This document shows positions 1 through 64,000 of a stretch of DNA of 64,000 nucleotides, one piece after another; position 1 is the first letter of the stretch; the number at the start of each line of letters is the position of its first letter. The position numbers and the translations under genes are program-made. The notes under the pieces were generated by a model. It had not been told where the DNA came from. It saw only the letters and a list, made by a program, of their open reading frames with translations, and did no database searches. This stretch comes from Arenicella chitinivorans (lineage in GTDB: Bacteria; Pseudomonadota; Gammaproteobacteria; Arenicellales; Arenicellaceae): positions 434,001 through 498,000 of the forward strand of contig NZ_BMXA01000001.1 of the NCBI RefSeq assembly GCF_014651515.1, in the 5' to 3' direction.

Positions 1-117
1 CGCAACATTGATCAGCGACTACAATTACTCTACGGTCCAGCCGCAGGGTTGTATACGGACGTCAATGATCATAAGTTTCACACGCGTGTGGTCGTGCCAT
101 TGGAGCAGGCGCAATGA
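1..117 (+). CDS. Sensor histidine kinase, C-terminal end (partial, LytS/AlgZ type)
   Basis: Reading frame 1 is open from the first base to a TGA at 115-117 and encodes the last 38 residues of a protein that begins outside the window. The stretch QRLQLLYGP followed by a short beta-strand-rich tail is the usual end of the HATPase domain in LytS/AlgZ/YehU-type kinases, where it reads roughly xRLxLLYG. Its stop overlaps the start of the following LytTR response regulator (ATGA, 114-117), which is the classic translational coupling of such kinase/regulator pairs. The kinase assignment combines this short tail with the neighbour; the sensed signal cannot be judged. Confidence 0.7.
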   Translation, partial: RNIDQRLQLLYGPAAGLYTDVNDHKFHTRVVVPLEQAQ

Positions 118-824
118 AAGCATTGGTCGTCGAAGATTCGCGGTTAGCGCGCGAGGGGCTGCTCAAAATGCTGGCAAACCACGAGAACCTAAGTGTCGTC
201 GGCGCGGCTGATCATCCGGCCACCGCGTTGTCTCTGATTGAGCAGCATCATCCTGATGTGTTGTTCCTGGATATTCATATGCCGGGTGAAAGTGGGTTTG
301 ATCTACTTGAAAAAATCCCTTATGAGCCAAAAGTAATTTTTACCACGGCGTATTCAGAGTATGCCTATCGGTCCTTCGATTTTAATCCGGTTGACTACTT
401 GCTAAAGCCGATTTCCGAAGAGCGGTTGGCTGAAGCCATTGATAAACTCAAATTTGGGACGCGCGAGCATGAATCGGTCGCTGAGACACTCGATATGAAT
501 AGTAAAATGTTCATCAAGGATGGCGATGATTGTCATTTGGTGTCGCTTGCCGAAATTCGCTACTTTGAAAGCTGCAAGAATTACGCGCGGGTATTTTTTG
601 CGAATCAAAAACCGTTTGTGAAAAAAGCGCTGAACTCGATAGAAACGCGATTACCACAACGCTATTTTTTTCGGGTAAACCGCCAATACATCGTGAACTT
701 GAACGAGATTTCAGCTATCCATGAAGGTGTTGGTGATGGCTATGAACTCACCATGAGTGATGGCATGGTGGTCGCGGTGTCGCGGCGCAACGCGGTAGAT
801 CTCAAACGTCGACTGAGCTTTTAG
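114..824 (+). CDS. LytTR-family response regulator (AlgR/LytR type)
   Basis: 236 residues. The N-terminal receiver domain (about residues 1-115) has the acidic pair E7/D8, the phosphoacceptor D53 in LFLDIHMPG, T78 and K98 in LLKP. The C-terminal part (about 135-236) is a LytTR DNA-binding domain, with the typical IRYFESCKNYARV strand and the FFRVNRQYIVNLNEI segment. Family knowledge: such proteins bind DNA as dimers after phosphorylation by a LytS/AlgZ-like kinase, and AlgR controls alginate, pili and virulence genes in Pseudomonas. The start overlaps the upstream kinase stop by four bases. The downstream arginine genes are separated by about 210 bases and are not evidently part of the same transcript. 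Targets are unknown. Confidence 0.92.
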   Translation: MKALVVEDSRLAREGLLKMLANHENLSVVGAADHPATALSLIEQHHPDVLFLDIHMPGESGFDLLEKIPYEPKVIFTTAYSEYAYRSFDFNPVDYLLKPISEERLAEAIDKLKFGTREHESVAETLDMNSKMFIKDGDDCHLVSLAEIRYFESCKNYARVFFANQKPFVKKALNSIETRLPQRYFFRVNRQYIVNLNEISAIHEGVGDGYELTMSDGMVVAVSRRNAVDLKRRLSF

Positions 825-844
825 ACTGAGGTGAGAATCACAGG

Positions 845-872
845 TCGCGGCGCATAGTTCAGTTGGTTAGCA
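845..872 (+). other. tRNA-like 5' fragment (acceptor strand plus D-arm)
   Basis: The 20 bases at 851-870 (CGCATAGTTCAGTTGGTTAG) match the first third of a bacterial tRNA: acceptor 5' strand, TA at positions 8-9, GTTC, and the D-loop AGTTGGTTAG. It resembles tRNA-Asp or tRNA-Val. No matching anticodon arm, TpsiC arm or 3' acceptor strand follows before astA, so this is not a working tRNA. It may be a relic of a tRNA or of an integration junction, or a chance match. Confidence 0.4.
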
Positions 873-1035
873 ATATCGTGGTTGCAGGTGCTCGCCTGTG
901 TTTGGACCAGAAGGCGAGCTGAATTTTGTACGGCCATGAGGGGCGTGAACCGCAGAATCTAACTCTCTTGGTTTCGCTTTCAATGCCTAATTTCGGGGTC
1001 AACATGCCAGAATGAACGGCATTGGAGGGTACCTC

Positions 1036-2067
1036 ATGATTATAGTTCGCACGGCAAAAGAATCTGATCTCGACGGCGTCATGTCGCTGGCTGAACAGGC
1101 GTTTCCCGGTATGACTACCTTGCCGCCTGAGCGCGCAGTGTTGCGCAGTAAGCTGGTTAACTCGGCTGCTAGTATTGAAAAAAATATCACGCAACCAGAC
1201 GATGAGACCTATTTTCTGGTAATGCATGATACTGAGAAGGATTTGATCGTCGGCACCGCAGCCATTATTGCCTGCTTGGGCAGTAAGGATGAGTTTTATT
1301 CGTATAAGCTCAATAAAGTGACACACTCCTGCAAGGAGCTGGATAAAAAAGTGACGTTTGAAATGTTGAACCTGTCCAATCATTTTGAGGGTTTTTCTGA
1401 GGTTGCGACGCTCTACTTAGATCAAGGTTACCGCAAGAATGGTAACGGTCGCTTGTTGGCCAAAACGCGTTATTTGTTTATGGCGCAGTTCCGTGATCGA
1501 TTTCCAGAGAGTGTCATGGCGGATTTGCGTGGCTATTTTGATGAGCACGGTAACTCGCCGTTTTGGGATGCCGTTGGCAGCCACTTTTTTGAGATGAGTT
1601 TCGCTGATGCGGATCTTTATGGTGCGGTACATGGCAATCAGTTCATTGCTGACTTAATGCCTAAACAGCCGATTTATGTGAATATGTTGCCACGCTCGGC
1701 GCAAGCGGTAATTGGTCGTCCGAACGACGTTGGCAAGCCGGCTATGCGAATGCTGGAGAAAGAAGGCTTCCGCTGGAATGGGCATGTGGATATTTTTGAT
1801 GCGGCGCCCAGCGTGGACACCAAAATCGACGATATTCGATCGGTTCGCAACAGTCACCTCGCTGAGCTGATTGGTATTTCTGAATTCGACGGCGATGATC
1901 AAGCGCTGATCGCAAGTAGCGACATCCACTCTTTCAAAGCGTGTGCCACCCGTATTTCAGTGGAAAAAGGCGGTGTGCGCTTGCCACGGGCCACCATTAA
2001 AGCACTCGAGCTGGAGTTGGGTGATTCGGTCCGATACTTGTTGAGCAACCCAGAATCCACATCCTGA
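1036..2067 (+). CDS. astA: Arginine N-succinyltransferase
   Basis: 343 residues from the ATG at 1036, chosen because GGAGGG (1024-1029) lies about seven bases upstream; an earlier ATG at 1012 lacks a ribosome site. It catalyses L-arginine + succinyl-CoA to N2-succinylarginine, the first step of the arginine succinyltransferase (AST) pathway, in the cytoplasm. Family features are the N-terminal GNAT-like half (IVRTAKESDLDGVMSLAEQA), the FSEVATLYLDQGYRKNGNGRL segment, the SPFWDAVGSHFFEMSF block and the LPRSAQAVIGRP region, all typical of AstA/AruF/AruG. Length is normal for AstA. A single subunit gene is present, unlike the AruF/AruG pair of Pseudomonas. astB follows after 31 bases. Confidence 0.93.
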   Translation: MIIVRTAKESDLDGVMSLAEQAFPGMTTLPPERAVLRSKLVNSAASIEKNITQPDDETYFLVMHDTEKDLIVGTAAIIACLGSKDEFYSYKLNKVTHSCKELDKKVTFEMLNLSNHFEGFSEVATLYLDQGYRKNGNGRLLAKTRYLFMAQFRDRFPESVMADLRGYFDEHGNSPFWDAVGSHFFEMSFADADLYGAVHGNQFIADLMPKQPIYVNMLPRSAQAVIGRPNDVGKPAMRMLEKEGFRWNGHVDIFDAAPSVDTKIDDIRSVRNSHLAELIGISEFDGDDQALIASSDIHSFKACATRISVEKGGVRLPRATIKALELELGDSVRYLLSNPESTS

Positions 2068-2098
2068 AGCGCGCACGCTTCGATCACCACGAGATATC

Positions 2099-3439
2099 AT
2101 GAATAGCTACGAAGTCAACTTTGATGGCCTGATCGGCCCGACGCATAATTACGGCGGTTTGTCGCACGGCAATGTGGCCTCCAAGAGCAACGCTTTAAAG
2201 ATCGCGTACCCGAAACAAGCGGCGCTGCAGGGCTTGCAAAAAATGCAACAACTGCGCAGCCTGGGCTTGCAACAGGGCGTATTGTTGCCACAGCAACGTC
2301 CGCATTTGCCCACCTTGCGTCGACTTGGTTTCACAGGTTCGGACACCAAGGTCATAGAGCAGGCCTCGAATCTGGCTCCGGAACTGTTAGCCAGTTGTTA
2401 TTCGGCCTCCAGTATGTGGACCGCTAATGCGTGTACCGTTTCGCCCAGCGCGGACTCTGCCGATCAGCGGGTCCATTTTACGCCAGCGAATCTGAGCAGC
2501 ATGTTTCATCGCTCGATCGAGCACGAGTGCACCGGTAAATTGTTGCAGGCGATCTTCAATAACGAGCAGCACTTTGTGCACCATCCTGCGTTGCCAGCCG
2601 GTAGTCATTTTGGTGATGAAGGTGCGGCCAACCACAATCGATTTGCGGTTGATTATGGCGCACCGGGTGTGCAACTGTTTGTCTATGGTCGTTACGCGTT
2701 TCGTGAGAATACACTGGCGCCAGCGCGCTTCCCAAGTCGTCAGACCTTTGAGGCATCACGGGCAATCAGCCAGCTACATCATCTCGACCCTGGCCGCGTG
2801 GTGTACGCCCAGCAGAATCCGCAGATCATTGATGCGGGAGCGTTTCATAACGACGTAGTCAGTGTGTCGAATCTGGATACGTTCTTTATGCACGAGGAAG
2901 CCTTTGTTGATAAGCAGGTGATGCAGGAATCGTTACAACGACAGTTCGGTGAGTCGCCGCTGCACTTCATTGAAGTGCCAACCGATGCCGTCTCGCTCGA
3001 GTCAGCGGTTAAATCGTATTTGTTTAATTCTCAGTTGGTCAAATTGCCGGACCAGCAAGGCATGGTACTCATCCTGCCTCAAGAGAGTCGTGAAAACGAC
3101 GCAGTGTATGCATATTTACAGACTCTGCAAGAATCGCACACACCGATTCAGAAACTGATCTTTGTGGATGTGCGTCAGAGTATGCAGAACGGCGGCGGCC
3201 CGGCTTGTCTGCGATTGCGAGTGGCGTTAAATGAAGCCGAGCTCGCCGCAGTCAATCCGCGTTTCTTACTGAACGACGCCTTATTCGACACCTTGAGTGA
3301 TTGGGTTAATCGCCACTATCGAGACGAGCTACGTCCTGATGATTTGCGAGACCCATCGTTGGCGCAAGAGAGCTTTAGCGCCTTGGATGAATTGACGCAG
3401 ATATTCGACCTGGGAGCATTTTATGAATTCCAGCGTTAG
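2099..3439 (+). CDS. astB: N-succinylarginine dihydrolase
   Basis: 446 residues, the usual AstB length. It hydrolyses N2-succinylarginine to N2-succinylornithine, two ammonia and CO2. The start NSYEVNFDGLIGPTHNYGGL is diagnostic of AstB. The catalytic triad regions of this amidinotransferase-fold family are visible as GDEGAANHNR (Glu), GAFHNDVVSVSN (His) and NGGGPACLRLRVAL (nucleophilic Cys near the C-terminus). The last 17 bases overlap the start of astE, so the two are translationally coupled. It lies between astA and astE in the same direction, which supports a catabolic operon. Confidence 0.95.
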   Translation: MNSYEVNFDGLIGPTHNYGGLSHGNVASKSNALKIAYPKQAALQGLQKMQQLRSLGLQQGVLLPQQRPHLPTLRRLGFTGSDTKVIEQASNLAPELLASCYSASSMWTANACTVSPSADSADQRVHFTPANLSSMFHRSIEHECTGKLLQAIFNNEQHFVHHPALPAGSHFGDEGAANHNRFAVDYGAPGVQLFVYGRYAFRENTLAPARFPSRQTFEASRAISQLHHLDPGRVVYAQQNPQIIDAGAFHNDVVSVSNLDTFFMHEEAFVDKQVMQESLQRQFGESPLHFIEVPTDAVSLESAVKSYLFNSQLVKLPDQQGMVLILPQESRENDAVYAYLQTLQESHTPIQKLIFVDVRQSMQNGGGPACLRLRVALNEAELAAVNPRFLLNDALFDTLSDWVNRHYRDELRPDDLRDPSLAQESFSALDELTQIFDLGAFYEFQR

Positions 3440-4439
3440 TACGCAGCGCTTCTTAGCTAGAACGCTGGCGGCGCCGGAATCACCGACATCGCTGACCGAA
3501 ACGCTTGCCGATGGCACGCGACTGACGTTGCTTGACGCCGGTGTGTTGCGCATCAGCCCAACGCAACCCGGCTCACATCGAGCGCTTATCTCTTGCGGGG
3601 TTCACGGTAATGAGACTGCGCCGATGGAGATCGTTGATCAGCTTGTGTCTGACATTTTCAACGGGCAGCTGAAGGTCAACAATGAGTTGATGTTTGTCAT
3701 CGGTAATCCCCCAGCCGCCATCGCAGAGCAGCGGTTTGTCGAAGAAAATTTGAACCGCTTGTTTTCAGGCAAGCACCGGCACTCGACGGCTAAAGAGGCT
3801 GCGCGTGCGGCGCGGCTGGAAGCACTGACCGAGGCGTTCTTTCTCGACGGTGACGAGCCACGACTGCATTATGATTTGCACACGGCGATTCGCGGTTCTT
3901 ATATCGAGAAATTTGCCGTCTACCCGTATCTGCACAGTCGGACATGGTCAGAATCACAGTTTGGTTTTTTGGAGCAAGCGGGTATCGAGGCGGTCCTGCT
4001 CTCCAATCAGCCGTCAGGCACGTACTCTTACTTTAGTAGTCATGAGTTTGGTGCCGACGCGTTCACCATCGAGCTCGGTAAGGTTCGAAAGTTTGGTGAT
4101 AACGATATGCGTCGTTTTGCACAGATGACGGAGTCGTTACGTCGTGTGGTTGATGGCACAGAACGTTTCGTTGCTCGACGGCAAGCAATAAAGATCTTTG
4201 CAGTAGTCGAAGAAGTGATTAAACGCAGTGAAAATTTCAAGCTCCACATTCCGGATGAGGCCAAGAACTTCACTGAGTATGACGCTGGCGCTTTGCTGGC
4301 CTCGGACGACGATTATGAGTACCGCACTCAACGTGATGGCGAGCGTTTTGTCTTCCCCATTACCAACGTACCACCAGGCCAACGCGCGATGCTTGTCGTG
4401 GCGCCGGTGACCGATTTAACTGAATTAACCGAGGCGTAA
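3423..4439 (+). CDS. astE: Succinylglutamate desuccinylase
   Basis: 338 residues. The enzyme hydrolyses N-succinylglutamate to glutamate and succinate, the last AST step. It is a zinc carboxypeptidase-fold (M14-like) protein: H61 and E64 in GVHGNETAP and H152 in HYDLHTAIRGS are the zinc ligands, and FTIELGK carries the expected catalytic Glu. The start at 3423 is preceded by GGGAG (3410-3414) and lies inside the end of astB. Only four bases separate its stop from argC. In E. coli the AST set is astCADBE; here astC (transaminase) and astD (semialdehyde dehydrogenase) are not in the cluster and arginine-biosynthesis-type genes follow. Confidence 0.9.
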   Translation: MNSSVSTQRFLARTLAAPESPTSLTETLADGTRLTLLDAGVLRISPTQPGSHRALISCGVHGNETAPMEIVDQLVSDIFNGQLKVNNELMFVIGNPPAAIAEQRFVEENLNRLFSGKHRHSTAKEAARAARLEALTEAFFLDGDEPRLHYDLHTAIRGSYIEKFAVYPYLHSRTWSESQFGFLEQAGIEAVLLSNQPSGTYSYFSSHEFGADAFTIELGKVRKFGDNDMRRFAQMTESLRRVVDGTERFVARRQAIKIFAVVEEVIKRSENFKLHIPDEAKNFTEYDAGALLASDDDYEYRTQRDGERFVFPITNVPPGQRAMLVVAPVTDLTELTEA

Positions 4440-4443
4440 ACGC

Positions 4444-5523
4444 ATGAACCAATCCAACCAGACGCAAACCAAAACCAAGGTGTCGATCATTGGCGGAAGC
4501 GGCTTTTTATCGGCCGAACTGCTTCGTAACCTGCTGTCTCGCGATGATGTGGAGATGCTCCGCGTGTCGAGTAAAGACCATATCGGGCAGAATATCGGCC
4601 AAGTACACCGAAGCTTTTATGGGCTTAGTGACTTGGTGCTGGAGGACATTCCACCGATTGAAGCGGTCGACGGCGCGGACATTGTGTTTCTGGCCATGCC
4701 GCACATCATTACCGCCAAGGTGGCAATGGAACTGTTTGACACCGATGTACGAATCATCGACTTGTCCGGTGATTTTCGTTTGCAACAACTCGACGACTAC
4801 ACACGCGTTTATGCGCCGGAGCATCCGTGTCCGGAACGTTTGGGCACCTTTGTATACGGTATGCCTGAGCTGTATGCCGAGCAGATTCGAACCGCGAAGC
4901 ACGTGGCCAACCCTGGCTGTTTTGCCACCTGTATTGCGGCCTCCTTGTTACCCATGGCGGCGGCAGGGCAGCTTTCCGGGCACACTGTGCGCCTAGTTGC
5001 ACTTACTGGGTCCAGTGGCTCGGGTGTGCATCCGCAGGTCGGTAATCACCACACCATTCGCAGTAATAATCTCAAGGCGTATAAGGTTTTTAATCATCAA
5101 CACACACCTGAGATTCTACAAACCTTGCGCGCGGCCGGCGGTGATCAGGTATCGCTGGATTTCGTGCCGGTATCGGCACCCTTGTCACGCGGGATGATGT
5201 CGATTGCCCAACTGGATGCGCCGGATGACGTATCTGAAGACGAACTGCGTGCCCAGTACCAGGAATACTTTAAGGACTTTCCGCTAATTTCCGTGCTACC
5301 AAAAGGAATGACGCCGGAAGTCGTCTCTGTGAAAAACACACTGCGCATTGAAATTGGTTTGGATATTAAAACGGATGAGGTTTCAGGCAAGCGCACCGTG
5401 TGTGCAATTGCGGTGTTGGACAATCTCATCAAAGGCGGGGCGGGCCAGGCCATGCAAAACTTTAACTTGATGACCGGCCATCACAACGCTTATCAATTGC
5501 AAAATCCAGGTATGTGGCCGTAA
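4444..5523 (+). CDS. argC: N-acyl-gamma-glutamyl-phosphate reductase (ArgC family)
   Basis: 359 residues. ArgC interconverts N-acetyl-gamma-glutamyl phosphate and N-acetylglutamate semialdehyde with NADP(H). Visible: Rossmann motif GGSGFLSAELLRNL at residues 17-30, IDLSGDFRL, and the catalytic cysteine C159 in VANPGCFATC. The middle part (SSGSGVHPQVGNHHTIRS, then AYKVFNHQH) is like the ArgC variant I associate with Bacteroidetes and Xanthomonas rather than the E. coli form; this is from memory of the family. Position, four bases after astE and overlapping argB, raises the possibility that it acts on succinyl- rather than acetyl-glutamate intermediates; that is inference. Confidence 0.85.
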   Translation: MNQSNQTQTKTKVSIIGGSGFLSAELLRNLLSRDDVEMLRVSSKDHIGQNIGQVHRSFYGLSDLVLEDIPPIEAVDGADIVFLAMPHIITAKVAMELFDTDVRIIDLSGDFRLQQLDDYTRVYAPEHPCPERLGTFVYGMPELYAEQIRTAKHVANPGCFATCIAASLLPMAAAGQLSGHTVRLVALTGSSGSGVHPQVGNHHTIRSNNLKAYKVFNHQHTPEILQTLRAAGGDQVSLDFVPVSAPLSRGMMSIAQLDAPDDVSEDELRAQYQEYFKDFPLISVLPKGMTPEVVSVKNTLRIEIGLDIKTDEVSGKRTVCAIAVLDNLIKGGAGQAMQNFNLMTGHHNAYQLQNPGMWP

Positions 5524-5537
5524 GCGAGACGCAAGGT

Positions 5538-6368
5538 ATGACAGCGAAGCAAGAACAAACCGCAGTAATTAAAGTTGGCGGCGACATGCTGGCCACGCCT
5601 GAAGATCGTCGGGCACTTGCGCAAAACGTCGGCGATCTGATTCGGGCCGGCTGGCGGTGTGTCATCCTGCATGGCGGCGGTCCGCAATTAAACCGTCTGC
5701 AAACGGTATACGGCCTGACGCCGAACAAAGTTGAAGGGCGGCGGATTACCAGTGCTGAAGACTTGCAGGTGGTGAAGCAGGCCTTATGTGGTGAGGTGAA
5801 CGTTGACCTGGTCGCCAGTCTATTGGCAGGCGGCGTGCCCGCCTTTGGTTGTCATGGGGCATCCGGGCAGTTAATTCAGGCCCAAAAACGCCCGCCAATG
5901 GATTTTGGTGCCCGTGGCATCATTGATCTGGGTGAAGTCGGTGACGTTACGGATGTGAATGTACATGCCATCGAGTGCTTGCTGAACGGTGGTTTTGTGC
6001 CGGTGATCGCGTCGCTTGGGGTTGATGTTGACGGTCGCGTTTTTAATATCAATGCAGATACCACGGTGGCGGCCATTGCGCGCGCAATGCAGGCCGACTT
6101 GTTGCTGCTTAGCACGCGGGTCGGCGGCGTGTTCGCTGATATCACTGATCCCGCGAGTCGCATTAAATCGATGACCGCGGCGGAGTCAGAAGCCCTGATA
6201 CAACAGGGTGTTATCACTGATGGAATGATTCCTAAACTGCGTGAATCGTTTGCATTGCTGGATCATGGTGTGGGCACAATCGCGATTGGCAACGCCGCAT
6301 CACAAGGGGCATTTCTGGCGTTGGCGACCGGCTCAGACCGCGCCGGGACTCGTTTAATCACCGGCTGA
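5538..6368 (+). CDS. argB: N-acylglutamate kinase (ArgB family, amino acid kinase fold)
   Basis: 276 residues from ATG 5538. An alternative GTG at 5514, overlapping the argC stop, would add eight residues; neither has an ideal ribosome site. ArgB phosphorylates N-acetylglutamate with ATP. The amino-acid-kinase fold shows as VIKVGGDML (N-terminal lysine), ILHGGGPQLNRL (acyl-glutamate and phosphate loop), GRRITSAEDL, and FNINADTTVAAIARA (nucleotide and substrate residues). It closes the ast-arg cluster; no further gene follows for 92 bases. Whether it works in biosynthesis, or in the ATP-forming direction during arginine breakdown, cannot be told from the sequence. Confidence 0.85.
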   Translation: MTAKQEQTAVIKVGGDMLATPEDRRALAQNVGDLIRAGWRCVILHGGGPQLNRLQTVYGLTPNKVEGRRITSAEDLQVVKQALCGEVNVDLVASLLAGGVPAFGCHGASGQLIQAQKRPPMDFGARGIIDLGEVGDVTDVNVHAIECLLNGGFVPVIASLGVDVDGRVFNINADTTVAAIARAMQADLLLLSTRVGGVFADITDPASRIKSMTAAESEALIQQGVITDGMIPKLRESFALLDHGVGTIAIGNAASQGAFLALATGSDRAGTRLITG

Positions 6369-6460
6369 ATACACCTTATTCGCGCCGTTTACACAATTTG
6401 TCATCGTAGCTGTGTAGAATTCATGCTCCCATACTACAACTATAAGCACGGTGGAGAAGG

Positions 6461-7636
6461 ATGGATAATCAGTTTTCTGCAGCGGACCTCGAGTTTCAGC
6501 AAGAGGTTCGCGCGTTTTTTAAGCAGGCATTTACCGATGATCTGCGAACCGCACTGGATGACGGTACCGACATTAAAGGTACCATGGAAGCCTGGCAAAA
6601 AAAGCTCTATGAAAAAGGCTGGGTAGCACCGGATTGGCCCGTCGAATATGGTGGTACTGGCTGGACGCCAGTACAGAAGTTTATCTTTGAGACCGAACGC
6701 AGTCGCGCCGGGGCACCGGAAGTCGTGCCGTTCGGTCTTAGAATGGTGGCCCCGGTTATTTTCACATTTGGCTCTGATGAGCAAAAAGAAACATTTCTGC
6801 CGCGCATTCTGCGCAGTGATGACTGGTGGTGCCAAGGCTACTCCGAGCCTGGTGCTGGTTCCGATCTGGCTGCACTACAAACACGTGCCACCTTGGATGG
6901 CGACCATTACGTTGTCAATGGCGCCAAGATATGGACGACGTACGCACAGCACGCCGACTGGATTTTTTGTCTGGTGCGTACTGGTACCTTCGACAAACGT
7001 CAGCAGGGCATCAGCTTTCTGCTCATCGATATGAAGTCCGAAGGGATCACCGTGAATCCGATTCACAGTATCGATAATTATCACAGTTTGAATGAAGTGG
7101 TATTCGACAACGTTCGCGTGCCGGTCGCGAATCGCGTGGGCAACGAGCATCAAGGTTGGACCTACGCCAAGGCGTTGCTGGCGCATGAACGCACGTCCAT
7201 TGCAGCGGTAGCAGAAAGTCGTCGTGGGCTAAGCCAGATTGTGGAGCTGGCGGAGAAACAAACTAATGCCAATGGGCGTTTGATTGATGACCCTGTGTTT
7301 CAGACCCAGGTGTCGGATATCGAGATCGAATTAATGGCGCTGGAGTATATGGACCTGCGTGTGCTGGCGTCTTTATCAGCCGGTGACACACCGGGGCCGG
7401 AAGCATCACTGCTCAAAATTAAAGGCACTGAAATTCAACAAGCGATTCAGGAGCTGCGGATGCAAACCATTGGCGCGTACGCTGGTGCTTTGAAACAAGA
7501 CAGTTTTCAAAATGAGTTACACCGATTAGGCTCGAACGCACGACGTTCATATATGTACGGTCGTGCTGCCACCATTTATGGCGGTTCGAATGAAGTGCAA
7601 CGTAATGTGATCGCGAAAGCGGTCCTGGGTCTATAG
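6461..7636 (+). CDS. Acyl-CoA dehydrogenase, PimC-like large subunit
   Basis: 391 residues, normal for the family. FAD-dependent alpha,beta-dehydrogenation of an acyl-CoA. Visible: N-terminal helical domain, the flavin/substrate loop WCQGYSEPGAGSDLAALQTRA, NGAKIWTTYAQHADW, and the C-terminal AATIYGGSNEVQRNVIAKAV. A strong ribosome site GGAGAAGG lies just before the ATG. It opens a co-directional set of five genes (6461-11994) and is followed nine bases later by a second acyl-CoA dehydrogenase. Adjacent large/small pairs like this are known for pimeloyl-CoA dehydrogenase (PimC/PimD) and for heteromeric steroid side-chain enzymes. The true substrate is unknown. Confidence 0.9.
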   Translation: MDNQFSAADLEFQQEVRAFFKQAFTDDLRTALDDGTDIKGTMEAWQKKLYEKGWVAPDWPVEYGGTGWTPVQKFIFETERSRAGAPEVVPFGLRMVAPVIFTFGSDEQKETFLPRILRSDDWWCQGYSEPGAGSDLAALQTRATLDGDHYVVNGAKIWTTYAQHADWIFCLVRTGTFDKRQQGISFLLIDMKSEGITVNPIHSIDNYHSLNEVVFDNVRVPVANRVGNEHQGWTYAKALLAHERTSIAAVAESRRGLSQIVELAEKQTNANGRLIDDPVFQTQVSDIEIELMALEYMDLRVLASLSAGDTPGPEASLLKIKGTEIQQAIQELRMQTIGAYAGALKQDSFQNELHRLGSNARRSYMYGRAATIYGGSNEVQRNVIAKAVLGL

Positions 7637-7645
7637 GGAGGCGTT

Positions 7646-8782
7646 ATGAATCTTGAATACAGTGAAGAGCAGGTTTTATTGCGTGACAGTATCGTCCGTT
7701 GGGCACAGGATAATTACAGCTTTGATCAGCGTCGAGCGTCGACCGAGAAAACCGAAGGTTTTGAACCAAAACATTGGCAGACTTTTGCCGACTTGGGTTG
7801 GTTGTCGATCCCATTCGCCGAAGACTTCGGTGGTTATGGGGGCAGCATTATTGATGTGGCTGCCATCATGCAAGAACTCGGGCGAGCCCTAGTGGTTGAG
7901 CCAGTCGTGCCAAACGTCGTCATGTTTGGTGGCCTGTTAGAGGCTAGTAGCGCAACGGATAAAGCCGAGATACTTGGTGAACTGATCGGTGGCAGTTTGA
8001 TGGGCGCCGTGGCGTTGTATGAGCAACAATCACGCTTTGATGTGGTGAACGTGGCAACCACGGCCACCGCTGACGGTGATGCATATCGGTTGAATGGCAC
8101 CAAGGTGTGTGTCTTGGCTGCGCCGTCGTCATCCAAGCTGTTGGTCCTTGCGCGAACCAGTGGTGAACAAACCGAGCGTGATGGCTTGAGTGTGTTTTTA
8201 CTTGATACGCAAGCGGATGGTGTGACGCGACAAGGCTACCCATTGATGGATGGTCAGCAAGCGGCGGATATTACGTTTACGGATGCGCGAGCAGAGTTGG
8301 TATCTGAATTGGGTCAGGGTTTGAGCTTAGTCGAAGACATGCTGACGCGTACGCACGTGGCCTTGTCGGCAGAAGCCGTCGGCATCATGGAAAAATTGAA
8401 CCAAACCACGGTGGCTTACACCAAAACGCGTAAACAGTTCGGTGTGCCAATTTCGTCGTTTCAGGCTTTGCAGCACCGTATGGTGGACACGTTTATGGCC
8501 TTTGAACAGGCCAAATCGCTGTTGGTTGGCACGCTGTGTGAACTCACCGATGAGGCGTCTTCCGAGCACGATAAAGCCAAGATGGTGGCCGGACTTAGAA
8601 CCATGATTGCTAAGAACGGTAAGTTGATCGGCGACGAGGCGATCCAATTGCATGGTGGGATGGGACTGACCGACGAGCTTGACGTGGGCCACTACGTGAA
8701 ACGTCTGATGATGATCAATTTAATGTTCGGAGACCGCGCTTTCTTCCAAAACCAGTTTAACAAGCTGGCTTACGCTGTATGA
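7646..8782 (+). CDS. Acyl-CoA dehydrogenase, PimD-like small subunit
   Basis: 378 residues. N-terminus NLEYSEEQVLLRDSIVRWAQ is typical of the partner subunits of heteromeric acyl-CoA dehydrogenases (PimD, FadE28-like). The flavin-binding loop is less canonical than in the upstream protein, while the C-terminal IQLHGGMGLTDELDVGHYVKRL is well kept. Ribosome site GGGAGG lies just before the ATG at 7646. The last four bases overlap the start of the hydroxyacyl-CoA dehydrogenase gene (ATGA). Expected to pair with the product of 6461-7636; which chain carries the catalytic base was not established. Confidence 0.88.
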   Translation: MNLEYSEEQVLLRDSIVRWAQDNYSFDQRRASTEKTEGFEPKHWQTFADLGWLSIPFAEDFGGYGGSIIDVAAIMQELGRALVVEPVVPNVVMFGGLLEASSATDKAEILGELIGGSLMGAVALYEQQSRFDVVNVATTATADGDAYRLNGTKVCVLAAPSSSKLLVLARTSGEQTERDGLSVFLLDTQADGVTRQGYPLMDGQQAADITFTDARAELVSELGQGLSLVEDMLTRTHVALSAEAVGIMEKLNQTTVAYTKTRKQFGVPISSFQALQHRMVDTFMAFEQAKSLLVGTLCELTDEASSEHDKAKMVAGLRTMIAKNGKLIGDEAIQLHGGMGLTDELDVGHYVKRLMMINLMFGDRAFFQNQFNKLAYAV

Positions 8783-9684
8783 AGCAGATTGACGACATAC
8801 GACAGATCATGGTGGCTGGCGGTGGTACGCTGGGGCTGCGGATTGCCTTGCGCTGTGCACTGGACGGTTACCATGTGACGTTGTTTGATCTACAGGAGTC
8901 TCAACTCGAAACCGCTAAGCAGCAGCATGCCAGACTAGTTCATGGCTTGCTGCGAGACGAGCAGGTATCCAATGCTCAGGCTGGGCGAGTTGCCACCCAT
9001 TTGCAGATGACAACTGACTTATCCGAGGCGGTGAAGGAGACTGATTTGGTAATTGAATCGATTACCGAAGATGTGCCGATCAAAAACGCGTTCTTTACGG
9101 ATGTGTGTCCTTTACTATCACCAGATGTTCTGCTTGCCACCAACACCTCGTTTTTACTGCCATCACAATTTTTAAGCGCGGTTGATCGACCCGCTCAGTT
9201 CTGCGCATTTCATTTTCACGATGTGTTTAATCAAACCGTGGTCGATGTCATGCCGCACAGCGAGACGGATCCGGATTATGTTGCGTTACTGATGGAGTTT
9301 GGCCGACGTATCCATCAAATCCCGGTTCATGTGCAACAAGAGACGCCGGGCTATTTGTTCAATGCCATGCTGTTTACTATTATGCAGCAAGCCACACAGT
9401 TGCTGACTAGCGGTGCGGGTTCGATTCAAGATATTGACCGCTCATTCATGGGCAATTTTAAAACCCCAGCCGGGCCATTTGGTATGCTGGACCAGATTGG
9501 TTTGGACACGGCACTGCATATTGCGCACAACCGGCCAGAACTCACCGGCGACCACTTTGTGACCCTGTTGCAATCGTATGTCGACAAAGGACATTTGGGG
9601 TTTAAATCTGGACAGGGGTTTTACCGTTATCCTAAGCCGGAATTCGCGCAGCCTGGTTTCCTCGCTGCCCACTCTGGCGATTAA
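8779..9684 (+). CDS. 3-hydroxyacyl-CoA dehydrogenase
   Basis: 301 residues, the length of stand-alone short-form enzymes. NAD-dependent oxidation of 3-hydroxyacyl-CoA to 3-ketoacyl-CoA. The Rossmann motif is [19 protein letters not shown] near the N-terminus, followed by [30 protein letters not shown], a catalytic His region [18 protein letters not shown] (divergent from the common HFFNP...LVEV form), and PGYLFNAML before the all-helical C-terminal domain. Translationally coupled to the upstream acyl-CoA dehydrogenase. The divergent substrate-side motifs fit an unusual acyl-CoA (branched, cyclic or dicarboxylic), but this is inference. Confidence 0.87.
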
Positions 9685-9703
9685 CCGAATAGAGAGAAAT
9701 ATT

Positions 9704-10882
9704 ATGAAAAGTGCTGTTATTGTTTCCACCGCCAGAACACCTATTGGTAAGGCGTATCGAGGTGGTTTTAATGATTTGAATACTGCAACACTGGGTGCGG
9801 CAGCGGTCAGCGAAGCCGTTAAGCGTGCAGGCGTTGAAGGCGCCGAAGTGGAAGACGTCATCATGGGTGCGGCACTCCAGCAGGGTGCGTCTGGGCAAAA
9901 TATTGCGCGCCAAATTGCTTTGCGTGCCGGTTTGCCGGTCAGCGTGGCAGGCATGACGATTGACCGTCAGTGTTCTTCGGGCTTGATGGCGGTAGCCACC
10001 GCGGCCAAACAGATCATGGTAGACGGCATGTCGGTGGTTGTGGGCGGTGGTGTGGAAAGCATTAGTTTGACCCAGAACGACAAGATGAATATGTACCGTG
10101 CCGCCGATAAAGAACTGCTCGCCATGCATCCGCATATTTACATGCCGATGTTGCAAACTGCCGAAGTGGTGGCTAAGCGGTACGGCATTAGTCGCGATGC
10201 CATGGACGAGTACGGTTTGCAATCACAGCAACGTACCGCGGCTGCCTACGAGGCCGGACATTATGACGCGGAGCTGGTGTCGGTGGATTGCACGAAACTG
10301 GTTTACGACAAAGAAACCAAAGAGGCTAGTCCAGAAGCAGTGACGGTGTCACGCGATGAAGGCCTACGCGCCACCACCGCGGAAGGTCTGGCCAATTTAA
10401 AAACCGTAGTCGATGGTGGCACGATTACCGCTGGCAACGCATCGCAGTTGTCGGACGGCGCAGCGGCGCAGGTGGTGATGGACGAGAAGTTGGCAGAACA
10501 ACGTGGTCTGGAACCGTTGGGTGTTTATCGCGGCATGGCGGTGGCTGGTTGTGAACCGGATGAAATGGGCATCGGGCCTGTATATGCGATCCCTAAATTA
10601 CTAAAACAACATGGTTTGTCGATTGACGATATTGGTCTGTGGGAATTGAATGAAGCGTTCGCGGTGCAGGTGCTGTACTGTCGTGATCACTTGGGCATTG
10701 ATAATGACAAACTGAATGTCAACGGTGGCGCGATCTCGATCGGTCACCCATACGGCATGAGCGGTTCTCGTATGGTCGGTCATGCCTTGATCGAAGGTAA
10801 GCGTCGAGGTGTAAAATACGTGGTCGTAACCATGTGTATTGGTGGTGGCATGGGCGCGGCTGGATTATTTGAGGTTGTTTAG
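9704..10882 (+). CDS. Acetyl-CoA acetyltransferase / 3-ketoacyl-CoA thiolase
   Basis: 392 residues from the ATG at 9704, with AGAGAGAAA as ribosome site; an upstream in-frame extension to 9578 overlaps the previous gene and is not thiolase-like. Thiolytic cleavage of a 3-ketoacyl-CoA to acetyl-CoA. Catalytic residues are in family positions: nucleophile Cys in [10 protein letters not shown], His in [10 protein letters not shown] and the second Cys in [10 protein letters not shown]. Start [20 protein letters not shown] is typical of degradative thiolases. It sits 19 bases after the dehydrogenase and two bases before the GST-like gene. No enoyl-CoA hydratase lies in this operon; FadB at 17.2 kb could supply that step. 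Confidence 0.93.
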
Positions 10883-10884
10883 CC

Positions 10885-11994
10885 ATGCGTGACAGGTATC
10901 AACTTTACGGTGTGGAATGTTCTCTGTACTCGGGCAAGGCGCGTTCTTACTTACGTAAAAAAGGCATTCCATTTGATGAGGTGCTTGCCACCATCAGTGT
11001 GTACAAGAAATTTATCATACCACGCACGGGTGTGCAGTTCGTGCCGGTGGTGCAATCCCCAGAAGATGATGTCTGGCAGGACACCACGGAGATTATTGAC
11101 CAACTGGAAGCACGATTCCCGGAGCACTCCGTTTACCCGTCAAGTCCCAAGCAGCACTTAGTGGCGTTGCTACTGGAAACTTACGCTGACGAGTGGCTAG
11201 TGATTCCAGCCATGCATTATCGGTGGAATTACCCCGCCACCAACAGTCGATTTATTTACGGCGAGTTCGGCAGCATTGTGATGCCGAATGCGCCCGGCTT
11301 TGTCCGCCGCTACTTAGGTAAGAAAGCGGGAGCGCGCTTTAAAGGCGCAGTACCTAAACTTGGAATCAATGAACACAATATCAATGCCATTGAAAAATCT
11401 TACGTAAGCCTGTTAGGTGATCTGCAAGCGCATTTTGAACAGCATGACTTTGTATTCGGGAGTAAGCCGAGTTTGGCGGACTTTGGGTTGATTGGGCCGC
11501 TGTACGCGCATCTATATCGAGACCCAGCACCGGGCAAGCTGATGCGCAAAAAAGCGCCGGCACTGTGTGATTGGGTACGACGCATGATCAGTGATGAGGC
11601 CAGTATGGAAGCAGGCGAGTGGCTAGCAGATGACCAGGTCCCCGAGACCTTGCTGCCGGTGCTAAAGCGGATGAGCCGTGAACAACTTCCGGTGATTGCT
11701 GATACCGACCGTCTATTAGCCGAGTGGCGCACTCAGAACCCGGAGAAAAGCGCCATCGAACGGATGATTGGCTCACACGAATTCAATGTGGAAGGCGTGA
11801 CTGCGGAGCGTGTGGTGCTGCCGTATGTATTATGGATGTTTCAGCGCGCTGTTGATTACTATGACGGTTTGAGTGATACCACCGAGGTGGATGCTCTATT
11901 GCAGGAAGCTGGTTTTGGCGATGCACTGCAACGCGGGTTGACGCATCGAGTAACGCGCGTAAATAACCGACTGCAGTTTGCCGCTGAATCTTAA
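10885..11994 (+). CDS. Glutathione S-transferase family protein with long C-terminal extension
   Basis: 369 residues, much longer than the 200-230 of ordinary GSTs. The N-terminal thioredoxin-like domain (about 1-85: YQLYGVECSLYSGKARSYLR, later VQFVPVVQ and a DTTEIIDQLEARFP segment) is a GST_N domain, followed by an all-helical GST_C-like part with FGSKPSLADFGLIGPLYAHL. Roughly the last 100 residues are an extension I do not recognise. It is tied into the acyl-CoA operon by a two-base gap, so a role in handling a CoA or electrophilic intermediate is possible, but the substrate is unknown. Its 3' end overlaps the convergent regulator gene by four bases. Confidence 0.75.
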   Translation: MRDRYQLYGVECSLYSGKARSYLRKKGIPFDEVLATISVYKKFIIPRTGVQFVPVVQSPEDDVWQDTTEIIDQLEARFPEHSVYPSSPKQHLVALLLETYADEWLVIPAMHYRWNYPATNSRFIYGEFGSIVMPNAPGFVRRYLGKKAGARFKGAVPKLGINEHNINAIEKSYVSLLGDLQAHFEQHDFVFGSKPSLADFGLIGPLYAHLYRDPAPGKLMRKKAPALCDWVRRMISDEASMEAGEWLADDQVPETLLPVLKRMSREQLPVIADTDRLLAEWRTQNPEKSAIERMIGSHEFNVEGVTAERVVLPYVLWMFQRAVDYYDGLSDTTEVDALLQEAGFGDALQRGLTHRVTRVNNRLQFAAES

Positions 11995-12791
11995 ACCTTC
12001 CCGGCCAGAAAGTCTGCCGTGTGTTCATTGGCAGGGTAAAACGTTTCGACCCGAAGCTCATCTGCGGTGATGTCCTGTGCGGTACCAAAGGTGGAAATAA
12101 CGGAACACAGGCTCAGGTGTAATCCGTTTACATTCAGCTCAATGGGAATGATCGGCAGCAGTGGTTCCAAGGTTGGCACGTCACTTTGCGGCAGATAGGC
12201 ACTGAGTTGCTCGAGCCGGCGCATAATTCTTTCGTCGCAGCTGTCTAACGCTTCTTTCTGTAACCGTTGTGCGAATTGAATCGCCACATCGTCCCAGTTT
12301 TGGACAAATTGTTTAAACCCGTGCGGATGCACCGTCAACAAAGCGATGTTGCGCTCCCCAGTATCGCCAACCGCTTGCCAAAGTGCTTCGGCGCCACCAA
12401 CCATGTCAAACATTCTGTCGGCAGCGTAATTCTGCTGTTGGATATTCCAATACCGGTCGAGAACGAACGCAGGGTAGGGCTCGTGGTGTTTTAGAATTTC
12501 GGCTAACACCGTTTTGATTGATGCCATGGCCGGGTCGTCCAACTGTTGTTCGCGATACACATCCGCGAATCCGGCGGCATTGAGCAAGGTATTACGCTCA
12601 CGAAGGGGGACTTCCATGGCCGCCGAAAGACGCAGAACCATCTCGCGACTGGGTTTGCTGCGACCGGTTTCCAACCAGCTTACATGGCGTTGCGACACGT
12701 CCGCTGCCAAGGCAAGTTCCAGCTGCGACAATTTCCGGTTCTTACGCCATGCTTTGAGCGACTGGGTAAATTTACTGGTTTCCGGCTCCAT
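11991..12791 (-). CDS. XRE-family regulator with MmyB-like ligand-binding domain
   Basis: 266 residues. The N-terminal helix-turn-helix (about 8-65: LKAWRKNRKLSQLELALAAD, SQRHVSWLETGRSKPSREMV) is a Cro/CI-type domain. The rest (from about residue 95, AFVLDRYWNIQQQNYAADRM, then LLTVHPHGFKQFVQNW) is the MmyB-like PAS-type domain found in a large actinobacterial and proteobacterial regulator family, thought to bind fatty-acid-like ligands in the one solved example I recall. It is convergent with the acyl-CoA operon and divergent from the DUF2834 gene, with 141 bases between. Control of either neighbour is plausible but not shown. Confidence 0.88.
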   Translation of the reverse strand: MEPETSKFTQSLKAWRKNRKLSQLELALAADVSQRHVSWLETGRSKPSREMVLRLSAAMEVPLRERNTLLNAAGFADVYREQQLDDPAMASIKTVLAEILKHHEPYPAFVLDRYWNIQQQNYAADRMFDMVGGAEALWQAVGDTGERNIALLTVHPHGFKQFVQNWDDVAIQFAQRLQKEALDSCDERIMRRLEQLSAYLPQSDVPTLEPLLPIIPIELNVNGLHLSLCSVISTFGTAQDITADELRVETFYPANEHTADFLAGKV

Positions 12792-12932
12792 CGTGATACC
12801 TCATTGGTATTGACCGTGTAGCGGTAAAGGTAACAACTGGGGACTGCTGATCGCAATAACCTGCCAGGTAATTGTCACCATTCTGCCGTCGCGGCATGCT
12901 GATGACCTTTCAACGTTAATGAGGGTTTTACT

Positions 12933-13241
12933 ATGTCTGGTATGTTGTCGCGTCGAGCACTGGCAGTGCTATTACTCATCCCGTTCTCTGCACTGAGTCT
13001 GTATGCGCTGATGCAGGCCGGTTATGCGGGTATTTGGCGGTATCAGTTTCAGTCCGCAGCTGGTTGGCAGGTTATCGCTGATCTGGTGGTTGCATGCGTT
13101 TTGATATTGGTTTGGCTGATTCCGGATGCCAAGCGCAAAGGTGTTACGGTTTGGCCATTCCTCATTCTAACGGCCACGCTGGGTTCGTTTGGTCCATTAT
13201 TTTACTTGTTGATTCATGGTGGTCAGGAGCGCGCATTTTGA
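12933..13241 (+). CDS. Small membrane protein, DUF2834-like
   Basis: 102 residues with three predicted hydrophobic segments (about 7-27, 44-63 and 72-95). The layout, with an ALSLYALMQAGYAGIWRYQF start region, ADLVVACVLILVWLIPDAKR and a final LGSFGPLFYLLIHG, matches the DUF2834 family of unknown function. GAGGG lies before the ATG. Its stop overlaps the ATG of the following frameshifted membrane gene (TGATG, 13239-13243), which indicates that the two were co-translated. No function is known. Confidence 0.75.
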   Translation: MSGMLSRRALAVLLLIPFSALSLYALMQAGYAGIWRYQFQSAAGWQVIADLVVACVLILVWLIPDAKRKGVTVWPFLILTATLGSFGPLFYLLIHGGQERAF

Positions 13242-13640
13242 TGTCGCGGAGTAACGAGTTTGCGGTAGTCGTCTTGTTGTTGTCGTCCTGGTACACGCTT
13301 TGCGGGTATTGGGTGCGCTCGGTGCGAGCCAGCGACGCAAGCTCTATGCGGTGCAAGCGGATGATTCGGCGATATTGTTGTTGCTACAGCAGCGTGCGAC
13401 ATTGTTTGCTGTGTTGGCAGCGGTGATGTTCTATTGCGCATTGACACCCGGCCTGCGCGTTCCAGGCTTGCTGGTTGCACTGCTCTGTACGGCTTCGTTT
13501 GTCGTGCTCGCTCTGAGCGGCGGTGATGAGATGCGTCACGCGCTTCAACGCGTGTTCTGGGTTGATGTGGTCTTGATGGGCCGTCGGCCAGTGTTTTGCT
13601 GATGGTCACTGTGAGTGGTTTTTTCAGCACTAAGGCGTAA
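13241..13640 (+). pseudogene. Small membrane protein gene with two frameshifts
   Basis: The ATG at 13241 overlaps the preceding stop and starts a frame MSRSNEFAVVVLLL that soon loses character. A downstream frame (open from 13255) continues with VHALRVLGALGASQRRKLYA, two hydrophobic segments and EMRHALQRVFWVDVVLM, then ends early at 13600-13602. Restoring one base near 13273-13290 and one G in the GGG run at about 13577-13580 gives a single protein of about 133 residues ending at TAA 13638-13640 with a last hydrophobic stretch ASVLLMVTVSGFF. Both breaks are explained by single-base deletions. Either a decaying gene or sequencing error. The family was not recognised. Confidence 0.6.
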
Positions 13641-13676
13641 CTAGTTTGTGTTCGAATTCTAAGTATACTTGAGTTC

Positions 13677-13682
13677 TATAAT
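13677..13682 (+). promoter_or_regulatory. Candidate -10 box for the aldolase-family gene
   Basis: A perfect TATAAT lies 21 bases before the ATG at 13703, but no good -35 hexamer sits at 16-18 bases. The GAGAGGAG ribosome site follows directly. Start of transcription would be very close to the ribosome site, so the call is tentative. Confidence 0.3.
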
Positions 13683-13702
13683 AATGAGAGGAGACACACG
13701 AC

Positions 13703-14449
13703 ATGCACCAAGCTGAGAAAGACATCCGAACCCAACTCGCCGCGTGTTATCGAATATTTGATTACATGGGCTGGAGTGAGTTGATCTATAACCACATCAC
13801 CGTCAAGGTACCGGGCGAAGAGGGACATTTTTTGATCAATCCCTATGGCCTACACTACAAGGAGGTCACGGCATCGAATCTGGTGAAAGTGGATATTAAT
13901 GGCAATGTGGTGGAAGACACGGACTACGCGGTGAATCCAGCCGGTATGTTGATTCACAGCGCGATTCACGGTGCCCGTGACGATGCACACTGTATTGGTC
14001 ATATTCATTCCACCGCAGGGATGACGGTTGCTTGCCAGCAAGACGGTTTGCGCATCGACAATTTTTACTCAGTGCTGTTGCACAAACGCGTGGCGTATCA
14101 TGATTTTCATGGCATTACCGTGATGGATGGCGAAAAAGAAGAATTGATCGCCAGTCTGGGGGATAAGAACTTCTTGATTTTACGTAGCCACGGCTTGTTG
14201 ACCTGTGGTCGCACGATTCAAGAAATGTTCTTGAATATGACTCTATTACAGCGCTCTTGTGAGATCCAGGTCTCAGTCGATCAGACTGGACGTCGCATCG
14301 TGCCAGTGGCTGAATCGATTGGCGAGATGACCGGTCAGTTACTAAAAATGCAGATGCAAGCCAGTGGTGGTGAGCCAGATGGTGGCTTGGAGTTTGCTGC
14401 GTTGCAGCGACTGGTTGACCGTGAAGACGATTCGTATCGCGACCTGTAA
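13703..14449 (+). CDS. Class II aldolase/adducin family protein
   Basis: 248 residues, single aldolase_II domain. Family members are zinc-dependent aldolases or epimerases such as fuculose-phosphate aldolase; others (adducin-like) are of unknown activity. Visible: WSELIYNHITVKVPG at about 29-43, FLINPYGLHYKEVTASNLV, the zinc pair in HIHSTAG, and the third His in RSHGLLTCGRTIQEMF. The subgroup with the YNHITVKVPGEEGHFLINP pattern is common in proteobacteria next to unrelated metabolic genes and has no firm substrate. Ribosome site GAGAGGAG. It stands alone between the frameshifted gene and the repair genes. Confidence 0.85.
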   Translation: MHQAEKDIRTQLAACYRIFDYMGWSELIYNHITVKVPGEEGHFLINPYGLHYKEVTASNLVKVDINGNVVEDTDYAVNPAGMLIHSAIHGARDDAHCIGHIHSTAGMTVACQQDGLRIDNFYSVLLHKRVAYHDFHGITVMDGEKEELIASLGDKNFLILRSHGLLTCGRTIQEMFLNMTLLQRSCEIQVSVDQTGRRIVPVAESIGEMTGQLLKMQMQASGGEPDGGLEFAALQRLVDREDDSYRDL

Positions 14450-14515
14450 TCGGCGTGACAGTGTTTAGTTCCGAAAACCGCCAGTAATGTTTGGTTCATG
14501 GTCTAGAATGAGATC

Positions 14516-15919
14516 ATGAGCCAAATCCAAGACACCGCTACCCAGGCACGTTATGCCATTGCACGCCGAGCGCGTGATGCGCGCTTTGACGGCGAATTTT
14601 TTATTGCAGTAAAAACTACTGGAATTTACTGTCGACCAATCTGCCCAGCGACACCACCGCTGGAGCGCAATGTTCACTACTACGCGACGGCCATCTCCGC
14701 GGCCGAAGCTGGATTTCGTCCATGCCTGCGCTGTAGACCAGACAGTGCTCCGCATTCGTTCGCCTGGTTGGGTACCGATACCAGTTTTCATCGCGCTTTG
14801 GGTTTAATCAACGACGGTGCACTGCAAGACGGTTCTGTCGCCGATCTGGCTGCTCGACTTGGCGTGTCCGACCGTTACCTGCGTCAACTGTTCAACGAAA
14901 AATTGGGCACGTCACCGAAACGTTACGCGATCTATCAGCAATGCCTTTTTGCTAAAAAGCTGCTGCATGAAACATCGTTACCCATCATCGACATTGCCTT
15001 TGCGGCGGGTTTTCACAGCGTGCGCCGTTTCAATGAAGCCATGCAAGCAGAATTGGGCCTGCCGCCAAGTAAAATTCGTCAGCCAAATTCACCGCGCCAT
15101 GCTGCGGTGACCTTGAAGGTGCATTACCGACCGCCTTATGATTGGTCCGCTCTGCAGCATTTTCTGAGCTTGCGGGCGATTGACGGATTGGAGGTCGTGA
15201 GTGCATCGGAGTATGGGCGGAGCTTTGAGCTCGGAGAAGCTCGAGGTTATTTCAAGGTGCGTCCGCAGATTGAAAAGCATTGTTTCGATGTGGATATTCA
15301 CGTCAACGACACTCGTCAATTGAATAAAGTGGTGCAGCAGGTACGAGCAATGCTGGACGCCGATGCGCCGATTAGTGTCATCGACCAACACTTGATAACA
15401 CAACTCAGCGATGCGCTGAGCTATCAACCGGGTTTGCGGATTCCTGGAATTTGGAGCGTTTTCGAAGCTGGTGTTCGAGCGGTACTGGGGCAGCAAGTGT
15501 GCGTGTCAGCAGCGCATAAGTTGGTTACTACACTGGTGCATAACTTGGGTGCACCGGCTGAGTTTGATGGATTTTCTGGTCAGTTTTACTTCCCCACGCC
15601 GGAGTCCGTGCTCAAGAGCGATTTGGCTTTTTTGAGGATGCCCGGTTCGCGTAAAACGACATTGCATGCGCTGGCCCGGTATTGCATCGATGCCGACAAT
15701 CCGGATGACGTTGATGCCTGGCAGTCAATCAAGGGCATCGGTCCGTGGACCATTAACTATGTCAAACTGCGTGCCTGTCGTAATCCCGATATTTGGTTGG
15801 CGGGCGATGCGGGTTTGCGTAATGCGCTGGCATCTATTGACTCGAGTGTTGATTTGGATGCCGCGCGGCCCTGGCGCAGTTACCTGACCTTTCAATTATG
15901 GCACCACCTCACCAACTGA
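14516..15919 (+). CDS. Ada-AlkA fusion: alkylation sensor/AraC domain with DNA-3-methyladenine glycosylase II
   Basis: 467 residues. Three parts are visible. First, an Ada zinc domain (about 10-80) with C39 and C43 in YCRPICPA and C70/C73 in FRPCLRC; C39 matches the methyl-phosphotriester acceptor of Ada. Second, an AraC-type helix-turn-helix (about 85-190, VADLAARLGVSDRYLRQLF and IDIAFAAGFHSVRRFNEAM). Third, an AlkA N-domain plus HhH-GPD glycosylase (about 200-467), with SIKGIGPWTINYVKLRA and the catalytic Asp in IWLAGDAGLRNAL. This architecture senses DNA methyl damage and removes alkylated bases. ogt follows after 28 bases, so they are probably one damage-response operon. Confidence 0.92.
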   Translation: MSQIQDTATQARYAIARRARDARFDGEFFIAVKTTGIYCRPICPATPPLERNVHYYATAISAAEAGFRPCLRCRPDSAPHSFAWLGTDTSFHRALGLINDGALQDGSVADLAARLGVSDRYLRQLFNEKLGTSPKRYAIYQQCLFAKKLLHETSLPIIDIAFAAGFHSVRRFNEAMQAELGLPPSKIRQPNSPRHAAVTLKVHYRPPYDWSALQHFLSLRAIDGLEVVSASEYGRSFELGEARGYFKVRPQIEKHCFDVDIHVNDTRQLNKVVQQVRAMLDADAPISVIDQHLITQLSDALSYQPGLRIPGIWSVFEAGVRAVLGQQVCVSAAHKLVTTLVHNLGAPAEFDGFSGQFYFPTPESVLKSDLAFLRMPGSRKTTLHALARYCIDADNPDDVDAWQSIKGIGPWTINYVKLRACRNPDIWLAGDAGLRNALASIDSSVDLDAARPWRSYLTFQLWHHLTN

Positions 15920-15947
15920 CTGATCTAACCCAACTGAGAACCAAATA

Positions 15948-16400
15948 ATGCATTTTCATGACACGCTTGAAACACCGCTTGGACAAATTTTGCTCGCTGC
16001 AACGGCACAGGGCTTGAGTTCAGTGGTGTTCACTGAACGCGTACCGGACGGGCGACCGAACACCATAACCGACCGAGCAAAAAGACAACTTCGGGCCTAT
16101 TTTGACGGCGACGTTCGTGACTTTAGCGTGCCTCTGGATGTGGCTGGCACCGCATTCCAAAAGCAGGTTTGGCGCGCACTGGCCACGATAGAGTATGGGC
16201 GCACTTGCGCGTATCGCGACATCGCCGAGCAGATTGGGAACCCGAAGGCGGTACGCGCAGTTGGGTTGGCTAATGGTAAGAACCCAGTGGCAATTATTGT
16301 GCCGTGTCACCGTGTGATTGGTGCTGACGGTAGTCTAACGGGTTACGCGTCCGGTGTGGACCGCAAAGCGTGGTTACTCAAGCATGAGCAGGCGCAGTGA
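15948..16400 (+). CDS. ogt: Methylated-DNA-[protein]-cysteine S-methyltransferase
   Basis: 150 residues. Suicide repair protein that moves the methyl group from O6-methylguanine to its own cysteine. The acceptor is C120 in IIVPCHRVIG; the helix-turn-helix AYRDIAEQIGNPKAVRAVG and the downstream GYASGVDRKAWLL are standard. The N-terminal domain is short, as in Ogt. It follows the Ada-AlkA fusion in the same direction, which together restores the activities of E. coli Ada and AlkA, with the methyltransferase as a separate chain. The gene name ogt is used by family; the distinction from a stand-alone Ada C-domain is a matter of naming. Confidence 0.93.
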   Translation: MHFHDTLETPLGQILLAATAQGLSSVVFTERVPDGRPNTITDRAKRQLRAYFDGDVRDFSVPLDVAGTAFQKQVWRALATIEYGRTCAYRDIAEQIGNPKAVRAVGLANGKNPVAIIVPCHRVIGADGSLTGYASGVDRKAWLLKHEQAQ

Positions 16401-16463
16401 TGCGCTTCTCTCTGTCGAGTGGTTCACTTATACTGTTGTGACTATCATCAACATGGAATGACT

Positions 16464-16955
16464 ATGACTGTACCTAATGATTCAAACCCCTATGCCATCA
16501 CGCCTAAGGCCGACCTTCAACCTGACGGCGGTGCAGGTGTCAACCTGCGGTACGCTGGATTCTGGATTCGCGTGGCGGCGTCCATTATCGATACGATTGC
16601 CATGATGATCATCGTGTTTCCGTTGTTGTTTATGATTTACGGCGGGGACTTGTTGGCACAAGGCAATATGTCCAATGGCTTTTGGGATGTCATCATCAGC
16701 TACGTACTGCCAGCCGTCTTGTCGATTACACTTTGGGTGGTATTCGGTGGCACTCCAGGTAAGCGTCTGCTTGGATTACGCATTGTGAACGAAAAGACCT
16801 TACAGCATCTCAGTTGGCCGGTAGCTTTGGTTCGTTATCTGGGGTATTACCTGAGTATGCTGGTGTTATTCTTAGGGTTTTTCTGGGTGGCATTCGACCG
16901 CAAGAAGAAGGGTTGGCATGATCATCTTGCCGGCAGCATCGTGATTTACGACTGA
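16464..16955 (+). CDS. RDD-family membrane protein
   Basis: 163 residues from ATG 16464 (GGAA five bases before); ATG 16458 and GTG 16419 are alternative starts. The RDD domain begins with LRYAGFWIRVAASIIDTIAM (conserved Arg, then Asp in the first membrane helix) and continues with GKRLLGLRIVNEK and a final FDRKKKGWHDHLAGS. Three to four hydrophobic segments. RDD proteins are inner-membrane proteins of poorly defined role, some proposed as transporters. The soluble N-terminus (SNPYAITPKAD) is typical of the subgroup. It is followed by a clear terminator. Confidence 0.85.
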   Translation: MTVPNDSNPYAITPKADLQPDGGAGVNLRYAGFWIRVAASIIDTIAMMIIVFPLLFMIYGGDLLAQGNMSNGFWDVIISYVLPAVLSITLWVVFGGTPGKRLLGLRIVNEKTLQHLSWPVALVRYLGYYLSMLVLFLGFFWVAFDRKKKGWHDHLAGSIVIYD

Positions 16956-16982
16956 GCTTAAACATATCGCGGTTTTATTAGT

Positions 16983-17014
16983 AAGGGCAGTCATGAAGGT
17001 GGCTGTCCTTTTTT
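16983..17014 (+). terminator. Rho-independent terminator after the RDD gene
   Basis: AAGGGCAG (16983-16990) pairs with CTGTCCTT (17003-17010) with one G-U pair, and the stem runs into TTTTTT. It ends the repair/RDD transcript before fadB. Confidence 0.8.
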
Positions 17015-17228
17015 GCTTTACAGCTGCTCAACAACGTGTTTCATGCCTATATGATCAGGGTGGTTTACAATGTCTAACCCTTAAAAACATAGGGAGAATG
17101 AAGCCTACCTATTCAAGACATGAATACCCGATACGGTAGCTTTAATGAGACAATATGTCGCATAATACGGGGCGAATTTTGGGACTATCCTCCCCATTAC
17201 AGAAAAATACCAACCAGAGGCCAACTTG

Positions 17229-19379
17229 ATGTTTAAAGGTAGCGCAATAACGGTCACGATGCTCGATGGCGGCATCGCTGAACTAAATTTTGATTTGCAG
17301 GGCGAATCAGTCAACAAATTTAATACTCAAACAGTACTCGAGCTCGAAGAAGCGCTCGGTATTCTTGATGACGCTGACGATGTGAAAGGTCTGTTGTTGA
17401 CCAGTAGCAAAGGCGTTTTCTTGGTCGGCGCTGATATCACTGAGTTTGTGCCGCTGTTTGGCAAGGGAGAAGGTAAAGTCGGCTCGCATTTGGCGAAAAA
17501 CCACGACAATTTCAACTTGTTGGAAGACCTGGATTTCCCAACCTGTATCGCGATCAATGGTTATGCCATGGGTGGCGGTTTGGAATTGGCGCTGGCATGT
17601 GATTTTCGCATTATGAGCACAGTCGCCAAAATTGGTTTGCCAGAAACCAAGCTCGGCATTATTCCAGGCTGGGGCGGCACAGTGCGTTTGCCACGTGTTG
17701 CTGGCGCGGACACAGCGATTGATTGGATTTGCTCAGGGAAAGAGCAGCGCCCAGACGTGGCATTGAAAGCCGGTGTGGTCGATGGCGTGGTTGAGCCAGA
17801 GCACCTGCGTGATGCGGCATTGGCCGTTCTGCAAGACGCCATAGATGGCAAACTGGATTACGAATCGCGTCGCGACCAGAAGACTGAACCGTTGAAGTTG
17901 AACGAGACAGAAGCCATGATGGTATTCGAGACATCAAAGGCCTTCGTTGCCGGCATGGCTGGGCCAAATTATCCTGCCCCGGTTGTGGCGATCGAATGCA
18001 TGCAGCAAGCTGCGCGTAAGTACCGTGATGACGCGATCGCAATTGAGCGTGCCGGCTTTGAGAAGGTAGCCAGCACCAGCGTCGCCGAAGCCTTGGTCGG
18101 CTTGTTCCTGAGTGATCAGCTAATTGGTAAGAAAGCCAAAGGCTGGGAAAAACAGGCAGACAAAAAAGTCGAACGTGCTGCGGTTCTCGGTGCCGGCATT
18201 ATGGGTGGTGGTATCGCCTATCAGTCTGCATACAAAGGCACGCCAATCAAAATGAAAGACATCAACCAGGCTGGTTTAGACCTGGGCTTGTCCGAAGCCA
18301 ATAAGCTGCTGGCGAAACAAGTGAACCGTGGCCGCATGACGGTTGAGAAAATGGGTTCAATTTTGGCCTCAATCGACCCAATGCTGACTTACGACGGTTT
18401 TGAAGATGTGGATGTCGTGGTTGAAGCCGTGGTCGAAAACCCGAAAGTCAAACACGCTGTGTTGGCGGACGTTGAAAAGCAAGTGTCAGACGACACGGTG
18501 ATTGCGTCGAACACCTCGACGATTTCAATTAGCTATTTGGCGGAAGCGTTGGAGCGCCCAGAAAACTTCTGCGGTATGCACTTTTTCAACCCCGTGCACG
18601 CCATGCCGTTGGTGGAAGTGATTCGCGGCGAGAAAACATCCGATACGGCGATTGCACGCACCGTGGCATACGCCAACGCGATGGGTAAGAAAGCCATCGT
18701 AGTAAACGACTGCCCAGGTTTTCTGGTTAATCGCGTCTTGTTCCCATACTTCGCTGGTTTTATGGGTTTATTGCGAGACGGTGCTGATTTCCAACAAGTC
18801 GATAAAGTCATGGAGCGTTTTGGGTGGCCAATGGGGCCAGCCTACCTGATGGATGTGGTTGGTATCGATACCGGTAATCATGCAGAACAGGTGATGGCGG
18901 AAGGTTTCCCCGATCGCATGACCAAGGAATTCAAAACTGCCGGTGATGTGATGTTCGAAAACGATCGTTACGGTCAGAAGAACGGTAAGGGTTTCTACCT
19001 TTACGAGAATGACAAGCGTGGTAAGCCGAAGAAAGTGGTGGATCCGCAAGTCTATGAGTTGCTCAAGCCCGTGGTGGCGGATTCAAAAGAATTCGACAAA
19101 GACGAAATTATTGCCCGCATGATGATTCCAATGGCAACCGAGTTAGCGCGATGCCTGGAGGAAGACATCGTTGGCTCGGCACCAGAAGCCGACATGGCGC
19201 TGGTATACGGCGTTGGCTTCCCACCTTTCCGCGGCGGCCTTTTCCGCTGGATCGACGACATGGGTATTGAGAAATTCGTAGCCATGTGCGACCAGTACAA
19301 GCATCTTGGCAAGCTTTACGAAGCCACCGATGCACAACGCGAGATGGCTGCTAACGGCGGCAAATACTACACGCTATAA
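17229..19379 (+). CDS. fadB: Fatty acid oxidation complex alpha subunit
   Basis: 716 residues, standard FadB length. Trifunctional enzyme: enoyl-CoA hydratase/isomerase in the N-terminal third and L-3-hydroxyacyl-CoA dehydrogenase in the rest. Hydratase residues are in [16 protein letters not shown] and [16 protein letters not shown] (two catalytic Glu). The dehydrogenase shows [14 protein letters not shown] (NAD-binding), [30 protein letters not shown] (catalytic His) and the tail [21 protein letters not shown] 17229 is preferred; a TTG lies just before it. fadA follows after 27 bases, forming the alpha2beta2 complex. No clear FadR box was seen. Confidence 0.96.
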
Positions 19380-20597
<1,218 letters not shown>

Positions 20598-20618
20598 TCA
20601 CATCCGCGCACGAACCAC

Positions 20619-20657
20619 AAAGCCCTAGTCATCCACATGACTGGGGCTTTATTGTTT
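20619..20657. terminator. Bidirectional terminator between fadA and the TIGR03032 gene
   Basis: AAAGCCCTAGTCAT (20619-20632) pairs over 14 positions with ATGACTGGGGCTTT (20637-20650), with one G-U pair and a four-base loop. ATTGTTTT follows on the plus strand, and the A-rich flank gives a weaker U-tract on the minus strand. Confidence 0.85.
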
Positions 20658-20677
20658 TAAGGGATATTGCAGCTGAC

Positions 20678-22957
20678 TCAGTCGAACTGGGTACCCAGAT
20701 ATTGCGCACAGCGTGTCATCAATTCATCCCAATCTCCGCTGCTCGATTGTCGTAGTACTTTAGTATTGGGGTACCATGTGCTGTGATCATTATCGTCCAT
20801 CCAACGCCAGTCAGCATAGGGTGACAATAACGCCACGCAGGGCACACCCAGTCCCGCCGCAAGATGTAGGACGGATGTACAGACGCTGACGACCATATCG
20901 AGTTGTAGGGCAAGTTTGCCGGTGTGCGCATAACTCACCAGGTCGATTTCTAGATTGGTTACGTTTGCCGCGGCCAATTGCTCACGGTCGTTTGCTGACA
21001 CAGGCAATTGTAAGCTGTAAAAGTTGAAATTCGTTTTTCGCGTTAAAGCCAGCATCGATTCCAGCGGGCATGAGCGATGGTGATTGATTTGCTGAGTGGG
21101 ACTACCAGCCCAGACTAGACCGATTTTGGCGCGTTGACTGGCCGGCAGCGATGGTACGACGACCTGATCGGGTACACGCAGATAGGGTAAATCGGTTGGA
21201 AGATTGTCCAGCTCTACGCCCAGTGCGCCCGGAAGAGACATGATTGGACAGAACACGTCAAACAAGTCTTGCGGTAAATTCCCTGGTAATCGGACTTCAT
21301 CGACGCAAGACATGGCTGAAAACATCAACCGCAGCGGCTCTGTGCACACCACAATTAGCTTTTTGCAGCGCTGACGCGCCAGCGGCAAAAAACGCGCGAA
21401 CTGCAAAGCGTCGCCGTTGCCTTGCTCGGTGTGGACCAATAAGGTGAGATCGCAAATGTCTTCGCCTTGCCATTGCGGTTGTGGGCAGTTGAACGCCTTA
21501 AAACTCGGCATTTTCCAGCGCCATTCGTAGTCCTTCCAGCCGTTGCGGAAATCACCTTGTAGGAGTTTCACGCAGCCACGATTAAAATGCGCGGTGGCAT
21601 AACTTTGATCAGCTTGGATGGCGGCGTCATAGTGTGTCAGGGCTTGCTCGAAGTTTAATTTTCCGGCCCAAGCGTGCCCCAAACTATTGTGCGCTTCTGC
21701 GTGGTTTGCTTGGCGTGCGGTCACTTGGTCTAAGTGGCGAATGGCTTCATCCCACTGCTCTGTGTCTGAAAGTGCCACGCCGAGGTGATAGCGCGTAGTG
21801 ACGTCCTCTGGCTCGTCTTGCAAAATCGCCTGGTAAGCGGTGATCGCTTGGGTAAATTCGTGACGTCGATGATGGCTAAGCGCCGTTTCAAATCGCAGGA
21901 GTCGAGGATCCGGGGCGACGAACTCTGCCAGCGCTGAATCGGGTATCGAGAATGACGAACTCACTAACGGGTCGGTAGCGTCGAGCAGAGCAGGGTATCG
22001 CCAAGGTAAAACCTGAACCGAGAAGATTTCCTGGACGCCATCCGAGAACACCAAAAAGCCCACCGTCTGCCCGGTCTCGATATCCACGATCCACACGCCA
22101 CATTTGCGATCCTGTTCGCGCTGGGTCAATGGCAGACCCGCAAATACAGCCGTTTCGCGTACTTGAGAAAGGCCGATTAAGGCATAGCGGTCAATGAAAT
22201 CGATGCCGCGACAAAACCCGGGCACCTCGGCGATGACGGTCTTCGTGCCATTGTCCGGGTTGATCGTGATGAGTTGTCCGGCACCGGATTCCAGTACCCA
22301 GAGTTGATCTCGATACCAACGCGGAGAGTGGGGCATCGATAATCCCCGACAAATAAATTCCTCACGCTGCATGTCCATCAGCATGCCACCGAACGCTTTG
22401 TCATGCCGCCAGCCAGCGGGGTCATCGGAGGTGCCTAGTGCGGTGACATAACGTGGCTGGCCGTCGCGCATCGCCAGACCATTTAAGTGGCATCGATCCG
22501 TTAAATCGTAGCCGGAGATAAACGGTGGACGCCAGCGGGGCACAACGCTGTGATGGAGGTCTAAGGTGCAAAGGCACGACATTTTGGTATTCACTAGCCA
22601 CAGCTCACCGTCCGCATCAAACCCCATTTCATGGATGTCGATGTCGCCAGTGGTATGGGTTCGGCGGGGTAAAAAGGCACTGTCATGCGTATTCGCTGGT
22701 GGTATCTTGGGTCCAACATTATTCATGTTGAAATAATCAATCACCTGCGCGCCGGAGCCGACGCTGAGTCGCCCCTGTGTGTAAGCCACGCCCATAGGTT
22801 TGGGGAGCGATACAAAGTGTGTGTTCAGCGACGCCGCGTCGGGTCGCAGCAAAATAAGTTTGCCAGCTTGGTATGTTGACACCACCACGCTGCAACCCGC
22901 TTTCTGTAACAGTTCCGGAAATGTATTGGTGTGTTGGCTGTGGAGCGCGTCTGTCAT
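20678..22957 (-). CDS. TIGR03032 beta-propeller-like domain fused to TPRs and a GT9-like domain
   Basis: 759 residues in three blocks. About 10-340: TIGR03032-type domain (VVVSTYQAGKLILLRPD, DIDIHEMGFDADGELWLVNT, SMPHSPRWYRDQLWVLESGA), a repeated-strand fold of unknown function. About 350-480: tetratricopeptide repeats (AITAYQAILQDEPEDVTTRY, GVALSDTEQWDEAIRHLD, AWAGKLNFEQALTHYDAAIQ, HFNRGCVKLLQGDFRNGW). About 500-759: a region like the glycosyltransferase-9/heptosyltransferase-related C-terminal part of TPR proteins (VHTEQGNGDALQFARFLPL, KIGLVWAGSPTQQINHHRSC, HLAAGLGVPCVALL). No signal peptide is evident. Single-gene unit, convergent with fadA. A role in protein or surface glycosylation is a guess; TIGR03032 and TPR-GT proteins are each known. 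Confidence 0.75.
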   Translation of the reverse strand: MTDALHSQHTNTFPELLQKAGCSVVVSTYQAGKLILLRPDAASLNTHFVSLPKPMGVAYTQGRLSVGSGAQVIDYFNMNNVGPKIPPANTHDSAFLPRRTHTTGDIDIHEMGFDADGELWLVNTKMSCLCTLDLHHSVVPRWRPPFISGYDLTDRCHLNGLAMRDGQPRYVTALGTSDDPAGWRHDKAFGGMLMDMQREEFICRGLSMPHSPRWYRDQLWVLESGAGQLITINPDNGTKTVIAEVPGFCRGIDFIDRYALIGLSQVRETAVFAGLPLTQREQDRKCGVWIVDIETGQTVGFLVFSDGVQEIFSVQVLPWRYPALLDATDPLVSSSFSIPDSALAEFVAPDPRLLRFETALSHHRRHEFTQAITAYQAILQDEPEDVTTRYHLGVALSDTEQWDEAIRHLDQVTARQANHAEAHNSLGHAWAGKLNFEQALTHYDAAIQADQSYATAHFNRGCVKLLQGDFRNGWKDYEWRWKMPSFKAFNCPQPQWQGEDICDLTLLVHTEQGNGDALQFARFLPLARQRCKKLIVVCTEPLRLMFSAMSCVDEVRLPGNLPQDLFDVFCPIMSLPGALGVELDNLPTDLPYLRVPDQVVVPSLPASQRAKIGLVWAGSPTQQINHHRSCPLESMLALTRKTNFNFYSLQLPVSANDREQLAAANVTNLEIDLVSYAHTGKLALQLDMVVSVCTSVLHLAAGLGVPCVALLSPYADWRWMDDNDHSTWYPNTKVLRQSSSGDWDELMTRCAQYLGTQFD

Positions 22958-23076
22958 GAGATCAAAAGGTAGTGTGTTTGTCTGATTGTAACCAAGGCGA
23001 CCGACTGACGATAGTCAATACCGGAATATGGAAGGACTGCATTGCGTGTTCACCACGCCTGTTGTCTAATGCGCGT

Positions 23077-23838
23077 ATGGAAAATAATAAAAAACTTGCT
23101 GTTCTTATTGATGCCGACAACGCGCAACCGAGCATTGTTGATGCATTGCTCTCTGAGATTGCGAACTACGGCATCGCAAGTGTTAAACGAATTTATGGCG
23201 ATTGGACATCGCCGGGGCTTAAAGGCTGGAAAGAGGTGTTGCTGGAGCATTCCATCCAACCAATGCAGCAATTTGCGTATACCAAAGGTAAAAACGCGAC
23301 CGACAGCGCGATGATCATCGATGCGATGGATCTGTTGTACAGCGACGCTTTGGAGGGATTTTGTATCGTGTCGAGTGACAGTGATTTCACCAAGTTGGCC
23401 TCACGTATTCGCGAATCTGGCTTGTCGGTGTTTGGTTTTGGGGAGAAAAAAACCCCGGCGCCGTTTGTTGCTGCCTGTGACAAGTTTATCTACACCGAGG
23501 TATTGCGCACACTGCCGGATGATGATGATTCGAGCAACCGCATGTCAACCAAAGAGCTGAAACAGGATACTAAGCTGGTTTCATCATTACGTAAAGCCGT
23601 TGAGGCTGCGTCTGACGAGAGCGGTTGGGCGCAGCTGGGTCCGGTAGGTAGCCACATCAATAATCAGGCTTCCAACTTTGATCCGCGCAACTATGGGTAC
23701 GCCAAACTCGGTGAGCTGGTTAAGGCCGTTGACCTGTTTGAAATTGAAGAACGACCGATTGGGAATGGACGCTCTAAGGCGGTATATATACGCACTAAGA
23801 AAACCCGCAGTCGACGCGCATCGGCAGCTAAGTCATAA
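23077..23838 (+). CDS. NYN-domain nuclease-like protein with OST-HTH/LOTUS domain
   Basis: 253 residues from ATG 23077; an upstream in-frame ATG at 22972 adds 35 residues without domain character and is not preferred. The N-terminal NYN (PIN-like) domain has the acidic metal-binding residues in LAVLIDADNAQP, KNATDSAMIIDAMDLL and FCIVSSDSDFTKLA. The C-terminal part (about 165-245, with ASNFDPRNYGYAKLGELV) is an OST-HTH/LOTUS RNA-binding domain. Family members are putative RNases acting on RNA; the bacterial ones lack defined targets. An S4 RNA-binding protein gene follows 27 bases downstream, hinting at RNA metabolism. Confidence 0.87.
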   Translation: MENNKKLAVLIDADNAQPSIVDALLSEIANYGIASVKRIYGDWTSPGLKGWKEVLLEHSIQPMQQFAYTKGKNATDSAMIIDAMDLLYSDALEGFCIVSSDSDFTKLASRIRESGLSVFGFGEKKTPAPFVAACDKFIYTEVLRTLPDDDDSSNRMSTKELKQDTKLVSSLRKAVEAASDESGWAQLGPVGSHINNQASNFDPRNYGYAKLGELVKAVDLFEIEERPIGNGRSKAVYIRTKKTRSRRASAAKS

Positions 23839-23865
23839 TGTCGATGTCTTGATCTGGTGGTGGAA

Positions 23866-24075
23866 ATGCGAACTGTAATTTTAAACAAGCAGCCGGTTGA
23901 GCTGTACAAAGTCCTTAAGTTTGAAGGGTTGGTGGCCAGCGGCGGTGAAGCCAAGCTGGTGATCGAGCAAGGTATGGTCCAGGTCAATGGCGAGCTGGAA
24001 ATGCGTAAGCGTCGAAAACTTGTGAGTGGTGATCAAATCGAATTTGGCGGGCATCAACTAACGCTGTCACTCTGA
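23866..24075 (+). CDS. S4-domain RNA-binding protein (YbcJ-like)
   Basis: 69 residues from ATG 23866; two in-frame GTGs just upstream (23857, 23860) are alternatives. The protein is a single S4 domain: QPVELYKVLKFEGLVASGGE, then AKLVIEQGMVQVNGELEMRK and SGDQIEFGG, as in E. coli YbcJ. S4 domains bind structured RNA and occur in ribosomal and heat-shock (Hsp15) proteins; YbcJ's exact role is not settled. It follows the NYN gene closely in the same direction and may be co-transcribed with it. Confidence 0.88.
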   Translation: MRTVILNKQPVELYKVLKFEGLVASGGEAKLVIEQGMVQVNGELEMRKRRKLVSGDQIEFGGHQLTLSL

Positions 24076-24117
24076 CACGGTATTGAGTTCGACATAGCAC
24101 TATACCCGGAGGATTGA

Positions 24118-24513
24118 ATGGCGACATCGTTTCTTATGTTTGTTGGCGAGCAGTATGGTCGTGCGCACCAGGCTATCCAATTTTATCGAGCGACGTTCAC
24201 CGACAGTCAAACCGACGAGATACAGTGCTATCTTGATGACCAAGCGCAGGCTGGGAAAGTGAGAATTGCGCGTGTCGGTCTGAACGCAAAGTCGTTGATG
24301 GCCGCTGACGTATCCGGTGAGCACGGGTTCGAGTTAACGCCGGCGCGCTCGTTGTTGGTGGATTGCGAAGATCGTGCGCATCAATCAAATCTGTTTCAAC
24401 ACTTTGCTGGCGGTGGCTAGGTTATGATGCCTTTGGGCGATTACGGGTTTAGTCAACAATTCGCATGGGTTGCCGACAAATTTGGTGTGTCCTGGCAATT
24501 GAATCTAGCTTGA
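24118..24513 (+). pseudogene. VOC/PhnB-like protein interrupted by an in-frame amber codon
   Basis: A good ribosome site (CGGAGG) and ATG 24118 start a 100-residue frame that looks like the PhnB/3-dmu-9_3-mt branch of the VOC superfamily: SFLMFVGEQYGRAHQAIQFY, then HGFELTPARSLLVDCED. It stops at TAG 24418-24420 after FQHFAGGG. The same frame continues directly with VMMPLGDYGFSQQFAWVADK and FGVSWQLNLA to TGA 24511-24513, which is exactly the expected C-terminus. One CAG-to-TAG change would explain it. The codon may be a real nonsense mutation, a suppressed codon or a sequence error. VOC members bind metals and act on diverse substrates; this one's substrate is unknown. Confidence 0.8.
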
Positions 24514-24520
24514 ACCACAC

Positions 24521-24547
24521 TTGCCAAACCTTGTCACACTGTATAAT
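24521..24547 (+). promoter_or_regulatory. Candidate sigma-70 promoter for the DUF1330-like gene
   Basis: TTGCCA (24521-24526) and a perfect TATAAT (24542-24547) are separated by 15 bases, slightly short of optimal. They lie 75 bases before the ATG at 24623, in the only gap between the interrupted VOC gene and this gene. Confidence 0.4.
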
Positions 24548-24622
24548 TCAGTGTTTTGTGCTAACTTCAAAAAGTATCCCTTGCCAACGACGGATGTGGG
24601 CTTCGCTCGATAAACGCAGGAA

Positions 24623-24949
24623 ATGACGAAACAAAAAACGGTTTATATGTTAAATGCGCTCTGGTTTAAACCACAGGGCGGCGCGGATCGCTATCGTCAG
24701 TACATGCGCAAAGTAGCCCCGTTAATTAAGCAGGTTGGTGGCCGAAAGCTCAAAAGCTTTGTGCCAGATCGCGCAGTCATTGGCGAGTTCGATGCCGACT
24801 TGGTTTACTTCGTGGAGTACCCAGATTGGGAGGCATTCAAACAATTCGCCAATTCACCGGAGTACCACAAGATTGCGTATTTACGTGAAGAGTCCGTAGA
24901 CAAGTCACTGTTAATTCGCTGTATGCGCCCGGCGGTACCGTTCCGTTAA
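24623..24949 (+). CDS. DUF1330-like dimeric alpha/beta-barrel protein
   Basis: 108 residues. The pattern TVYMLNALWFKPQGGADRYR, a central SFVPDRAVIGEFDADLVYFV and EYPDWEAFKQFANSPEYHKI matches small ferredoxin-like dimeric-barrel proteins of the DUF1330 kind, where the SPEY segment is conserved. No enzymatic activity is established for the family. It is convergent with the catalase-fold gene, nine bases apart, and has its own likely promoter. Confidence 0.75.
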   Translation: MTKQKTVYMLNALWFKPQGGADRYRQYMRKVAPLIKQVGGRKLKSFVPDRAVIGEFDADLVYFVEYPDWEAFKQFANSPEYHKIAYLREESVDKSLLIRCMRPAVPFR

Positions 24950-24957
24950 AACCCCAG

Positions 24958-26205
24958 CTACTCGTTTGGTGCACCGGTCGGCTCATTTGGCGCTGATTCG
25001 GCATCGCAATATTCTGCCAGACTCTCACACCAGCTGTTCGGCTCACCTATGTTGACGCCGTTGCGTACTTGGCGATACGCGGCGGTGTGAAGATACAGGT
25101 CACGGCGCAGTTGGTTGATGTGGCCTAATGGCTCATGCTGTTTAATACCATGCCATGGATTAAAGGACATGGCTTCACACATAGCATTTTGTTGTGGTGT
25201 GTCAAAAGTTTGTTTCGGGATATGGATTCGTGCAATCGGTACAAAGGGAGACGTGGCTTCAGACCAGCGCACCGTGGTGTCTTGGATTGGCATGCGCGCA
25301 TCTGGGTCGCGCAACTGTACCATGAACTGGAAACAGGTGTCTCGTTCCCGCAGCAGATACGCCATACTGTTGCGGAGCAGATTAGGGTCGTCGCGATTTA
25401 CCATTGGAACGGTGTAGTCTTCGCAGGCTTTGGCGCTGTACTTGATCTCATGTGGGCCCAGTTTGTAGGCCGACATACTGTAATACTGAGTGGATAAAGG
25501 CGTATTCGGGGCTGGCTGACGGGTACTCAAACCAAGATACAACTCACGCAGCCGCCAGTCGAAAGGATTCAAGTAGTATTCACCAAAGAAGTAAGTGAAC
25601 GGCCGACCTTGTGCGCTCAGGCGTTCAAGCTCACGGTAGTCTTCGATCGAACGAATAAAAAACGTTGGTGAATTGATCATCAAAAAATCTTGCGTACTAC
25701 CAGCCAACATGGGCGGCAGAAGCTGCTCGCCCTCCACACCCATTACTTTGATGGCCATTCCGCGCGCGTCAGACTCGGTGTCAGGGAGCGCGGGTACTGT
25801 GCCATTGCTGAACCGGATCCAGGCTTCATAGTGACCGGGTTGGTTGAACAATCCGTGGTTGTAGGTGGCTTGCGATTCGAAGACTTCGAATCGGGCTCGC
25901 ACGCAACCGTGCGGTTTTGAATGCGCGTCCCGTTGATACTCCGGGGTTCGGTAGCGATCCACCATCTGGCGAACAGACTCAATAATGGCAGCATTATTCG
26001 TTTGACGCTGGGCTTTTGCGGATGGGCTATTGTCAACCAAATCGGCGTCGGGGTCTCGTAACGCGCCAGCCGCCATTTGCCATGCGAATACACCAAGGAA
26101 CATCAATGCGTAAACTCCAGCCACATAAAAAAGCCATTTTACAGCTCTGCGGCCCATCGCCGACAGGCCTATCAGCCAAGGTTTGAGTCGCGTCAATAAT
26201 TTCAT
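24958..26205 (-). CDS. Membrane-anchored catalase-fold haem protein
   Basis: 415 residues. A cytoplasmic N-terminus and one membrane helix (about 23-48, VKWLFYVAGVYALMFLGVFA) precede a catalase-like domain. Family-like blocks are AHSKPHGCVRARFEVFESQA, NQPGHYEAWIRFSNGT, DARGMAIKVMGV, TQDFLMINSPTFFIRS and FNPWHGIKQHEPLGHINQLR. This is the short catalase-related group (like y4iL/SrpA relatives), which often lacks full catalase activity and can act as a peroxidase. The orientation places the domain in the periplasm. Its start overlaps the stop of the multihaem gene (ATGA), so the two proteins are made together and probably work together on peroxides or oxidised lipids (inference). Confidence 0.82.
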   Translation of the reverse strand: MKLLTRLKPWLIGLSAMGRRAVKWLFYVAGVYALMFLGVFAWQMAAGALRDPDADLVDNSPSAKAQRQTNNAAIIESVRQMVDRYRTPEYQRDAHSKPHGCVRARFEVFESQATYNHGLFNQPGHYEAWIRFSNGTVPALPDTESDARGMAIKVMGVEGEQLLPPMLAGSTQDFLMINSPTFFIRSIEDYRELERLSAQGRPFTYFFGEYYLNPFDWRLRELYLGLSTRQPAPNTPLSTQYYSMSAYKLGPHEIKYSAKACEDYTVPMVNRDDPNLLRNSMAYLLRERDTCFQFMVQLRDPDARMPIQDTTVRWSEATSPFVPIARIHIPKQTFDTPQQNAMCEAMSFNPWHGIKQHEPLGHINQLRRDLYLHTAAYRQVRNGVNIGEPNSWCESLAEYCDAESAPNEPTGAPNE

Positions 26206-28433
26206 TCCGGGACCTCATTGAAATTGGATTGCGGCCAGCTTACGTTGGCACAATGCGGGGTCGAAGACGGATCAGGCCGCTCGCCGTCGGAGTGAATTTT
26301 CAGGTATTCGATCAGGGCTTGGCGTTCGTGTTCGGTGAACTGGCGGCAGTATCCTGGCCGGTCCTTTAACTCATAGCCGATAACACCGTCACCGCACAAG
26401 CCATCATTGAATTCGTGTCCGAAGTTGCTGTTACCAACCAACTGCGTGTCATATTTAAAGGCGCCTTTGAATGGACGCACATCCAGTCCCAGTGTCTGCG
26501 GGTTGAACTCTTTGCGACCTAGATAAAACTGACTGTCTCGCTGGTCTGCTGGCAGCAGCAGCTGATAGATGCTCGGCACCGAGCCATTATGTAGAAACGG
26601 CGCCGTGGCCCAGACGCCTTCCAGCGGTCGCGGTCGATAGGCGCGCCAAGCAACCGGGTTATCGTGCTCACCAAATCCGTCTAAATCTGCTACTAGCTTA
26701 GCTGTTTCGGGTTCGGCGATATAACCCGAGGCGTCCATCAGTTGCCAGTCTCGATACTGTTTATAGCGGATTTCGCCGCCTAGAAACTGTAAACCAGGCC
26801 CGAAGGCGGTTTGACTAGGGTCCGGAATCTTGTCTGGGTCCGGTAAGCGCAGATTGGCGCCATTGGCGCGTGCCTGGGCGATTGCAGAGACCACTGGTGT
26901 CAGGTCGTAGGTGTTATTGATCATGTTCTCTGCGGAGGTAGGGTCAGTGCCGATGTAATCCAATGGAATGTGTATCATCTCCCAATAGCCACCACGTGCA
27001 GATTGCAATTCATAGCTGGGTTTCGCCTTACCTAGCCAGCTTCCTTCGCCAAGTTGTACCGGGGGATGCGTCCTACGGTTGATCAAATCAAGCAGATCAC
27101 CATCCGCCGTCGTCATTAGCGGACCATGACATGTTTGGCATTGGTGGTTGGCCGCGGTCTGTTGGTAATCAATCTTGCCGTCGACGGCTTCGCGGTTAAA
27201 CGGGCCATGGCATTTGGCACAGACTTCGCCAAATATTTTTTGCCCTTCGCCGGCCAGACCATGGTTGATGGGACCGAACACATCTTCTGGCCAGCGCGGT
27301 GGTTCAAGGTGTTGTAAAGTGGTTTCGATGCAGTGCATTTCGGACATCATCACCGAGTTGTCATACAAGCCATCGGCATGCACAAAATTGGCCGGCGCAC
27401 GTGTGCCCATGGCTTCATTTACATTGCGTGCCATTGCCTGACGAACTGAACCCATCCACTGTACCCAATCGAACGCCCAGATGTCCCAAACGTGAGGATA
27501 GTTGACTGGCGCGTTGGCGGTGCGATAGTTTTTATCCGAAATATAGTCGCCGAAGACCGTGTTGGCGATTCTACCTAAGCCGTCGGTTCGGCCGTAGCCT
27601 TCCGGGGTCGGATAGAGAAAGTAGTTATGTCGCCCATAGACCAACGCTTGTTTAATGGTGTTCCAGGTTGCCTTCCGTAATTTGGCTTTCTCAGCGGTAT
27701 AATCTGCTTCTGGTATCTCGGCGAGCACCTTGCGTGCAAAACGATTGAATTTAAACGGGTTGAAGTAGGTGACGGTCAGCGACAGCACGCTGTTGGTCAT
27801 AAACTGAGTCGGATCGAGTGATGGCAGCGCGTGACCGCCAGCACCGCCATCGATCACCAAGGCAGTGCCTTGATAGGTCAGTTGTGACGAATGGCACGCG
27901 GCACAGCTGACGTCCAGTATCTTGTCGCCGCTGTTTCGGTCATAGTGCCAGGTCAGACCGATCGGGAGGTCGCCTGGGTTATTGGGGTTTATTTTGGAAG
28001 AAGGGTCGTAGATATAGCCCAGCTGTTGCATATATTTACGCGTTATTAACGGTTTTTTACCGACCGGCTTCTCTAGTGCGGTGATCCAGTCGTACTGCAA
28101 TCCAAAAAAGTTGGTGCCTTGTGGTAATCGGTAATAGTGTTGTCGTTGCGCGTCGCACCAGCCCTGATACGCTGGGATCATCAGATCATTATTTGGGTCA
28201 TTGGGGTCGGGGTTTTGCGGAGTTGGATTGTCACAGCGCAGTTCCGCACTTGGATTGAGGAACTGATACTGGGTGATGGGTGTATATGCCGGAATGTCCG
28301 GATAGTTCGAGATGCGCCACAATGCAATATACAATCCGAGACACAGCACTAAAAACAGGGTTAACAGACCACCAAGCCAGAATCGCCATGAACGCAACCT
28401 GGATCGTCGTAGAGACTTATTGTTTGCGGTCAT
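26202..28433 (-). CDS. Membrane-anchored multihaem cytochrome c of the RoxA/di-haem peroxidase family
   Basis: 743 residues. One N-terminal membrane helix (about 17-40) anchors a large periplasmic domain. Three c-type haem motifs are visible: CAACH at 177-181, CAKCH at 405-409 and CQTCH at 432-436. The regions YRLPQGTNFFGLQYDWITAL and PLEGVWATAPFLHNGSVPSI are typical of RoxA-like proteins and the related di-haem cytochrome c peroxidases. RoxA itself cleaves polyisoprene with O2 and has two haems; the third motif here is extra. Preceded by AGGAG on the minus strand. It sits 27 bases after the SMP-30 gene and overlaps the catalase-fold gene. Substrate unknown. Confidence 0.8.
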   Translation of the reverse strand: MTANNKSLRRSRLRSWRFWLGGLLTLFLVLCLGLYIALWRISNYPDIPAYTPITQYQFLNPSAELRCDNPTPQNPDPNDPNNDLMIPAYQGWCDAQRQHYYRLPQGTNFFGLQYDWITALEKPVGKKPLITRKYMQQLGYIYDPSSKINPNNPGDLPIGLTWHYDRNSGDKILDVSCAACHSSQLTYQGTALVIDGGAGGHALPSLDPTQFMTNSVLSLTVTYFNPFKFNRFARKVLAEIPEADYTAEKAKLRKATWNTIKQALVYGRHNYFLYPTPEGYGRTDGLGRIANTVFGDYISDKNYRTANAPVNYPHVWDIWAFDWVQWMGSVRQAMARNVNEAMGTRAPANFVHADGLYDNSVMMSEMHCIETTLQHLEPPRWPEDVFGPINHGLAGEGQKIFGEVCAKCHGPFNREAVDGKIDYQQTAANHQCQTCHGPLMTTADGDLLDLINRRTHPPVQLGEGSWLGKAKPSYELQSARGGYWEMIHIPLDYIGTDPTSAENMINNTYDLTPVVSAIAQARANGANLRLPDPDKIPDPSQTAFGPGLQFLGGEIRYKQYRDWQLMDASGYIAEPETAKLVADLDGFGEHDNPVAWRAYRPRPLEGVWATAPFLHNGSVPSIYQLLLPADQRDSQFYLGRKEFNPQTLGLDVRPFKGAFKYDTQLVGNSNFGHEFNDGLCGDGVIGYELKDRPGYCRQFTEHERQALIEYLKIHSDGERPDPSSTPHCANVSWPQSNFNEVPE

Positions 28434-28460
28434 GATCGCGATTCTCCTCGGTTTGCAGGG

Positions 28461-29555
28461 TTAGCTAGACTTTAAGTTCAAGGTGTTGCGGTCAAAGGCA
28501 CTGCCGTTATAGTTCAGCGCCAGCCCCGCGACCTCAGAGCGTACTTTGAGTAGGTAGCCGGATGCGCCGCAGGTAATGTAAGCAGTTTTCATGTCTGGCC
28601 CGCCAAAGCATATATTTGAAGGCAGTGGGGCAAAGTCACTATTTGGCAAAGCGATCGGACAATAACGGACTTCGCCCTGTGGGGACACAATGGATATCCC
28701 GCCGTTGCTCATCGGGTTGTTGCCATTCGGCAGCATAGTCGCCACATACACGTTCCCTTCGCGGTCGACCGCCATCGAATCAAGCACGGCCTGTCCCTCG
28801 AAATTCGCCGTGAGTAAATGTGAGCCGTCCAACGTTCCTTGATCGGGACCGGTGACGCTGTTGGGGATGATTACACCGGGGCTGGCGAGTTCATAATAAA
28901 CGATCTTGCGTTCGAAGGTGAGTGCCACGTATAAGCGTTTACCGTCGGGTGATAACGCGACGCCATTGGGGTTATTCAATGGATACACAGCCTGGGTGAT
29001 GGCACTGCCATCGGCTGCGGCGTAATAAAGCCCAGTGATGTCGCGGTCGCGTTCGCGGATTTTGCCGTAATCGGTAAACCAAATGCCGCCCGCGTCATCG
29101 ACGACCAAATCGTCTGGTCCGCATAAAGGGTAAGCAGGCGACCAGTCTTCTATCTTGGTGCCGGGCGGATTCTGCCGTTGCTGACTGCTTGTATAGAGTG
29201 TTTGGAGTTCGCCGTTGGCTGGGTTGTATGCTTGCAAGCTGCCGCCAAGATAATCTGCTGGTTGATTGCCAGCAATATCCAATGTTTGGCCACTTGGTAG
29301 CGGAATTGATAACCAGTCAAAACCACCATCATTGCAGACATAAATTCGGTTATCCGGGCCGATAGCAGCGCCATTGGGCCCGCCTTGGATCGTTGCGACC
29401 ACCTCTTTTGGGCCCCCATCAGCAGGGATCAGTGATAATTGCTCATTCTTGATCTCCACCAGCAAAATACTGCCGTCTCTGCAGTGCACTGGGCCTTCCG
29501 GGTAGCCTAGGTTTGAGGCCATGATTTCCAAAGTCGAGAGGTCGAGTGCTGCCAT
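28461..29555 (-). CDS. SMP-30/gluconolactonase-like beta-propeller protein
   Basis: 364 residues from ATG 29555, chosen because GGAG lies seven bases upstream; an in-frame ATG at 29567 has no ribosome site. SMP-30/LRE-like blocks: SNLGYPEGPVHCRDGSILLV, GGPNGAAIGPDNRIYVCNDG, GPDDLVVDDAGGIWFTDYGK, NPNGVALSPDGKRLYVALTF and MAVDREGNVYVATM. Members hydrolyse sugar or other lactones using one divalent metal. No signal peptide, so it is probably cytoplasmic, unlike its two anchored neighbours. It belongs to a minus-strand operon with the TolB/TPR gene (35 bases upstream) and the haem proteins. Confidence 0.85.
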   Translation of the reverse strand: MAALDLSTLEIMASNLGYPEGPVHCRDGSILLVEIKNEQLSLIPADGGPKEVVATIQGGPNGAAIGPDNRIYVCNDGGFDWLSIPLPSGQTLDIAGNQPADYLGGSLQAYNPANGELQTLYTSSQQRQNPPGTKIEDWSPAYPLCGPDDLVVDDAGGIWFTDYGKIRERDRDITGLYYAAADGSAITQAVYPLNNPNGVALSPDGKRLYVALTFERKIVYYELASPGVIIPNSVTGPDQGTLDGSHLLTANFEGQAVLDSMAVDREGNVYVATMLPNGNNPMSNGGISIVSPQGEVRYCPIALPNSDFAPLPSNICFGGPDMKTAYITCGASGYLLKVRSEVAGLALNYNGSAFDRNTLNLKSS

Positions 29556-29590
29556 AATGTGCTCCATAGGTTGAGTTGGCGAGAGACTGA

Positions 29591-31000
29591 TTAGCTGATG
29601 AGTTTGTACTCCTTTAAGCCCTCAATAAATGCGGCAGCGTTCTCAGAGCCACCAACAATTTTGTAGACATTTTCGGCATATAATTGTGCCGTCAACAAGG
29701 GGTTGATGGTGGCGGCGTTGTCTATGGCGACGATTGCCGAGCTTTCGTCACCGAGCTCGCAATAGGCATTAGCCATCAAAAAGTAGTTGTGGACCCAGCC
29801 AGGTTGCTGGATCAGACTCTTCTTGGTCAGTGCAATAACTTCTTCTTGGTTGCCATAGCGTTGTTGAACTACGGCCATGAAAAAGTTCCAATAGGGCGCC
29901 GATGGGTGCTTGGGTGCGGTGGCAAAGTTCTCTAGAATGATTTGTTCAGCCTCGGCGACATCCGCATCTGAACCCGTAAAGGCGAGTAGTAATGCTAGAT
30001 AGCCACGTGCGATCAAATTGAGTGGTGCCATCTGCACCACCCGACGTAAGGCCAACTCTGCGCGGCGACTTTCGCCAATGTTTTGCCAAACGACGCCAGC
30101 GTTCTCCAACACGTCGATGTCATTGGGTGCCTGCTGATAAGCCATCTCGATAAGCTCACTGGCTTCGTTGACACACGCGTCATAGTCCTTGCAGATGCGA
30201 GTTGTCATTTGTTGTGCGAGTAGCATGGCGAGCGCAGCACGCGCACTGGCATACTCCGGGTCTATTTTGATGGCTTGGCGCAAATAGCCGTCCGCTTTAA
30301 GAATGCCTTCTGGTGTAAAGTTAGTCAGCCAGAAGTGATAAGCTTTTTGCACCAAGCCCCAAGCGTCCAGTTTCTGTACTGGCAATGCCCCAGCGAAGAT
30401 GGTCTCGGCCAGCTTTACTTCGCCGAGCACCGCGCCAACGATGCATTTCGCGATATCCTGTTGGACCTCGAACAAGTCCTGTATTTTACGATCGTAGGTT
30501 TGTGCCCAGATCTCAGCATTGACGTGCATGTCTGAAAGCTGCGCGATGACGCGAATCCGATCATCTTTGTGGCGCAGACTGCCTGTGAGCACAAAGCGTG
30601 TGTTGAGCTGTTCGGCAACGCGTTGAATATCCGCCTTGCCTTTGCTCATTTGATACGAAGACAGACGTGAGCTGACTCGGATGTCTGGCACCATGGTGAC
30701 GTGCGCGATGACTTCAGAGGTAATGCCGGCAGCGATGTATTCGTCTTCTTCATTGCTCGATAGCGCGTTGAATAAAAGCACCGCAATGGAAAAGTTTTTA
30801 TTGTTCAAGGCCACGACCTTGTCAGTCTCGTTGTCTTGCTCGAGTTTGGCTCTGTCTTTCGCTCCACGCTGAAGGATAGGCGTCAGGATGTAACGCAGCG
30901 CCCCATAAGAAATGCCCGCGATCACCAAGATGGCCGCCACAGCCGAGAGGGCAGATTCATTGTCAGTCAACCATTGAACGACGTACTCAGCTACTTGCAC
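29591..31000 (-). CDS. Membrane-anchored TolB-like/TPR protein
   Basis: 469 residues with a GTG start at 31000. A single membrane helix (about 19-43, SAVAAILVIAGISYGALRYI) is followed by a FlgO/TolB-like domain (about 68-200: IAVLLFNALSSNEEDEYIAA, VIAHVTMVPDIRVSSRLSSY, LNTRFVLTGSLRHKDDRIRV) and TPR-like helical repeats (about 215-450). This is the C-terminal module seen behind adenylate cyclase or winged-helix domains in many proteobacterial proteins, but here no catalytic or DNA-binding domain is present. Probably a sensory or scaffold protein at the inner membrane. It is the first gene of the operon 31000-24958 and is divergent from deaD. Confidence 0.75.
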   Translation of the reverse strand: MQVAEYVVQWLTDNESALSAVAAILVIAGISYGALRYILTPILQRGAKDRAKLEQDNETDKVVALNNKNFSIAVLLFNALSSNEEDEYIAAGITSEVIAHVTMVPDIRVSSRLSSYQMSKGKADIQRVAEQLNTRFVLTGSLRHKDDRIRVIAQLSDMHVNAEIWAQTYDRKIQDLFEVQQDIAKCIVGAVLGEVKLAETIFAGALPVQKLDAWGLVQKAYHFWLTNFTPEGILKADGYLRQAIKIDPEYASARAALAMLLAQQMTTRICKDYDACVNEASELIEMAYQQAPNDIDVLENAGVVWQNIGESRRAELALRRVVQMAPLNLIARGYLALLLAFTGSDADVAEAEQIILENFATAPKHPSAPYWNFFMAVVQQRYGNQEEVIALTKKSLIQQPGWVHNYFLMANAYCELGDESSAIVAIDNAATINPLLTAQLYAENVYKIVGGSENAAAFIEGLKEYKLIS

Positions 31001-31317
31001 GGGAATTTTGGTGTGTAGGGTCGCATCTGGTGATGATTATAAAGCAGCCCTACATGCAACACCACGGTTTGCGTCGGCGAGAGGCAATAAAAGGGCGACT
31101 TGCAAATAACTGAACTATCGTCATTCTGCGATGGAGTCTGCCACAATGGGCCTGTATACTCCGCCGCCGAGCGGCAGAGAGAGTGGGCCGACGACAGTAA
31201 ACAAAGGGTTAGATTGGTCTGAACTGTGTAACGTGTGATTGCGTAATGTGTCGCATGCTGAGCCAACAATGCCCGTAATCAGCGTCACGCAATTGAGTGC
31301 GTGTCCAGGAGCATAAT
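31001..31317. promoter_or_regulatory. Divergent intergenic region with deaD leader hairpin
   Basis: 317 bases between the GTG of the TolB-like gene and the deaD ATG, with no supported gene. A possible plus-strand -10 box TATACT lies at 31154-31159 with only a weak -35. CACGCA (31286-31291) and TGCGTG (31298-31303) form a six-base stem with a six-base loop ending five bases before the AGGAG ribosome site of deaD. A long structured leader would suit a cold-shock helicase gene, as known for E. coli deaD. Confidence 0.45.
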
Positions 31318-33180
31318 ATGGCGCATAGTGAGCCAACTGAGATCAAATTTTCTGACTTGGGTCTACCTGAGTCGATCCTCCAATCCGTTCTGGAGTTGGG
31401 GTATGAACAACCATCGCCAATTCAGGCAGAAAGTATTCCAGCTTTGCTGAGCGGTCGAGACTTGCTTGGCCAAGCGCAAACCGGAACCGGTAAGACCGCC
31501 GCGTTTGCCTTGCCGATGCTGAGTCAGATCGACCCAACGCGTCGAGATACCCAGCTGTTAATTCTGGCGCCAACCCGAGAGCTTGCTATTCAGGTGGCGG
31601 AAGCCTGCCAGCAATATGCCAAGCATTTGCGAGGCGTGAGTGTATTGCCAATTTACGGTGGTCAGTCATACACCATTCAACTCAAGCAGTTGTCGCGTGG
31701 CGCACAAGTGGTGGTTGGCACCCCTGGTCGAGTGATGGACCACATGCGGCGCAATACGCTGTCGTTGGACAATCTTAAAGCACTGGTGTTGGATGAGGCC
31801 GACGAAATGCTGCGCATGGGGTTTATTGATGACGTTAAATGGGTGCTTGAACAATCACCACCCGGGCGCCAGATTGCCCTGTTTTCTGCCACCATGCCGC
31901 GTGAGGTTAAAAAAGTTGCTGACTCGCATTTGGCGGATCCGGTTCACATCAAAATTGCCAGTAAGACAGCGACGGCAGCAAATATTCAACAGCGTTATTG
32001 GATCGTTCGTGGAACGCACAAGCTGGATGCGATTACACGTATTCTCGAGATCGAGGAGACAGATGGCGTGATTGTCTTCGTGCGCACTAAAACCGCGACG
32101 GTGGAATTAGCAGATAAGCTGTCTGCACGTGGCTTTCGCAGTGACGCATTGAACGGTGATATCCCGCAAGCCAACCGCGAGAAAATTATTGATCGGCTGC
32201 GTGGCGGTAAATTGGATATTTTAATAGCCACGGATGTGGTGGCGCGCGGTTTGGATGTTGAGCGGATCAGTCACGTGATCAACTACGATGTGCCGCACGA
32301 TACCGAAAGTTATATTCACCGCATCGGTCGGACTGGGCGTGCCGGTCGATCTGGGCAGGCAATCTTGTTTGTGGCACCGCGCGAAAAACGCATGCTGTAT
32401 GCCATCGAGCGTGCGACCAATCAGCCGATTACAGCGATGGACTTACCCAGCGTGGCGGATATCAATCGTTCTCGCGTTGATCGCTTTAAACAGAGTATTG
32501 TTGCTGCGGTGGCCAGCGAGAACTTAGATCTGTTCTCGCAGATTATTGCCGAACTGCAACACGACGAAGAGTTGAGTGCCGAGCAAATTGCCGCGGCGGC
32601 GGCCTTTATGGCACAGGGTGACACGGCTCTACTGTTGGACGAAAAAGAACTCAAAGCCGAACGTGCGCATGGCCCGGCGAAACAACGTGACGCCGATTTC
32701 GATAACGTCCGCTCGAATCGAGCCAGTGCTAAGCCAGTGCCAGCTGCACAGGCAACACCGCTGACTGATTTCCCGGATGTTGAAATGCGACGGTTTCGTA
32801 TTGAAGTCGGCCGGCGCAATCAGGTGAAACCTGGCAATATTGTTGGTGCGATCGCAAATGAAGCCGAGCTGGAAAGCAAATACATTGGTGAAATCGAAAT
32901 TCGTGACGACTACTCCACGGTCGACCTGCCAGCCGATATGCCAAAGGAAATTATGGCGATTCTGAAGCGCGCACGCGTAGCCGGTCGTCCAATGGAAATC
33001 GGTTACTACTCGCCTGAGGATGTTGTGGCCTCCGACGAACACGTGAGTCGACCAAGGTCAACGAAATCCGCGCCGGGTAAAAAACGATACGAGTCAAAAA
33101 AGGGTAAGCACGATAACAGTAAAAAACGTAAGGCTACCTCAGACTATGCGAAACGAAAACGGAGTGAGCGCAAGCGCTAA
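31318..33180 (+). CDS. deaD: ATP-dependent RNA helicase DeaD (CsdA)
   Basis: 620 residues from ATG 31318, set by AGGAG six bases upstream. DEAD-box helicase core (about 5-370): Q motif FSDLGLPESILQSVLELGYE, motif I AQTGTGKTAAF, PTRELAIQ, DEAD in VLDEADEML, SAT, and HRIGRTGRAGR. The C-terminal part has the DbpA-type RNA-binding domain (about 480-555, RFRIEVGRRNQVKPGNIVGA) and a Lys/Arg-rich tail, as in CsdA. It unwinds RNA during ribosome assembly and cold adaptation. Length matches E. coli DeaD. Transcribed alone; two lipoprotein genes follow after about 55 bases. Confidence 0.95.
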   Translation: MAHSEPTEIKFSDLGLPESILQSVLELGYEQPSPIQAESIPALLSGRDLLGQAQTGTGKTAAFALPMLSQIDPTRRDTQLLILAPTRELAIQVAEACQQYAKHLRGVSVLPIYGGQSYTIQLKQLSRGAQVVVGTPGRVMDHMRRNTLSLDNLKALVLDEADEMLRMGFIDDVKWVLEQSPPGRQIALFSATMPREVKKVADSHLADPVHIKIASKTATAANIQQRYWIVRGTHKLDAITRILEIEETDGVIVFVRTKTATVELADKLSARGFRSDALNGDIPQANREKIIDRLRGGKLDILIATDVVARGLDVERISHVINYDVPHDTESYIHRIGRTGRAGRSGQAILFVAPREKRMLYAIERATNQPITAMDLPSVADINRSRVDRFKQSIVAAVASENLDLFSQIIAELQHDEELSAEQIAAAAAFMAQGDTALLLDEKELKAERAHGPAKQRDADFDNVRSNRASAKPVPAAQATPLTDFPDVEMRRFRIEVGRRNQVKPGNIVGAIANEAELESKYIGEIEIRDDYSTVDLPADMPKEIMAILKRARVAGRPMEIGYYSPEDVVASDEHVSRPRSTKSAPGKKRYESKKGKHDNSKKRKATSDYAKRKRSERKR

Positions 33181-33236
33181 TCGCTCATCATTATCAGGGG
33201 TTTTATCGCGCCTTGGTTCTGGTTTATGCTGGCGGA

Positions 33237-34292
33237 ATGCGTCGCTCCTTAATTTATTCGCTGTGTTTGCTCTTAGTGCTGGGTACGGCATTAGGCGGTT
33301 GTTCTACCGTGAGCTACTATTCCCAAAGCGTGGTCGGACACACGCGCATTATGCTAGCCCGGCAACCCGTTGAGGAAGCGATTGATACGGCGACTGAGCC
33401 GCTGCGTTCGCAGCTAATTTTGAGTAAGCAGGTACGACGCTTCGCGGTGGATGAGCTCGGGTTACCGAACAACCGCAGTTATCGTCATTATGTAGCCTTG
33501 AACCGCGAATACCCAGTTTGGAATGTGGTTGCTGCTGAAGAGTTTTCCATTGAGCCCAAATATTGGTGCTATTTGGTGATTGGCTGCGCCGCATATCGCG
33601 GATATTTTAAACAGTCTAGCGCACATGCTTATGCGAACGGTTTAGCACAGGATGGGTTTGAAACCTCAGTGTCTGGTGCCTCGGCTTACTCCACACTCGG
33701 TTGGTTTGCTGACCCAATTCTGCCTTCAATGCTGCGCTACGGTGATGTCGCGTTTATCGAAACCTTGCTGCATGAGATGGCGCATCAACGGCTGTATGTG
33801 AACGGCGACAGTGAGTTCAACGAAGCATTCGCATCATTGGTTGGCGAAGAAGGGACGCGTCGCTGGTTACGACAATATCGGCCGCATGCACTGCCTGACT
33901 ACAACGCCCGAATTCAGGCGGTTGAACAATTCGGCGAGCTCGTGCAATCGACCAAAGCTACCTTGCAGTCAGTGTATGCGCTCAATGTGAGTGCCGAGAC
34001 CAAACGTCGACAAAAGCAGCTGGCTTTGACTCAGATGCAGCAAGAATATGCGCGTATGCGTGACGAGCAATGGAATGGTAAGCCATGGTTTGACAATTGG
34101 TTTCGGCAGCCGGTGAATAACGCACGCCTTGCTGGGTTTTCCACCTACCGTGCGAAAATTCCCATGTTGTCACAACTGTTGATTAAGTGTGCTGGTGATT
34201 TGGCGCGGTTTTATCAGCGCTTAGAGCAGGTAGCATTTGAGGGCCACGACGTTGTTGTCCCGACACAATGCGACCGCCACGATGAGGGTTGA
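33237..34292 (+). CDS. Lipoprotein zinc aminopeptidase-like protein (PF10023/DUF2265 type)
   Basis: 351 residues from ATG 33237; an upstream TTG at 33213 is unlikely. A lipoprotein signal sequence (LIYSLCLLLVLGTALGGC) ends in a lipobox cysteine, so the mature protein is membrane-attached. The zinc motif HEMAHQRLYVNGDSEFNEAF lies near residue 180, with the second-Glu region following (ASLVGEEGTRRWL). This pattern matches the family annotated as putative aminopeptidase in proteobacteria. The segment KYWCYLVIGCAAYRGYF is also typical of that family. The DUF2799 lipoprotein gene follows after three bases. Confidence 0.87.
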   Translation: MRRSLIYSLCLLLVLGTALGGCSTVSYYSQSVVGHTRIMLARQPVEEAIDTATEPLRSQLILSKQVRRFAVDELGLPNNRSYRHYVALNREYPVWNVVAAEEFSIEPKYWCYLVIGCAAYRGYFKQSSAHAYANGLAQDGFETSVSGASAYSTLGWFADPILPSMLRYGDVAFIETLLHEMAHQRLYVNGDSEFNEAFASLVGEEGTRRWLRQYRPHALPDYNARIQAVEQFGELVQSTKATLQSVYALNVSAETKRRQKQLALTQMQQEYARMRDEQWNGKPWFDNWFRQPVNNARLAGFSTYRAKIPMLSQLLIKCAGDLARFYQRLEQVAFEGHDVVVPTQCDRHDEG

Positions 34293-34295
34293 CGA

Positions 34296-34856
34296 GTGAA
34301 AAAAAGTTTAGGTAAGACTGGTTTGGTCATGGTGTTGCTCATTGCGCTGGCTGGCTGTGCGAGTCTCAGTGAGCGGGAGTGCTTAAAAGGAGATTGGTTT
34401 GAAATTGGTTCGCTAGATGGTCAACGCGGATACCGGGTAGATCGACTGGAAACTCATCAGCGTGCGTGTGCAAAACACGGTGTGTCGAGTGACGACGCAG
34501 CGTACTTTGCAGGCCATGCGGAGGGGTTAACTGATTATTGCCAACCCGAAAACGGTTACCTGGAAGGTCTTGCGGAGCGTGATTACGCTTATGTTTGTCC
34601 CACGCATCTGGAAAAAGATTTTTTACGTGAATATGCCAAGGGGCTAAGTGATCAGATTCGGGAGCTAGATTATGCTTACGATCTAGTGCAACGTGACCTC
34701 GACTATGCAAGACACGATGCGCTGTATTTGAAGTCTGAAAAGCAGCGTGCACGCGCACGTTACCAAGCCGAGCAGCTGGAGTCTGAACTTCGCACTATCA
34801 GTGAACGCAGATTCCAATTGAATGCGTGGTTACGACACACGCTCGACCGTCTATAG
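34296..34856 (+). CDS. DUF2799 lipoprotein
   Basis: 186 residues, GTG start at 34296 three bases after the aminopeptidase-like gene. Lipoprotein signal KTGLVMVLLIALAGC with lipobox cysteine near residue 21. The DUF2799 domain shows as ECLKGDWFEIGSLDGQRGYR, GHAEGLTDYC and NGYLEGLAERDYAYVC, with conserved cysteines and short GxxxGL-type repeats. The C-terminal third is charged and probably coiled coil. Function unknown. The tight spacing implies joint expression with the upstream lipoprotein. Confidence 0.85.
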   Translation: MKKSLGKTGLVMVLLIALAGCASLSERECLKGDWFEIGSLDGQRGYRVDRLETHQRACAKHGVSSDDAAYFAGHAEGLTDYCQPENGYLEGLAERDYAYVCPTHLEKDFLREYAKGLSDQIRELDYAYDLVQRDLDYARHDALYLKSEKQRARARYQAEQLESELRTISERRFQLNAWLRHTLDRL

Positions 34857-35286
34857 CGGTAACACACACGGATTGGGTTGGCTGACCAGCGCTGTTTTGT
34901 CGGTCTCAGTGCCGTAGGTGCTTTTTTAGGTCTAAGTCAATACGCAACTGGTTTGGCGCAGACCGGCATAAGGGTGCCGGTTAGGGTGTGCCTCAAGCTG
35001 CGTAGAGGGGTTGATCACGCTAGGTCGTTCGTGGTTCTGCGTGGATGGCCAGACGACGTGGCCCAATTACGTATCGCGTTCAATCATGACAGTCTGGTCG
35101 CTAAAGTAAGTCGCGAGGTAAAAAAAATCGATGCACCACCACGAAGGGTGGGCATCGATACAATTACCAAAGTGTCGATCATGTCGACCTTAAAGGAACT
35201 TTATTTGTGCTCGGTTGGCAGGTTTTGCGCTCAGGAGTGTGGGCCGCAGTGGTGTAAGACCAACGAACTTACTTGTGGTGACTGAC
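34857..35286. other. Non-coding stretch of 430 bases
   Basis: No convincing gene. A plus-strand frame from a TTG at 34878 to 35285 has no recognisable domain, no ribosome site, and runs through the terminator of the opposite gene. The strong hairpin at 35127-35159 is the only clear structure. The region may hold a decayed gene or the promoter-less ends of two converging transcripts. Confidence 0.6.
35120..35159 (-). terminator. Rho-independent terminator of the small secreted protein gene
   Basis: ATCGATGC (35127-35134) pairs perfectly with GCATCGAT (35152-35159), and CCACC (35136-35140) with GGTGG (35147-35151) inside it. On the minus strand the stem is followed by eight or more T (A-run 35120-35126 on the plus strand). 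It lies about 130 bases after the stop at 35287. Confidence 0.85.
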
Positions 35287-35571
35287 TTATACTTTTGAGT
35301 AAGTTACTTCACCGTCTTTAGTGACTTCACAGATTGTTTTCAAGCGCTCATCTTCGGTGACCACACGCATGGTGATTTTATAGACGCCACGTGTTTGTTT
35401 GATTTTGGTGGATTTGCTTAACTTGTATCCTGGGTGAGCCAGTTGCGCTTTTTCTTTACACAAGCCGATTGCTTGTCCGGCGCTGTCTACTTCTGCCGCA
35501 TTGGCGGTGCCCAGCATCATTGGAGACATTAAAAGTGCGGTAGTTGCTGTCAATTTGGTCAAATATTTCAT
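35287..35571 (-). CDS. Small secreted protein of unknown function
   Basis: 94 residues. A signal peptide (KYLTKLTATTALLMSPMMLG, cleaved after ANA at about residue 25) sends the protein to the periplasm or beyond. The mature part of about 69 residues has two cysteines (LCKEKAQLAHPGYKLSKS, TICEVTKDGEV) that could form a disulphide, and a basic YKLSKSTKIKQTRGVYKITM strand region. I do not recognise a family. It is transcribed alone, with its own terminator 130 bases downstream, and lies in the same direction as the TetR gene 97 bases upstream. Confidence 0.75.
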   Translation of the reverse strand: MKYLTKLTATTALLMSPMMLGTANAAEVDSAGQAIGLCKEKAQLAHPGYKLSKSTKIKQTRGVYKITMRVVTEDERLKTICEVTKDGEVTYSKV

Positions 35572-35668
35572 GGTTTTCCTCTGAAATCGTTATGAAAACG
35601 AGTTATGGGTCAAATTCGCCCCGGTTATAACAGAATGTGTGTTCTGGAAAAAATCTAAAAAAATTAGG

Positions 35669-36247
35669 TTATGGTTTCATCAATGCTAGTGCGCAGCGGA
35701 CGTAGTTTTGACGCTCGTCCAAGGCGCAATTTTGTTTTGTCATAGCAATCAACGCGCGTTGTATCCCCATCACGTAGATGACCAGCTCTTCCACCGGCAA
35801 AGGTCGGATTTCACCGTCTTCAATAGCATTTTCAATTACCGTTTGAAAAGATTTCCGACTGTTATCAAAAATGCACTGAATTACTTTGTCGACATCAGGG
35901 TGCTTACCACCTCGTTCGATGGCGGCTTGATGAGCGAAACAACCTTGGTGCTCGCCATTTTCAAGCTGGTCTAGTACCCGATCAAAATGCTCAACCAGGC
36001 TTTGGTAGCTAGCGCGTCGGCCGCTAAAAGGTTTGACAAAGTGATCGTGGATTTTTTGCTGATAACGCTTAAGTGCCGCGCAATACAGCTGGTCTTTGTC
36101 TTTAAACGCCTGGTACAAACCGTAGCGCGCGACACCGGAATGTCGAACAACATCTGCCATAGAGCAGGCTTTGTAACCCTTTCTCCAGAAGAGATCGAGT
36201 GCAGCGTCTAGGACAGTTTCAGGTTCGAATTCGCGCGTGCGTGCCAT
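35669..36247 (-). CDS. TetR/AcrR-family transcriptional regulator
   Basis: 192 residues from ATG 36247; an in-frame ATG at 36265 would add six residues, but lies inside a palindrome that looks like the operator. The N-terminal helix-turn-helix (about 3-55) reads TREFEPETVLDAALDLFWRK, then GYKACSMADVVRHSGVARYG. The middle (QGCFAHQAAIERGGKHPDV) resembles TetR_C domains of the group related to AcuR/YcdC-like regulators. A perfect palindrome at 36259-36273 suggests autorepression. The divergent dodecin gene may share the control region. The inducer is unknown. Confidence 0.88.
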   Translation of the reverse strand: MARTREFEPETVLDAALDLFWRKGYKACSMADVVRHSGVARYGLYQAFKDKDQLYCAALKRYQQKIHDHFVKPFSGRRASYQSLVEHFDRVLDQLENGEHQGCFAHQAAIERGGKHPDVDKVIQCIFDNSRKSFQTVIENAIEDGEIRPLPVEELVIYVMGIQRALIAMTKQNCALDERQNYVRCALALMKP

Positions 36248-36258
36248 AGGAAGCAGAA

Positions 36259-36273
36259 TATACATTCTGTATA
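36259..36273. promoter_or_regulatory. Putative TetR operator palindrome
   Basis: TATACA-TTC-TGTATA is a perfect inverted repeat (6+3+6) centred 19 bases before the TetR ATG at 36247. Short palindromes of this kind at the start of a tetR-family gene are commonly self-operators; binding here is inferred. Confidence 0.5.
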
Positions 36274-36367
36274 GTAAAAGTCAAATGCCTTTGTCATAAA
36301 AGCTGGTCGGTTTCCGTGCTGAATGATTAGTGATTCAACTGTTCCTGAATTGGCGTGTCATCTTAGG

Positions 36368-36373
36368 TATAAT
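36368..36373 (+). promoter_or_regulatory. Candidate -10 box for dodecin
   Basis: TATAAT at 36368-36373 lies 40 bases before the dodecin ATG. TGAATT 16 bases upstream is a weak -35. The CCGGAG ribosome site is close to the ATG. Confidence 0.4.
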
Positions 36374-36412
36374 TCAACGTCATGCAATTTGACTGAACCA
36401 CCGGAGTGAATT

Positions 36413-36616
36413 ATGAGTGTTGCGCGTATTACGGAAATTTCGGCCTCTTCGAAAAAGAGTTTTGATGACGCCGTCAAGGTCGGTATCGCAAGAGCGTCTA
36501 AAACCTTGAAAAATGTGTCCGGAGCTTGGATTAAAGATCAAGAAGTGGCGATTGCTGATGGTGTTATTACGGAGTACCGTGTGAAACTGAAGATTACCTT
36601 CGTGCTCGAAGAGTAG
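36413..36616 (+). CDS. Dodecin flavin-binding protein
   Basis: 67 residues, typical dodecin length. Dodecins form hollow dodecamers that store flavins (FMN/riboflavin) or related ligands and buffer free flavin. Family pattern: ARITEISASSKKSFDDAVKV, ASKTLKNVSGAWIKDQEVAI (the central Trp stacks on the flavin isoalloxazine) and YRVKLKITFVLEE. Ribosome site CGGAG lies before ATG 36413. Single gene with its own -10 box, divergent from the TetR regulator. Confidence 0.95.
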   Translation: MSVARITEISASSKKSFDDAVKVGIARASKTLKNVSGAWIKDQEVAIADGVITEYRVKLKITFVLEE

Positions 36617-36992
36617 TCATTGGTATTTTACCGGCGTGTTAAGCGCAGTTATGATGACGCCCATGCTGCGCGGCGATAGAGCCAATAGATTTGTTGTAAC
36701 AAACCGCGCCATCACTGCGTTTACATGATATATTTCGGGCTTAGTCTCAGCGGTTGAGGCAAATTCTGGTTCAGTAGAAAAAAGCTCACAGATGGGTTGT
36801 GAGTAATTAAGTTTGCTGAAAAATTATCACAATTTTGAGGTTACAAACCTCTCTGTGCTCGGATTTGGGTATTCGAAGTCACTGGCAAGCGACTTACGTT
36901 CTTTGTTTAGCGGCTTTGTTGATGGGGAGTTACAGTCGAGATTCATCGACAGGGTGCGCGCAGATTAAGAATCATGTGCTGGAGGAACACAC
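36617..36992. other. Intergenic stretch of 376 bases with two small hairpins
   Basis: No gene is supported. CTCACA (36785-36790) pairs with TGTGAG (36798-36803), and GAGGTT (36837-36842) with AACCTC (36846-36851). Neither is followed by a T-run. They could belong to the leader of the DUF2726 gene or be regulatory sites. The last 30 bases hold the GGAGG ribosome site of that gene. Confidence 0.4.
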
Positions 36993-37784
36993 ATGTCTCT
37001 GGTAGGTACGCTTATAGGATCGCTCGTGCTGGCGTCAGCCGGTGGCGCTGCATGTTGGTGGGCCAGTAATAAGGCGCCAGCATCCAAATTCGATTTACAA
37101 CGCAAGCGCAGCCTAATGTCGGCTGCAGAACGGAATTTTTTTGAAGGATTAATGAAGTCGCTTGGCAACGAGTTCTATGTTTTTGCCAAAATGCGTGTGT
37201 CAGATGTATTGCAGGCGGGCTCCGATGCCAGCTGGTTTCAAGAACAACAGATCAAGTTGCGCCTAACAGATGAAACATTCGATTACTTGCTGTGTAAAAA
37301 GCAAGATATGTCGGTCTTTGGCGTGGTTGAGCTTGAGACGTTCGAAAAGGGCACTGATCGTAAGATGCGTGCCGCACGTGAGAAGTTGATTGGCGAAGTC
37401 TGTAAACGGGCGAATTTGCGTGTATTTTACTTTGATATCCGTCAAGATTACCGCAGCATGGACATTCGACGGTTAGTGACCGGCAAGTCTGCACGGAAGA
37501 AGCCGCAGTCCAACAGTAACAGCTCAGTTAAAAAAGTCGAACTTGCCTCGGAAAGCGCCTCGGTAACTCAGTTCACTGATCTGAGAAGCTGCCCCAAGTG
37601 CCACAACGACCTGGTATCCAAAGTCGCGGTAAAAGGAAAGCGGATAGGCGAAAAGTTTCTGATGTGCCGGAAGTATCCGTACTGCGATTACCAAGTTTCC
37701 ATGACCGATGCGAAATATCTTAAAATGCAGAAGCAGGAGCAGAAAAAGGTTAAAAAGGCTGGGTTTAGTGATTGGGCCGGCTAG
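36993..37784 (+). CDS. DUF2726 protein with N-terminal membrane helix and C-terminal zinc ribbon
   Basis: 263 residues. A short hydrophobic N-terminus (LVGTLIGSLVLASAGGAACW) probably anchors the protein. About 38-165 is a DUF2726 domain (RKRSLMSAAERNFFEGLMKS, FAKMRVSDVLQ, LETFEKGTDRKMRAAREKLI), related to restriction-endonuclease-like folds. About 195-240 carries a topoisomerase-type zinc ribbon, CPKC at the start and CRKYPYCDYQV at the end. The combination points to nucleic-acid interaction, but no function is known. Ribosome site GGAGG is well placed. mnmA is convergent 50 bases away. Confidence 0.82.
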   Translation: MSLVGTLIGSLVLASAGGAACWWASNKAPASKFDLQRKRSLMSAAERNFFEGLMKSLGNEFYVFAKMRVSDVLQAGSDASWFQEQQIKLRLTDETFDYLLCKKQDMSVFGVVELETFEKGTDRKMRAAREKLIGEVCKRANLRVFYFDIRQDYRSMDIRRLVTGKSARKKPQSNSNSSVKKVELASESASVTQFTDLRSCPKCHNDLVSKVAVKGKRIGEKFLMCRKYPYCDYQVSMTDAKYLKMQKQEQKKVKKAGFSDWAG

Positions 37785-37801
37785 TTTACACGTTTGAGTT
37801 C

Positions 37802-37822
37802 AAAAATCCGGTGCGAACACCG
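37802..37822 (-). terminator. Terminator of the nudJ-mnmA transcript
   Basis: On the minus strand CGGTG-TTCG-CACCG (37822-37809) is a stable UUCG tetraloop hairpin followed by GATTTTT. It lies 12 bases after the mnmA stop. Confidence 0.65.
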
Positions 37823-37833
37823 CATGTTACGTC

Positions 37834-38928
37834 TCATGCATAGGCTGTGATTGTACCGCCACCCAAGCAACGTCGCTCATCATAGAACACCAGTGCTTGC
37901 CCTGGCGTCACTGCGCGCTGGGGTTGCAGGAAACGTACTTCGATTTCGTCGCCATCAATATGTGTCACTTCACAAGCTTGATCCTGTTGTCGGTATCGGG
38001 TTTTGGCCGTCACCGTTTGGCCAAGCGTCAGCGGTACACCGCTGACCCAGTCCAGTGTGTTAGCGGTCACGCGTGTGCTTAGCATTGCTGGGTGATCGTG
38101 TCCCTGTACCACGAGTAACTCGTTTTGCGCGACATCTTTTGCGGCCACATACCAGGCCTCGCCCGGCCCGCCGATATTCAGTCCCTGTCGTTGCCCCAGC
38201 GTATAATACATTAGCCCATCGTGTTGACCTACGGTATTGCCGTCAACGCCAACCATGCGGCCGGGATTAGGTTTAAGGTAGGTGCTAAGAAAGTCTTTAA
38301 AGCGCCGTTCACCAATGAAACAAATTCCGGTACTGTCTTTCTTATTGTGTGTGACGAAACCCTGTTCATCGGCAATAGCACGAACCTCAGGTTTTGTGAT
38401 CTCGCCCAAAGGAAACAAGCTCTTGGTTAGCTGCGCCTGTTGTAAGGTGTAGAGGAAGTAGCTCTGGTCTTTATTGGTATCGGCGCCACGAAGCAGTAAG
38501 GCTTGTTCGCCGTCTTGGCCTTTAGCAACATAGTGGCCGGTGGCAATGTAGTCCGCGCCTAACGCTTCCGCTTGCAGCAAGAACTCCTTAAACTTTATCT
38601 CTTTATTGCAAAGGATATCGGGATTGGGTGTGCGTCCGGCCTGGTATTCATGTAGAAAATGCTCAAACACGTTTTCCCAGTATTCGTGCGCGAAGTTTAC
38701 CTCATGTAACTTGATCCCAAGTCGCTCACAGACTTGGGCTGCGTCTTTTAGATCCTCGGCCGCGGCACAATACTCCGGCGTGTCGTCTTCCTCCCAGTTT
38801 TTCATGAACATACCAGTTACCTGGTAACCCTGTTGTTGTAGCAGGTAGGCAGTAACGGAGGAGTCGACGCCGCCGGACATGCCGACGACCACATGGGTTT
38901 CGTGTGCGGGTTTTACTTCGGTGTTCAT
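37834..38928 (-). CDS. mnmA: tRNA-specific 2-thiouridylase MnmA
   Basis: 364 residues from ATG 38928, which overlaps the nudJ stop (ATGA); an upstream extension to 38985 lies within nudJ. It installs the 2-thio group on U34 of Lys, Glu and Gln tRNAs, using ATP and a sulphur carrier. The PP-loop [10 protein letters not shown] is near residue 17, the first catalytic Cys is in [10 protein letters not shown] and the second in [21 protein letters not shown] and [13 protein letters not shown] are also diagnostic. The nudJ-mnmA order next to icd is conserved in gammaproteobacteria. Confidence 0.96.
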
Positions 38929-39371
38929 AGCTCTCTCAGTATGTCCAGCGGGTAGTGGTGACCTGCCAAATAATCGTTGACGCACCCAAGCACCAGCTGA
39001 CTGCGGAGCTGCGTGTGGTGGCGCAATTCGTCGACCGACATCCAGTGCGTGCGAAGGATGTCGGGATCCAATTCGTACGCAGGATCAATCTCACTCACGG
39101 TGCCGGTAAAGGTGTAACGAATATAAGTTTTACCGTTCGCTGCTTCTAGGCGATACAGGCCGACCAGAGCACGGGGCGTGAAGTGACGGCAGGTTTCTTC
39201 TAGTGTTTCTCGAATCACTGCGTCGATCAGCGATTCGCCAGGTTCCAGGTGCCCTGCAGGCTGGTTGAATACAATCTCACCACTGGACTTGGCGCGTTCT
39301 TCGACTAGCAGGAAGCGGCCTTGGTGCTCGCACACAGCGGCAACGGTGACATCTGGCGTCCACATGGTCAT
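38925..39371 (-). CDS. nudJ: NUDIX hydrolase, NudJ-like
   Basis: 148 residues. The Nudix box is visible at about residues 40-62: [20 protein letters not shown] with the REuxEE core. The N-terminus [20 protein letters not shown] and the middle LVGLYRLEA fit E. coli NudJ (YmfB), a phosphatase acting on thiamin pyrophosphate precursors and nucleoside triphosphates. It is divergent from icd, and its stop overlaps the mnmA start, the same arrangement as in E. coli. An internal ATG six bases downstream is an alternative start. Confidence 0.9.
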
Positions 39372-39696
39372 TGAGCTTGAAGGAATGGTAGTTGCGAATT
39401 GGCGAGGCAGTGAAAGTACATAATAAAACCGTTTTTTACGACTATAGTGTGAGGGTTAAGCATAGGTTTTACAATGCCGAGTGTTGGATTTTGTGATATC
39501 CTTGCGCCACTTTTTTGCAACGCCGGTTTGACTTGTCGGTCAGAGCTTACCAGTCAGACTTAGGTGCAGGGCAGTCACTATGATTGCCCATTGGGCGACC
39601 GCAGAGCCTCTGCATGGACGGTGACTTAGCCGCAGAGCCTACGACCGCTTTTCCTCCACAACCTTCTATCATGACTTTAAGCGAGAAGAAACGATA
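39372..39696. promoter_or_regulatory. nudJ-icd divergent region with palindromes and a direct repeat
   Basis: 325 bases without a gene. GCCCATTGGGC (39586-39596) and GCAGAGCCTCTGC (39601-39613) are adjacent palindromes. CCGCAGAGCCT occurs twice, at 39599-39609 and 39630-39640. They lie 55-110 bases before the icd ATG, where operators or a structured leader would be expected. No known regulator site was recognised. Confidence 0.4.
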
Positions 39697-41934
39697 ATGA
39701 GTAACGCAGAATCCAAGATTTTTTACACGCTGACTGATGAAGCGCCAGCCTTAGCTACCCGCTCGTTGCTGCCTATATTTCAGACCTTTGCCTCTGCCTG
39801 TGACGTCGATATCGACACCAAAGATATTTCTTTAGCGGGTCGTATTCTCGCCAACTTCAGCCACTACTTGAAGCCTGAACAGCGCGTACCCGACGCGCTT
39901 GCCGAGTTGGGTGAATTGGTTCTCCAGCCAAGTGCGAATGTAATCAAGACGCCAAACATTTCAGCGTCGATTCCACAAATTCGTGCGGCCGTCGCTGAAT
40001 TGCAAGCGAAAGGCTTTGCGATTCCTGATTTGCCAGATGATCCGCAAACTGAAGAAGAGATCGAGATTCGTGCGATCTACGAACGAGTAAAAGGCAGTAA
40101 CGTAAACCCGGTTATTCGCGAAGGTAACTCAGATCGTCGTGCGCCTGCTGCGGTGAAAAATTATGCACGTCAAAATCCGCATTCTATGGGCGAGTGGTTG
40201 CCGAGTTCAAAGTCGCACGTGTCGACCATGAACGGTGGTGATTTTCGCTCCAGCGAACGTTCAATGACCTTGCGCAAAGCCTGTTCGGTCAAAATTGAGT
40301 TCACCGACAAGTACGGTAATAAGACAGTCAAACAAGATGGTATAGAGCTGTTAAAGGGCGAAGTAATCGATGCCATGTTTATGAGCAAGAAAGCCTTGCG
40401 TAAGTTCTACGAGGAGCAGATTGAGGACGCTAAAAACAAAGGGGTTCTTTTTAGCTTGCACGTCAAAGCGACCATGATGAAGGTCTCACATCCGATTGTT
40501 TTTGGTCATGCGGTTACCGTGTTCTACAAAGATGTGTATGAGAAATACGCAACACTGTTCGAAGAGTTGAACGTGCAGCCAAACAACGGTTTGGGTAATC
40601 TGTACAATATCATCAAGCAGATTTCAGGCGATCTGCGCGAGAAAATCGAAGCGGACATCATGGCTTGCTATAAGGATCGCCCCGCAATCGCGATGGTGGA
40701 TTCCGATAAAGGTATTTCGAATCTGCATGTGCCAAGCGACGTGATCGTGGACGCGTCCATGCCTGCGATGATTCGCAATTCCGGCAAAATGTGGAATATG
40801 GACGGCGAGTTACAAGACGCCAAAGCAGTGATTCCAGAGAGCACCTATGCGTATATCTATCAGGAAGTCATTGACTACTGTAAAGAGCACGGTGCCCTAG
40901 ACCCGACTAAGATTGGTAGCGTGTCAAACGTGGGCTTGATGGCGCAGAAAGCCGAAGAATACGGTTCACACGACAAAACCTACGAAATGCAGTATGGCGG
41001 TTACATGCGTGTCATTGATGAAGCCGACGGCATGATACTGTTTGAACACGCAGTGGAAGAGGGCGATATCTGGCGTATGTGTCAGGTTAAAGATGCCCCG
41101 ATTCAAGACTGGGTTAAACTGGCCGTGACACGTGCACGCAAAACCGGTTCTCCAGCCGTATTCTGGTTAGACAAGAATCGTCCGCATGAAGCGCAACTTA
41201 TTATCAAGGTTAATGAGTACCTAAAAGACCACGACACAGAAGGCCTCACTATTCTGATTATGTCGCCGGCCGAAGCGACGCGTTACTCACTGGAAGTGAT
41301 TAACGAAGGTAGAGATGTGATTTCTGTGACCGGCAATGTATTGCGTGATTATTTGACGGACTTGTTCCCGATTCTCGAAGTGGGCACCAGTGCCAAGATG
41401 TTATCCATCGTGCCATTGATGAACGGTGGTGGTTTGTTCGAAACTGGCGCTGGTGGCTCAGCACCAAAACACGTACAGCAGTTTGTTAAAGAAGGGCACT
41501 TGCGCTGGGATTCACTGGGTGAGTTTCTAGCCACGGCAGCCTCGTTTGAGCACTTGGCTGATGCGACGGATAATGCCAAAGCAGACGTGTTGGCAAAAAC
41601 CTTGGACGCGGCGACGAGCAAGTTGTTGACTGAAGGTAAATCACCTTCGCGCAAAGTCAACGAGTTGGATAACCGTGGTAGTCATTACTATTTGGCGCTG
41701 TACTGGGCGGAAGCACTTGCCGCGCAGAATGATGACGCAGATCTGAAAACGAAATTTGCTGATTTGGCTAAACAGCTTGCTGATAACGAAGCTAAGATTG
41801 TCGAAGAGCTGAATGCCGCACAAGGTCATGAAGTCGATATTGATGGTTATTATTACCCGTCGGAAGAGAAAGCCAATGCGGCGATGCGGCCTAGTGAGAC
41901 CTTGAATTCAATTCTAGCCGGCTTCACTGCGTAA
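39697..41934 (+). CDS. icd: Monomeric NADP-dependent isocitrate dehydrogenase
   Basis: 745 residues, the size of the monomeric (IDH-II) type and unrelated in length to the 416-residue dimeric enzyme. It converts isocitrate to 2-oxoglutarate with NADP in the TCA cycle. Diagnostic blocks: [60 protein letters not shown], and [20 protein letters not shown]. Position next to nudJ-mnmA on one side and cspD-clpSA on the other matches the Pseudomonas icd/idh region. A bidirectional terminator follows. Confidence 0.97.
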
Positions 41935-42043
41935 GCGGTTTTAGCATGATGTTACTGGTGTGATCTGTCGTGCAGCTTACACCAGTGCGTCAGATTGCAT
42001 GGCGACCTTAGCGGACGGTACACATTCTAAGCGATTCAAGTAT

Positions 42044-42081
42044 AAAAAAAGCACGCACATTTGAAAGCAGTGCGTGCTTTT
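42044..42081. terminator. Bidirectional terminator between icd and cspD
   Basis: AAAGCACGCAC (42048-42058) pairs with GTGCGTGCTTT (42070-42080) over 11 bases. The A-run 42044-42050 gives a T-tract on the minus strand and TTTT follows on the plus strand, so it serves both converging genes. Confidence 0.85.
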
Positions 42082-42102
42082 CAACGTTATTGAAGTAGTA
42101 GT

Positions 42103-42312
42103 TTATGAAGCGGCGCGGATTCGAGCAGCTTTAGGGCCTTTGTCTCCGTCTTCTAGTTCATATTCTACTTCTTGGCCTTCGTTCAGCGTTTTATACCCGT
42201 CCATTTCAATTTCCGAGTAATGTGCGAACACATCGTTGCCGCCTTCACTTGGTTCAATAAAGCCAAACCCTTTCGAAGAGTTAAACCATTTTACGGTTCC
42301 TCTAGTTGCCAT
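42103..42312 (-). CDS. cspD: Cold-shock domain protein, CspD-like
   Basis: 69 residues, one cold-shock domain. RNP1 is KGFGFIEP and RNP2 is DVFAHYSEI; the start [14 protein letters not shown] is standard. The segment [13 protein letters not shown] matches CspD (HYSTIQMDGYRTL in E. coli) rather than CspA, and the gene is divergent from clpS as cspD is in E. coli. CspD binds single-stranded nucleic acid and inhibits replication in stationary phase in E. coli. The protein is shorter than E. coli CspD at the C-terminus. Ribosome site GAGG precedes the ATG on the minus strand. Confidence 0.88.
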
Positions 42313-42598
42313 CTTTTTTCCTCACTTTGGTAATAAACCCTGATATTAGCTTCAGGTATTTTTGCGAAGTACAGCGAGTCAATAGTCTTACTTAACTTCA
42401 CAACGCACATCAAACTTTTTGTAATAATTTGACGCAGCAAGTAAACATCGTCGTTTAATAAAGGTCAAGCTTGGCCTATCATTTATCTGCATTAAATAGA
42501 TCAATGTCTTACAAAAAGCGCTTGAAAAATCAATTCGAGAGCGCAAAATTAGAGAAGACTCTCGACGTGGCGCTTGTGCCAACCCCCGATAATCCATT

Positions 42599-42937
42599 AT
42601 GAGTGACTTACCAGAACCAATAAATAACGATGAGCTTGCGCTCGAGACGGCCAAGCCGAAGCTAAAGCGACCACCGCTTTATCGAGTGCTGTTACTTAAT
42701 GACGACTACACCACCATGGAGTTTGTTATCGAGGTGCTGCAGTCCATTTTTCATCACTCGGAAGAGAAAGCAGCTCAGATTATGATGCATGTGCATCAAC
42801 GAGGCGCTGGCGTATGTGGTATCTATACACGAGAGATCGCAGAAACAAAAGTGGAGCAGGTGTTGCAGTATTCGCAGCAAAACCAGCATCCATTACAGTG
42901 CACGATGGAGCCGGATTCCGAGCCGGACGGCGAATAA
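42599..42937 (+). CDS. clpS: ATP-dependent Clp protease adaptor ClpS
   Basis: 112 residues. N-end rule adaptor that delivers substrates to ClpA. Core motif [20 protein letters not shown] ([10 protein letters not shown] forms the N-degron pocket), then [21 protein letters not shown] flexible N-terminus of about 25 residues is as expected, since it enters the ClpA pore. clpA follows 51 bases downstream, and the divergent cspD shares a 286-base control region. Confidence 0.96.
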
Positions 42938-42988
42938 ACAGTGCGGACTGGCAGTTGTCCCCAATTTTAGTGGTAACCGGAGTAATAC

Positions 42989-45271
42989 ATGATATCGAAA
43001 GACCTTGAAAAATCGCTCAATCTTGCAGTGCAGATGGCGCATGAAGCTCGGCATGAATTTGTTACCACAGAGCACCTGTTGCTGGCGTTATTGGAAAACA
43101 CGTCAGCCTTAGCCGTATTGCAGGCTTGTGATGCCAACATTGATCAGTTGCGGTCGGATCTCAAACTGCATCTGGTTGATCATCTGACCCAGGTGGACGA
43201 AGAACACGATGTGAAAACGCAACCGAGTATCGGCTTTCAGCGTGTGCTGCAGCGAGCAATCGTGCACGTTCAAAGTTCAGGTAAGTCGCAGGTGGAAGGT
43301 GAAAATGTACTGGTCGCGATGTTTTCAGAGCAAGATTCGTACGCCGCCTATTACCTCGACAAGCAAAATGTGACACGTTTTGATGCGGTGTCGTATATTT
43401 CACATGGCATAAGCAAGCAGGATACCAATCCGGAAGGTTTACCGTATCCGGAAGATCAAACGGAGCAGGCAGCGGAGCAGAAAGAAGGCCCGCTAGATGC
43501 CTACACGGTAAATTTGAATGCGCGTGCAGCGGATGGCCTAATCGACCCCTTGATTGGGCGAGAGAAGGAGGTCGAGCGGACTATTCAGATTCTATCTCGT
43601 CGACGCAAGAATAACCCATTGTACGTGGGGGAAGCTGGTGTGGGTAAGACCGCGATTGCTGAAGGGCTGGCGAAAAAAATTGTTGAAGAAGAGGTCCCTG
43701 AGGTGTTGGCTGATGCGGTGGTGTATTCACTCGACCTCGGTGCCTTGTTAGCCGGAACTAAGTATCGTGGGGACTTTGAGAAGCGATTGAAGGCGGTGCT
43801 TAAAGCGCTGGCGAATGAACACCATGCGATCTTGTTTATCGATGAGATTCACACCATTATTGGTGCCGGTGCGGCGTCAGGTGGTGCCATGGACGCATCC
43901 AACCTGCTAAAGCCGGCGCTTTCCAGTGGTGAGCTAAAATGCATTGGTTCCACCACGTACCAAGAGTACCGTGGCATCTTTGAGAAAGATCGTGCGCTTT
44001 CACGGCGCTTTCAAAAGATCGATGTTGAGCAGCCCACGGTGCAGGAAACAGTGCAGATTCTGCGCGGATTAAAAACCCGGTTTGAGGAACACCATGAGGT
44101 AACGTATACCGCTGAAGCCTTGACGTTGGCTGCCGAATTGGCCGAACGTTATATTAATGAACGGTTTTTACCCGACAAAGCCATCGACGTGATTGATGAA
44201 GCGGGAGCGCGTACGCGTTTGTTTGAACGTAAAGAAGGTGAGATCCCCGTTATCGACACCGAACAAATAGAAGAAGTGGTGTCGTTCATAGCACGCATCC
44301 CACCAAAAAATGTGTCGGCCTCAGACGTCGATGCACTCAAAAATCTTGAGCGTGATCTCAAGCTGGTTGTGTTTGGTCAGGATCAGGCGATTAGCACCTT
44401 AGCGTCGGCGATTAAAATGTCACGCTCAGGTCTGGGTAAGCCTGAAAAGCCAATTGGTTCGTTTTTGTTTTCTGGCCCGACTGGGGTAGGTAAGACCGAG
44501 GTCACACGCCAGCTCGCAATGACGTTGGGCGTTGAATTGATTCGCTTTGATATGTCTGAGTATATGGAGCGGCATACGGTGTCGCGTCTGCTGGGCGCAC
44601 CGCCAGGGTACGTTGGCTTTGATCAAGGCGGGCTGCTAACGGATGAAATCAATAAGCATCCGCACGCCGTTTTGCTGTTAGATGAAATCGAAAAAGCCCA
44701 CCCAGACGTATTTAACTTGTTATTGCAAGTTATGGATCATGGAACATTGACGGATAACAATGGCCGCAAGGCAGACTTTCGCAATGTGATCATCGTGATG
44801 ACCACCAATGCTGGCGCGGTCGAAGTAGCTCGCAATTCGGTAGGCTTTACCAAGCAGGACAATGCGATAGATGATGTGGCGGCAATAAATAAGTTATTTA
44901 CTCCAGAGTTTCGCAATCGACTGGACGCGGTAGTGCGTTTTTCCGGTTTGAGTAAAGAGGTTATTCATAAGATCGTGGATAAAGAATTGCTTGAGGTGGA
45001 GCGCTTGTTACTCGAGAAAAATGTACAGTTACAGGTGGACGAGCCGGCTCGTAATTGGATGGCCGAGCATGGTTATGACCCAACGATGGGAGCACGGCCT
45101 TTGGGGCGTCTAATTCAGGAGGAAGTGAAACGCGCACTGGCTGACGAATTGCTATTTGGTGAATTGCAACACGGTGGTCAGGTTAAGATTAGCGTGGGCG
45201 ACGATGGATTGGAGTTTGATCTCAGTGGAGCGACACCGAGCCGCGACCAGAAACCCCTGGCATTACACTAA
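42989..45271 (+). CDS. clpA: ATP-dependent Clp protease ATP-binding subunit ClpA
   Basis: 760 residues, standard ClpA length. N-domain (about 1-145), first AAA+ module with Walker [16 protein letters not shown] and Walker [15 protein letters not shown], second AAA+ module with [15 protein letters not shown] and [14 protein letters not shown]. The acidic linker [17 protein letters not shown] separates N-domain and first module, and no ClpB middle domain is present, which favours ClpA over ClpB. An IGF-like ClpP-contact loop was not pinpointed by eye. It unfolds substrates for ClpP and works with ClpS upstream. Confidence 0.96.
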
Positions 45272-45282
45272 TATTACGATTT

Positions 45283-45320
45283 AGCCCCGCAGCGGCGCAT
45301 CTTGTGACGGTGGCGGGGCT
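45283..45320. terminator. Terminator-like hairpin after clpA
   Basis: AGCCCCGC (45283-45290) pairs perfectly with GCGGGGCT (45313-45320) around a 22-base loop that can fold further. No long T-run follows on either strand, so it is a weak terminator or only an mRNA 3' end structure. Confidence 0.4.
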
Positions 45321-45389
45321 TGGCGCTTTCAACGGCTGGGTGGCTTAGTCCGTGTGTGCCCGAAGCCAGCCGCCATCAAACTAGTTATG

Positions 45390-46115
45390 CTATGCGTCGC
45401 GCTCGAGCTGTTCGACGTCGAAAGTGATGGTGCGTGATTTGCGTGACTCCTGTATCCGTAATGGCAGAAACTGATCGTCTGGAGAAAGCCAGAAAGTAAC
45501 GGTTCGTCCGGGGCGCAATTCACGTTCAAGCACGACTTTCACCACGTCTTTCTTGCCCACTGCGGTCTCAATTGTTTCCGTTTCCTTGCTGCGAAGTTTG
45601 TATCCGCGTATGCGTTTAGAACGGCCATCGACGACATAGGTGCTTTGGTCAGCAAAGCCTTCACCTTTCAGTAATGCCGCCGCAAACCAGAACATGCAGT
45701 TATCAAACAGTAAGCCGTCTGGCATGTCGAGCGAATCACCAGAATCAAAGTTCACCTTACGATCATGCCAGTCGTAGTCGACCTGATAGTCAGTTTTTCC
45801 AACCCGTCCACCACGGTAGGTTTTGGTTACTGCTTGCCCGTTTGCTATTTCGAATTCACAGGCTTCTTGCCGATTGCTGCCGATAATAATAGCGGCCATG
45901 CCTTGCGCCTTGGTAACCGACTCAATGACATACCCATTATCGGATTGCGTCAGGCTCGTTTCAACCTGCCCCAGCGTGGCGTTGCCGAACCGAGAGCTGT
46001 TCATCTTGATTGTGTAGCTGATGGACGTGTCTTCAAGCGGACTAGAATGAGCAGGTTGCGGCATGACGAAAAACGCGGCCAGCACCGCGACGCAAAAGGT
46101 GACTAATTTTGGCAA
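45390..46115 (-). CDS. DUF3108 periplasmic protein
   Basis: 241 residues with a signal peptide (KLVTFCVAVLAAFFVMPQPA, cleavage near HSS at about 25). The body is the DUF3108 domain: ISYTIKMNSSRFGNATLGQV, CMFWFAAALLKGEGF, and a C-terminal TVTFWLSPDDQFLPLRIQES, which is the most conserved part. Function unknown; predicted beta-rich and periplasmic. It follows purM-purN 44 bases downstream, an order seen in many gammaproteobacteria, and is probably co-transcribed with them. Confidence 0.87.
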   Translation of the reverse strand: MPKLVTFCVAVLAAFFVMPQPAHSSPLEDTSISYTIKMNSSRFGNATLGQVETSLTQSDNGYVIESVTKAQGMAAIIIGSNRQEACEFEIANGQAVTKTYRGGRVGKTDYQVDYDWHDRKVNFDSGDSLDMPDGLLFDNCMFWFAAALLKGEGFADQSTYVVDGRSKRIRGYKLRSKETETIETAVGKKDVVKVVLERELRPGRTVTFWLSPDDQFLPLRIQESRKSRTITFDVEQLERDA

Positions 46116-46159
46116 AATAGATGATGCGCGGATTGGTTATTAACGCGCTCTACGCTAAC

Positions 46160-46819
46160 TCAGAGGTCAAAGGTTTGCAACTGCTGGTCAGAGGTTTCAC
46201 CATCCAGTAATACTTTGCCATTGTGTTGTGAAAGTCGTTGCTCGGCGAACCACCGCGCCGCCAGCGGGTAGAGTTGGTGTTCTATTTTATGGATGCGCTG
46301 TTGCAGCTGGTCGGCATTGTCGTCCGAGCGAATTTTGAGCCGGCCTTGCAGAATGATCGGGCCGGCATCGACCTCGGGTACCACAAAGTGAATGGACGCA
46401 CCATGCCAGGTGTCCCCGGCATCGAGCGCCCGTTGGTGCGTATTGGTGCCAGGGTACTTAGGCAGTAGCGACGGGTGAATGTTAATCAGGCGGTGACGAA
46501 AATGGTTAACAAAATCTGCGGTCAGAATCCGCATAAATCCGGCCAGAATAACCAAGTCCGGGGTTGCCGCGTCAATCGCTCGCTGCAGCGCCCGATCAAA
46601 ATCATCGCGTGAGGGGTAAGCTTTGTGGTTGACCACTAGCGTGTCGATCCCGGCACGTGTGGCGCGCTCAAGACCAAAAGCCTCAGGCTTATTGCTGATA
46701 ACCAGTGCAATATCCAGAGGCAGCTGGCCTGCCTCAATCTGATCAATAAACGCTTGCAGATTGCTGCCGCCGCCAGAAATTAATACAACCGCTTTACAGC
46801 GCGCAGGAGTATTTATCAT
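46160..46819 (-). CDS. purN: Phosphoribosylglycinamide formyltransferase
   Basis: 219 residues. Transfers formyl from 10-formyl-THF to GAR in purine synthesis. Visible: VVLISGGGSNLQAFIDQIEA (phosphate-binding start), VILAGFMRILTADFVN, INIHPSLLPKYPGTNTHQRA (catalytic Asn-His region), and HFVVPEVDAGPIILQ (catalytic Asp). Six bases separate it from purM upstream, as is standard for the purMN operon. Confidence 0.96.
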   Translation of the reverse strand: MINTPARCKAVVLISGGGSNLQAFIDQIEAGQLPLDIALVISNKPEAFGLERATRAGIDTLVVNHKAYPSRDDFDRALQRAIDAATPDLVILAGFMRILTADFVNHFRHRLINIHPSLLPKYPGTNTHQRALDAGDTWHGASIHFVVPEVDAGPIILQGRLKIRSDDNADQLQQRIHKIEHQLYPLAARWFAEQRLSQHNGKVLLDGETSDQQLQTFDL

Positions 46820-46825
46820 GGGTGT

Positions 46826-47869
46826 TTAGACGATTTGAATCTGCGGATCTTTGGCGCCAGCGCGGATATCGCCGAGCAAGAAGGCGATTTCTCCGGCTGC
46901 GTTAAGGTGTGCAATTGCTTCGTCTGCGTGCTCGGGTTTCACCACCAAGATCATGCCTACACCACAGTTAAAGGTGCGGTACATCTCCTGTTGTTCTATA
47001 TTGGCTGTTTCCTGTAGCCAGCGAAACAGTGCAGGCCATTCCCAAGCAGATTCCTGTACGACCGCGTGGCAGTCTTGCGGCAAAACCCGATTCAGGTTGC
47101 CAGGGATGCCGCCGCCAGTGATGTGTGCCAGTGCATTAACCGGGATGGATTTCATCAGCGATAACACTGGGCGAACGTAGATGCGTGTTGGAGCCAGAAC
47201 TAGCTCGCTGAGCGCTTTGCCGTCCAGTTGCGTGTCAAGCGGTACTTGGTAGGTATCAATTACTTTACGTATCAGCGAATACCCGTTGGAGTGTGCTCCC
47301 GATGAAGCCAGACCAATTAGTACGTCGCCACTGGCCACTTTCGAGCCATCAATAATTTCCGATTTCTCGACCGCGCCGACGCAAAAACCAGCCAGATCGT
47401 ATTCGCCCGCTTGGTACATGCCGGGCATCTCTGCCGTTTCGCCACCAATCAAGGCAGCATTCGCCTGTACACAGCCTTCGCCGATGCCCGTGACGACTTG
47501 CGCAGCGATTTCTGGCGTTAGCTTGCCGGTCGCAAAATAGTCTAAGAAGAACAGTGGTTCCGCGCCCTGCACCAGTACGTCGTTGACACACATGGCAACC
47601 AGATCAATGCCGATGGTGTCATGCTTGTTAAGATCGAACGCCAATTTCAACTTAGTGCCAACGCCATCGGTGCCGGACACCAAAATGGGTTCCTCGTAAC
47701 CTTTTGGAATCTGAAACAGCGCGCCGAAGCCGCCGAGCCCGCTTAAGCTGCCTTCGCGTTGTGTGCGCTTGGCAACGGGTTTGATAACATCAATAAACGC
47801 ATCTCCGGCGTCAATGTCGACACCAGCATCGCGATAACTTAAAGAATCGGGTTTATCAGATTGAGACAC
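46826..47869 (-). CDS. purM: Phosphoribosylformylglycinamidine cyclo-ligase
   Basis: 347 residues. AIR synthetase, converting FGAM and ATP to AIR. Diagnostic blocks: [66 protein letters not shown] and [17 protein letters not shown]. It leads the purM-purN-DUF3108 transcript. GGAGGC/GCCTCC (47900-47914) is a small palindrome 31 bases upstream of the ATG that could be an operator or leader hairpin; no PurR box was recognised. A phosphatidyltransferase gene is divergent. Confidence 0.97.
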
Positions 47870-48023
47870 GATTTCGTTCTCCGGTTACGGTTGCAGCCTG
47901 GAGGCGATGCCTCCCATCATAGGGGCGCTATTGTAGCGGTTTCACTAACGGTTGTGTATCGAATAAAACGCGGAGATAATTGATACTTCGTCTGTGCAAA
48001 GGCGCCAGAATCGTATTACGCTA

Positions 48024-48578
48024 ATGATCTATATTCCAAACCTGTTAACGCTTGCTCGCATCGGCCTGGTGCCGTGGTTGTTGGTGTTGTTACAAGAATC
48101 AGAATTCGGCTGGTCACTGGCCGTATTTGTGATTGCAGGCATTACCGATGGCTTGGATGGTTATATCGCCAAGCGTTTCAATGCTCGCAGCAAGCTCGGT
48201 GCAATATTGGACCCCGTGGCGGACAAAGCCTTGCTCGTCAGCGCGTATGTCATGCTGTCGGTGATGGGGCTGATTCCGTTCTGGTTGATGGTTGCTGTGG
48301 TGTTTCGTGATGTGGTGATAGTCGGCGGTTACCTAATCATGGTGTTGTTCTTTGGCGCAGTTCAGATGCAGCCCTTGAAAATCAGCAAATTGAACACATT
48401 CTTTCAGATCAGTTACATTGGTCTGGCGTTATGCGCACTTGCTTGGCAGTTGCAACTAAGTACATTGATCCACTGGGTTGGGTATTTGGTGCTCGTTACC
48501 AGCGTGGTGAGTGGTTTGGCGTATGTTTATATCTGGTCGGTTAAAGCGACCAACCGTATTGAGGAGTCTCATCTGTAA
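48024..48578 (+). CDS. CDP-alcohol phosphatidyltransferase family membrane protein
   Basis: 184 residues from ATG 48024 (a GTG at 47994 would add ten residues; neither has a strong ribosome site). The start IPNLLTLARIGLVPWLLVLL is typical of PgsA-like enzymes. The catalytic motif is seen as DGLDGYIAKRFNARSKLGAI followed by LDPVADK, matching DGxxAR-x8-GxxxD-xxxD with AK for AR. Five to six membrane helices. Such enzymes join CDP-diacylglycerol to an alcohol, for example glycerol-3-phosphate. Whether it is PgsA or a second, cardiolipin-synthase-like paralogue is not clear. The stop overlaps the hda start (TAATG). Confidence 0.85.
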   Translation: MIYIPNLLTLARIGLVPWLLVLLQESEFGWSLAVFVIAGITDGLDGYIAKRFNARSKLGAILDPVADKALLVSAYVMLSVMGLIPFWLMVAVVFRDVVIVGGYLIMVLFFGAVQMQPLKISKLNTFFQISYIGLALCALAWQLQLSTLIHWVGYLVLVTSVVSGLAYVYIWSVKATNRIEESHL

Positions 48579-49303
48579 TGGTGTCTACCGAGACGGCATC
48601 GGGTCAGCTTGCGCTGGCGATTGCTGCACAGGATAAAGCTAGTTTCGATAATTTCTGGACTGGAAGTAACACAGAGCTCGTTAAGGCATTGCAAGCCATG
48701 ACCGGGGTAGAGGGCGCGCGCGTGACCTATTTATATGGTCCGCCAGGCGCCGGAAAGAGTCACTTGCTATTCGCCACGCTGCGTATGGCCGAACGTGGTA
48801 AACAGCCCGGCAGTTTTCAGCCATTATCGAATCCGCACGTCAGCGCCGAAATGCTAGAGATGGTGGATCCGGCACAACTTGTTTGTCTCGACGATGTGCA
48901 CCTTTGGAGCGGGGACGCAGTGAAAGAGCGGGCATTATTTGCCTTATTCGAACGGATCAAACACGCTGGTGGACGGTTATTGGTCACCGCGGCGCAGCCA
49001 CCCGAGAAAAGCGGCTTCGGGTTGCGTGATCTGGTGAGCCGTTTGTCAAGCGGACTTATCTACCCCTTGCATGAGCTGAATGATACGCAAATGCTGGCAG
49101 CTTTGTCGCTGCGTGCTGAGCAAAGAGGTTTGTCAGTTACAACGGATGTATTCAAATACTTGTTGAGCCGAATGTCACGAGATACGACGGCAATTTTTGG
49201 GGTGTTGGATGATATTGATCGCGCCTCACTGGCGGAGCAGCGCCGTGTCACAATTCCGTTCATTCAACAACTGCTAAAGCGCGCAGAAGACGAACCAAAC
49301 TAA
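48578..49303 (+). CDS. hda: DnaA regulatory inactivator Hda
   Basis: 241 residues. Hda binds the DNA-loaded beta clamp and stimulates ATP hydrolysis by DnaA, preventing re-initiation. The N-terminal clamp-binding motif is seen as GQLALAIAA, followed by FDNFWTGSN. The AAA+ part has Walker A LYGPPGAGKSHLLFA and Walker B-like LVCLDDVHLWSGD. It lacks the DnaA DNA-binding domain. Translation is coupled to the upstream phosphatidyltransferase gene (TAATG). Its end overlaps the convergent wrbA-like gene by four bases. Confidence 0.92.
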   Translation: MVSTETASGQLALAIAAQDKASFDNFWTGSNTELVKALQAMTGVEGARVTYLYGPPGAGKSHLLFATLRMAERGKQPGSFQPLSNPHVSAEMLEMVDPAQLVCLDDVHLWSGDAVKERALFALFERIKHAGGRLLVTAAQPPEKSGFGLRDLVSRLSSGLIYPLHELNDTQMLAALSLRAEQRGLSVTTDVFKYLLSRMSRDTTAIFGVLDDIDRASLAEQRRVTIPFIQQLLKRAEDEPN

Positions 49304-49890
49304 GCTGAATTGGCTAACTTGACCGCGAGTGTGGCGATGCGTTTGCCCAGCGCGAGGCTGAGTGTTTTTTCTTCATCTGAAATTGGGCGCGAATTACTCG
49401 GTCCAGCAACATGGCTGGCACCATAAGGTGTGCCACCAGACTCAGTGTTCGACAATGCGGATTCGGTAAACGGAATGCCAGTGATGAGCATGCCATGATG
49501 CATGAGTGGAATAATCATGGATAACAACGTGGCTTCCTGACCGCCGTGCATCGACGAGGACGAGGTGAACACGCCAGCTGGCTTGCCTGCCAGCGTGCCA
49601 TTCACCCAGAGGCTTGAGGTTCCGTCTAAAAAATGCTTCAGTGCGGCAGTCATATTGCCAAAGCGGGTCGGACTCCCGATGATCAATGCGTCGCATTCGA
49701 GCAAATCCTGTGGTGCCACACAGAGGTCGCCTGACTCTCGAACGGGAGCGGGCTGATCGTCGGTGCCGACCGGTGGCACCATTCGTAGTACTGCCTGGCA
49801 GTGGTTCACCGACTCGACCCCGCGCGCGATCAGGCGCGCCATCTTCTGGGTTGAGCCGAGGCGTGTATCGTAGACAATCAGGATGTTCAT
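49300..49890 (-). CDS. wrbA: NAD(P)H:quinone oxidoreductase, WrbA type
   Basis: 196 residues. FMN-dependent flavodoxin-fold quinone reductase. FMN-phosphate loop region ILIVYDTRLGSTQKMARLIA, then DALIIGSPTRFGNMTAALKH and VFTSSSSMHGGQEATLLSMI, all typical of WrbA. The name follows family membership. It forms a two-gene unit with the ArsC-like gene (four-base overlap at 49887-49890), as in Pseudomonas relatives where both lie near hda. Confidence 0.92.
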   Translation of the reverse strand: MNILIVYDTRLGSTQKMARLIARGVESVNHCQAVLRMVPPVGTDDQPAPVRESGDLCVAPQDLLECDALIIGSPTRFGNMTAALKHFLDGTSSLWVNGTLAGKPAGVFTSSSSMHGGQEATLLSMIIPLMHHGMLITGIPFTESALSNTESGGTPYGASHVAGPSNSRPISDEEKTLSLALGKRIATLAVKLANSA

Positions 49891-50237
49891 GGAAGAATTT
49901 CGAGTACTGCTTCCGGTGGCCGTCCAAGTGCAATCCGGTCACCGGCAACCACGATTGGGCGTTCGATTAACTTTGGATGCGTGATCATGGCGTCAATTAA
50001 TTGATTGCGTGTCAGTGTGTCATTGTTGAGTCCCAGCTCCTTGTATTCCGCTTCGTTCCTGCGCATTAGCTGACGCGGTTCCATGTCGAGTCCACGCAGG
50101 ATGCTGTCCAGCTCTTGGTGCGACGGCGGGGTATCAAGGTACTTTACAATCTCTGGTTGAATCCCGCGTTCGGTGAGCAGTTCCAGTGTTTGTCGGGACT
50201 TGGAACATCTTGGGTTATGATAGATAACAATTTTCAT
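49887..50237 (-). CDS. ArsC-family (glutaredoxin-type) arsenate reductase-like protein
   Basis: 116 residues. The thioredoxin-fold start IYHNPRCSKSRQTLELL contains the active Cys11 of the ArsC type, followed by LMRRNEAEYKELGLNNDTL and HPKLIERPIVVAGDRIALGR. The family includes glutaredoxin-dependent arsenate reductases and YfgD-like proteins of other roles; absence of other ars genes nearby argues for a housekeeping YfgD-like function. It lies directly upstream of wrbA with overlapping stop and start. Confidence 0.9.
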   Translation of the reverse strand: MKIVIYHNPRCSKSRQTLELLTERGIQPEIVKYLDTPPSHQELDSILRGLDMEPRQLMRRNEAEYKELGLNNDTLTRNQLIDAMITHPKLIERPIVVAGDRIALGRPPEAVLEILP

Positions 50238-50262
50238 ACGGATTTAGATGGATAGCTGATTC

Positions 50263-51150
50263 ATGGCTGATTATTGGTTAAAGAAAGTGCTAATTCAACT
50301 CTGGGAAGTCCCCATCGCGGTGATTCGTCGCTTTGGCACGGATCGATTGCTTCGGCATGCAGCGGCACTGGCATTTAGCTCTTTGTTGGCTCTGGCACCG
50401 ATGGCCGCAATTGTCTTCTCTTTGTTCTCGCTGTTTTCAGGGTTTGAAGAAATGGCCGTTAATCTCGAGAACTTTATTTATCAGTTTCTGCTGCCAACAG
50501 CGGGGAATGAGCTGAAGTCGTATTTTGCTGAGTTTGCAGATCAGGCTGGCAAACTCACTTTGTTTGGACTGTTCTTCTTTCTGCTCACTGCGTTAATTTT
50601 GCTTGCCAGTATTGAACAGTCATTTAACGATATCTGGCGGGTCGACAAAGGGCGCCCATTCGCTGCCCGCTTGACCGTCTACTGGGCGATGCTGTCGCTG
50701 GGCCCTTTTTTGATGGGGGGCAGTTTAACCTTGTCGACGTATTTATTGTCAATGTCGATCGGAAACTCGGGCGAATTGCATTCAATGGGGCTGAGTATCC
50801 TGCCGTTTGTATTGCAGGTCTTGGCGTTCCTAATGTTGTACTTGATTATGCCAAACGTGCGTGTCAGTACTGTGCATGCGCTCACCGGTGCTTTGGTGGC
50901 GGCCGTGTTGTTTGAAGTGACCAAGGGTCTATTCTCACGCTATATTGCCAACTATGCTGATTACGATGTGGTCTACGGCGCGCTGTCGACGTTACCCATT
51001 CTATTGGTCTGGGTGTATTTATCTTGGGTTGTGACGCTGATTGGCGCAGAACTGGTTGCCGTGTTGCAGGAGCGACACTTGCTTGAGATCGAGGTTGGTG
51101 ACTTATTTCACTCAGCGGAGAGTGCGCCAGTCGAAGAGTCTGAAAATTGA
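50263..51150 (+). CDS. yihY: YihY/BrkB-family inner-membrane protein
   Basis: 295 residues with about six membrane segments. Family blocks: DRLLRHAAALAFSSLLALAP, then SIEQSFNDIWRVDKGRPFAA and ANYADYDVVYGALSTLPILL, followed by LVWVYLSWVVTLIGAELVAV. YihY was once called RNase BN and BrkB-like proteins were linked to serum resistance; neither role is firm for YihY, and the function is unsettled. The acidic tail is cytoplasmic. It is divergent from the ArsC-like gene and convergent with the lytic transglycosylase gene, two bases apart. Confidence 0.92.
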   Translation: MADYWLKKVLIQLWEVPIAVIRRFGTDRLLRHAAALAFSSLLALAPMAAIVFSLFSLFSGFEEMAVNLENFIYQFLLPTAGNELKSYFAEFADQAGKLTLFGLFFFLLTALILLASIEQSFNDIWRVDKGRPFAARLTVYWAMLSLGPFLMGGSLTLSTYLLSMSIGNSGELHSMGLSILPFVLQVLAFLMLYLIMPNVRVSTVHALTGALVAAVLFEVTKGLFSRYIANYADYDVVYGALSTLPILLVWVYLSWVVTLIGAELVAVLQERHLLEIEVGDLFHSAESAPVEESEN

Positions 51151-51152
51151 GT

Positions 51153-51920
51153 CTAATTTAATGGTGCGCCGGACGGAAGCCCCGTCCCAATGTCGTTAAC
51201 CGCCATTTCTGCCGTCGGTAGGCGTCGTGAATACCGATCTGACTTGAACTCCCATTGTCGTGCCAGGCGACCGAGTACCTTACGCGGATATTTTTGGCGA
51301 CCCAAAGACCCGTTGTACGCAGCGAGTGCATCTTCTAGCTTCGTATGTTTATTCATGTAGTGTCGCAAAATTGCGCAGCCATAACGTAGACTAACCAATG
51401 GGTTGTATAGGTCATCATCGGGTCGACCGTATACATCTTTCCAAAATGGCATTATCTGCATAAGCCCCTGTGCGCCCGCATTCGACAGGGCATAACGGTC
51501 AAAATTGCTCTCGATGTCGATCACGGCGAGAACCAGTTGCGGGTCCAGGCCGGCTGCGTGGGCCTCACTGTGAACGGCTTTGAGTAAACGAATACGGTAA
51601 AACGGGTTCGGAATGCGCTGTACCAGCTTGTCAGACATGGTGGACAACCAGACCAAGGAATCCAGGTCGGTGCGTTGTTCATGCACGTCCTGTGTCGCTT
51701 GCTGCAAAGCTTGAATCAACGCTGGGTCCGTTGTTTCGACGCGCGCGGGTTCGACACGGAAAGTGTCAGCTTGTGCGAGCGGGATCTGCCCAGAATTGAC
51801 GATGACCACTGTCGCGATGAGCCCAAACAAGCGCCATGCGAGTCGCGACGCATACTTGAGTGCTGTGCGGATCAGCTCGATATTTTCTGTTTTTATTCTA
51901 AGCACTGCTACCCCTAGCAT
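51153..51920 (-). CDS. Lytic transglycosylase (SLT domain)
   Basis: 255 residues. A membrane or signal segment (LAWRLFGLIATVVIVNSGQI, ending in AQA at about 52) sends the domain to the periplasm. The SLT catalytic region has Glu in LVLAVIDIESNFDRYALSNA, then AQGLMQIMPFWKDVYGRPDD and ALAAYNGSLGRQKYP. It cleaves peptidoglycan, leaving 1,6-anhydro ends. It lies 23 bases downstream of proS in the same direction, an arrangement also found in Pseudomonas. Confidence 0.9.
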   Translation of the reverse strand: MLGVAVLRIKTENIELIRTALKYASRLAWRLFGLIATVVIVNSGQIPLAQADTFRVEPARVETTDPALIQALQQATQDVHEQRTDLDSLVWLSTMSDKLVQRIPNPFYRIRLLKAVHSEAHAAGLDPQLVLAVIDIESNFDRYALSNAGAQGLMQIMPFWKDVYGRPDDDLYNPLVSLRYGCAILRHYMNKHTKLEDALAAYNGSLGRQKYPRKVLGRLARQWEFKSDRYSRRLPTAEMAVNDIGTGLPSGAPLN

Positions 51921-51943
51921 GATGCTACCCCTACCAATTAAGC

Positions 51944-53671
51944 CTAGTCTTTTAGCATACGATCCAGCAAAAACTCAACGATGCCATTTTGTGGCACGTC
52001 TTCTGCGGTGTCTTTACGTCGGTTTTTATATTCGATAGTGCCGTTTGCCAAACTTTTGTCACCAACGACCACGCGATGCGGAACCCCGATCAAATCCGCA
52101 TCAGCGAACATAATGCCGGGCCGTTCATTGCGGTCGTCTAATAACACTTCCATGCCATGTTGTTGCATGGTGCTATACAGTTCATCGCAGGTGGTTTTGA
52201 CAGCGTCGGACTTGTGATACCCGATTGGCGTGATGACCAGTTGGAATGGGGCCATACTATCAGGCCAAAGTATGCCGCGTGCATCATGGTTTTGTTCGAT
52301 CGCCGATGCGACGATGCGAGAGACGCCGATGCCGTAACAACCCATGGGCATTACCACCGCTTTGCCGTTATTGTCGAGGCAGGTCGCGTTCATCGCTTCA
52401 CTGTACTTGGTGCCAAGTTGAAAAATATGGCCGACTTCAATGCCGCGCGTGATGGACAATTGATCTTCTTCGTTATTGTGATCAGCTCGTGCACACTGAT
52501 CGCCGGCCACGACAGAGCGTAAATCGAAAACCTCTGGTTCAGCACAGTCGCGACCCCAATTGACGCCCGTAAAGTGAACACCATCTTGGTTTGCACCGCA
52601 GACAAAATCCGCGAGGTTGGCTGCGGAGCGGTCCGCCACCACGGGGACGGCGAGCTCGACCACGCCGATCGAGCCAGGCGCACAGCCAATGGTTTGTTTG
52701 ATTTCATCATCCGTAGCCCAGACCAGAGGGTCGGCGACCAGCGGATGCTTCTGCGCTTTAATTTCGTTTAACTCGTGATCTCCACGTAGTACCAATGCGA
52801 CGAGCCCACCTTCTGCGCCTTGGACCAGTAGTGTTTTGACGGTATTGGATGCGTTTATATCAAGAAAGCGTGAGACCTGATCGATGGTCGTTTGATCTGG
52901 CGTGTCAACCTTGGTCAGCGCGTGCGCCGCTTCTGGTCGCGGCCCGCCGACTGCCAACGCTTCCGCCAGCTCGACGTTCGCCGCATATTCATATTTGTCA
53001 CACACAGCGATGGCGTCTTCACCGGAGTCTGCTAGCACGTGAAATTCGTGCGATGCGTTGCCTCCAATGCTGCCGGTGTCGGCTTCGACGGCGCGAAAAT
53101 GCAATCCCAATCGTGTGAAAATTCGACTGTAAGTGTCAAACATTAAGTCGTATGTTTGTCCTAGGCTGTCGGAATCCAGATGAAATGAATACGCGTCTTT
53201 CATGATGAACTCACGCGCGCGCATGACGCCGAAGCGTGGTCGACGTTCATCTCGGAATTTGGTTTGAATCTGATAAAAATTCGCAGGCAATTGCTTGTAG
53301 CTGCGGATCTCATTGCTGATCAGAGACGTAATCACTTCTTCGTGTGTTGGGCCTAGGCAAAAGTCACGATTGTGTCGATCCTGCATGCGCAGCAATTCAC
53401 CACCATATTGCTCCCAGCGACCGCTCTCTTGCCATAATTCGGCCGGTTGAACCGTGGGCATTAATACTTCCTGCGCCCCAGCACGGTCCATTTCTTCCCG
53501 CACAATGTTTTCAACTTTACGTAAAACACGCAATCCAACGGGCAACCAATTGTAGATTCCGGCCGCCACTTTACGGATCATGCCCGCACGCAACATGAGT
53601 TGATGGCTGATGACCTCGGCGTCGGCCGGGGTTTCTTTTAAGGTGGAAAGTAAAAAATTGCTGGTTCGCAT
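51944..53671 (-). CDS. proS: Prolyl-tRNA synthetase
   Basis: 575 residues from ATG 53671; an extension to 53716 adds non-conserved residues. Bacterial-type ProRS with an editing (INS) insert between class II motifs 2 and 3. Visible: [20 protein letters not shown] start, motif 1 region [20 protein letters not shown], motif 2 [55 protein letters not shown], and motif 3 [19 protein letters not shown]. Anticodon-binding domain at the C-terminus. A small hairpin followed by T residues lies about 100 bases upstream on the coding strand. Confidence 0.97.
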
Positions 53672-53766
53672 GTCGTCTAAAAGCGTATTTGGAAAAAATA
53701 AGTCGGTGCGGATCACAGAGGATACATCACAGGGAACCGTTGATTTTAATTTAAATGGTGATAAAA

Positions 53767-53786
53767 ATCAGGCGTTTCGACCTGAT
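53767..53786 (-). other. Hairpin with T-tract upstream of proS
   Basis: On the minus strand ATCAGG (53786-53781) pairs with CCTGAT (53772-53767), followed by TTTTATC. It lies 96 bases before the proS ATG. If the promoter is further upstream it could act as an attenuator; otherwise it only blocks antisense transcripts from the fumarase side. Confidence 0.35.
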
Positions 53787-53935
53787 ATTTAATGCGCTGC
53801 GCAGCCTTTTTGATGGATAGGCATAAATACTGCACAGTCGCGCTAGTGATGCCTAATCTTGGCGAGGTTTGCTAAACTACAGGGCGTCTGAGGCTAGAGT
53901 CCTTCAGTCGTCAATTTCACTACGCTAAAAGTACT

Positions 53936-55462
53936 ATGACTACTATAAAACAAGAAGATTTGATCGCCAGTGTGGCCGATGCGCTGCAGTTTATCTCCTA
54001 CTATCATCCCAAGGATTTTATTGACGCGATGCACGATGCGTATTTGAAGGAAGAGTCGCAGGCCGCGAAAGACGCCATCGCGCAGATTCTAATTAACTCC
54101 AAGATGTGCGCTGAAGGCCGACGTCCGATTTGTCAGGATACGGGTATTGTGACCGTCTTTGCGAAGATTGGGATGGACGTTAGCTGGGATGCTGAGCTGT
54201 CCGTGACCGATATGATCAATGAAGGGGTACGACAAGCGTATCAGCATCCAGACAACGTCTTGCGTGCGTCAATCCTGGCTGATCCTTTAGGTGCACGTAA
54301 GAACACCGGCGACAACACGCCGGCGGTTATTCACTACGAAGTGGTTGAAGGCGACAAAGTCGAGATTGATGTCGCTGCCAAAGGTGGTGGTTCTGAAAAT
54401 AAATCGAAGATGGTGATGTTGAACCCGAGTGACGACCTAGTGGATTGGGTGCTCAAAACGTTGCCGACTATGGGTGCAGGGTGGTGTCCACCAGGCATGC
54501 TGGGTATTGGTGTCGGTGGCACTGCCGAGAAGTCTGCGGTATTGGCGAAAGAAGTCCTTATGGAGCCAATTGATATTCATGAACTGATCGCCCGTGGACC
54601 ACAATCACGATTGGAAGAACTGCGCATCGAGATATTCGAGAAAGCCAATCAGTTGGGTATTGGTGCGCAAGGCCTGGGTGGTTTGACCACTGTGCTGGAC
54701 GTAAAAATTAAGGACTACCCGACTCATGCTGCGTCAAAGCCGGTGACTATGATTCCAAACTGTGCGGCCACACGCCACGCGCACTTTGTACTGGACGGCA
54801 GCGGTCCGTCTTTACAAACCCCGCCAGATCTAAGCGACTGGCCGAGCATTACATGGGATGCGGGGCCAAGCGCCCGTCATGTCAACCTGGATACCGTTAC
54901 AAAAGCCGATATGCTGGAATGGCAACCGGGGGAAACACTGCTCTTGTCTGGCAAGCTTCTAACCGGCCGAGACGCAGCGCATAAACGCATTCAGTCGCTG
55001 CTGGACAGTGGTGAAGGTCTGCCAGACGGCGTCGATTTTACCAATCGCTTTATTTACTACGTTGGCCCGGTTGACGCAGTACGTGATGAAGCAGTCGGTC
55101 CAGCCGGTCCAACCACAGCAACGCGCATGGACAAATTTACCGATATGATGCTTGAACAGACAGGCTTGATCGGTATGGTTGGAAAGGCAGAGCGTGGCCC
55201 AGCAACGGTTGACTCCATCGCCAAGCACCAATCCGTGTACCTAATGGCAGTCGGTGGCGCAGCGTATCTGGTATCTAAAGCGATTACGGACGCCAAAGTA
55301 ATCGCGTTTCCAGAACTGGGCATGGAGGCCATTCATGAGTTTACGGTCAAGGACATGCCCGTGACAGTGGCAGTTGATACGCGCGGCGAAGCGGTACATA
55401 CCACTGGCCCGGCCAAATGGAAGAGTATTATTTCAGACCGTATAAAGGTTGAAGTTGCCTAG
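53936..55462 (+). CDS. Fumarate hydratase class I (iron-sulphur)
   Basis: 508 residues, class I single-chain type like FumA/FumB. Reversible hydration of fumarate to malate with a [4Fe-4S] cluster. Cluster cysteines are in RRPICQDTGIVTVFA, AGWCPPGMLGIGVGG and TMIPNCAATRHAHF. The C-terminal beta domain shows TGRDAAHKRIQSLLDSGEGL and GPTTATRMDKFTDMMLEQ. Oxygen-sensitive in E. coli. It is divergent from proS across 264 bases and stands alone. The choice between fumA and fumB names has no meaning here. Confidence 0.95.
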   Translation: MTTIKQEDLIASVADALQFISYYHPKDFIDAMHDAYLKEESQAAKDAIAQILINSKMCAEGRRPICQDTGIVTVFAKIGMDVSWDAELSVTDMINEGVRQAYQHPDNVLRASILADPLGARKNTGDNTPAVIHYEVVEGDKVEIDVAAKGGGSENKSKMVMLNPSDDLVDWVLKTLPTMGAGWCPPGMLGIGVGGTAEKSAVLAKEVLMEPIDIHELIARGPQSRLEELRIEIFEKANQLGIGAQGLGGLTTVLDVKIKDYPTHAASKPVTMIPNCAATRHAHFVLDGSGPSLQTPPDLSDWPSITWDAGPSARHVNLDTVTKADMLEWQPGETLLLSGKLLTGRDAAHKRIQSLLDSGEGLPDGVDFTNRFIYYVGPVDAVRDEAVGPAGPTTATRMDKFTDMMLEQTGLIGMVGKAERGPATVDSIAKHQSVYLMAVGGAAYLVSKAITDAKVIAFPELGMEAIHEFTVKDMPVTVAVDTRGEAVHTTGPAKWKSIISDRIKVEVA

Positions 55463-55498
55463 GCGCTGAGACGAAGGAAGCTTCAGCATAGGAAAATA

Positions 55499-55528
55499 CC
55501 TGACGGCCTCATGGTGAGGTCGTTCAGG
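55499..55528. terminator. Hairpin between fumarase and DUF2520 genes
   Basis: CCTGACGGCCTCA (55499-55511) pairs with TGAGGTCGTTCAGG (55515-55528) with one bulge and one G-U pair. On the minus strand TATTTTCC follows, so it may end the minus-strand transcript that stops at 55537. No T-run on the plus strand. Confidence 0.45.
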
Positions 55529-55536
55529 ATTCGGTA

Positions 55537-56388
55537 CTACGGTCTTGATTTGCCTTCGGTCAGCAAGGTTTTTAACTCTTTCAAGCTGGCTTCGGATAGT
55601 TCACCGCGCTGCTCGGCCATCGATACAGCACGTTGGCCGAGTGCCTGGTAAAGCAAGCGTTGGTCGACGTCGGGCAGGGCGTCCAGATGCGCACCGACCG
55701 TGGTGGCATCGCCACGCGCGATTGGTCCGCTTAACCCCGCCACCGTGCCAAACTGGTGCAGATTCTCCAGGGTGGCGGTCACGAGCGGCTTGATTGCGGT
55801 TAGGAACGTGTCACCAGAGAGTCCCGCTTGTTCGGCCATCTCCACGCTGACATCCAGTAAGACCGTGAGATAGTTGCAGGCAAATACACAGGCCGCGTGA
55901 TACAACACCTTCGACTCGGCATTCAAGTGGCTGACCTCAAACCCGAGTCGACTGAACAGTACGGTGAGCAGGTCGACAGCAACAGGGTCGCCCTCTACGA
56001 ACGCATGGCTTTGGTGTGTCAAACTATTGAATCGGGCTAGAGCGGCATCCACGCTGGGGAAGGTGTTGAGTGGATGAATTGATGCAGTGCGCCCGCCAGC
56101 TTGCTGTATCGCCGTGAGGCAATGGCTTGATAGTGCACCCGAGCAGTGCGCCACGACGGTATCGCCTTGACACTCGCTTGCCAGCGCCTCGGCCAGTGGC
56201 TGGATTTTGCCGTCAGGCACCGTAAGGAGTACAACATCGGCAGTCCGCATTGCGTTACTTTGCGCGCTCGGGTCGCGGCCCGTCAAGCTCGCGTCCATTC
56301 CGATCAGGTGCATCAGCTGATGCAGGCTGCGACCAACCTTGCCCGCACCGATGATGCTTACGCTCGGGTTAGTTACTCCGCGAGTCAT
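55537..56388 (-). CDS. Rossmann/DUF2520 domain oxidoreductase-like protein
   Basis: 283 residues. N-terminal Rossmann part (about 1-125) with VSIIGAGKVGRSLHQLMHLI, DVVLLTVPDGKIQPLAEALA and VVAHCSGALSSHCLTAIQQA; the C-terminal helical DUF2520 domain includes SIHPLNTFPS, YHAACVFACNYLTVLLDVSV and GPIARGDATTVGAHLDAL. The fold is that of NADP-dependent short-chain 6PGDH-like enzymes such as ProC and PanE. No substrate is established. Its start overlaps the end of a ketopantoate-reductase-like gene by 20 bases, so two related dehydrogenases are made together. Confidence 0.87.
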   Translation of the reverse strand: MTRGVTNPSVSIIGAGKVGRSLHQLMHLIGMDASLTGRDPSAQSNAMRTADVVLLTVPDGKIQPLAEALASECQGDTVVAHCSGALSSHCLTAIQQAGGRTASIHPLNTFPSVDAALARFNSLTHQSHAFVEGDPVAVDLLTVLFSRLGFEVSHLNAESKVLYHAACVFACNYLTVLLDVSVEMAEQAGLSGDTFLTAIKPLVTATLENLHQFGTVAGLSGPIARGDATTVGAHLDALPDVDQRLLYQALGQRAVSMAEQRGELSEASLKELKTLLTEGKSRP

Positions 56389-57391
56389 TTTTTGAGACTG
56401 ATCGGCTTAACGCCGTTTGCAATTCCGCAGCGCTTAGGCCAATGGTCTGCTGGCCCGCCTCAACTTGGCGAATCAGTCTTACAATGGCCGCATTCATCGG
56501 GCAATCAATACCGAGCGCTTTCCCTTCACGAACGACCGCGCCATTTAAAAATTCGATCTCAGTCTGTTTGCCTTGCGAGACATCCCACCACATTGATGTG
56601 CGTGCTGTGGGGTCAATGGCCAGCATTTTCTGCGCGATACGCGTGAAGATGAAATTGGGTAAGCGCATCAAATGAGGAATTAAGGAGGGCGGTGCGGCGG
56701 TGATTTTGGGTAGCTCCAGTTGCAGCGCCTTGGTGACTGCCAGTAGTTCTTGCATCAGGTCTGCGATGATTTGCCGATAGCCGCGATCCTCGGTCATGGC
56801 TTTGACGGGAATATCCGCCAGTGCATTCACTGGATTGGCTAAGTTCAACTGTAATTTAGCCCACTGATCAGCCAGGAATTGGCGGCTGCAGGTCGCTGGC
56901 AACAGGTCGCAGTTCAACTGTTGTATCAGGCGCGCGACTTTAGGGTGCCATTCCACTACCAGCTTACCGTCGGTGGAGCGGTGCAAGTGTCCGGCCGCCT
57001 GTTCGGCCACATTAAATCCGACCACGGCATTGAGCACGGTGTTGTTCGGAAACGCATCTCGAATAATTTGATCGCTGCCGAATCCATTTTGACAGCAAAT
57101 CACCACTGTATTGGGTTCGATCAGCGTTTGCAGGTCGACGAGACTGGCGGCCACTGCTGTGCATTTCACAGTCAACCAGAGTACGGAAACCGCGTCGCTG
57201 TGTTCTGCGGTGTGAAAGCGCAGCGGGATAGACTCGATCCGGTGGGTATCTAAATCAGTCAAGGTGAGTCCCGCTTCGAGCTTGGCCTGGATATTGGGGC
57301 GTGCGACCAAATGGGTGGTCAAGCCTTGCGCGCTCAGAGCACCAGCAAGGTAACCGCCAACTAGGCCTGCTCCAAAAACCAGCTGTGTCAT
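56369..57391 (-). CDS. Ketopantoate reductase-family protein (ApbA/PanE-like)
   Basis: 340 residues. The NADP-binding start is LVFGAGLVGGYLAGALSAQG, followed by VLWLTVKCTAVAASLVDL, CCQNGFGSDQIIRD and the C-terminal helical domain with WAKLQLNLANPVNALADIPV (the Lys in the WAKLQLN motif is the catalytic type) and MWWDVSQGKQTEIEFLNGAV. PanE reduces 2-dehydropantoate to pantoate. Several paralogues with other substrates exist, so the exact reaction is not certain. Overlaps the ABC-F gene by four bases and the DUF2520 gene by 20, so a three-gene operon. Confidence 0.87.
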   Translation of the reverse strand: MTQLVFGAGLVGGYLAGALSAQGLTTHLVARPNIQAKLEAGLTLTDLDTHRIESIPLRFHTAEHSDAVSVLWLTVKCTAVAASLVDLQTLIEPNTVVICCQNGFGSDQIIRDAFPNNTVLNAVVGFNVAEQAAGHLHRSTDGKLVVEWHPKVARLIQQLNCDLLPATCSRQFLADQWAKLQLNLANPVNALADIPVKAMTEDRGYRQIIADLMQELLAVTKALQLELPKITAAPPSLIPHLMRLPNFIFTRIAQKMLAIDPTARTSMWWDVSQGKQTEIEFLNGAVVREGKALGIDCPMNAAIVRLIRQVEAGQQTIGLSAAELQTALSRSVSKNDSRSN

Positions 57392-59316
57392 GCGCTCTCT
57401 CGCAATTGTAAAGAAAGCAGTTCGTGCTTTTCGCTGAATGTCATCCAGTCGGTTTCGGCTTGGTCTAACTCTTTTTGTACGTAGGCTTGGTCGGTTAACA
57501 GCGCTTTGAGTTTGTCTTTGTTGTCGTCGTTATAGAGTTCGGTATCAGCGAGTTGCGCTTCGATTGCTTCTTTCTGTTCAGTCAGTTTTTCGATCACGCG
57601 CTCGGCGCGTTTGATCTTATTGCTCAACGGTTGCAGTTCTTTACGGCGCTCGGCGTCCAGGCGCTTTTGTTCTTTCTTCGCTGCTGCCGTGTTCGTAGGT
57701 CGAGGCTTCTCATCGCCTTGCGCGGACTGTCCTCGGTCGCCACGATTGTGTTCAGCCAACCATTTGGGGTAATCATCGACACTGCCTTGGAACTCGGTAG
57801 CGCGACCATTAGCAACCAGAATCAGTTTGTCCGAGTTTACTTTCAATAAATGGCGGTCATGCGACACCAGAACCACTGCACCACTGAAATCCTGCAGTGC
57901 CACTGCCAGAGCTTGTCGCATTTCGAGGTCTAGATGGTTGGTGGGTTCATCCAACAACAGAAGATTTGGTCGCTGGTAACATATCAACGCCAGTGCGAGG
58001 CGTGATTTTTCACCGCCGGAAAAAGGCGCGACCTTGCTTGTGGCTTTACTGCCGGTAAACCCGAAGCTGCCCAGATAGCGCCGTAGCTGATTGTCGGTCG
58101 CTTGACCATTGTTGCATTCTTTGTCGAGTAGGGCGAGGTGCTCCATCGGCGAATGCGCCATTTGCAACTGTTCAATTTGATGTTGTGCGAAATAGCCAAT
58201 ATTGATTTCTTTGGACGCGTGATAGTTGCCACTTAATAACTTGAGTTCGCCGGCCAGTAGTTTAATCAGTGTGGACTTGCCCGCGCCGTTCGGTCCAATT
58301 AAGCCGACGCGGTCGCCAGGCGCCATGGCAAATTCAATGCCATTGACGATGGGTGTATCCGCATAGCCTACCGAGGCTTTATGTAAGCTTAATAACGGGC
58401 TGGGATTTTTTTCTGGATCAGGGATGCTAAACCCGAATGGTGAGTCCACGTGCGCAGGCGCAATCTGTTGCATTTTTTCCAGCGCCTTAAGCCGGCTTTG
58501 AGCTTGTGTGGCTTTACTAGCTTTGGCGCGGAAACGACGCACAAAGTCTTGCATGTGCAGAACTTCGCGCTGTTGCTTTTCATACTGAGATTGCTGGTTC
58601 GCTAGTTGCTCGGTTCGAATCCGTTCAAAAGCAGAGTAATTACCTTTGAACAAACTGGCTCTCTGGTTTTCTATATGCAAGGTATGGGTGGTGAGCTCAT
58701 CCAGAAAATCGCGATCGTGCGCAATCAAAATCAGGGTGCCACGGTACTGTTTTAACCACCGCTCCAGCCACAGTACGGCGTCTAAGTCGAGGTGGTTGGT
58801 TGGCTCATCAAGCAGCAATAGATCGGATCGACACATGAGTGCTTTGGCAACATTAAGCCGTACTCGCCAGCCACCCGAAAAGGTTTTGGCAGGTTTGTCG
58901 ATGTCTTCGGGTTTAAAGCCCAAACCGTCTAAGAGTTGAGCCGCGCGCGCGCGCGCCGAATACCCGTCTATTTCTTCGTAACGAGCCTGAAAATTTAGGA
59001 ACCGCGGATGATCCGGGTCTTGGACCTTCGCGTCCAGTTCGCGCCATTCCTGATCGCCATCAAGAACGTGCTCGATGGCAGGTCGTTCATTGGCGGGTGC
59101 TTCTTGTGCGACGTGGGCCATGACCCAGTCACGTGGGATTTTTACATCGCCTTTGTCGATTACAAGCTCGTTGCGTAATACCGCAAATAGGCTGGACTTT
59201 CCGCACCCGTTCGCGCCCGTTAAGCCCACTTTTTGCCCGGGGTGAATTTGACAACTCATATTGTCAAATAACAGACTTTCGCCACGGCGAATGGATAAAT
59301 TTTCAAACTGAATCAT
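57388..59316 (-). CDS. ABC-F family ATPase (YheS-like)
   Basis: 642 residues with two ABC domains and no membrane segments. First Walker A GLTGANGCGKSSLFAVL and signature KTFSGGWRVRLNVAKAL; second Walker A GLIGPNGAGKSTLIKLL and signature APFSGGEKSRLALALI. LLLDEPTNHLDLDA is present in both halves. The linker between them (DFVRRFRAKASKATQAQSRL) is the P-site tRNA-interaction motif type, and the C-terminal region (about 545-642) is a coiled coil. YheS-type ABC-F proteins act on stalled ribosomes. First gene of the operon 59316-55537. Confidence 0.92.
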   Translation of the reverse strand: MIQFENLSIRRGESLLFDNMSCQIHPGQKVGLTGANGCGKSSLFAVLRNELVIDKGDVKIPRDWVMAHVAQEAPANERPAIEHVLDGDQEWRELDAKVQDPDHPRFLNFQARYEEIDGYSARARAAQLLDGLGFKPEDIDKPAKTFSGGWRVRLNVAKALMCRSDLLLLDEPTNHLDLDAVLWLERWLKQYRGTLILIAHDRDFLDELTTHTLHIENQRASLFKGNYSAFERIRTEQLANQQSQYEKQQREVLHMQDFVRRFRAKASKATQAQSRLKALEKMQQIAPAHVDSPFGFSIPDPEKNPSPLLSLHKASVGYADTPIVNGIEFAMAPGDRVGLIGPNGAGKSTLIKLLAGELKLLSGNYHASKEINIGYFAQHQIEQLQMAHSPMEHLALLDKECNNGQATDNQLRRYLGSFGFTGSKATSKVAPFSGGEKSRLALALICYQRPNLLLLDEPTNHLDLEMRQALAVALQDFSGAVVLVSHDRHLLKVNSDKLILVANGRATEFQGSVDDYPKWLAEHNRGDRGQSAQGDEKPRPTNTAAAKKEQKRLDAERRKELQPLSNKIKRAERVIEKLTEQKEAIEAQLADTELYNDDNKDKLKALLTDQAYVQKELDQAETDWMTFSEKHELLSLQLRESA

Positions 59317-59370
59317 GTCGCTAGTGTAGCGGTAACTGAGATTGATACAAACCTTGTTTTAATGGCATGA

Positions 59371-60114
59371 ATGACTATTAATAGGCCTATGCAAAAATTT
59401 TCAATTATTTATGAGGCTGCGGTCAAGCGTAAAGGTGGCGAACAGGAATTGCGTAAACTGTTGGTACCGGTACGGTCGCCTGACTACCTTCGACAGGTGA
59501 GCGATGATCGTTATTTAGCCCAGTTAACCAGGTGTGTGTTTAATGCTGGGTTTCATTGGCGAGTGATTTCATCTAAGTGGGACGGATTCGAAAAAGCATT
59601 TCACGGTTTCGATTTAGGTCATTTACTGACCAAGTCGCCAGAAGAGTGGGAGGCGTATCTGGAAGATACCCGTATCATCCGAAATTGGCAGAAAATTCAA
59701 ACCGTGTATGAAAATGCGTTGATGTTTGAGGATATCGCGGCCGAACACGGGAGTTTTGCGGCTTTTTTTGCCGATTGGCCGATCGACGACCAAGTTGGTT
59801 TGATGCGCTATTTACACAAGCATGGTGCGCGCCTTGGCGGCAAAACAGCGCAGTGGTTTATTCGATTCAGTGGCAAGGACGGGTTTGTACTGAGTGATGA
59901 TGTGGTTACCGCGTTGATCGCCAACGGGGTCGAGGTGAACAACCCAGTAACTAGCCAGCGTGACTTGAAATCAGTTCAGACCGCGTTTAACAACTGGCAA
60001 AAGGAGTCGGGTTTGCCCTATACCCATATCAGCAAGGTCTTGAGCTATTCGGTGGGCGATAATGTGCCGGTGGATGTATTGACCGGCTATCAAGGTTCGC
60101 AGACACTGACTTAA
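59371..60114 (+). CDS. DNA-3-methyladenine glycosylase I-like protein
   Basis: 247 residues from ATG 59371 (ATG 59389 is an alternative). HhH-GPD-superfamily protein like the Tag group: DDRYLAQLTRCVFNAGFHWR, the catalytic-region KWDGFEKAFHGFDL, and QTVYENALMFEDIA. The N-terminal Cys and the late His/Cys zinc ligands of E. coli Tag are not seen, and the protein is longer than Tag (about 190 residues), so it belongs to the Tag-like group lacking the zinc snap. Excision of 3-methyladenine is inferred. It is divergent from the ABC-F gene; the carboxylase gene is convergent. Confidence 0.72.
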   Translation: MTINRPMQKFSIIYEAAVKRKGGEQELRKLLVPVRSPDYLRQVSDDRYLAQLTRCVFNAGFHWRVISSKWDGFEKAFHGFDLGHLLTKSPEEWEAYLEDTRIIRNWQKIQTVYENALMFEDIAAEHGSFAAFFADWPIDDQVGLMRYLHKHGARLGGKTAQWFIRFSGKDGFVLSDDVVTALIANGVEVNNPVTSQRDLKSVQTAFNNWQKESGLPYTHISKVLSYSVGDNVPVDVLTGYQGSQTLT

Positions 60115-60130
60115 GGGGCCGTGCGGCATC

Positions 60131-60162
60131 AAAAAAGGGCGCTAACCGATTGGTCAACGCCC
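60131..60162 (-). terminator. Rho-independent terminator of the carboxylase gene
   Basis: On the minus strand GGGCG (60162-60158) pairs with CGCCC (60141-60137) around a part-paired loop, followed by TTTTTT (60136-60131). It lies 28 bases after the carboxylase stop at 60190. Confidence 0.8.
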
Positions 60163-60189
60163 TGATTGAGTACTTTGTGAACTGCGTTG

Positions 60190-63100
60190 TTACTTGGTTG
60201 GTTTGACAACAAATAACAGGTCACCGGCATTCACTTGTGCCCCATTGGCCTGATTCACTCGCACCACCTCGTAGCTTTTGTCGGCAGTGAAGATTTCGCC
60301 TGAGCCTGGTACGCTCGACAATGAGATATGCGTAAACAGCTTCATCGCCTCGACCTGACATAAAGTCTGGCTCAAGTTGACCTTGTCTCCGACCTCAACG
60401 AACTCGGGTTCACTTGGTGTTGGTGTTGAGTAATAAATACCCGTCATTGGCGAAATCACCTTGATTTCATCGGTGCCAGCGATCTTCAGACTGCTGACAT
60501 CACTGTCGGCCTTATCGACACCGGTGTAGGCCATTTCTTGCACGATTTGCTTTTTATCCAGCGTATCAAGGAAGGCTGGTAGATAACCGGTATCATAATC
60601 GCCTTTAACAAAAGTGGGATCCTTGAGGATGCGCTTTAAAAGTGAAATGTTGGTGCACACGCCTTTGATGACCGTTTGCTCCAGTGCTTCAATCAGCTTC
60701 TTGATGGCATCTTTGCGGTTTTTTCCGTGTACCACAAGCTGAGCAATCATGCTGTCATAAAATGGCGAAATGGTCTTGCCTTCGGAGACTGATGCGATGA
60801 CTTCGATATGATCGCCGGATGGGAACTTACACTCGGTGACTAGGCCTGGTGTTGGCAGAAAGTCGATCACGCCATCGGAATCCAAACGCGCTTTTTCGGC
60901 GGTGATACGTGCCTCAATTGAGAAACCTTTGTTGCCAATCTTTAAATTTTTGATTGAAGCGCCTTCGGCAATTTCAAATTGTTTGGCTACGATCGGCACA
61001 CCCGATGTCCACTCGGTGACTGGGTGCTCAACCTGAAGACGGGTGTTCATTTCCATAAAATAAATGGTGTTGGCCTTCAGGTCGTAAATGAACTCGACCG
61101 TACCAGCGCCAAAATAATCTACGGCATCCGCTAGATTGGCCGCGCACTCATAGGCTTTCTGCTCCAGATCCTTCGGTAACATGGTTGAGCCGGACTCTTC
61201 CAATACTTTCTGGTTGTTACGCTGGACCGTGCAGTCACGCAGGCCGAGTACCTGCGTACACCCATGCGCGTCACGCAGGATTTGCACTTCGATATGACGC
61301 ATCGACTCGACGAACTTCTCTAAATACAAGTCGCCATTGCCAAACGCGCTGCGTGCTTCACTGTAGACGTTATTGAATGCGTTTTTGATGTCTGCGGCAC
61401 TGCGTACAACCTTAATGCCTTTACCACCACCGCCGTGAACCGCCTTGAGCAGGACGGGGTAGCCAATATCTTCTGCTACTTTGGCCGTCGCTTCAGCACT
61501 GGTCAAAATACCGTGCGAACCAGGGACCACGGGTACGTTGTTGGCCATCGCCGTGCTGATTGCATTCGACTTGTTGCCCATGGTGTCCATGCTGCTGGCT
61601 TTGGGTCCGATAAAGTTCAGCCCATTGGCTCGACACAAGCGCGCAAAGCCCGCATTTTCCGATAAGAAACCGATGCCTGGGTGCAATGAGTCCGCATCGC
61701 GCGCACGGGCAATGGTAACCACCGACAAACCATTTAGGTAGCTCTCTCCGGGTGTTTGGCCGCCAAGACAAACGACTTCGTCACGGTCAGTCAACATGTC
61801 GCACGCAGCCGAATCCATGTCTGGATCGGATTGTACGAGCAGCACCTGATAGCCCTGGGCTTGTGCCACGCGGATCAGCTTGACCGCGGTACAGCCTCGT
61901 GCGTGAATCAGGACTTTCTCGATCTTACCCATCTGGTCAATAGCGCGATGGATTTTGACCTCTGGCTCACGTCGACGCATGCTGGCAGCGCCAGATATGA
62001 CCTGATTGACCACCTCATTAATGGTCTCAGTGGGTAACTCAATAGTGGGGTCAACTTCACGTAATTTTTCATCCAACCCGTCGGCAAACGGGTGTTTCAC
62101 AAGCCCCTGCATTGCACCAGGCTTGCTGGCTAGGTAGTTTGATGTGGTCGCCATCGACGGTAGGAAAGAAGGGACGACAACTCGGCCAGCAAATGGCATG
62201 TCGGTGCCACTAAGGTAGTAGGTGTGCACCAATGGGTGAGTGACAAAACTCGCTTGGGAACCACCGGTGCAGTCGCCGAAGCCGAACACCATGACGGGCA
62301 AGCCAGTATCGGCAATGAAATTGGTGATGCGGTCATTCACAATCGCCATCGAGAACAAGGAGCTTGGTCCTTCTTTTGTTTGCATGCCGCCGGATGACAC
62401 AAAACACACGACGGGCAGTCCGCGCTCAGCACAGTCGAGCAACAGCGAACACAACTTTTCGGCGCCGGCCATATCAAAGGCGCCAGCCTGAAACGCCACG
62501 TTAGAGATCAATGCACCGACTTCGCGAGTGTTGCCGTCGTCGTCTAACTTGAACTTGCCGATCCCGGTGATCACACCGCATGGTGTGACGTTATTGTTCA
62601 AAGCCTTCTCGATAGATTGACGAAAGCCCGGAAACGAGACCGGGTTGGCGGTCATTTTATTGGCGTTAGTTTCTTCAAAGTCGATAAAGAAACGTTGTTT
62701 GAACGCATCAACGGTGGTGGCCTTTTGCTTTTTATACGATGTCAGAACACGTTGGATTAGCAAATCTTGATACGCGATATTCAGCTGATTCCAGAAGTCT
62801 TTGCGTTTACCAATGCGCCACGGGTTGATCTGGCCGTTGTAGCTTTTGCCACTCATCTGTGCCTCGATAAAGCGCGGCACCAGGGTTTCAAAGAAATAGG
62901 TGATCAGCACCAGCAGTGAGTCTGACATGCGCGGGAAGTTTACACGCTTCCATTCCTCGACCGCCGACAGAAATTCGCCACGTTGATCGTACTTGACGAA
63001 ATGGCCGAGCCATTTAGCAAACTCGGACTTGATATCGCTGTCGACGACGCCATCGGCCATTGAGCCGGTCACGTTACTGGCCACTTCCTCTAGCGAGGAA

Positions 63101-64000
63101 TCTAGAATTTTGCGCAACGTTTTTTCGGATAAGGACTCGAAGGCTTTCGACTCCTCAGCGATTTCGCCAAAATTATCGACGATATTGTTGTACAGCGCGT
63201 CAAAGATCAGAATGTCGCGGAACTGTGTGTGCAGGATATCGCGAATGGTTGGCTCGTTGAGTGTGTCCAACAGTGTCAGTTCGGCTTCTGGTTTGGACAG
63301 ATAGTCGTCGCTTTCGTTGCTCAATTCGCTGAGGCGATTGTTCATTTCTACGAAATTAAACGCGGCGTCCGATTTCCAGCGATTGTACAAATACAAGCAC
63401 AGTACGAAGCAGTAATTCTTCTGGGCGCTGCGGTAATTGCTTTGCGGGTCGCCGAGAATCAGCGCAGTAATCTTGTTGCGGTCGGTATTCAGCTCGTCAC
63501 GCTTGCTTTTTAGGTGGGCCCAAGCTTTCGCAAGTTCATCGTTATAAACCAGCTTTTCCGGGTCCGATAGCCACTGTTCAAACGCTTTCTCGCGCATTTG
63601 GCGCAGGCGGTCCTTGAGGTCGCCCTTGGGTATTTCTTTGTCTGCTAATCGGCCGTAAGTCTCGATGGTCGCAGAATGGATTCGGCAGCGCAGTGACAAA
63701 GAACGCAGATACATCATGGCGTGTGAGTACACACTAGGATACTCCGTGAGTTCGCCATACAGTTCAAATTGCGCTGCTTTTTGTAACTCAGCGAAACTGT
63801 CACGGTGCAACTTTTCAGTCCGCACATTGTCTAGGTAATCGGTGCCAACAATGGGGTTTTCCAATACTTCACGCTTGGCGTCTGCTTCGATTTCCTTAAC
63901 GCCTGTGAAAATCGCAGCGACCAGATTGGACGTATCGTCGTTGTTGTCACTTGGGTCCCAGTCAATAACGCCATCGATGGCGCCGCTGCGGTACAGTTCC
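60190..64000 (-). CDS. Single-chain biotin-dependent acyl-CoA carboxylase (CT-BC-BCCP order), N-terminus beyond window
   Basis: 1269 residues are visible and the frame is still open at the window edge. Numbering from the edge: a segment ELYRSGAIDGVIDW at 1-14 looks like the end of an AccA-type carboxyltransferase half; 50-465 is helical and unrecognised; about 470-690 is an AccD-like carboxyltransferase domain with FVSSGGMQTKEGPSS, lacking the N-terminal zinc finger; about 690-1150 is a biotin carboxylase with LKAVHGGGGKGIKVV and MEMNTRLQVEHPVTEW; about 1175-1269 is a biotin carrier domain with the biotin Lys 1220 in QVEAMKLFTHI. The order is the reverse of eukaryotic ACC (BC-BCCP-CT). It carries out ATP- and bicarbonate-dependent acyl-CoA carboxylation; whether on acetyl-CoA or another substrate is unknown. 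TTG 63864 is not the start. Confidence 0.88.
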   Translation of the reverse strand, partial: ELYRSGAIDGVIDWDPSDNNDDTSNLVAAIFTGVKEIEADAKREVLENPIVGTDYLDNVRTEKLHRDSFAELQKAAQFELYGELTEYPSVYSHAMMYLRSLSLRCRIHSATIETYGRLADKEIPKGDLKDRLRQMREKAFEQWLSDPEKLVYNDELAKAWAHLKSKRDELNTDRNKITALILGDPQSNYRSAQKNYCFVLCLYLYNRWKSDAAFNFVEMNNRLSELSNESDDYLSKPEAELTLLDTLNEPTIRDILHTQFRDILIFDALYNNIVDNFGEIAEESKAFESLSEKTLRKILDSSLEEVASNVTGSMADGVVDSDIKSEFAKWLGHFVKYDQRGEFLSAVEEWKRVNFPRMSDSLLVLITYFFETLVPRFIEAQMSGKSYNGQINPWRIGKRKDFWNQLNIAYQDLLIQRVLTSYKKQKATTVDAFKQRFFIDFEETNANKMTANPVSFPGFRQSIEKALNNNVTPCGVITGIGKFKLDDDGNTREVGALISNVAFQAGAFDMAGAEKLCSLLLDCAERGLPVVCFVSSGGMQTKEGPSSLFSMAIVNDRITNFIADTGLPVMVFGFGDCTGGSQASFVTHPLVHTYYLSGTDMPFAGRVVVPSFLPSMATTSNYLASKPGAMQGLVKHPFADGLDEKLREVDPTIELPTETINEVVNQVISGAASMRRREPEVKIHRAIDQMGKIEKVLIHARGCTAVKLIRVAQAQGYQVLLVQSDPDMDSAACDMLTDRDEVVCLGGQTPGESYLNGLSVVTIARARDADSLHPGIGFLSENAGFARLCRANGLNFIGPKASSMDTMGNKSNAISTAMANNVPVVPGSHGILTSAEATAKVAEDIGYPVLLKAVHGGGGKGIKVVRSAADIKNAFNNVYSEARSAFGNGDLYLEKFVESMRHIEVQILRDAHGCTQVLGLRDCTVQRNNQKVLEESGSTMLPKDLEQKAYECAANLADAVDYFGAGTVEFIYDLKANTIYFMEMNTRLQVEHPVTEWTSGVPIVAKQFEIAEGASIKNLKIGNKGFSIEARITAEKARLDSDGVIDFLPTPGLVTECKFPSGDHIEVIASVSEGKTISPFYDSMIAQLVVHGKNRKDAIKKLIEALEQTVIKGVCTNISLLKRILKDPTFVKGDYDTGYLPAFLDTLDKKQIVQEMAYTGVDKADSDVSSLKIAGTDEIKVISPMTGIYYSTPTPSEPEFVEVGDKVNLSQTLCQVEAMKLFTHISLSSVPGSGEIFTADKSYEVVRVNQANGAQVNAGDLLFVVKPTK

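Follow-up and report, generated by a model that had tools for sequence, protein, structure and literature searches.

What enzyme is encoded by the very long minus-strand gene that runs off the end of the analysed stretch of Arenicella chitinivorans DNA (64,000 nucleotides, G000:C1:434001-498000; the window), and is it new? A first-pass annotation had read it as a giant acyl-CoA carboxylase that unites carboxyltransferase (CT), biotin carboxylase (BC) and biotin carrier (BCCP) domains in one chain and represents a lineage of its own. We are confident, with a probability of about 94%, that the gene is an ortholog of accS (AccADCB) and encodes a single-chain biotin-dependent acetyl-CoA carboxylase (ACC) with the order CT-alpha, helical module, CT-beta, BC and BCCP, its activity being predicted. 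The gene is real and intact and belongs, as an ordinary member, to an enzyme family already described.

The reading frame is open without interruption from its stop codon (60190-60192) to the window edge. We used flanking DNA (490001-506000, L005) to complete the gene, which continues for 761 bases outside the window, up to a TTG codon at G000:C1:498761, and yields a protein of about 1,523 residues; the part in the window (60190..64000, minus strand) comprises residues 255 to 1523 and the stop codon. TTG was taken as the start because it is common to five of the seven close-kin genes whose starts were compared (the A. chitinivorans gene included) and is directly preceded by a GGTAA stretch in those five, and residue numbers are counted from it. 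Just past the stop codon lies a terminator-like hairpin with a 12-pair stem followed by a T run (60136..60163, minus strand), which is only suggestive since 13 such sites were found in the region against 6.7 expected. A promoter scan near the start gave three sites against 4.5 expected. A fusion or assembly artefact, or a decayed gene, has practically no probability left: of 434 confirmed stretches in the genome collection 80 were kept as loci, mostly from gammaproteobacteria and with Arenicella as the nearest relatives, and in 71 of the 80 loci fetched a long open frame can be aligned over the chain.

Pfam and NCBIfam matches establish the order of domains and bear out the CT-BC-BCCP arrangement seen in the window. 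The remnant at the window edge that had looked like a second CT half proved to be one when the gene was extended past 64000: an AccA-like domain was found there (PF03255, ACCA, residues 128-282, 87.6 bits; also NF041504). The whole CT-alpha half covers approximately residues 85-285 and lies mostly outside the window, which holds only its C-terminal end (63907..64000, minus strand). It is followed by the helical module (62632..63906, minus strand; about residues 286-710), a stretch of about 425 residues with no Pfam match above cut-off and predicted to be almost wholly helical, where the first-pass annotation had counted about 400 residues of no recognisable domain and had rightly placed them between the two CT halves. 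The AccD-like CT-beta half (61987..62631, minus strand; about residues 711-925) aligns to E. coli AccD. The Carboxyl_trans model (PF01039) matches the chain twice, once in each CT half; in the AccA-like half it covers residues 118-239 (46.6 bits when the genome was searched), and in the AccD-like half it reaches 19.6 bits alone, which, like the 34.3 bits of the AccD model TIGR00515, is below the cut-off. The BC domain (60568..61923, minus strand; residues 947-1398) consists of Biotin_carb_N (947-1058), the ATP-grasp domain CPSase_L_D2 (1064-1271) and Biotin_carb_C (1283-1394), with its catalytic residues kept; its scores with NF006367 (491 bits) and TIGR00514 (459 bits) lie below the cut-offs that these models set for stand-alone AccC. 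The chain ends with an AccB-type carrier domain (60202..60483, minus strand; residues 1427-1520), matched above cut-off by Biotin_lipoyl (PF00364, 1435-1518, 34.5 bits) and by TIGR00531 with 60.6 bits, below the cut-off for stand-alone AccB. The biotinyl lysine, K1474 in the motif EAMKL, aligns to K122 of E. coli AccB, and the place of its codon (60340..60342, minus strand) was checked.

Conservation was followed in an alignment of 77 rows, consisting of the A. chitinivorans protein, the 71 loci mentioned above and five proteins from further genomes; nine loci were left out, eight cut by contig ends and one with unknown bases. At least three rows are genes met twice, so the row counts are slightly inflated. 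Fourteen BC residues were compared at what we take to be their E. coli AccC numbers, and 13 of them are identical in the A. chitinivorans protein. Twelve of these do not vary in any of the 77 rows, and the thirteenth is V in 75 rows, with I in the two others. The deviating position, H236 of E. coli, is N in the A. chitinivorans protein and 72 other rows and K in four. The biotinyl lysine is present in 77 of 77 rows. The AccD zinc ribbon is missing: all four of its cysteines, at the positions that we assume for them, are lost across the 77 rows. The motifs SGG and TGG in CT-beta and SGGA in CT-alpha, presumably the oxyanion holes, are invariant in an alignment of 11 rows. From this residue conservation we infer that the A. 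chitinivorans protein would be biotinylated and active as an acetyl-CoA carboxylase.

A search of PDB sequences returned 9kkm/9w4a as the best match by far (1,643 bits, residues 13-1522 against 15-1515), both named 'Acetyl-CoA carboxylase multifunctional enzyme AccADCB'. This full-length match to a solved enzyme, together with the E-values of the main Pfam domains (1e-24 to 1e-60), excludes chance. According to its title, 9kkm (released 2025-11-19) is a cryo-EM structure of the acetyl-CoA carboxyltransferase holoenzyme dimer of Shewanella oneidensis, mutant E1238A; we found no paper on this structure itself in the open-licence literature. Its sequence is as long as AccS of S. oneidensis (SO_0840, 1517 aa), which, in passages of PMC4793157 (2016), is said to replace AccABCD homologs. 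The same passages list a stand-alone extra AccB, which means that the canonical replacement is incomplete in S. oneidensis. Passages of PMC11602165 (2024) describe accS as a multi-domain ACC with a domain order unlike the eukaryotic one, activated by the LysR regulator AccR, and biotinylated AccS as one of two biotinylated bands, near 170 kDa; there, E. coli accABCD restores growth of an S. oneidensis accR mutant, a strain with lowered AccS. A Shewanella relative that matches the 9kkm fragment at 98.5% shares 51% identity with the A. chitinivorans protein over 1,493 aligned residues, and 39% in the helical module. We therefore reject an undescribed new family, given the AccS passages of these two papers and the end-to-end match to 9kkm/9w4a. 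The novelty proposed at first is lost, since the helical region belongs to an already described single-chain carboxylase; of the separate gammaproteobacterial lineage, what stands is a distinct lineage of single-chain enzymes, with gammaproteobacteria supplying most of the 80 loci. The name accADCB also occurs in PMC9803151, where the passage concerned gives four genes within a list of gene names, taken by us as no fusion. Nothing linking Arenicella with acetyl-CoA carboxylase was found in the open-licence literature.

Does A. chitinivorans hold another ACC? Profile searches of its genome (4.03 Mb, 17 contigs, 99.62% complete) found no stand-alone accA, accB, accC or accD, a check that the first-pass annotation had suggested. 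PF01039 matches three genes, namely a member of an operon that we read as methylcrotonyl-CoA carboxylase (MCC), a BCCP-CT protein and the accS-type gene; PF03255 matches the same three, hence there is no stand-alone AccA. TIGR00515 gave nothing above cut-off, and no match to AccC models reached the cut-off. PF02785 finds two genes with BC, the accS-type gene and another next to the MCC-like operon. TIGR00531 likewise gave nothing above cut-off in this genome; its four weak matches are all long frames with the accS-type gene on top, and an extra Biotin_lipoyl match is weak and partial (23.6 bits, 198-residue frame). fabD is present. Because none of the four genes was found, the accS-type product is probably the sole ACC of this bacterium; with 17 contigs and 99.6% completeness their absence is strong, not absolute. 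The BCCP-CT protein (589 residues, G000:C2:199726-201495, L002:1495-3264, minus strand) begins with a biotin carrier domain that is joined to a complete carboxyltransferase, has no BC gene nearby, and its best NCBIfam match, mmdA, is far below cut-off. With only two PF02785 BC genes in the genome, it may borrow BC or be a transcarboxylase or decarboxylase.

The relation between AccS and the canonical enzyme extends to related genomes. Among 26 chosen genomes, accD was above cut-off in 1 of 15 with AccS (taken from the 21 of the class and order searches, six being omitted as less than 90% complete) versus 10 of 11 without AccS, the single AccS-less genome that lacks accD being only 78% complete. 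A further 39 genomes from the 80 loci, whose completeness is not given, hold accD above cut-off in seven cases. Combined, and with one genome counted once that is apparently in both sets (same match coordinates), accD is kept in 8 of 53 AccS genomes and no canonical accD was found in the other 45. Replacement of AccABCD is thus typical of AccS genomes, not defining, and the eight exceptions have a second candidate ACC besides AccS. In a set of 28 genomes, accC was above cut-off in all eight with accD and in one of 20 AccS genomes without accD, the latter a 476-residue frame right at the cut-off. In the genomes that keep accD, AccS could serve otherwise, and a fold search places propionyl-CoA and long-chain acyl-CoA carboxylases among the related CT folds; the A. 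chitinivorans protein might by the same token carboxylate another acyl-CoA (propionyl-, longer-chain, catabolic) instead of being the ACC of fatty-acid synthesis. We consider this improbable, however, as the CT halves separately resemble AccA and AccD, the carrier is AccB-like, no other recognisable ACC is present in the genome and the S. oneidensis ortholog acts as an ACC in passages of PMC11602165. The 'acyl-CoA' carboxylase of the first-pass annotation can be narrowed to a predicted acetyl-CoA carboxylase by family membership and by the lack of any other ACC found in the genome.

As an acetyl-CoA carboxylase, the protein would work as follows. The BC domain presumably carboxylates biotin on the C-terminal carrier, using ATP and bicarbonate. 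The carrier would then swing over to the carboxyltransferase site, at which its AccA-like and AccD-like halves are expected to bind carboxybiotin and acetyl-CoA, and malonyl-CoA would be made there for use by FabD. As for the helical module, its most likely role is to join the CT halves and to hold the dimer and the BC and CT parts in place.

This module is the least explained part of an enzyme already solved. Its best Pfam match, LepB_N, is below cut-off and was rejected, and kinship with any known domain was rejected by Pfam, fold and PDB profile searches. A model of the module built from 42 sequences (mean pLDDT 76.8) is nearly all helix, and its sole fold match at E < 0.001 is 9kkm (E 2.9e-19; next 0.27). 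A profile search of PDB sequences likewise gave 9kkm/9w4a as the only significant match (E 6e-181; next 0.048). With matches limited to these entries, the module is part of a known enzyme without a recognised PDB relative elsewhere, and we found its relatives only in AccS proteins. For the close relative at locus L055, a CT-helical-CT model superimposes on 9kkm (TM score 0.84, normalised by query length), and the CT halves of that model align to AccA and AccD structures. Conservation is lower in the module than in the catalytic parts (median identity 0.41 versus 0.57-0.64 in CT and BC). Its length falls into two classes, 417-436 residues (44 of the 77 rows, the A. chitinivorans protein included) and 519-552 residues (the other 33; L074, L082, L084, L086-L088, L121, L128 and similar loci), with no intermediate among the 77. 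Adaptable regulatory parts often behave in this way, and the module might thus be regulatory and bind a ligand or another protein instead of acting as a structural linker. We regard this as unlikely, as 24 of its residues are invariant in the 77 rows and eight of these fall within the block 643-658 close to CT-beta, which fits a structural interface, and no ligand-binding fold was recognised by the fold search. We infer a scaffold role instead.

How widely is this architecture distributed? Searches for the helical module found it in 6 of 369 genomes of the class, 19 of 109 of the order and 17 of 18 of the genus, the lone exception being the 78% complete genome. A quick tree built from 49 selected rows requires at least four changes of the accD label, and both systems are held by some Woeseiaceae, some Granulosicoccaceae and one Pseudomaricurvus. 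This suggests repeated displacement or transfer of ACC systems, on a quick tree with several long branches and with many of the genomes being bins. Three accS genes (L097, L115, L119) come from contigs whose genomes are labelled Planctomycetota, Verrucomicrobia and Desulfuromonadales, by transfer or mis-binning; canonical accD was not found in the L097 and L115 genomes and is present in that of L119. It is a tentative idea, to which we give somewhat less than even odds, that the helical module, a fold without relatives outside AccS, joined the CT halves into a complete, transferable one-gene ACC, which moved between lineages and coexisted with and then displaced the four-gene ACC more than once, in the genus Arenicella included. 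That the enzyme is more widespread, and that canonical ACC is present beside it in some genomes and missing from others, adds modestly to what is known of the family. In some bacteria, and well beyond Shewanella, a single protein instead of four carries out the committed step of fatty-acid synthesis, and lineages in which the two versions occur together could reveal how an essential enzyme comes to be replaced by another.

In A. chitinivorans the accS-type gene is followed by a convergent gene (59371-60114, 247 residues) with a partial match to methyladenine glycosylase (PF03352, residues 45-135 only), possibly a divergent glycosylase-like protein. Upstream lie a weakly VanZ-like gene (27.1 bits, Pfam cut-off 30.1) and a gene read by eye as recJ. 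No divergent LysR activator gene accR was found beside the A. chitinivorans gene or at Arenicella-type loci. In the 80 loci, 72 of which offer more than 1.2 kb upstream for this search, a divergent AccR-like gene of more than 60% identity is present in eight, all from Shewanella, Parashewanella or Motilimonas; we do not treat divergent accR as a defining part of the AccS enzyme. No AccR-like gene was seen at the Pseudomaricurvus locus L065, a genus named in the accR paper, and the species may differ. Three loci (L084, L098, L100) have a LysR-type gene just downstream of accS in the same direction, about 33% identical to Shewanella AccR, which fits the second regulator mentioned in passages of PMC11602165.

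Compared with known systems, the A. chitinivorans protein has a counterpart for each catalytic part of the four-subunit ACC (AccA, AccB, AccC, AccD), with AccA- and AccD-like halves and an AccB-type carrier, but forms one chain, lacks the AccD zinc ribbon and has the helical module in addition. The eukaryotic ACC likewise carries all parts in a single chain, and its CT halves come beta first, alpha second. A eukaryote-like architecture, BC-BCCP-CT (PMC3199775), was rejected, as the order found is alpha, module, beta, BC, BCCP, an arrangement absent from the passages concerned of that paper. The helical module gave no significant fold match to eukaryotic ACC. A bacterial single-chain biotin carboxylase with a CT of related fold is also seen in 5fif, which we take to be a long-chain acyl-CoA carboxylase, presumably with one continuous CT domain, a different domain order and different substrates. 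The closest system is AccS of S. oneidensis, which has a divergent accR beside its gene, unlike the A. chitinivorans gene, and shares with the A. chitinivorans protein the same domain order, the same helical module and homology from end to end, standing in for the canonical subunits.
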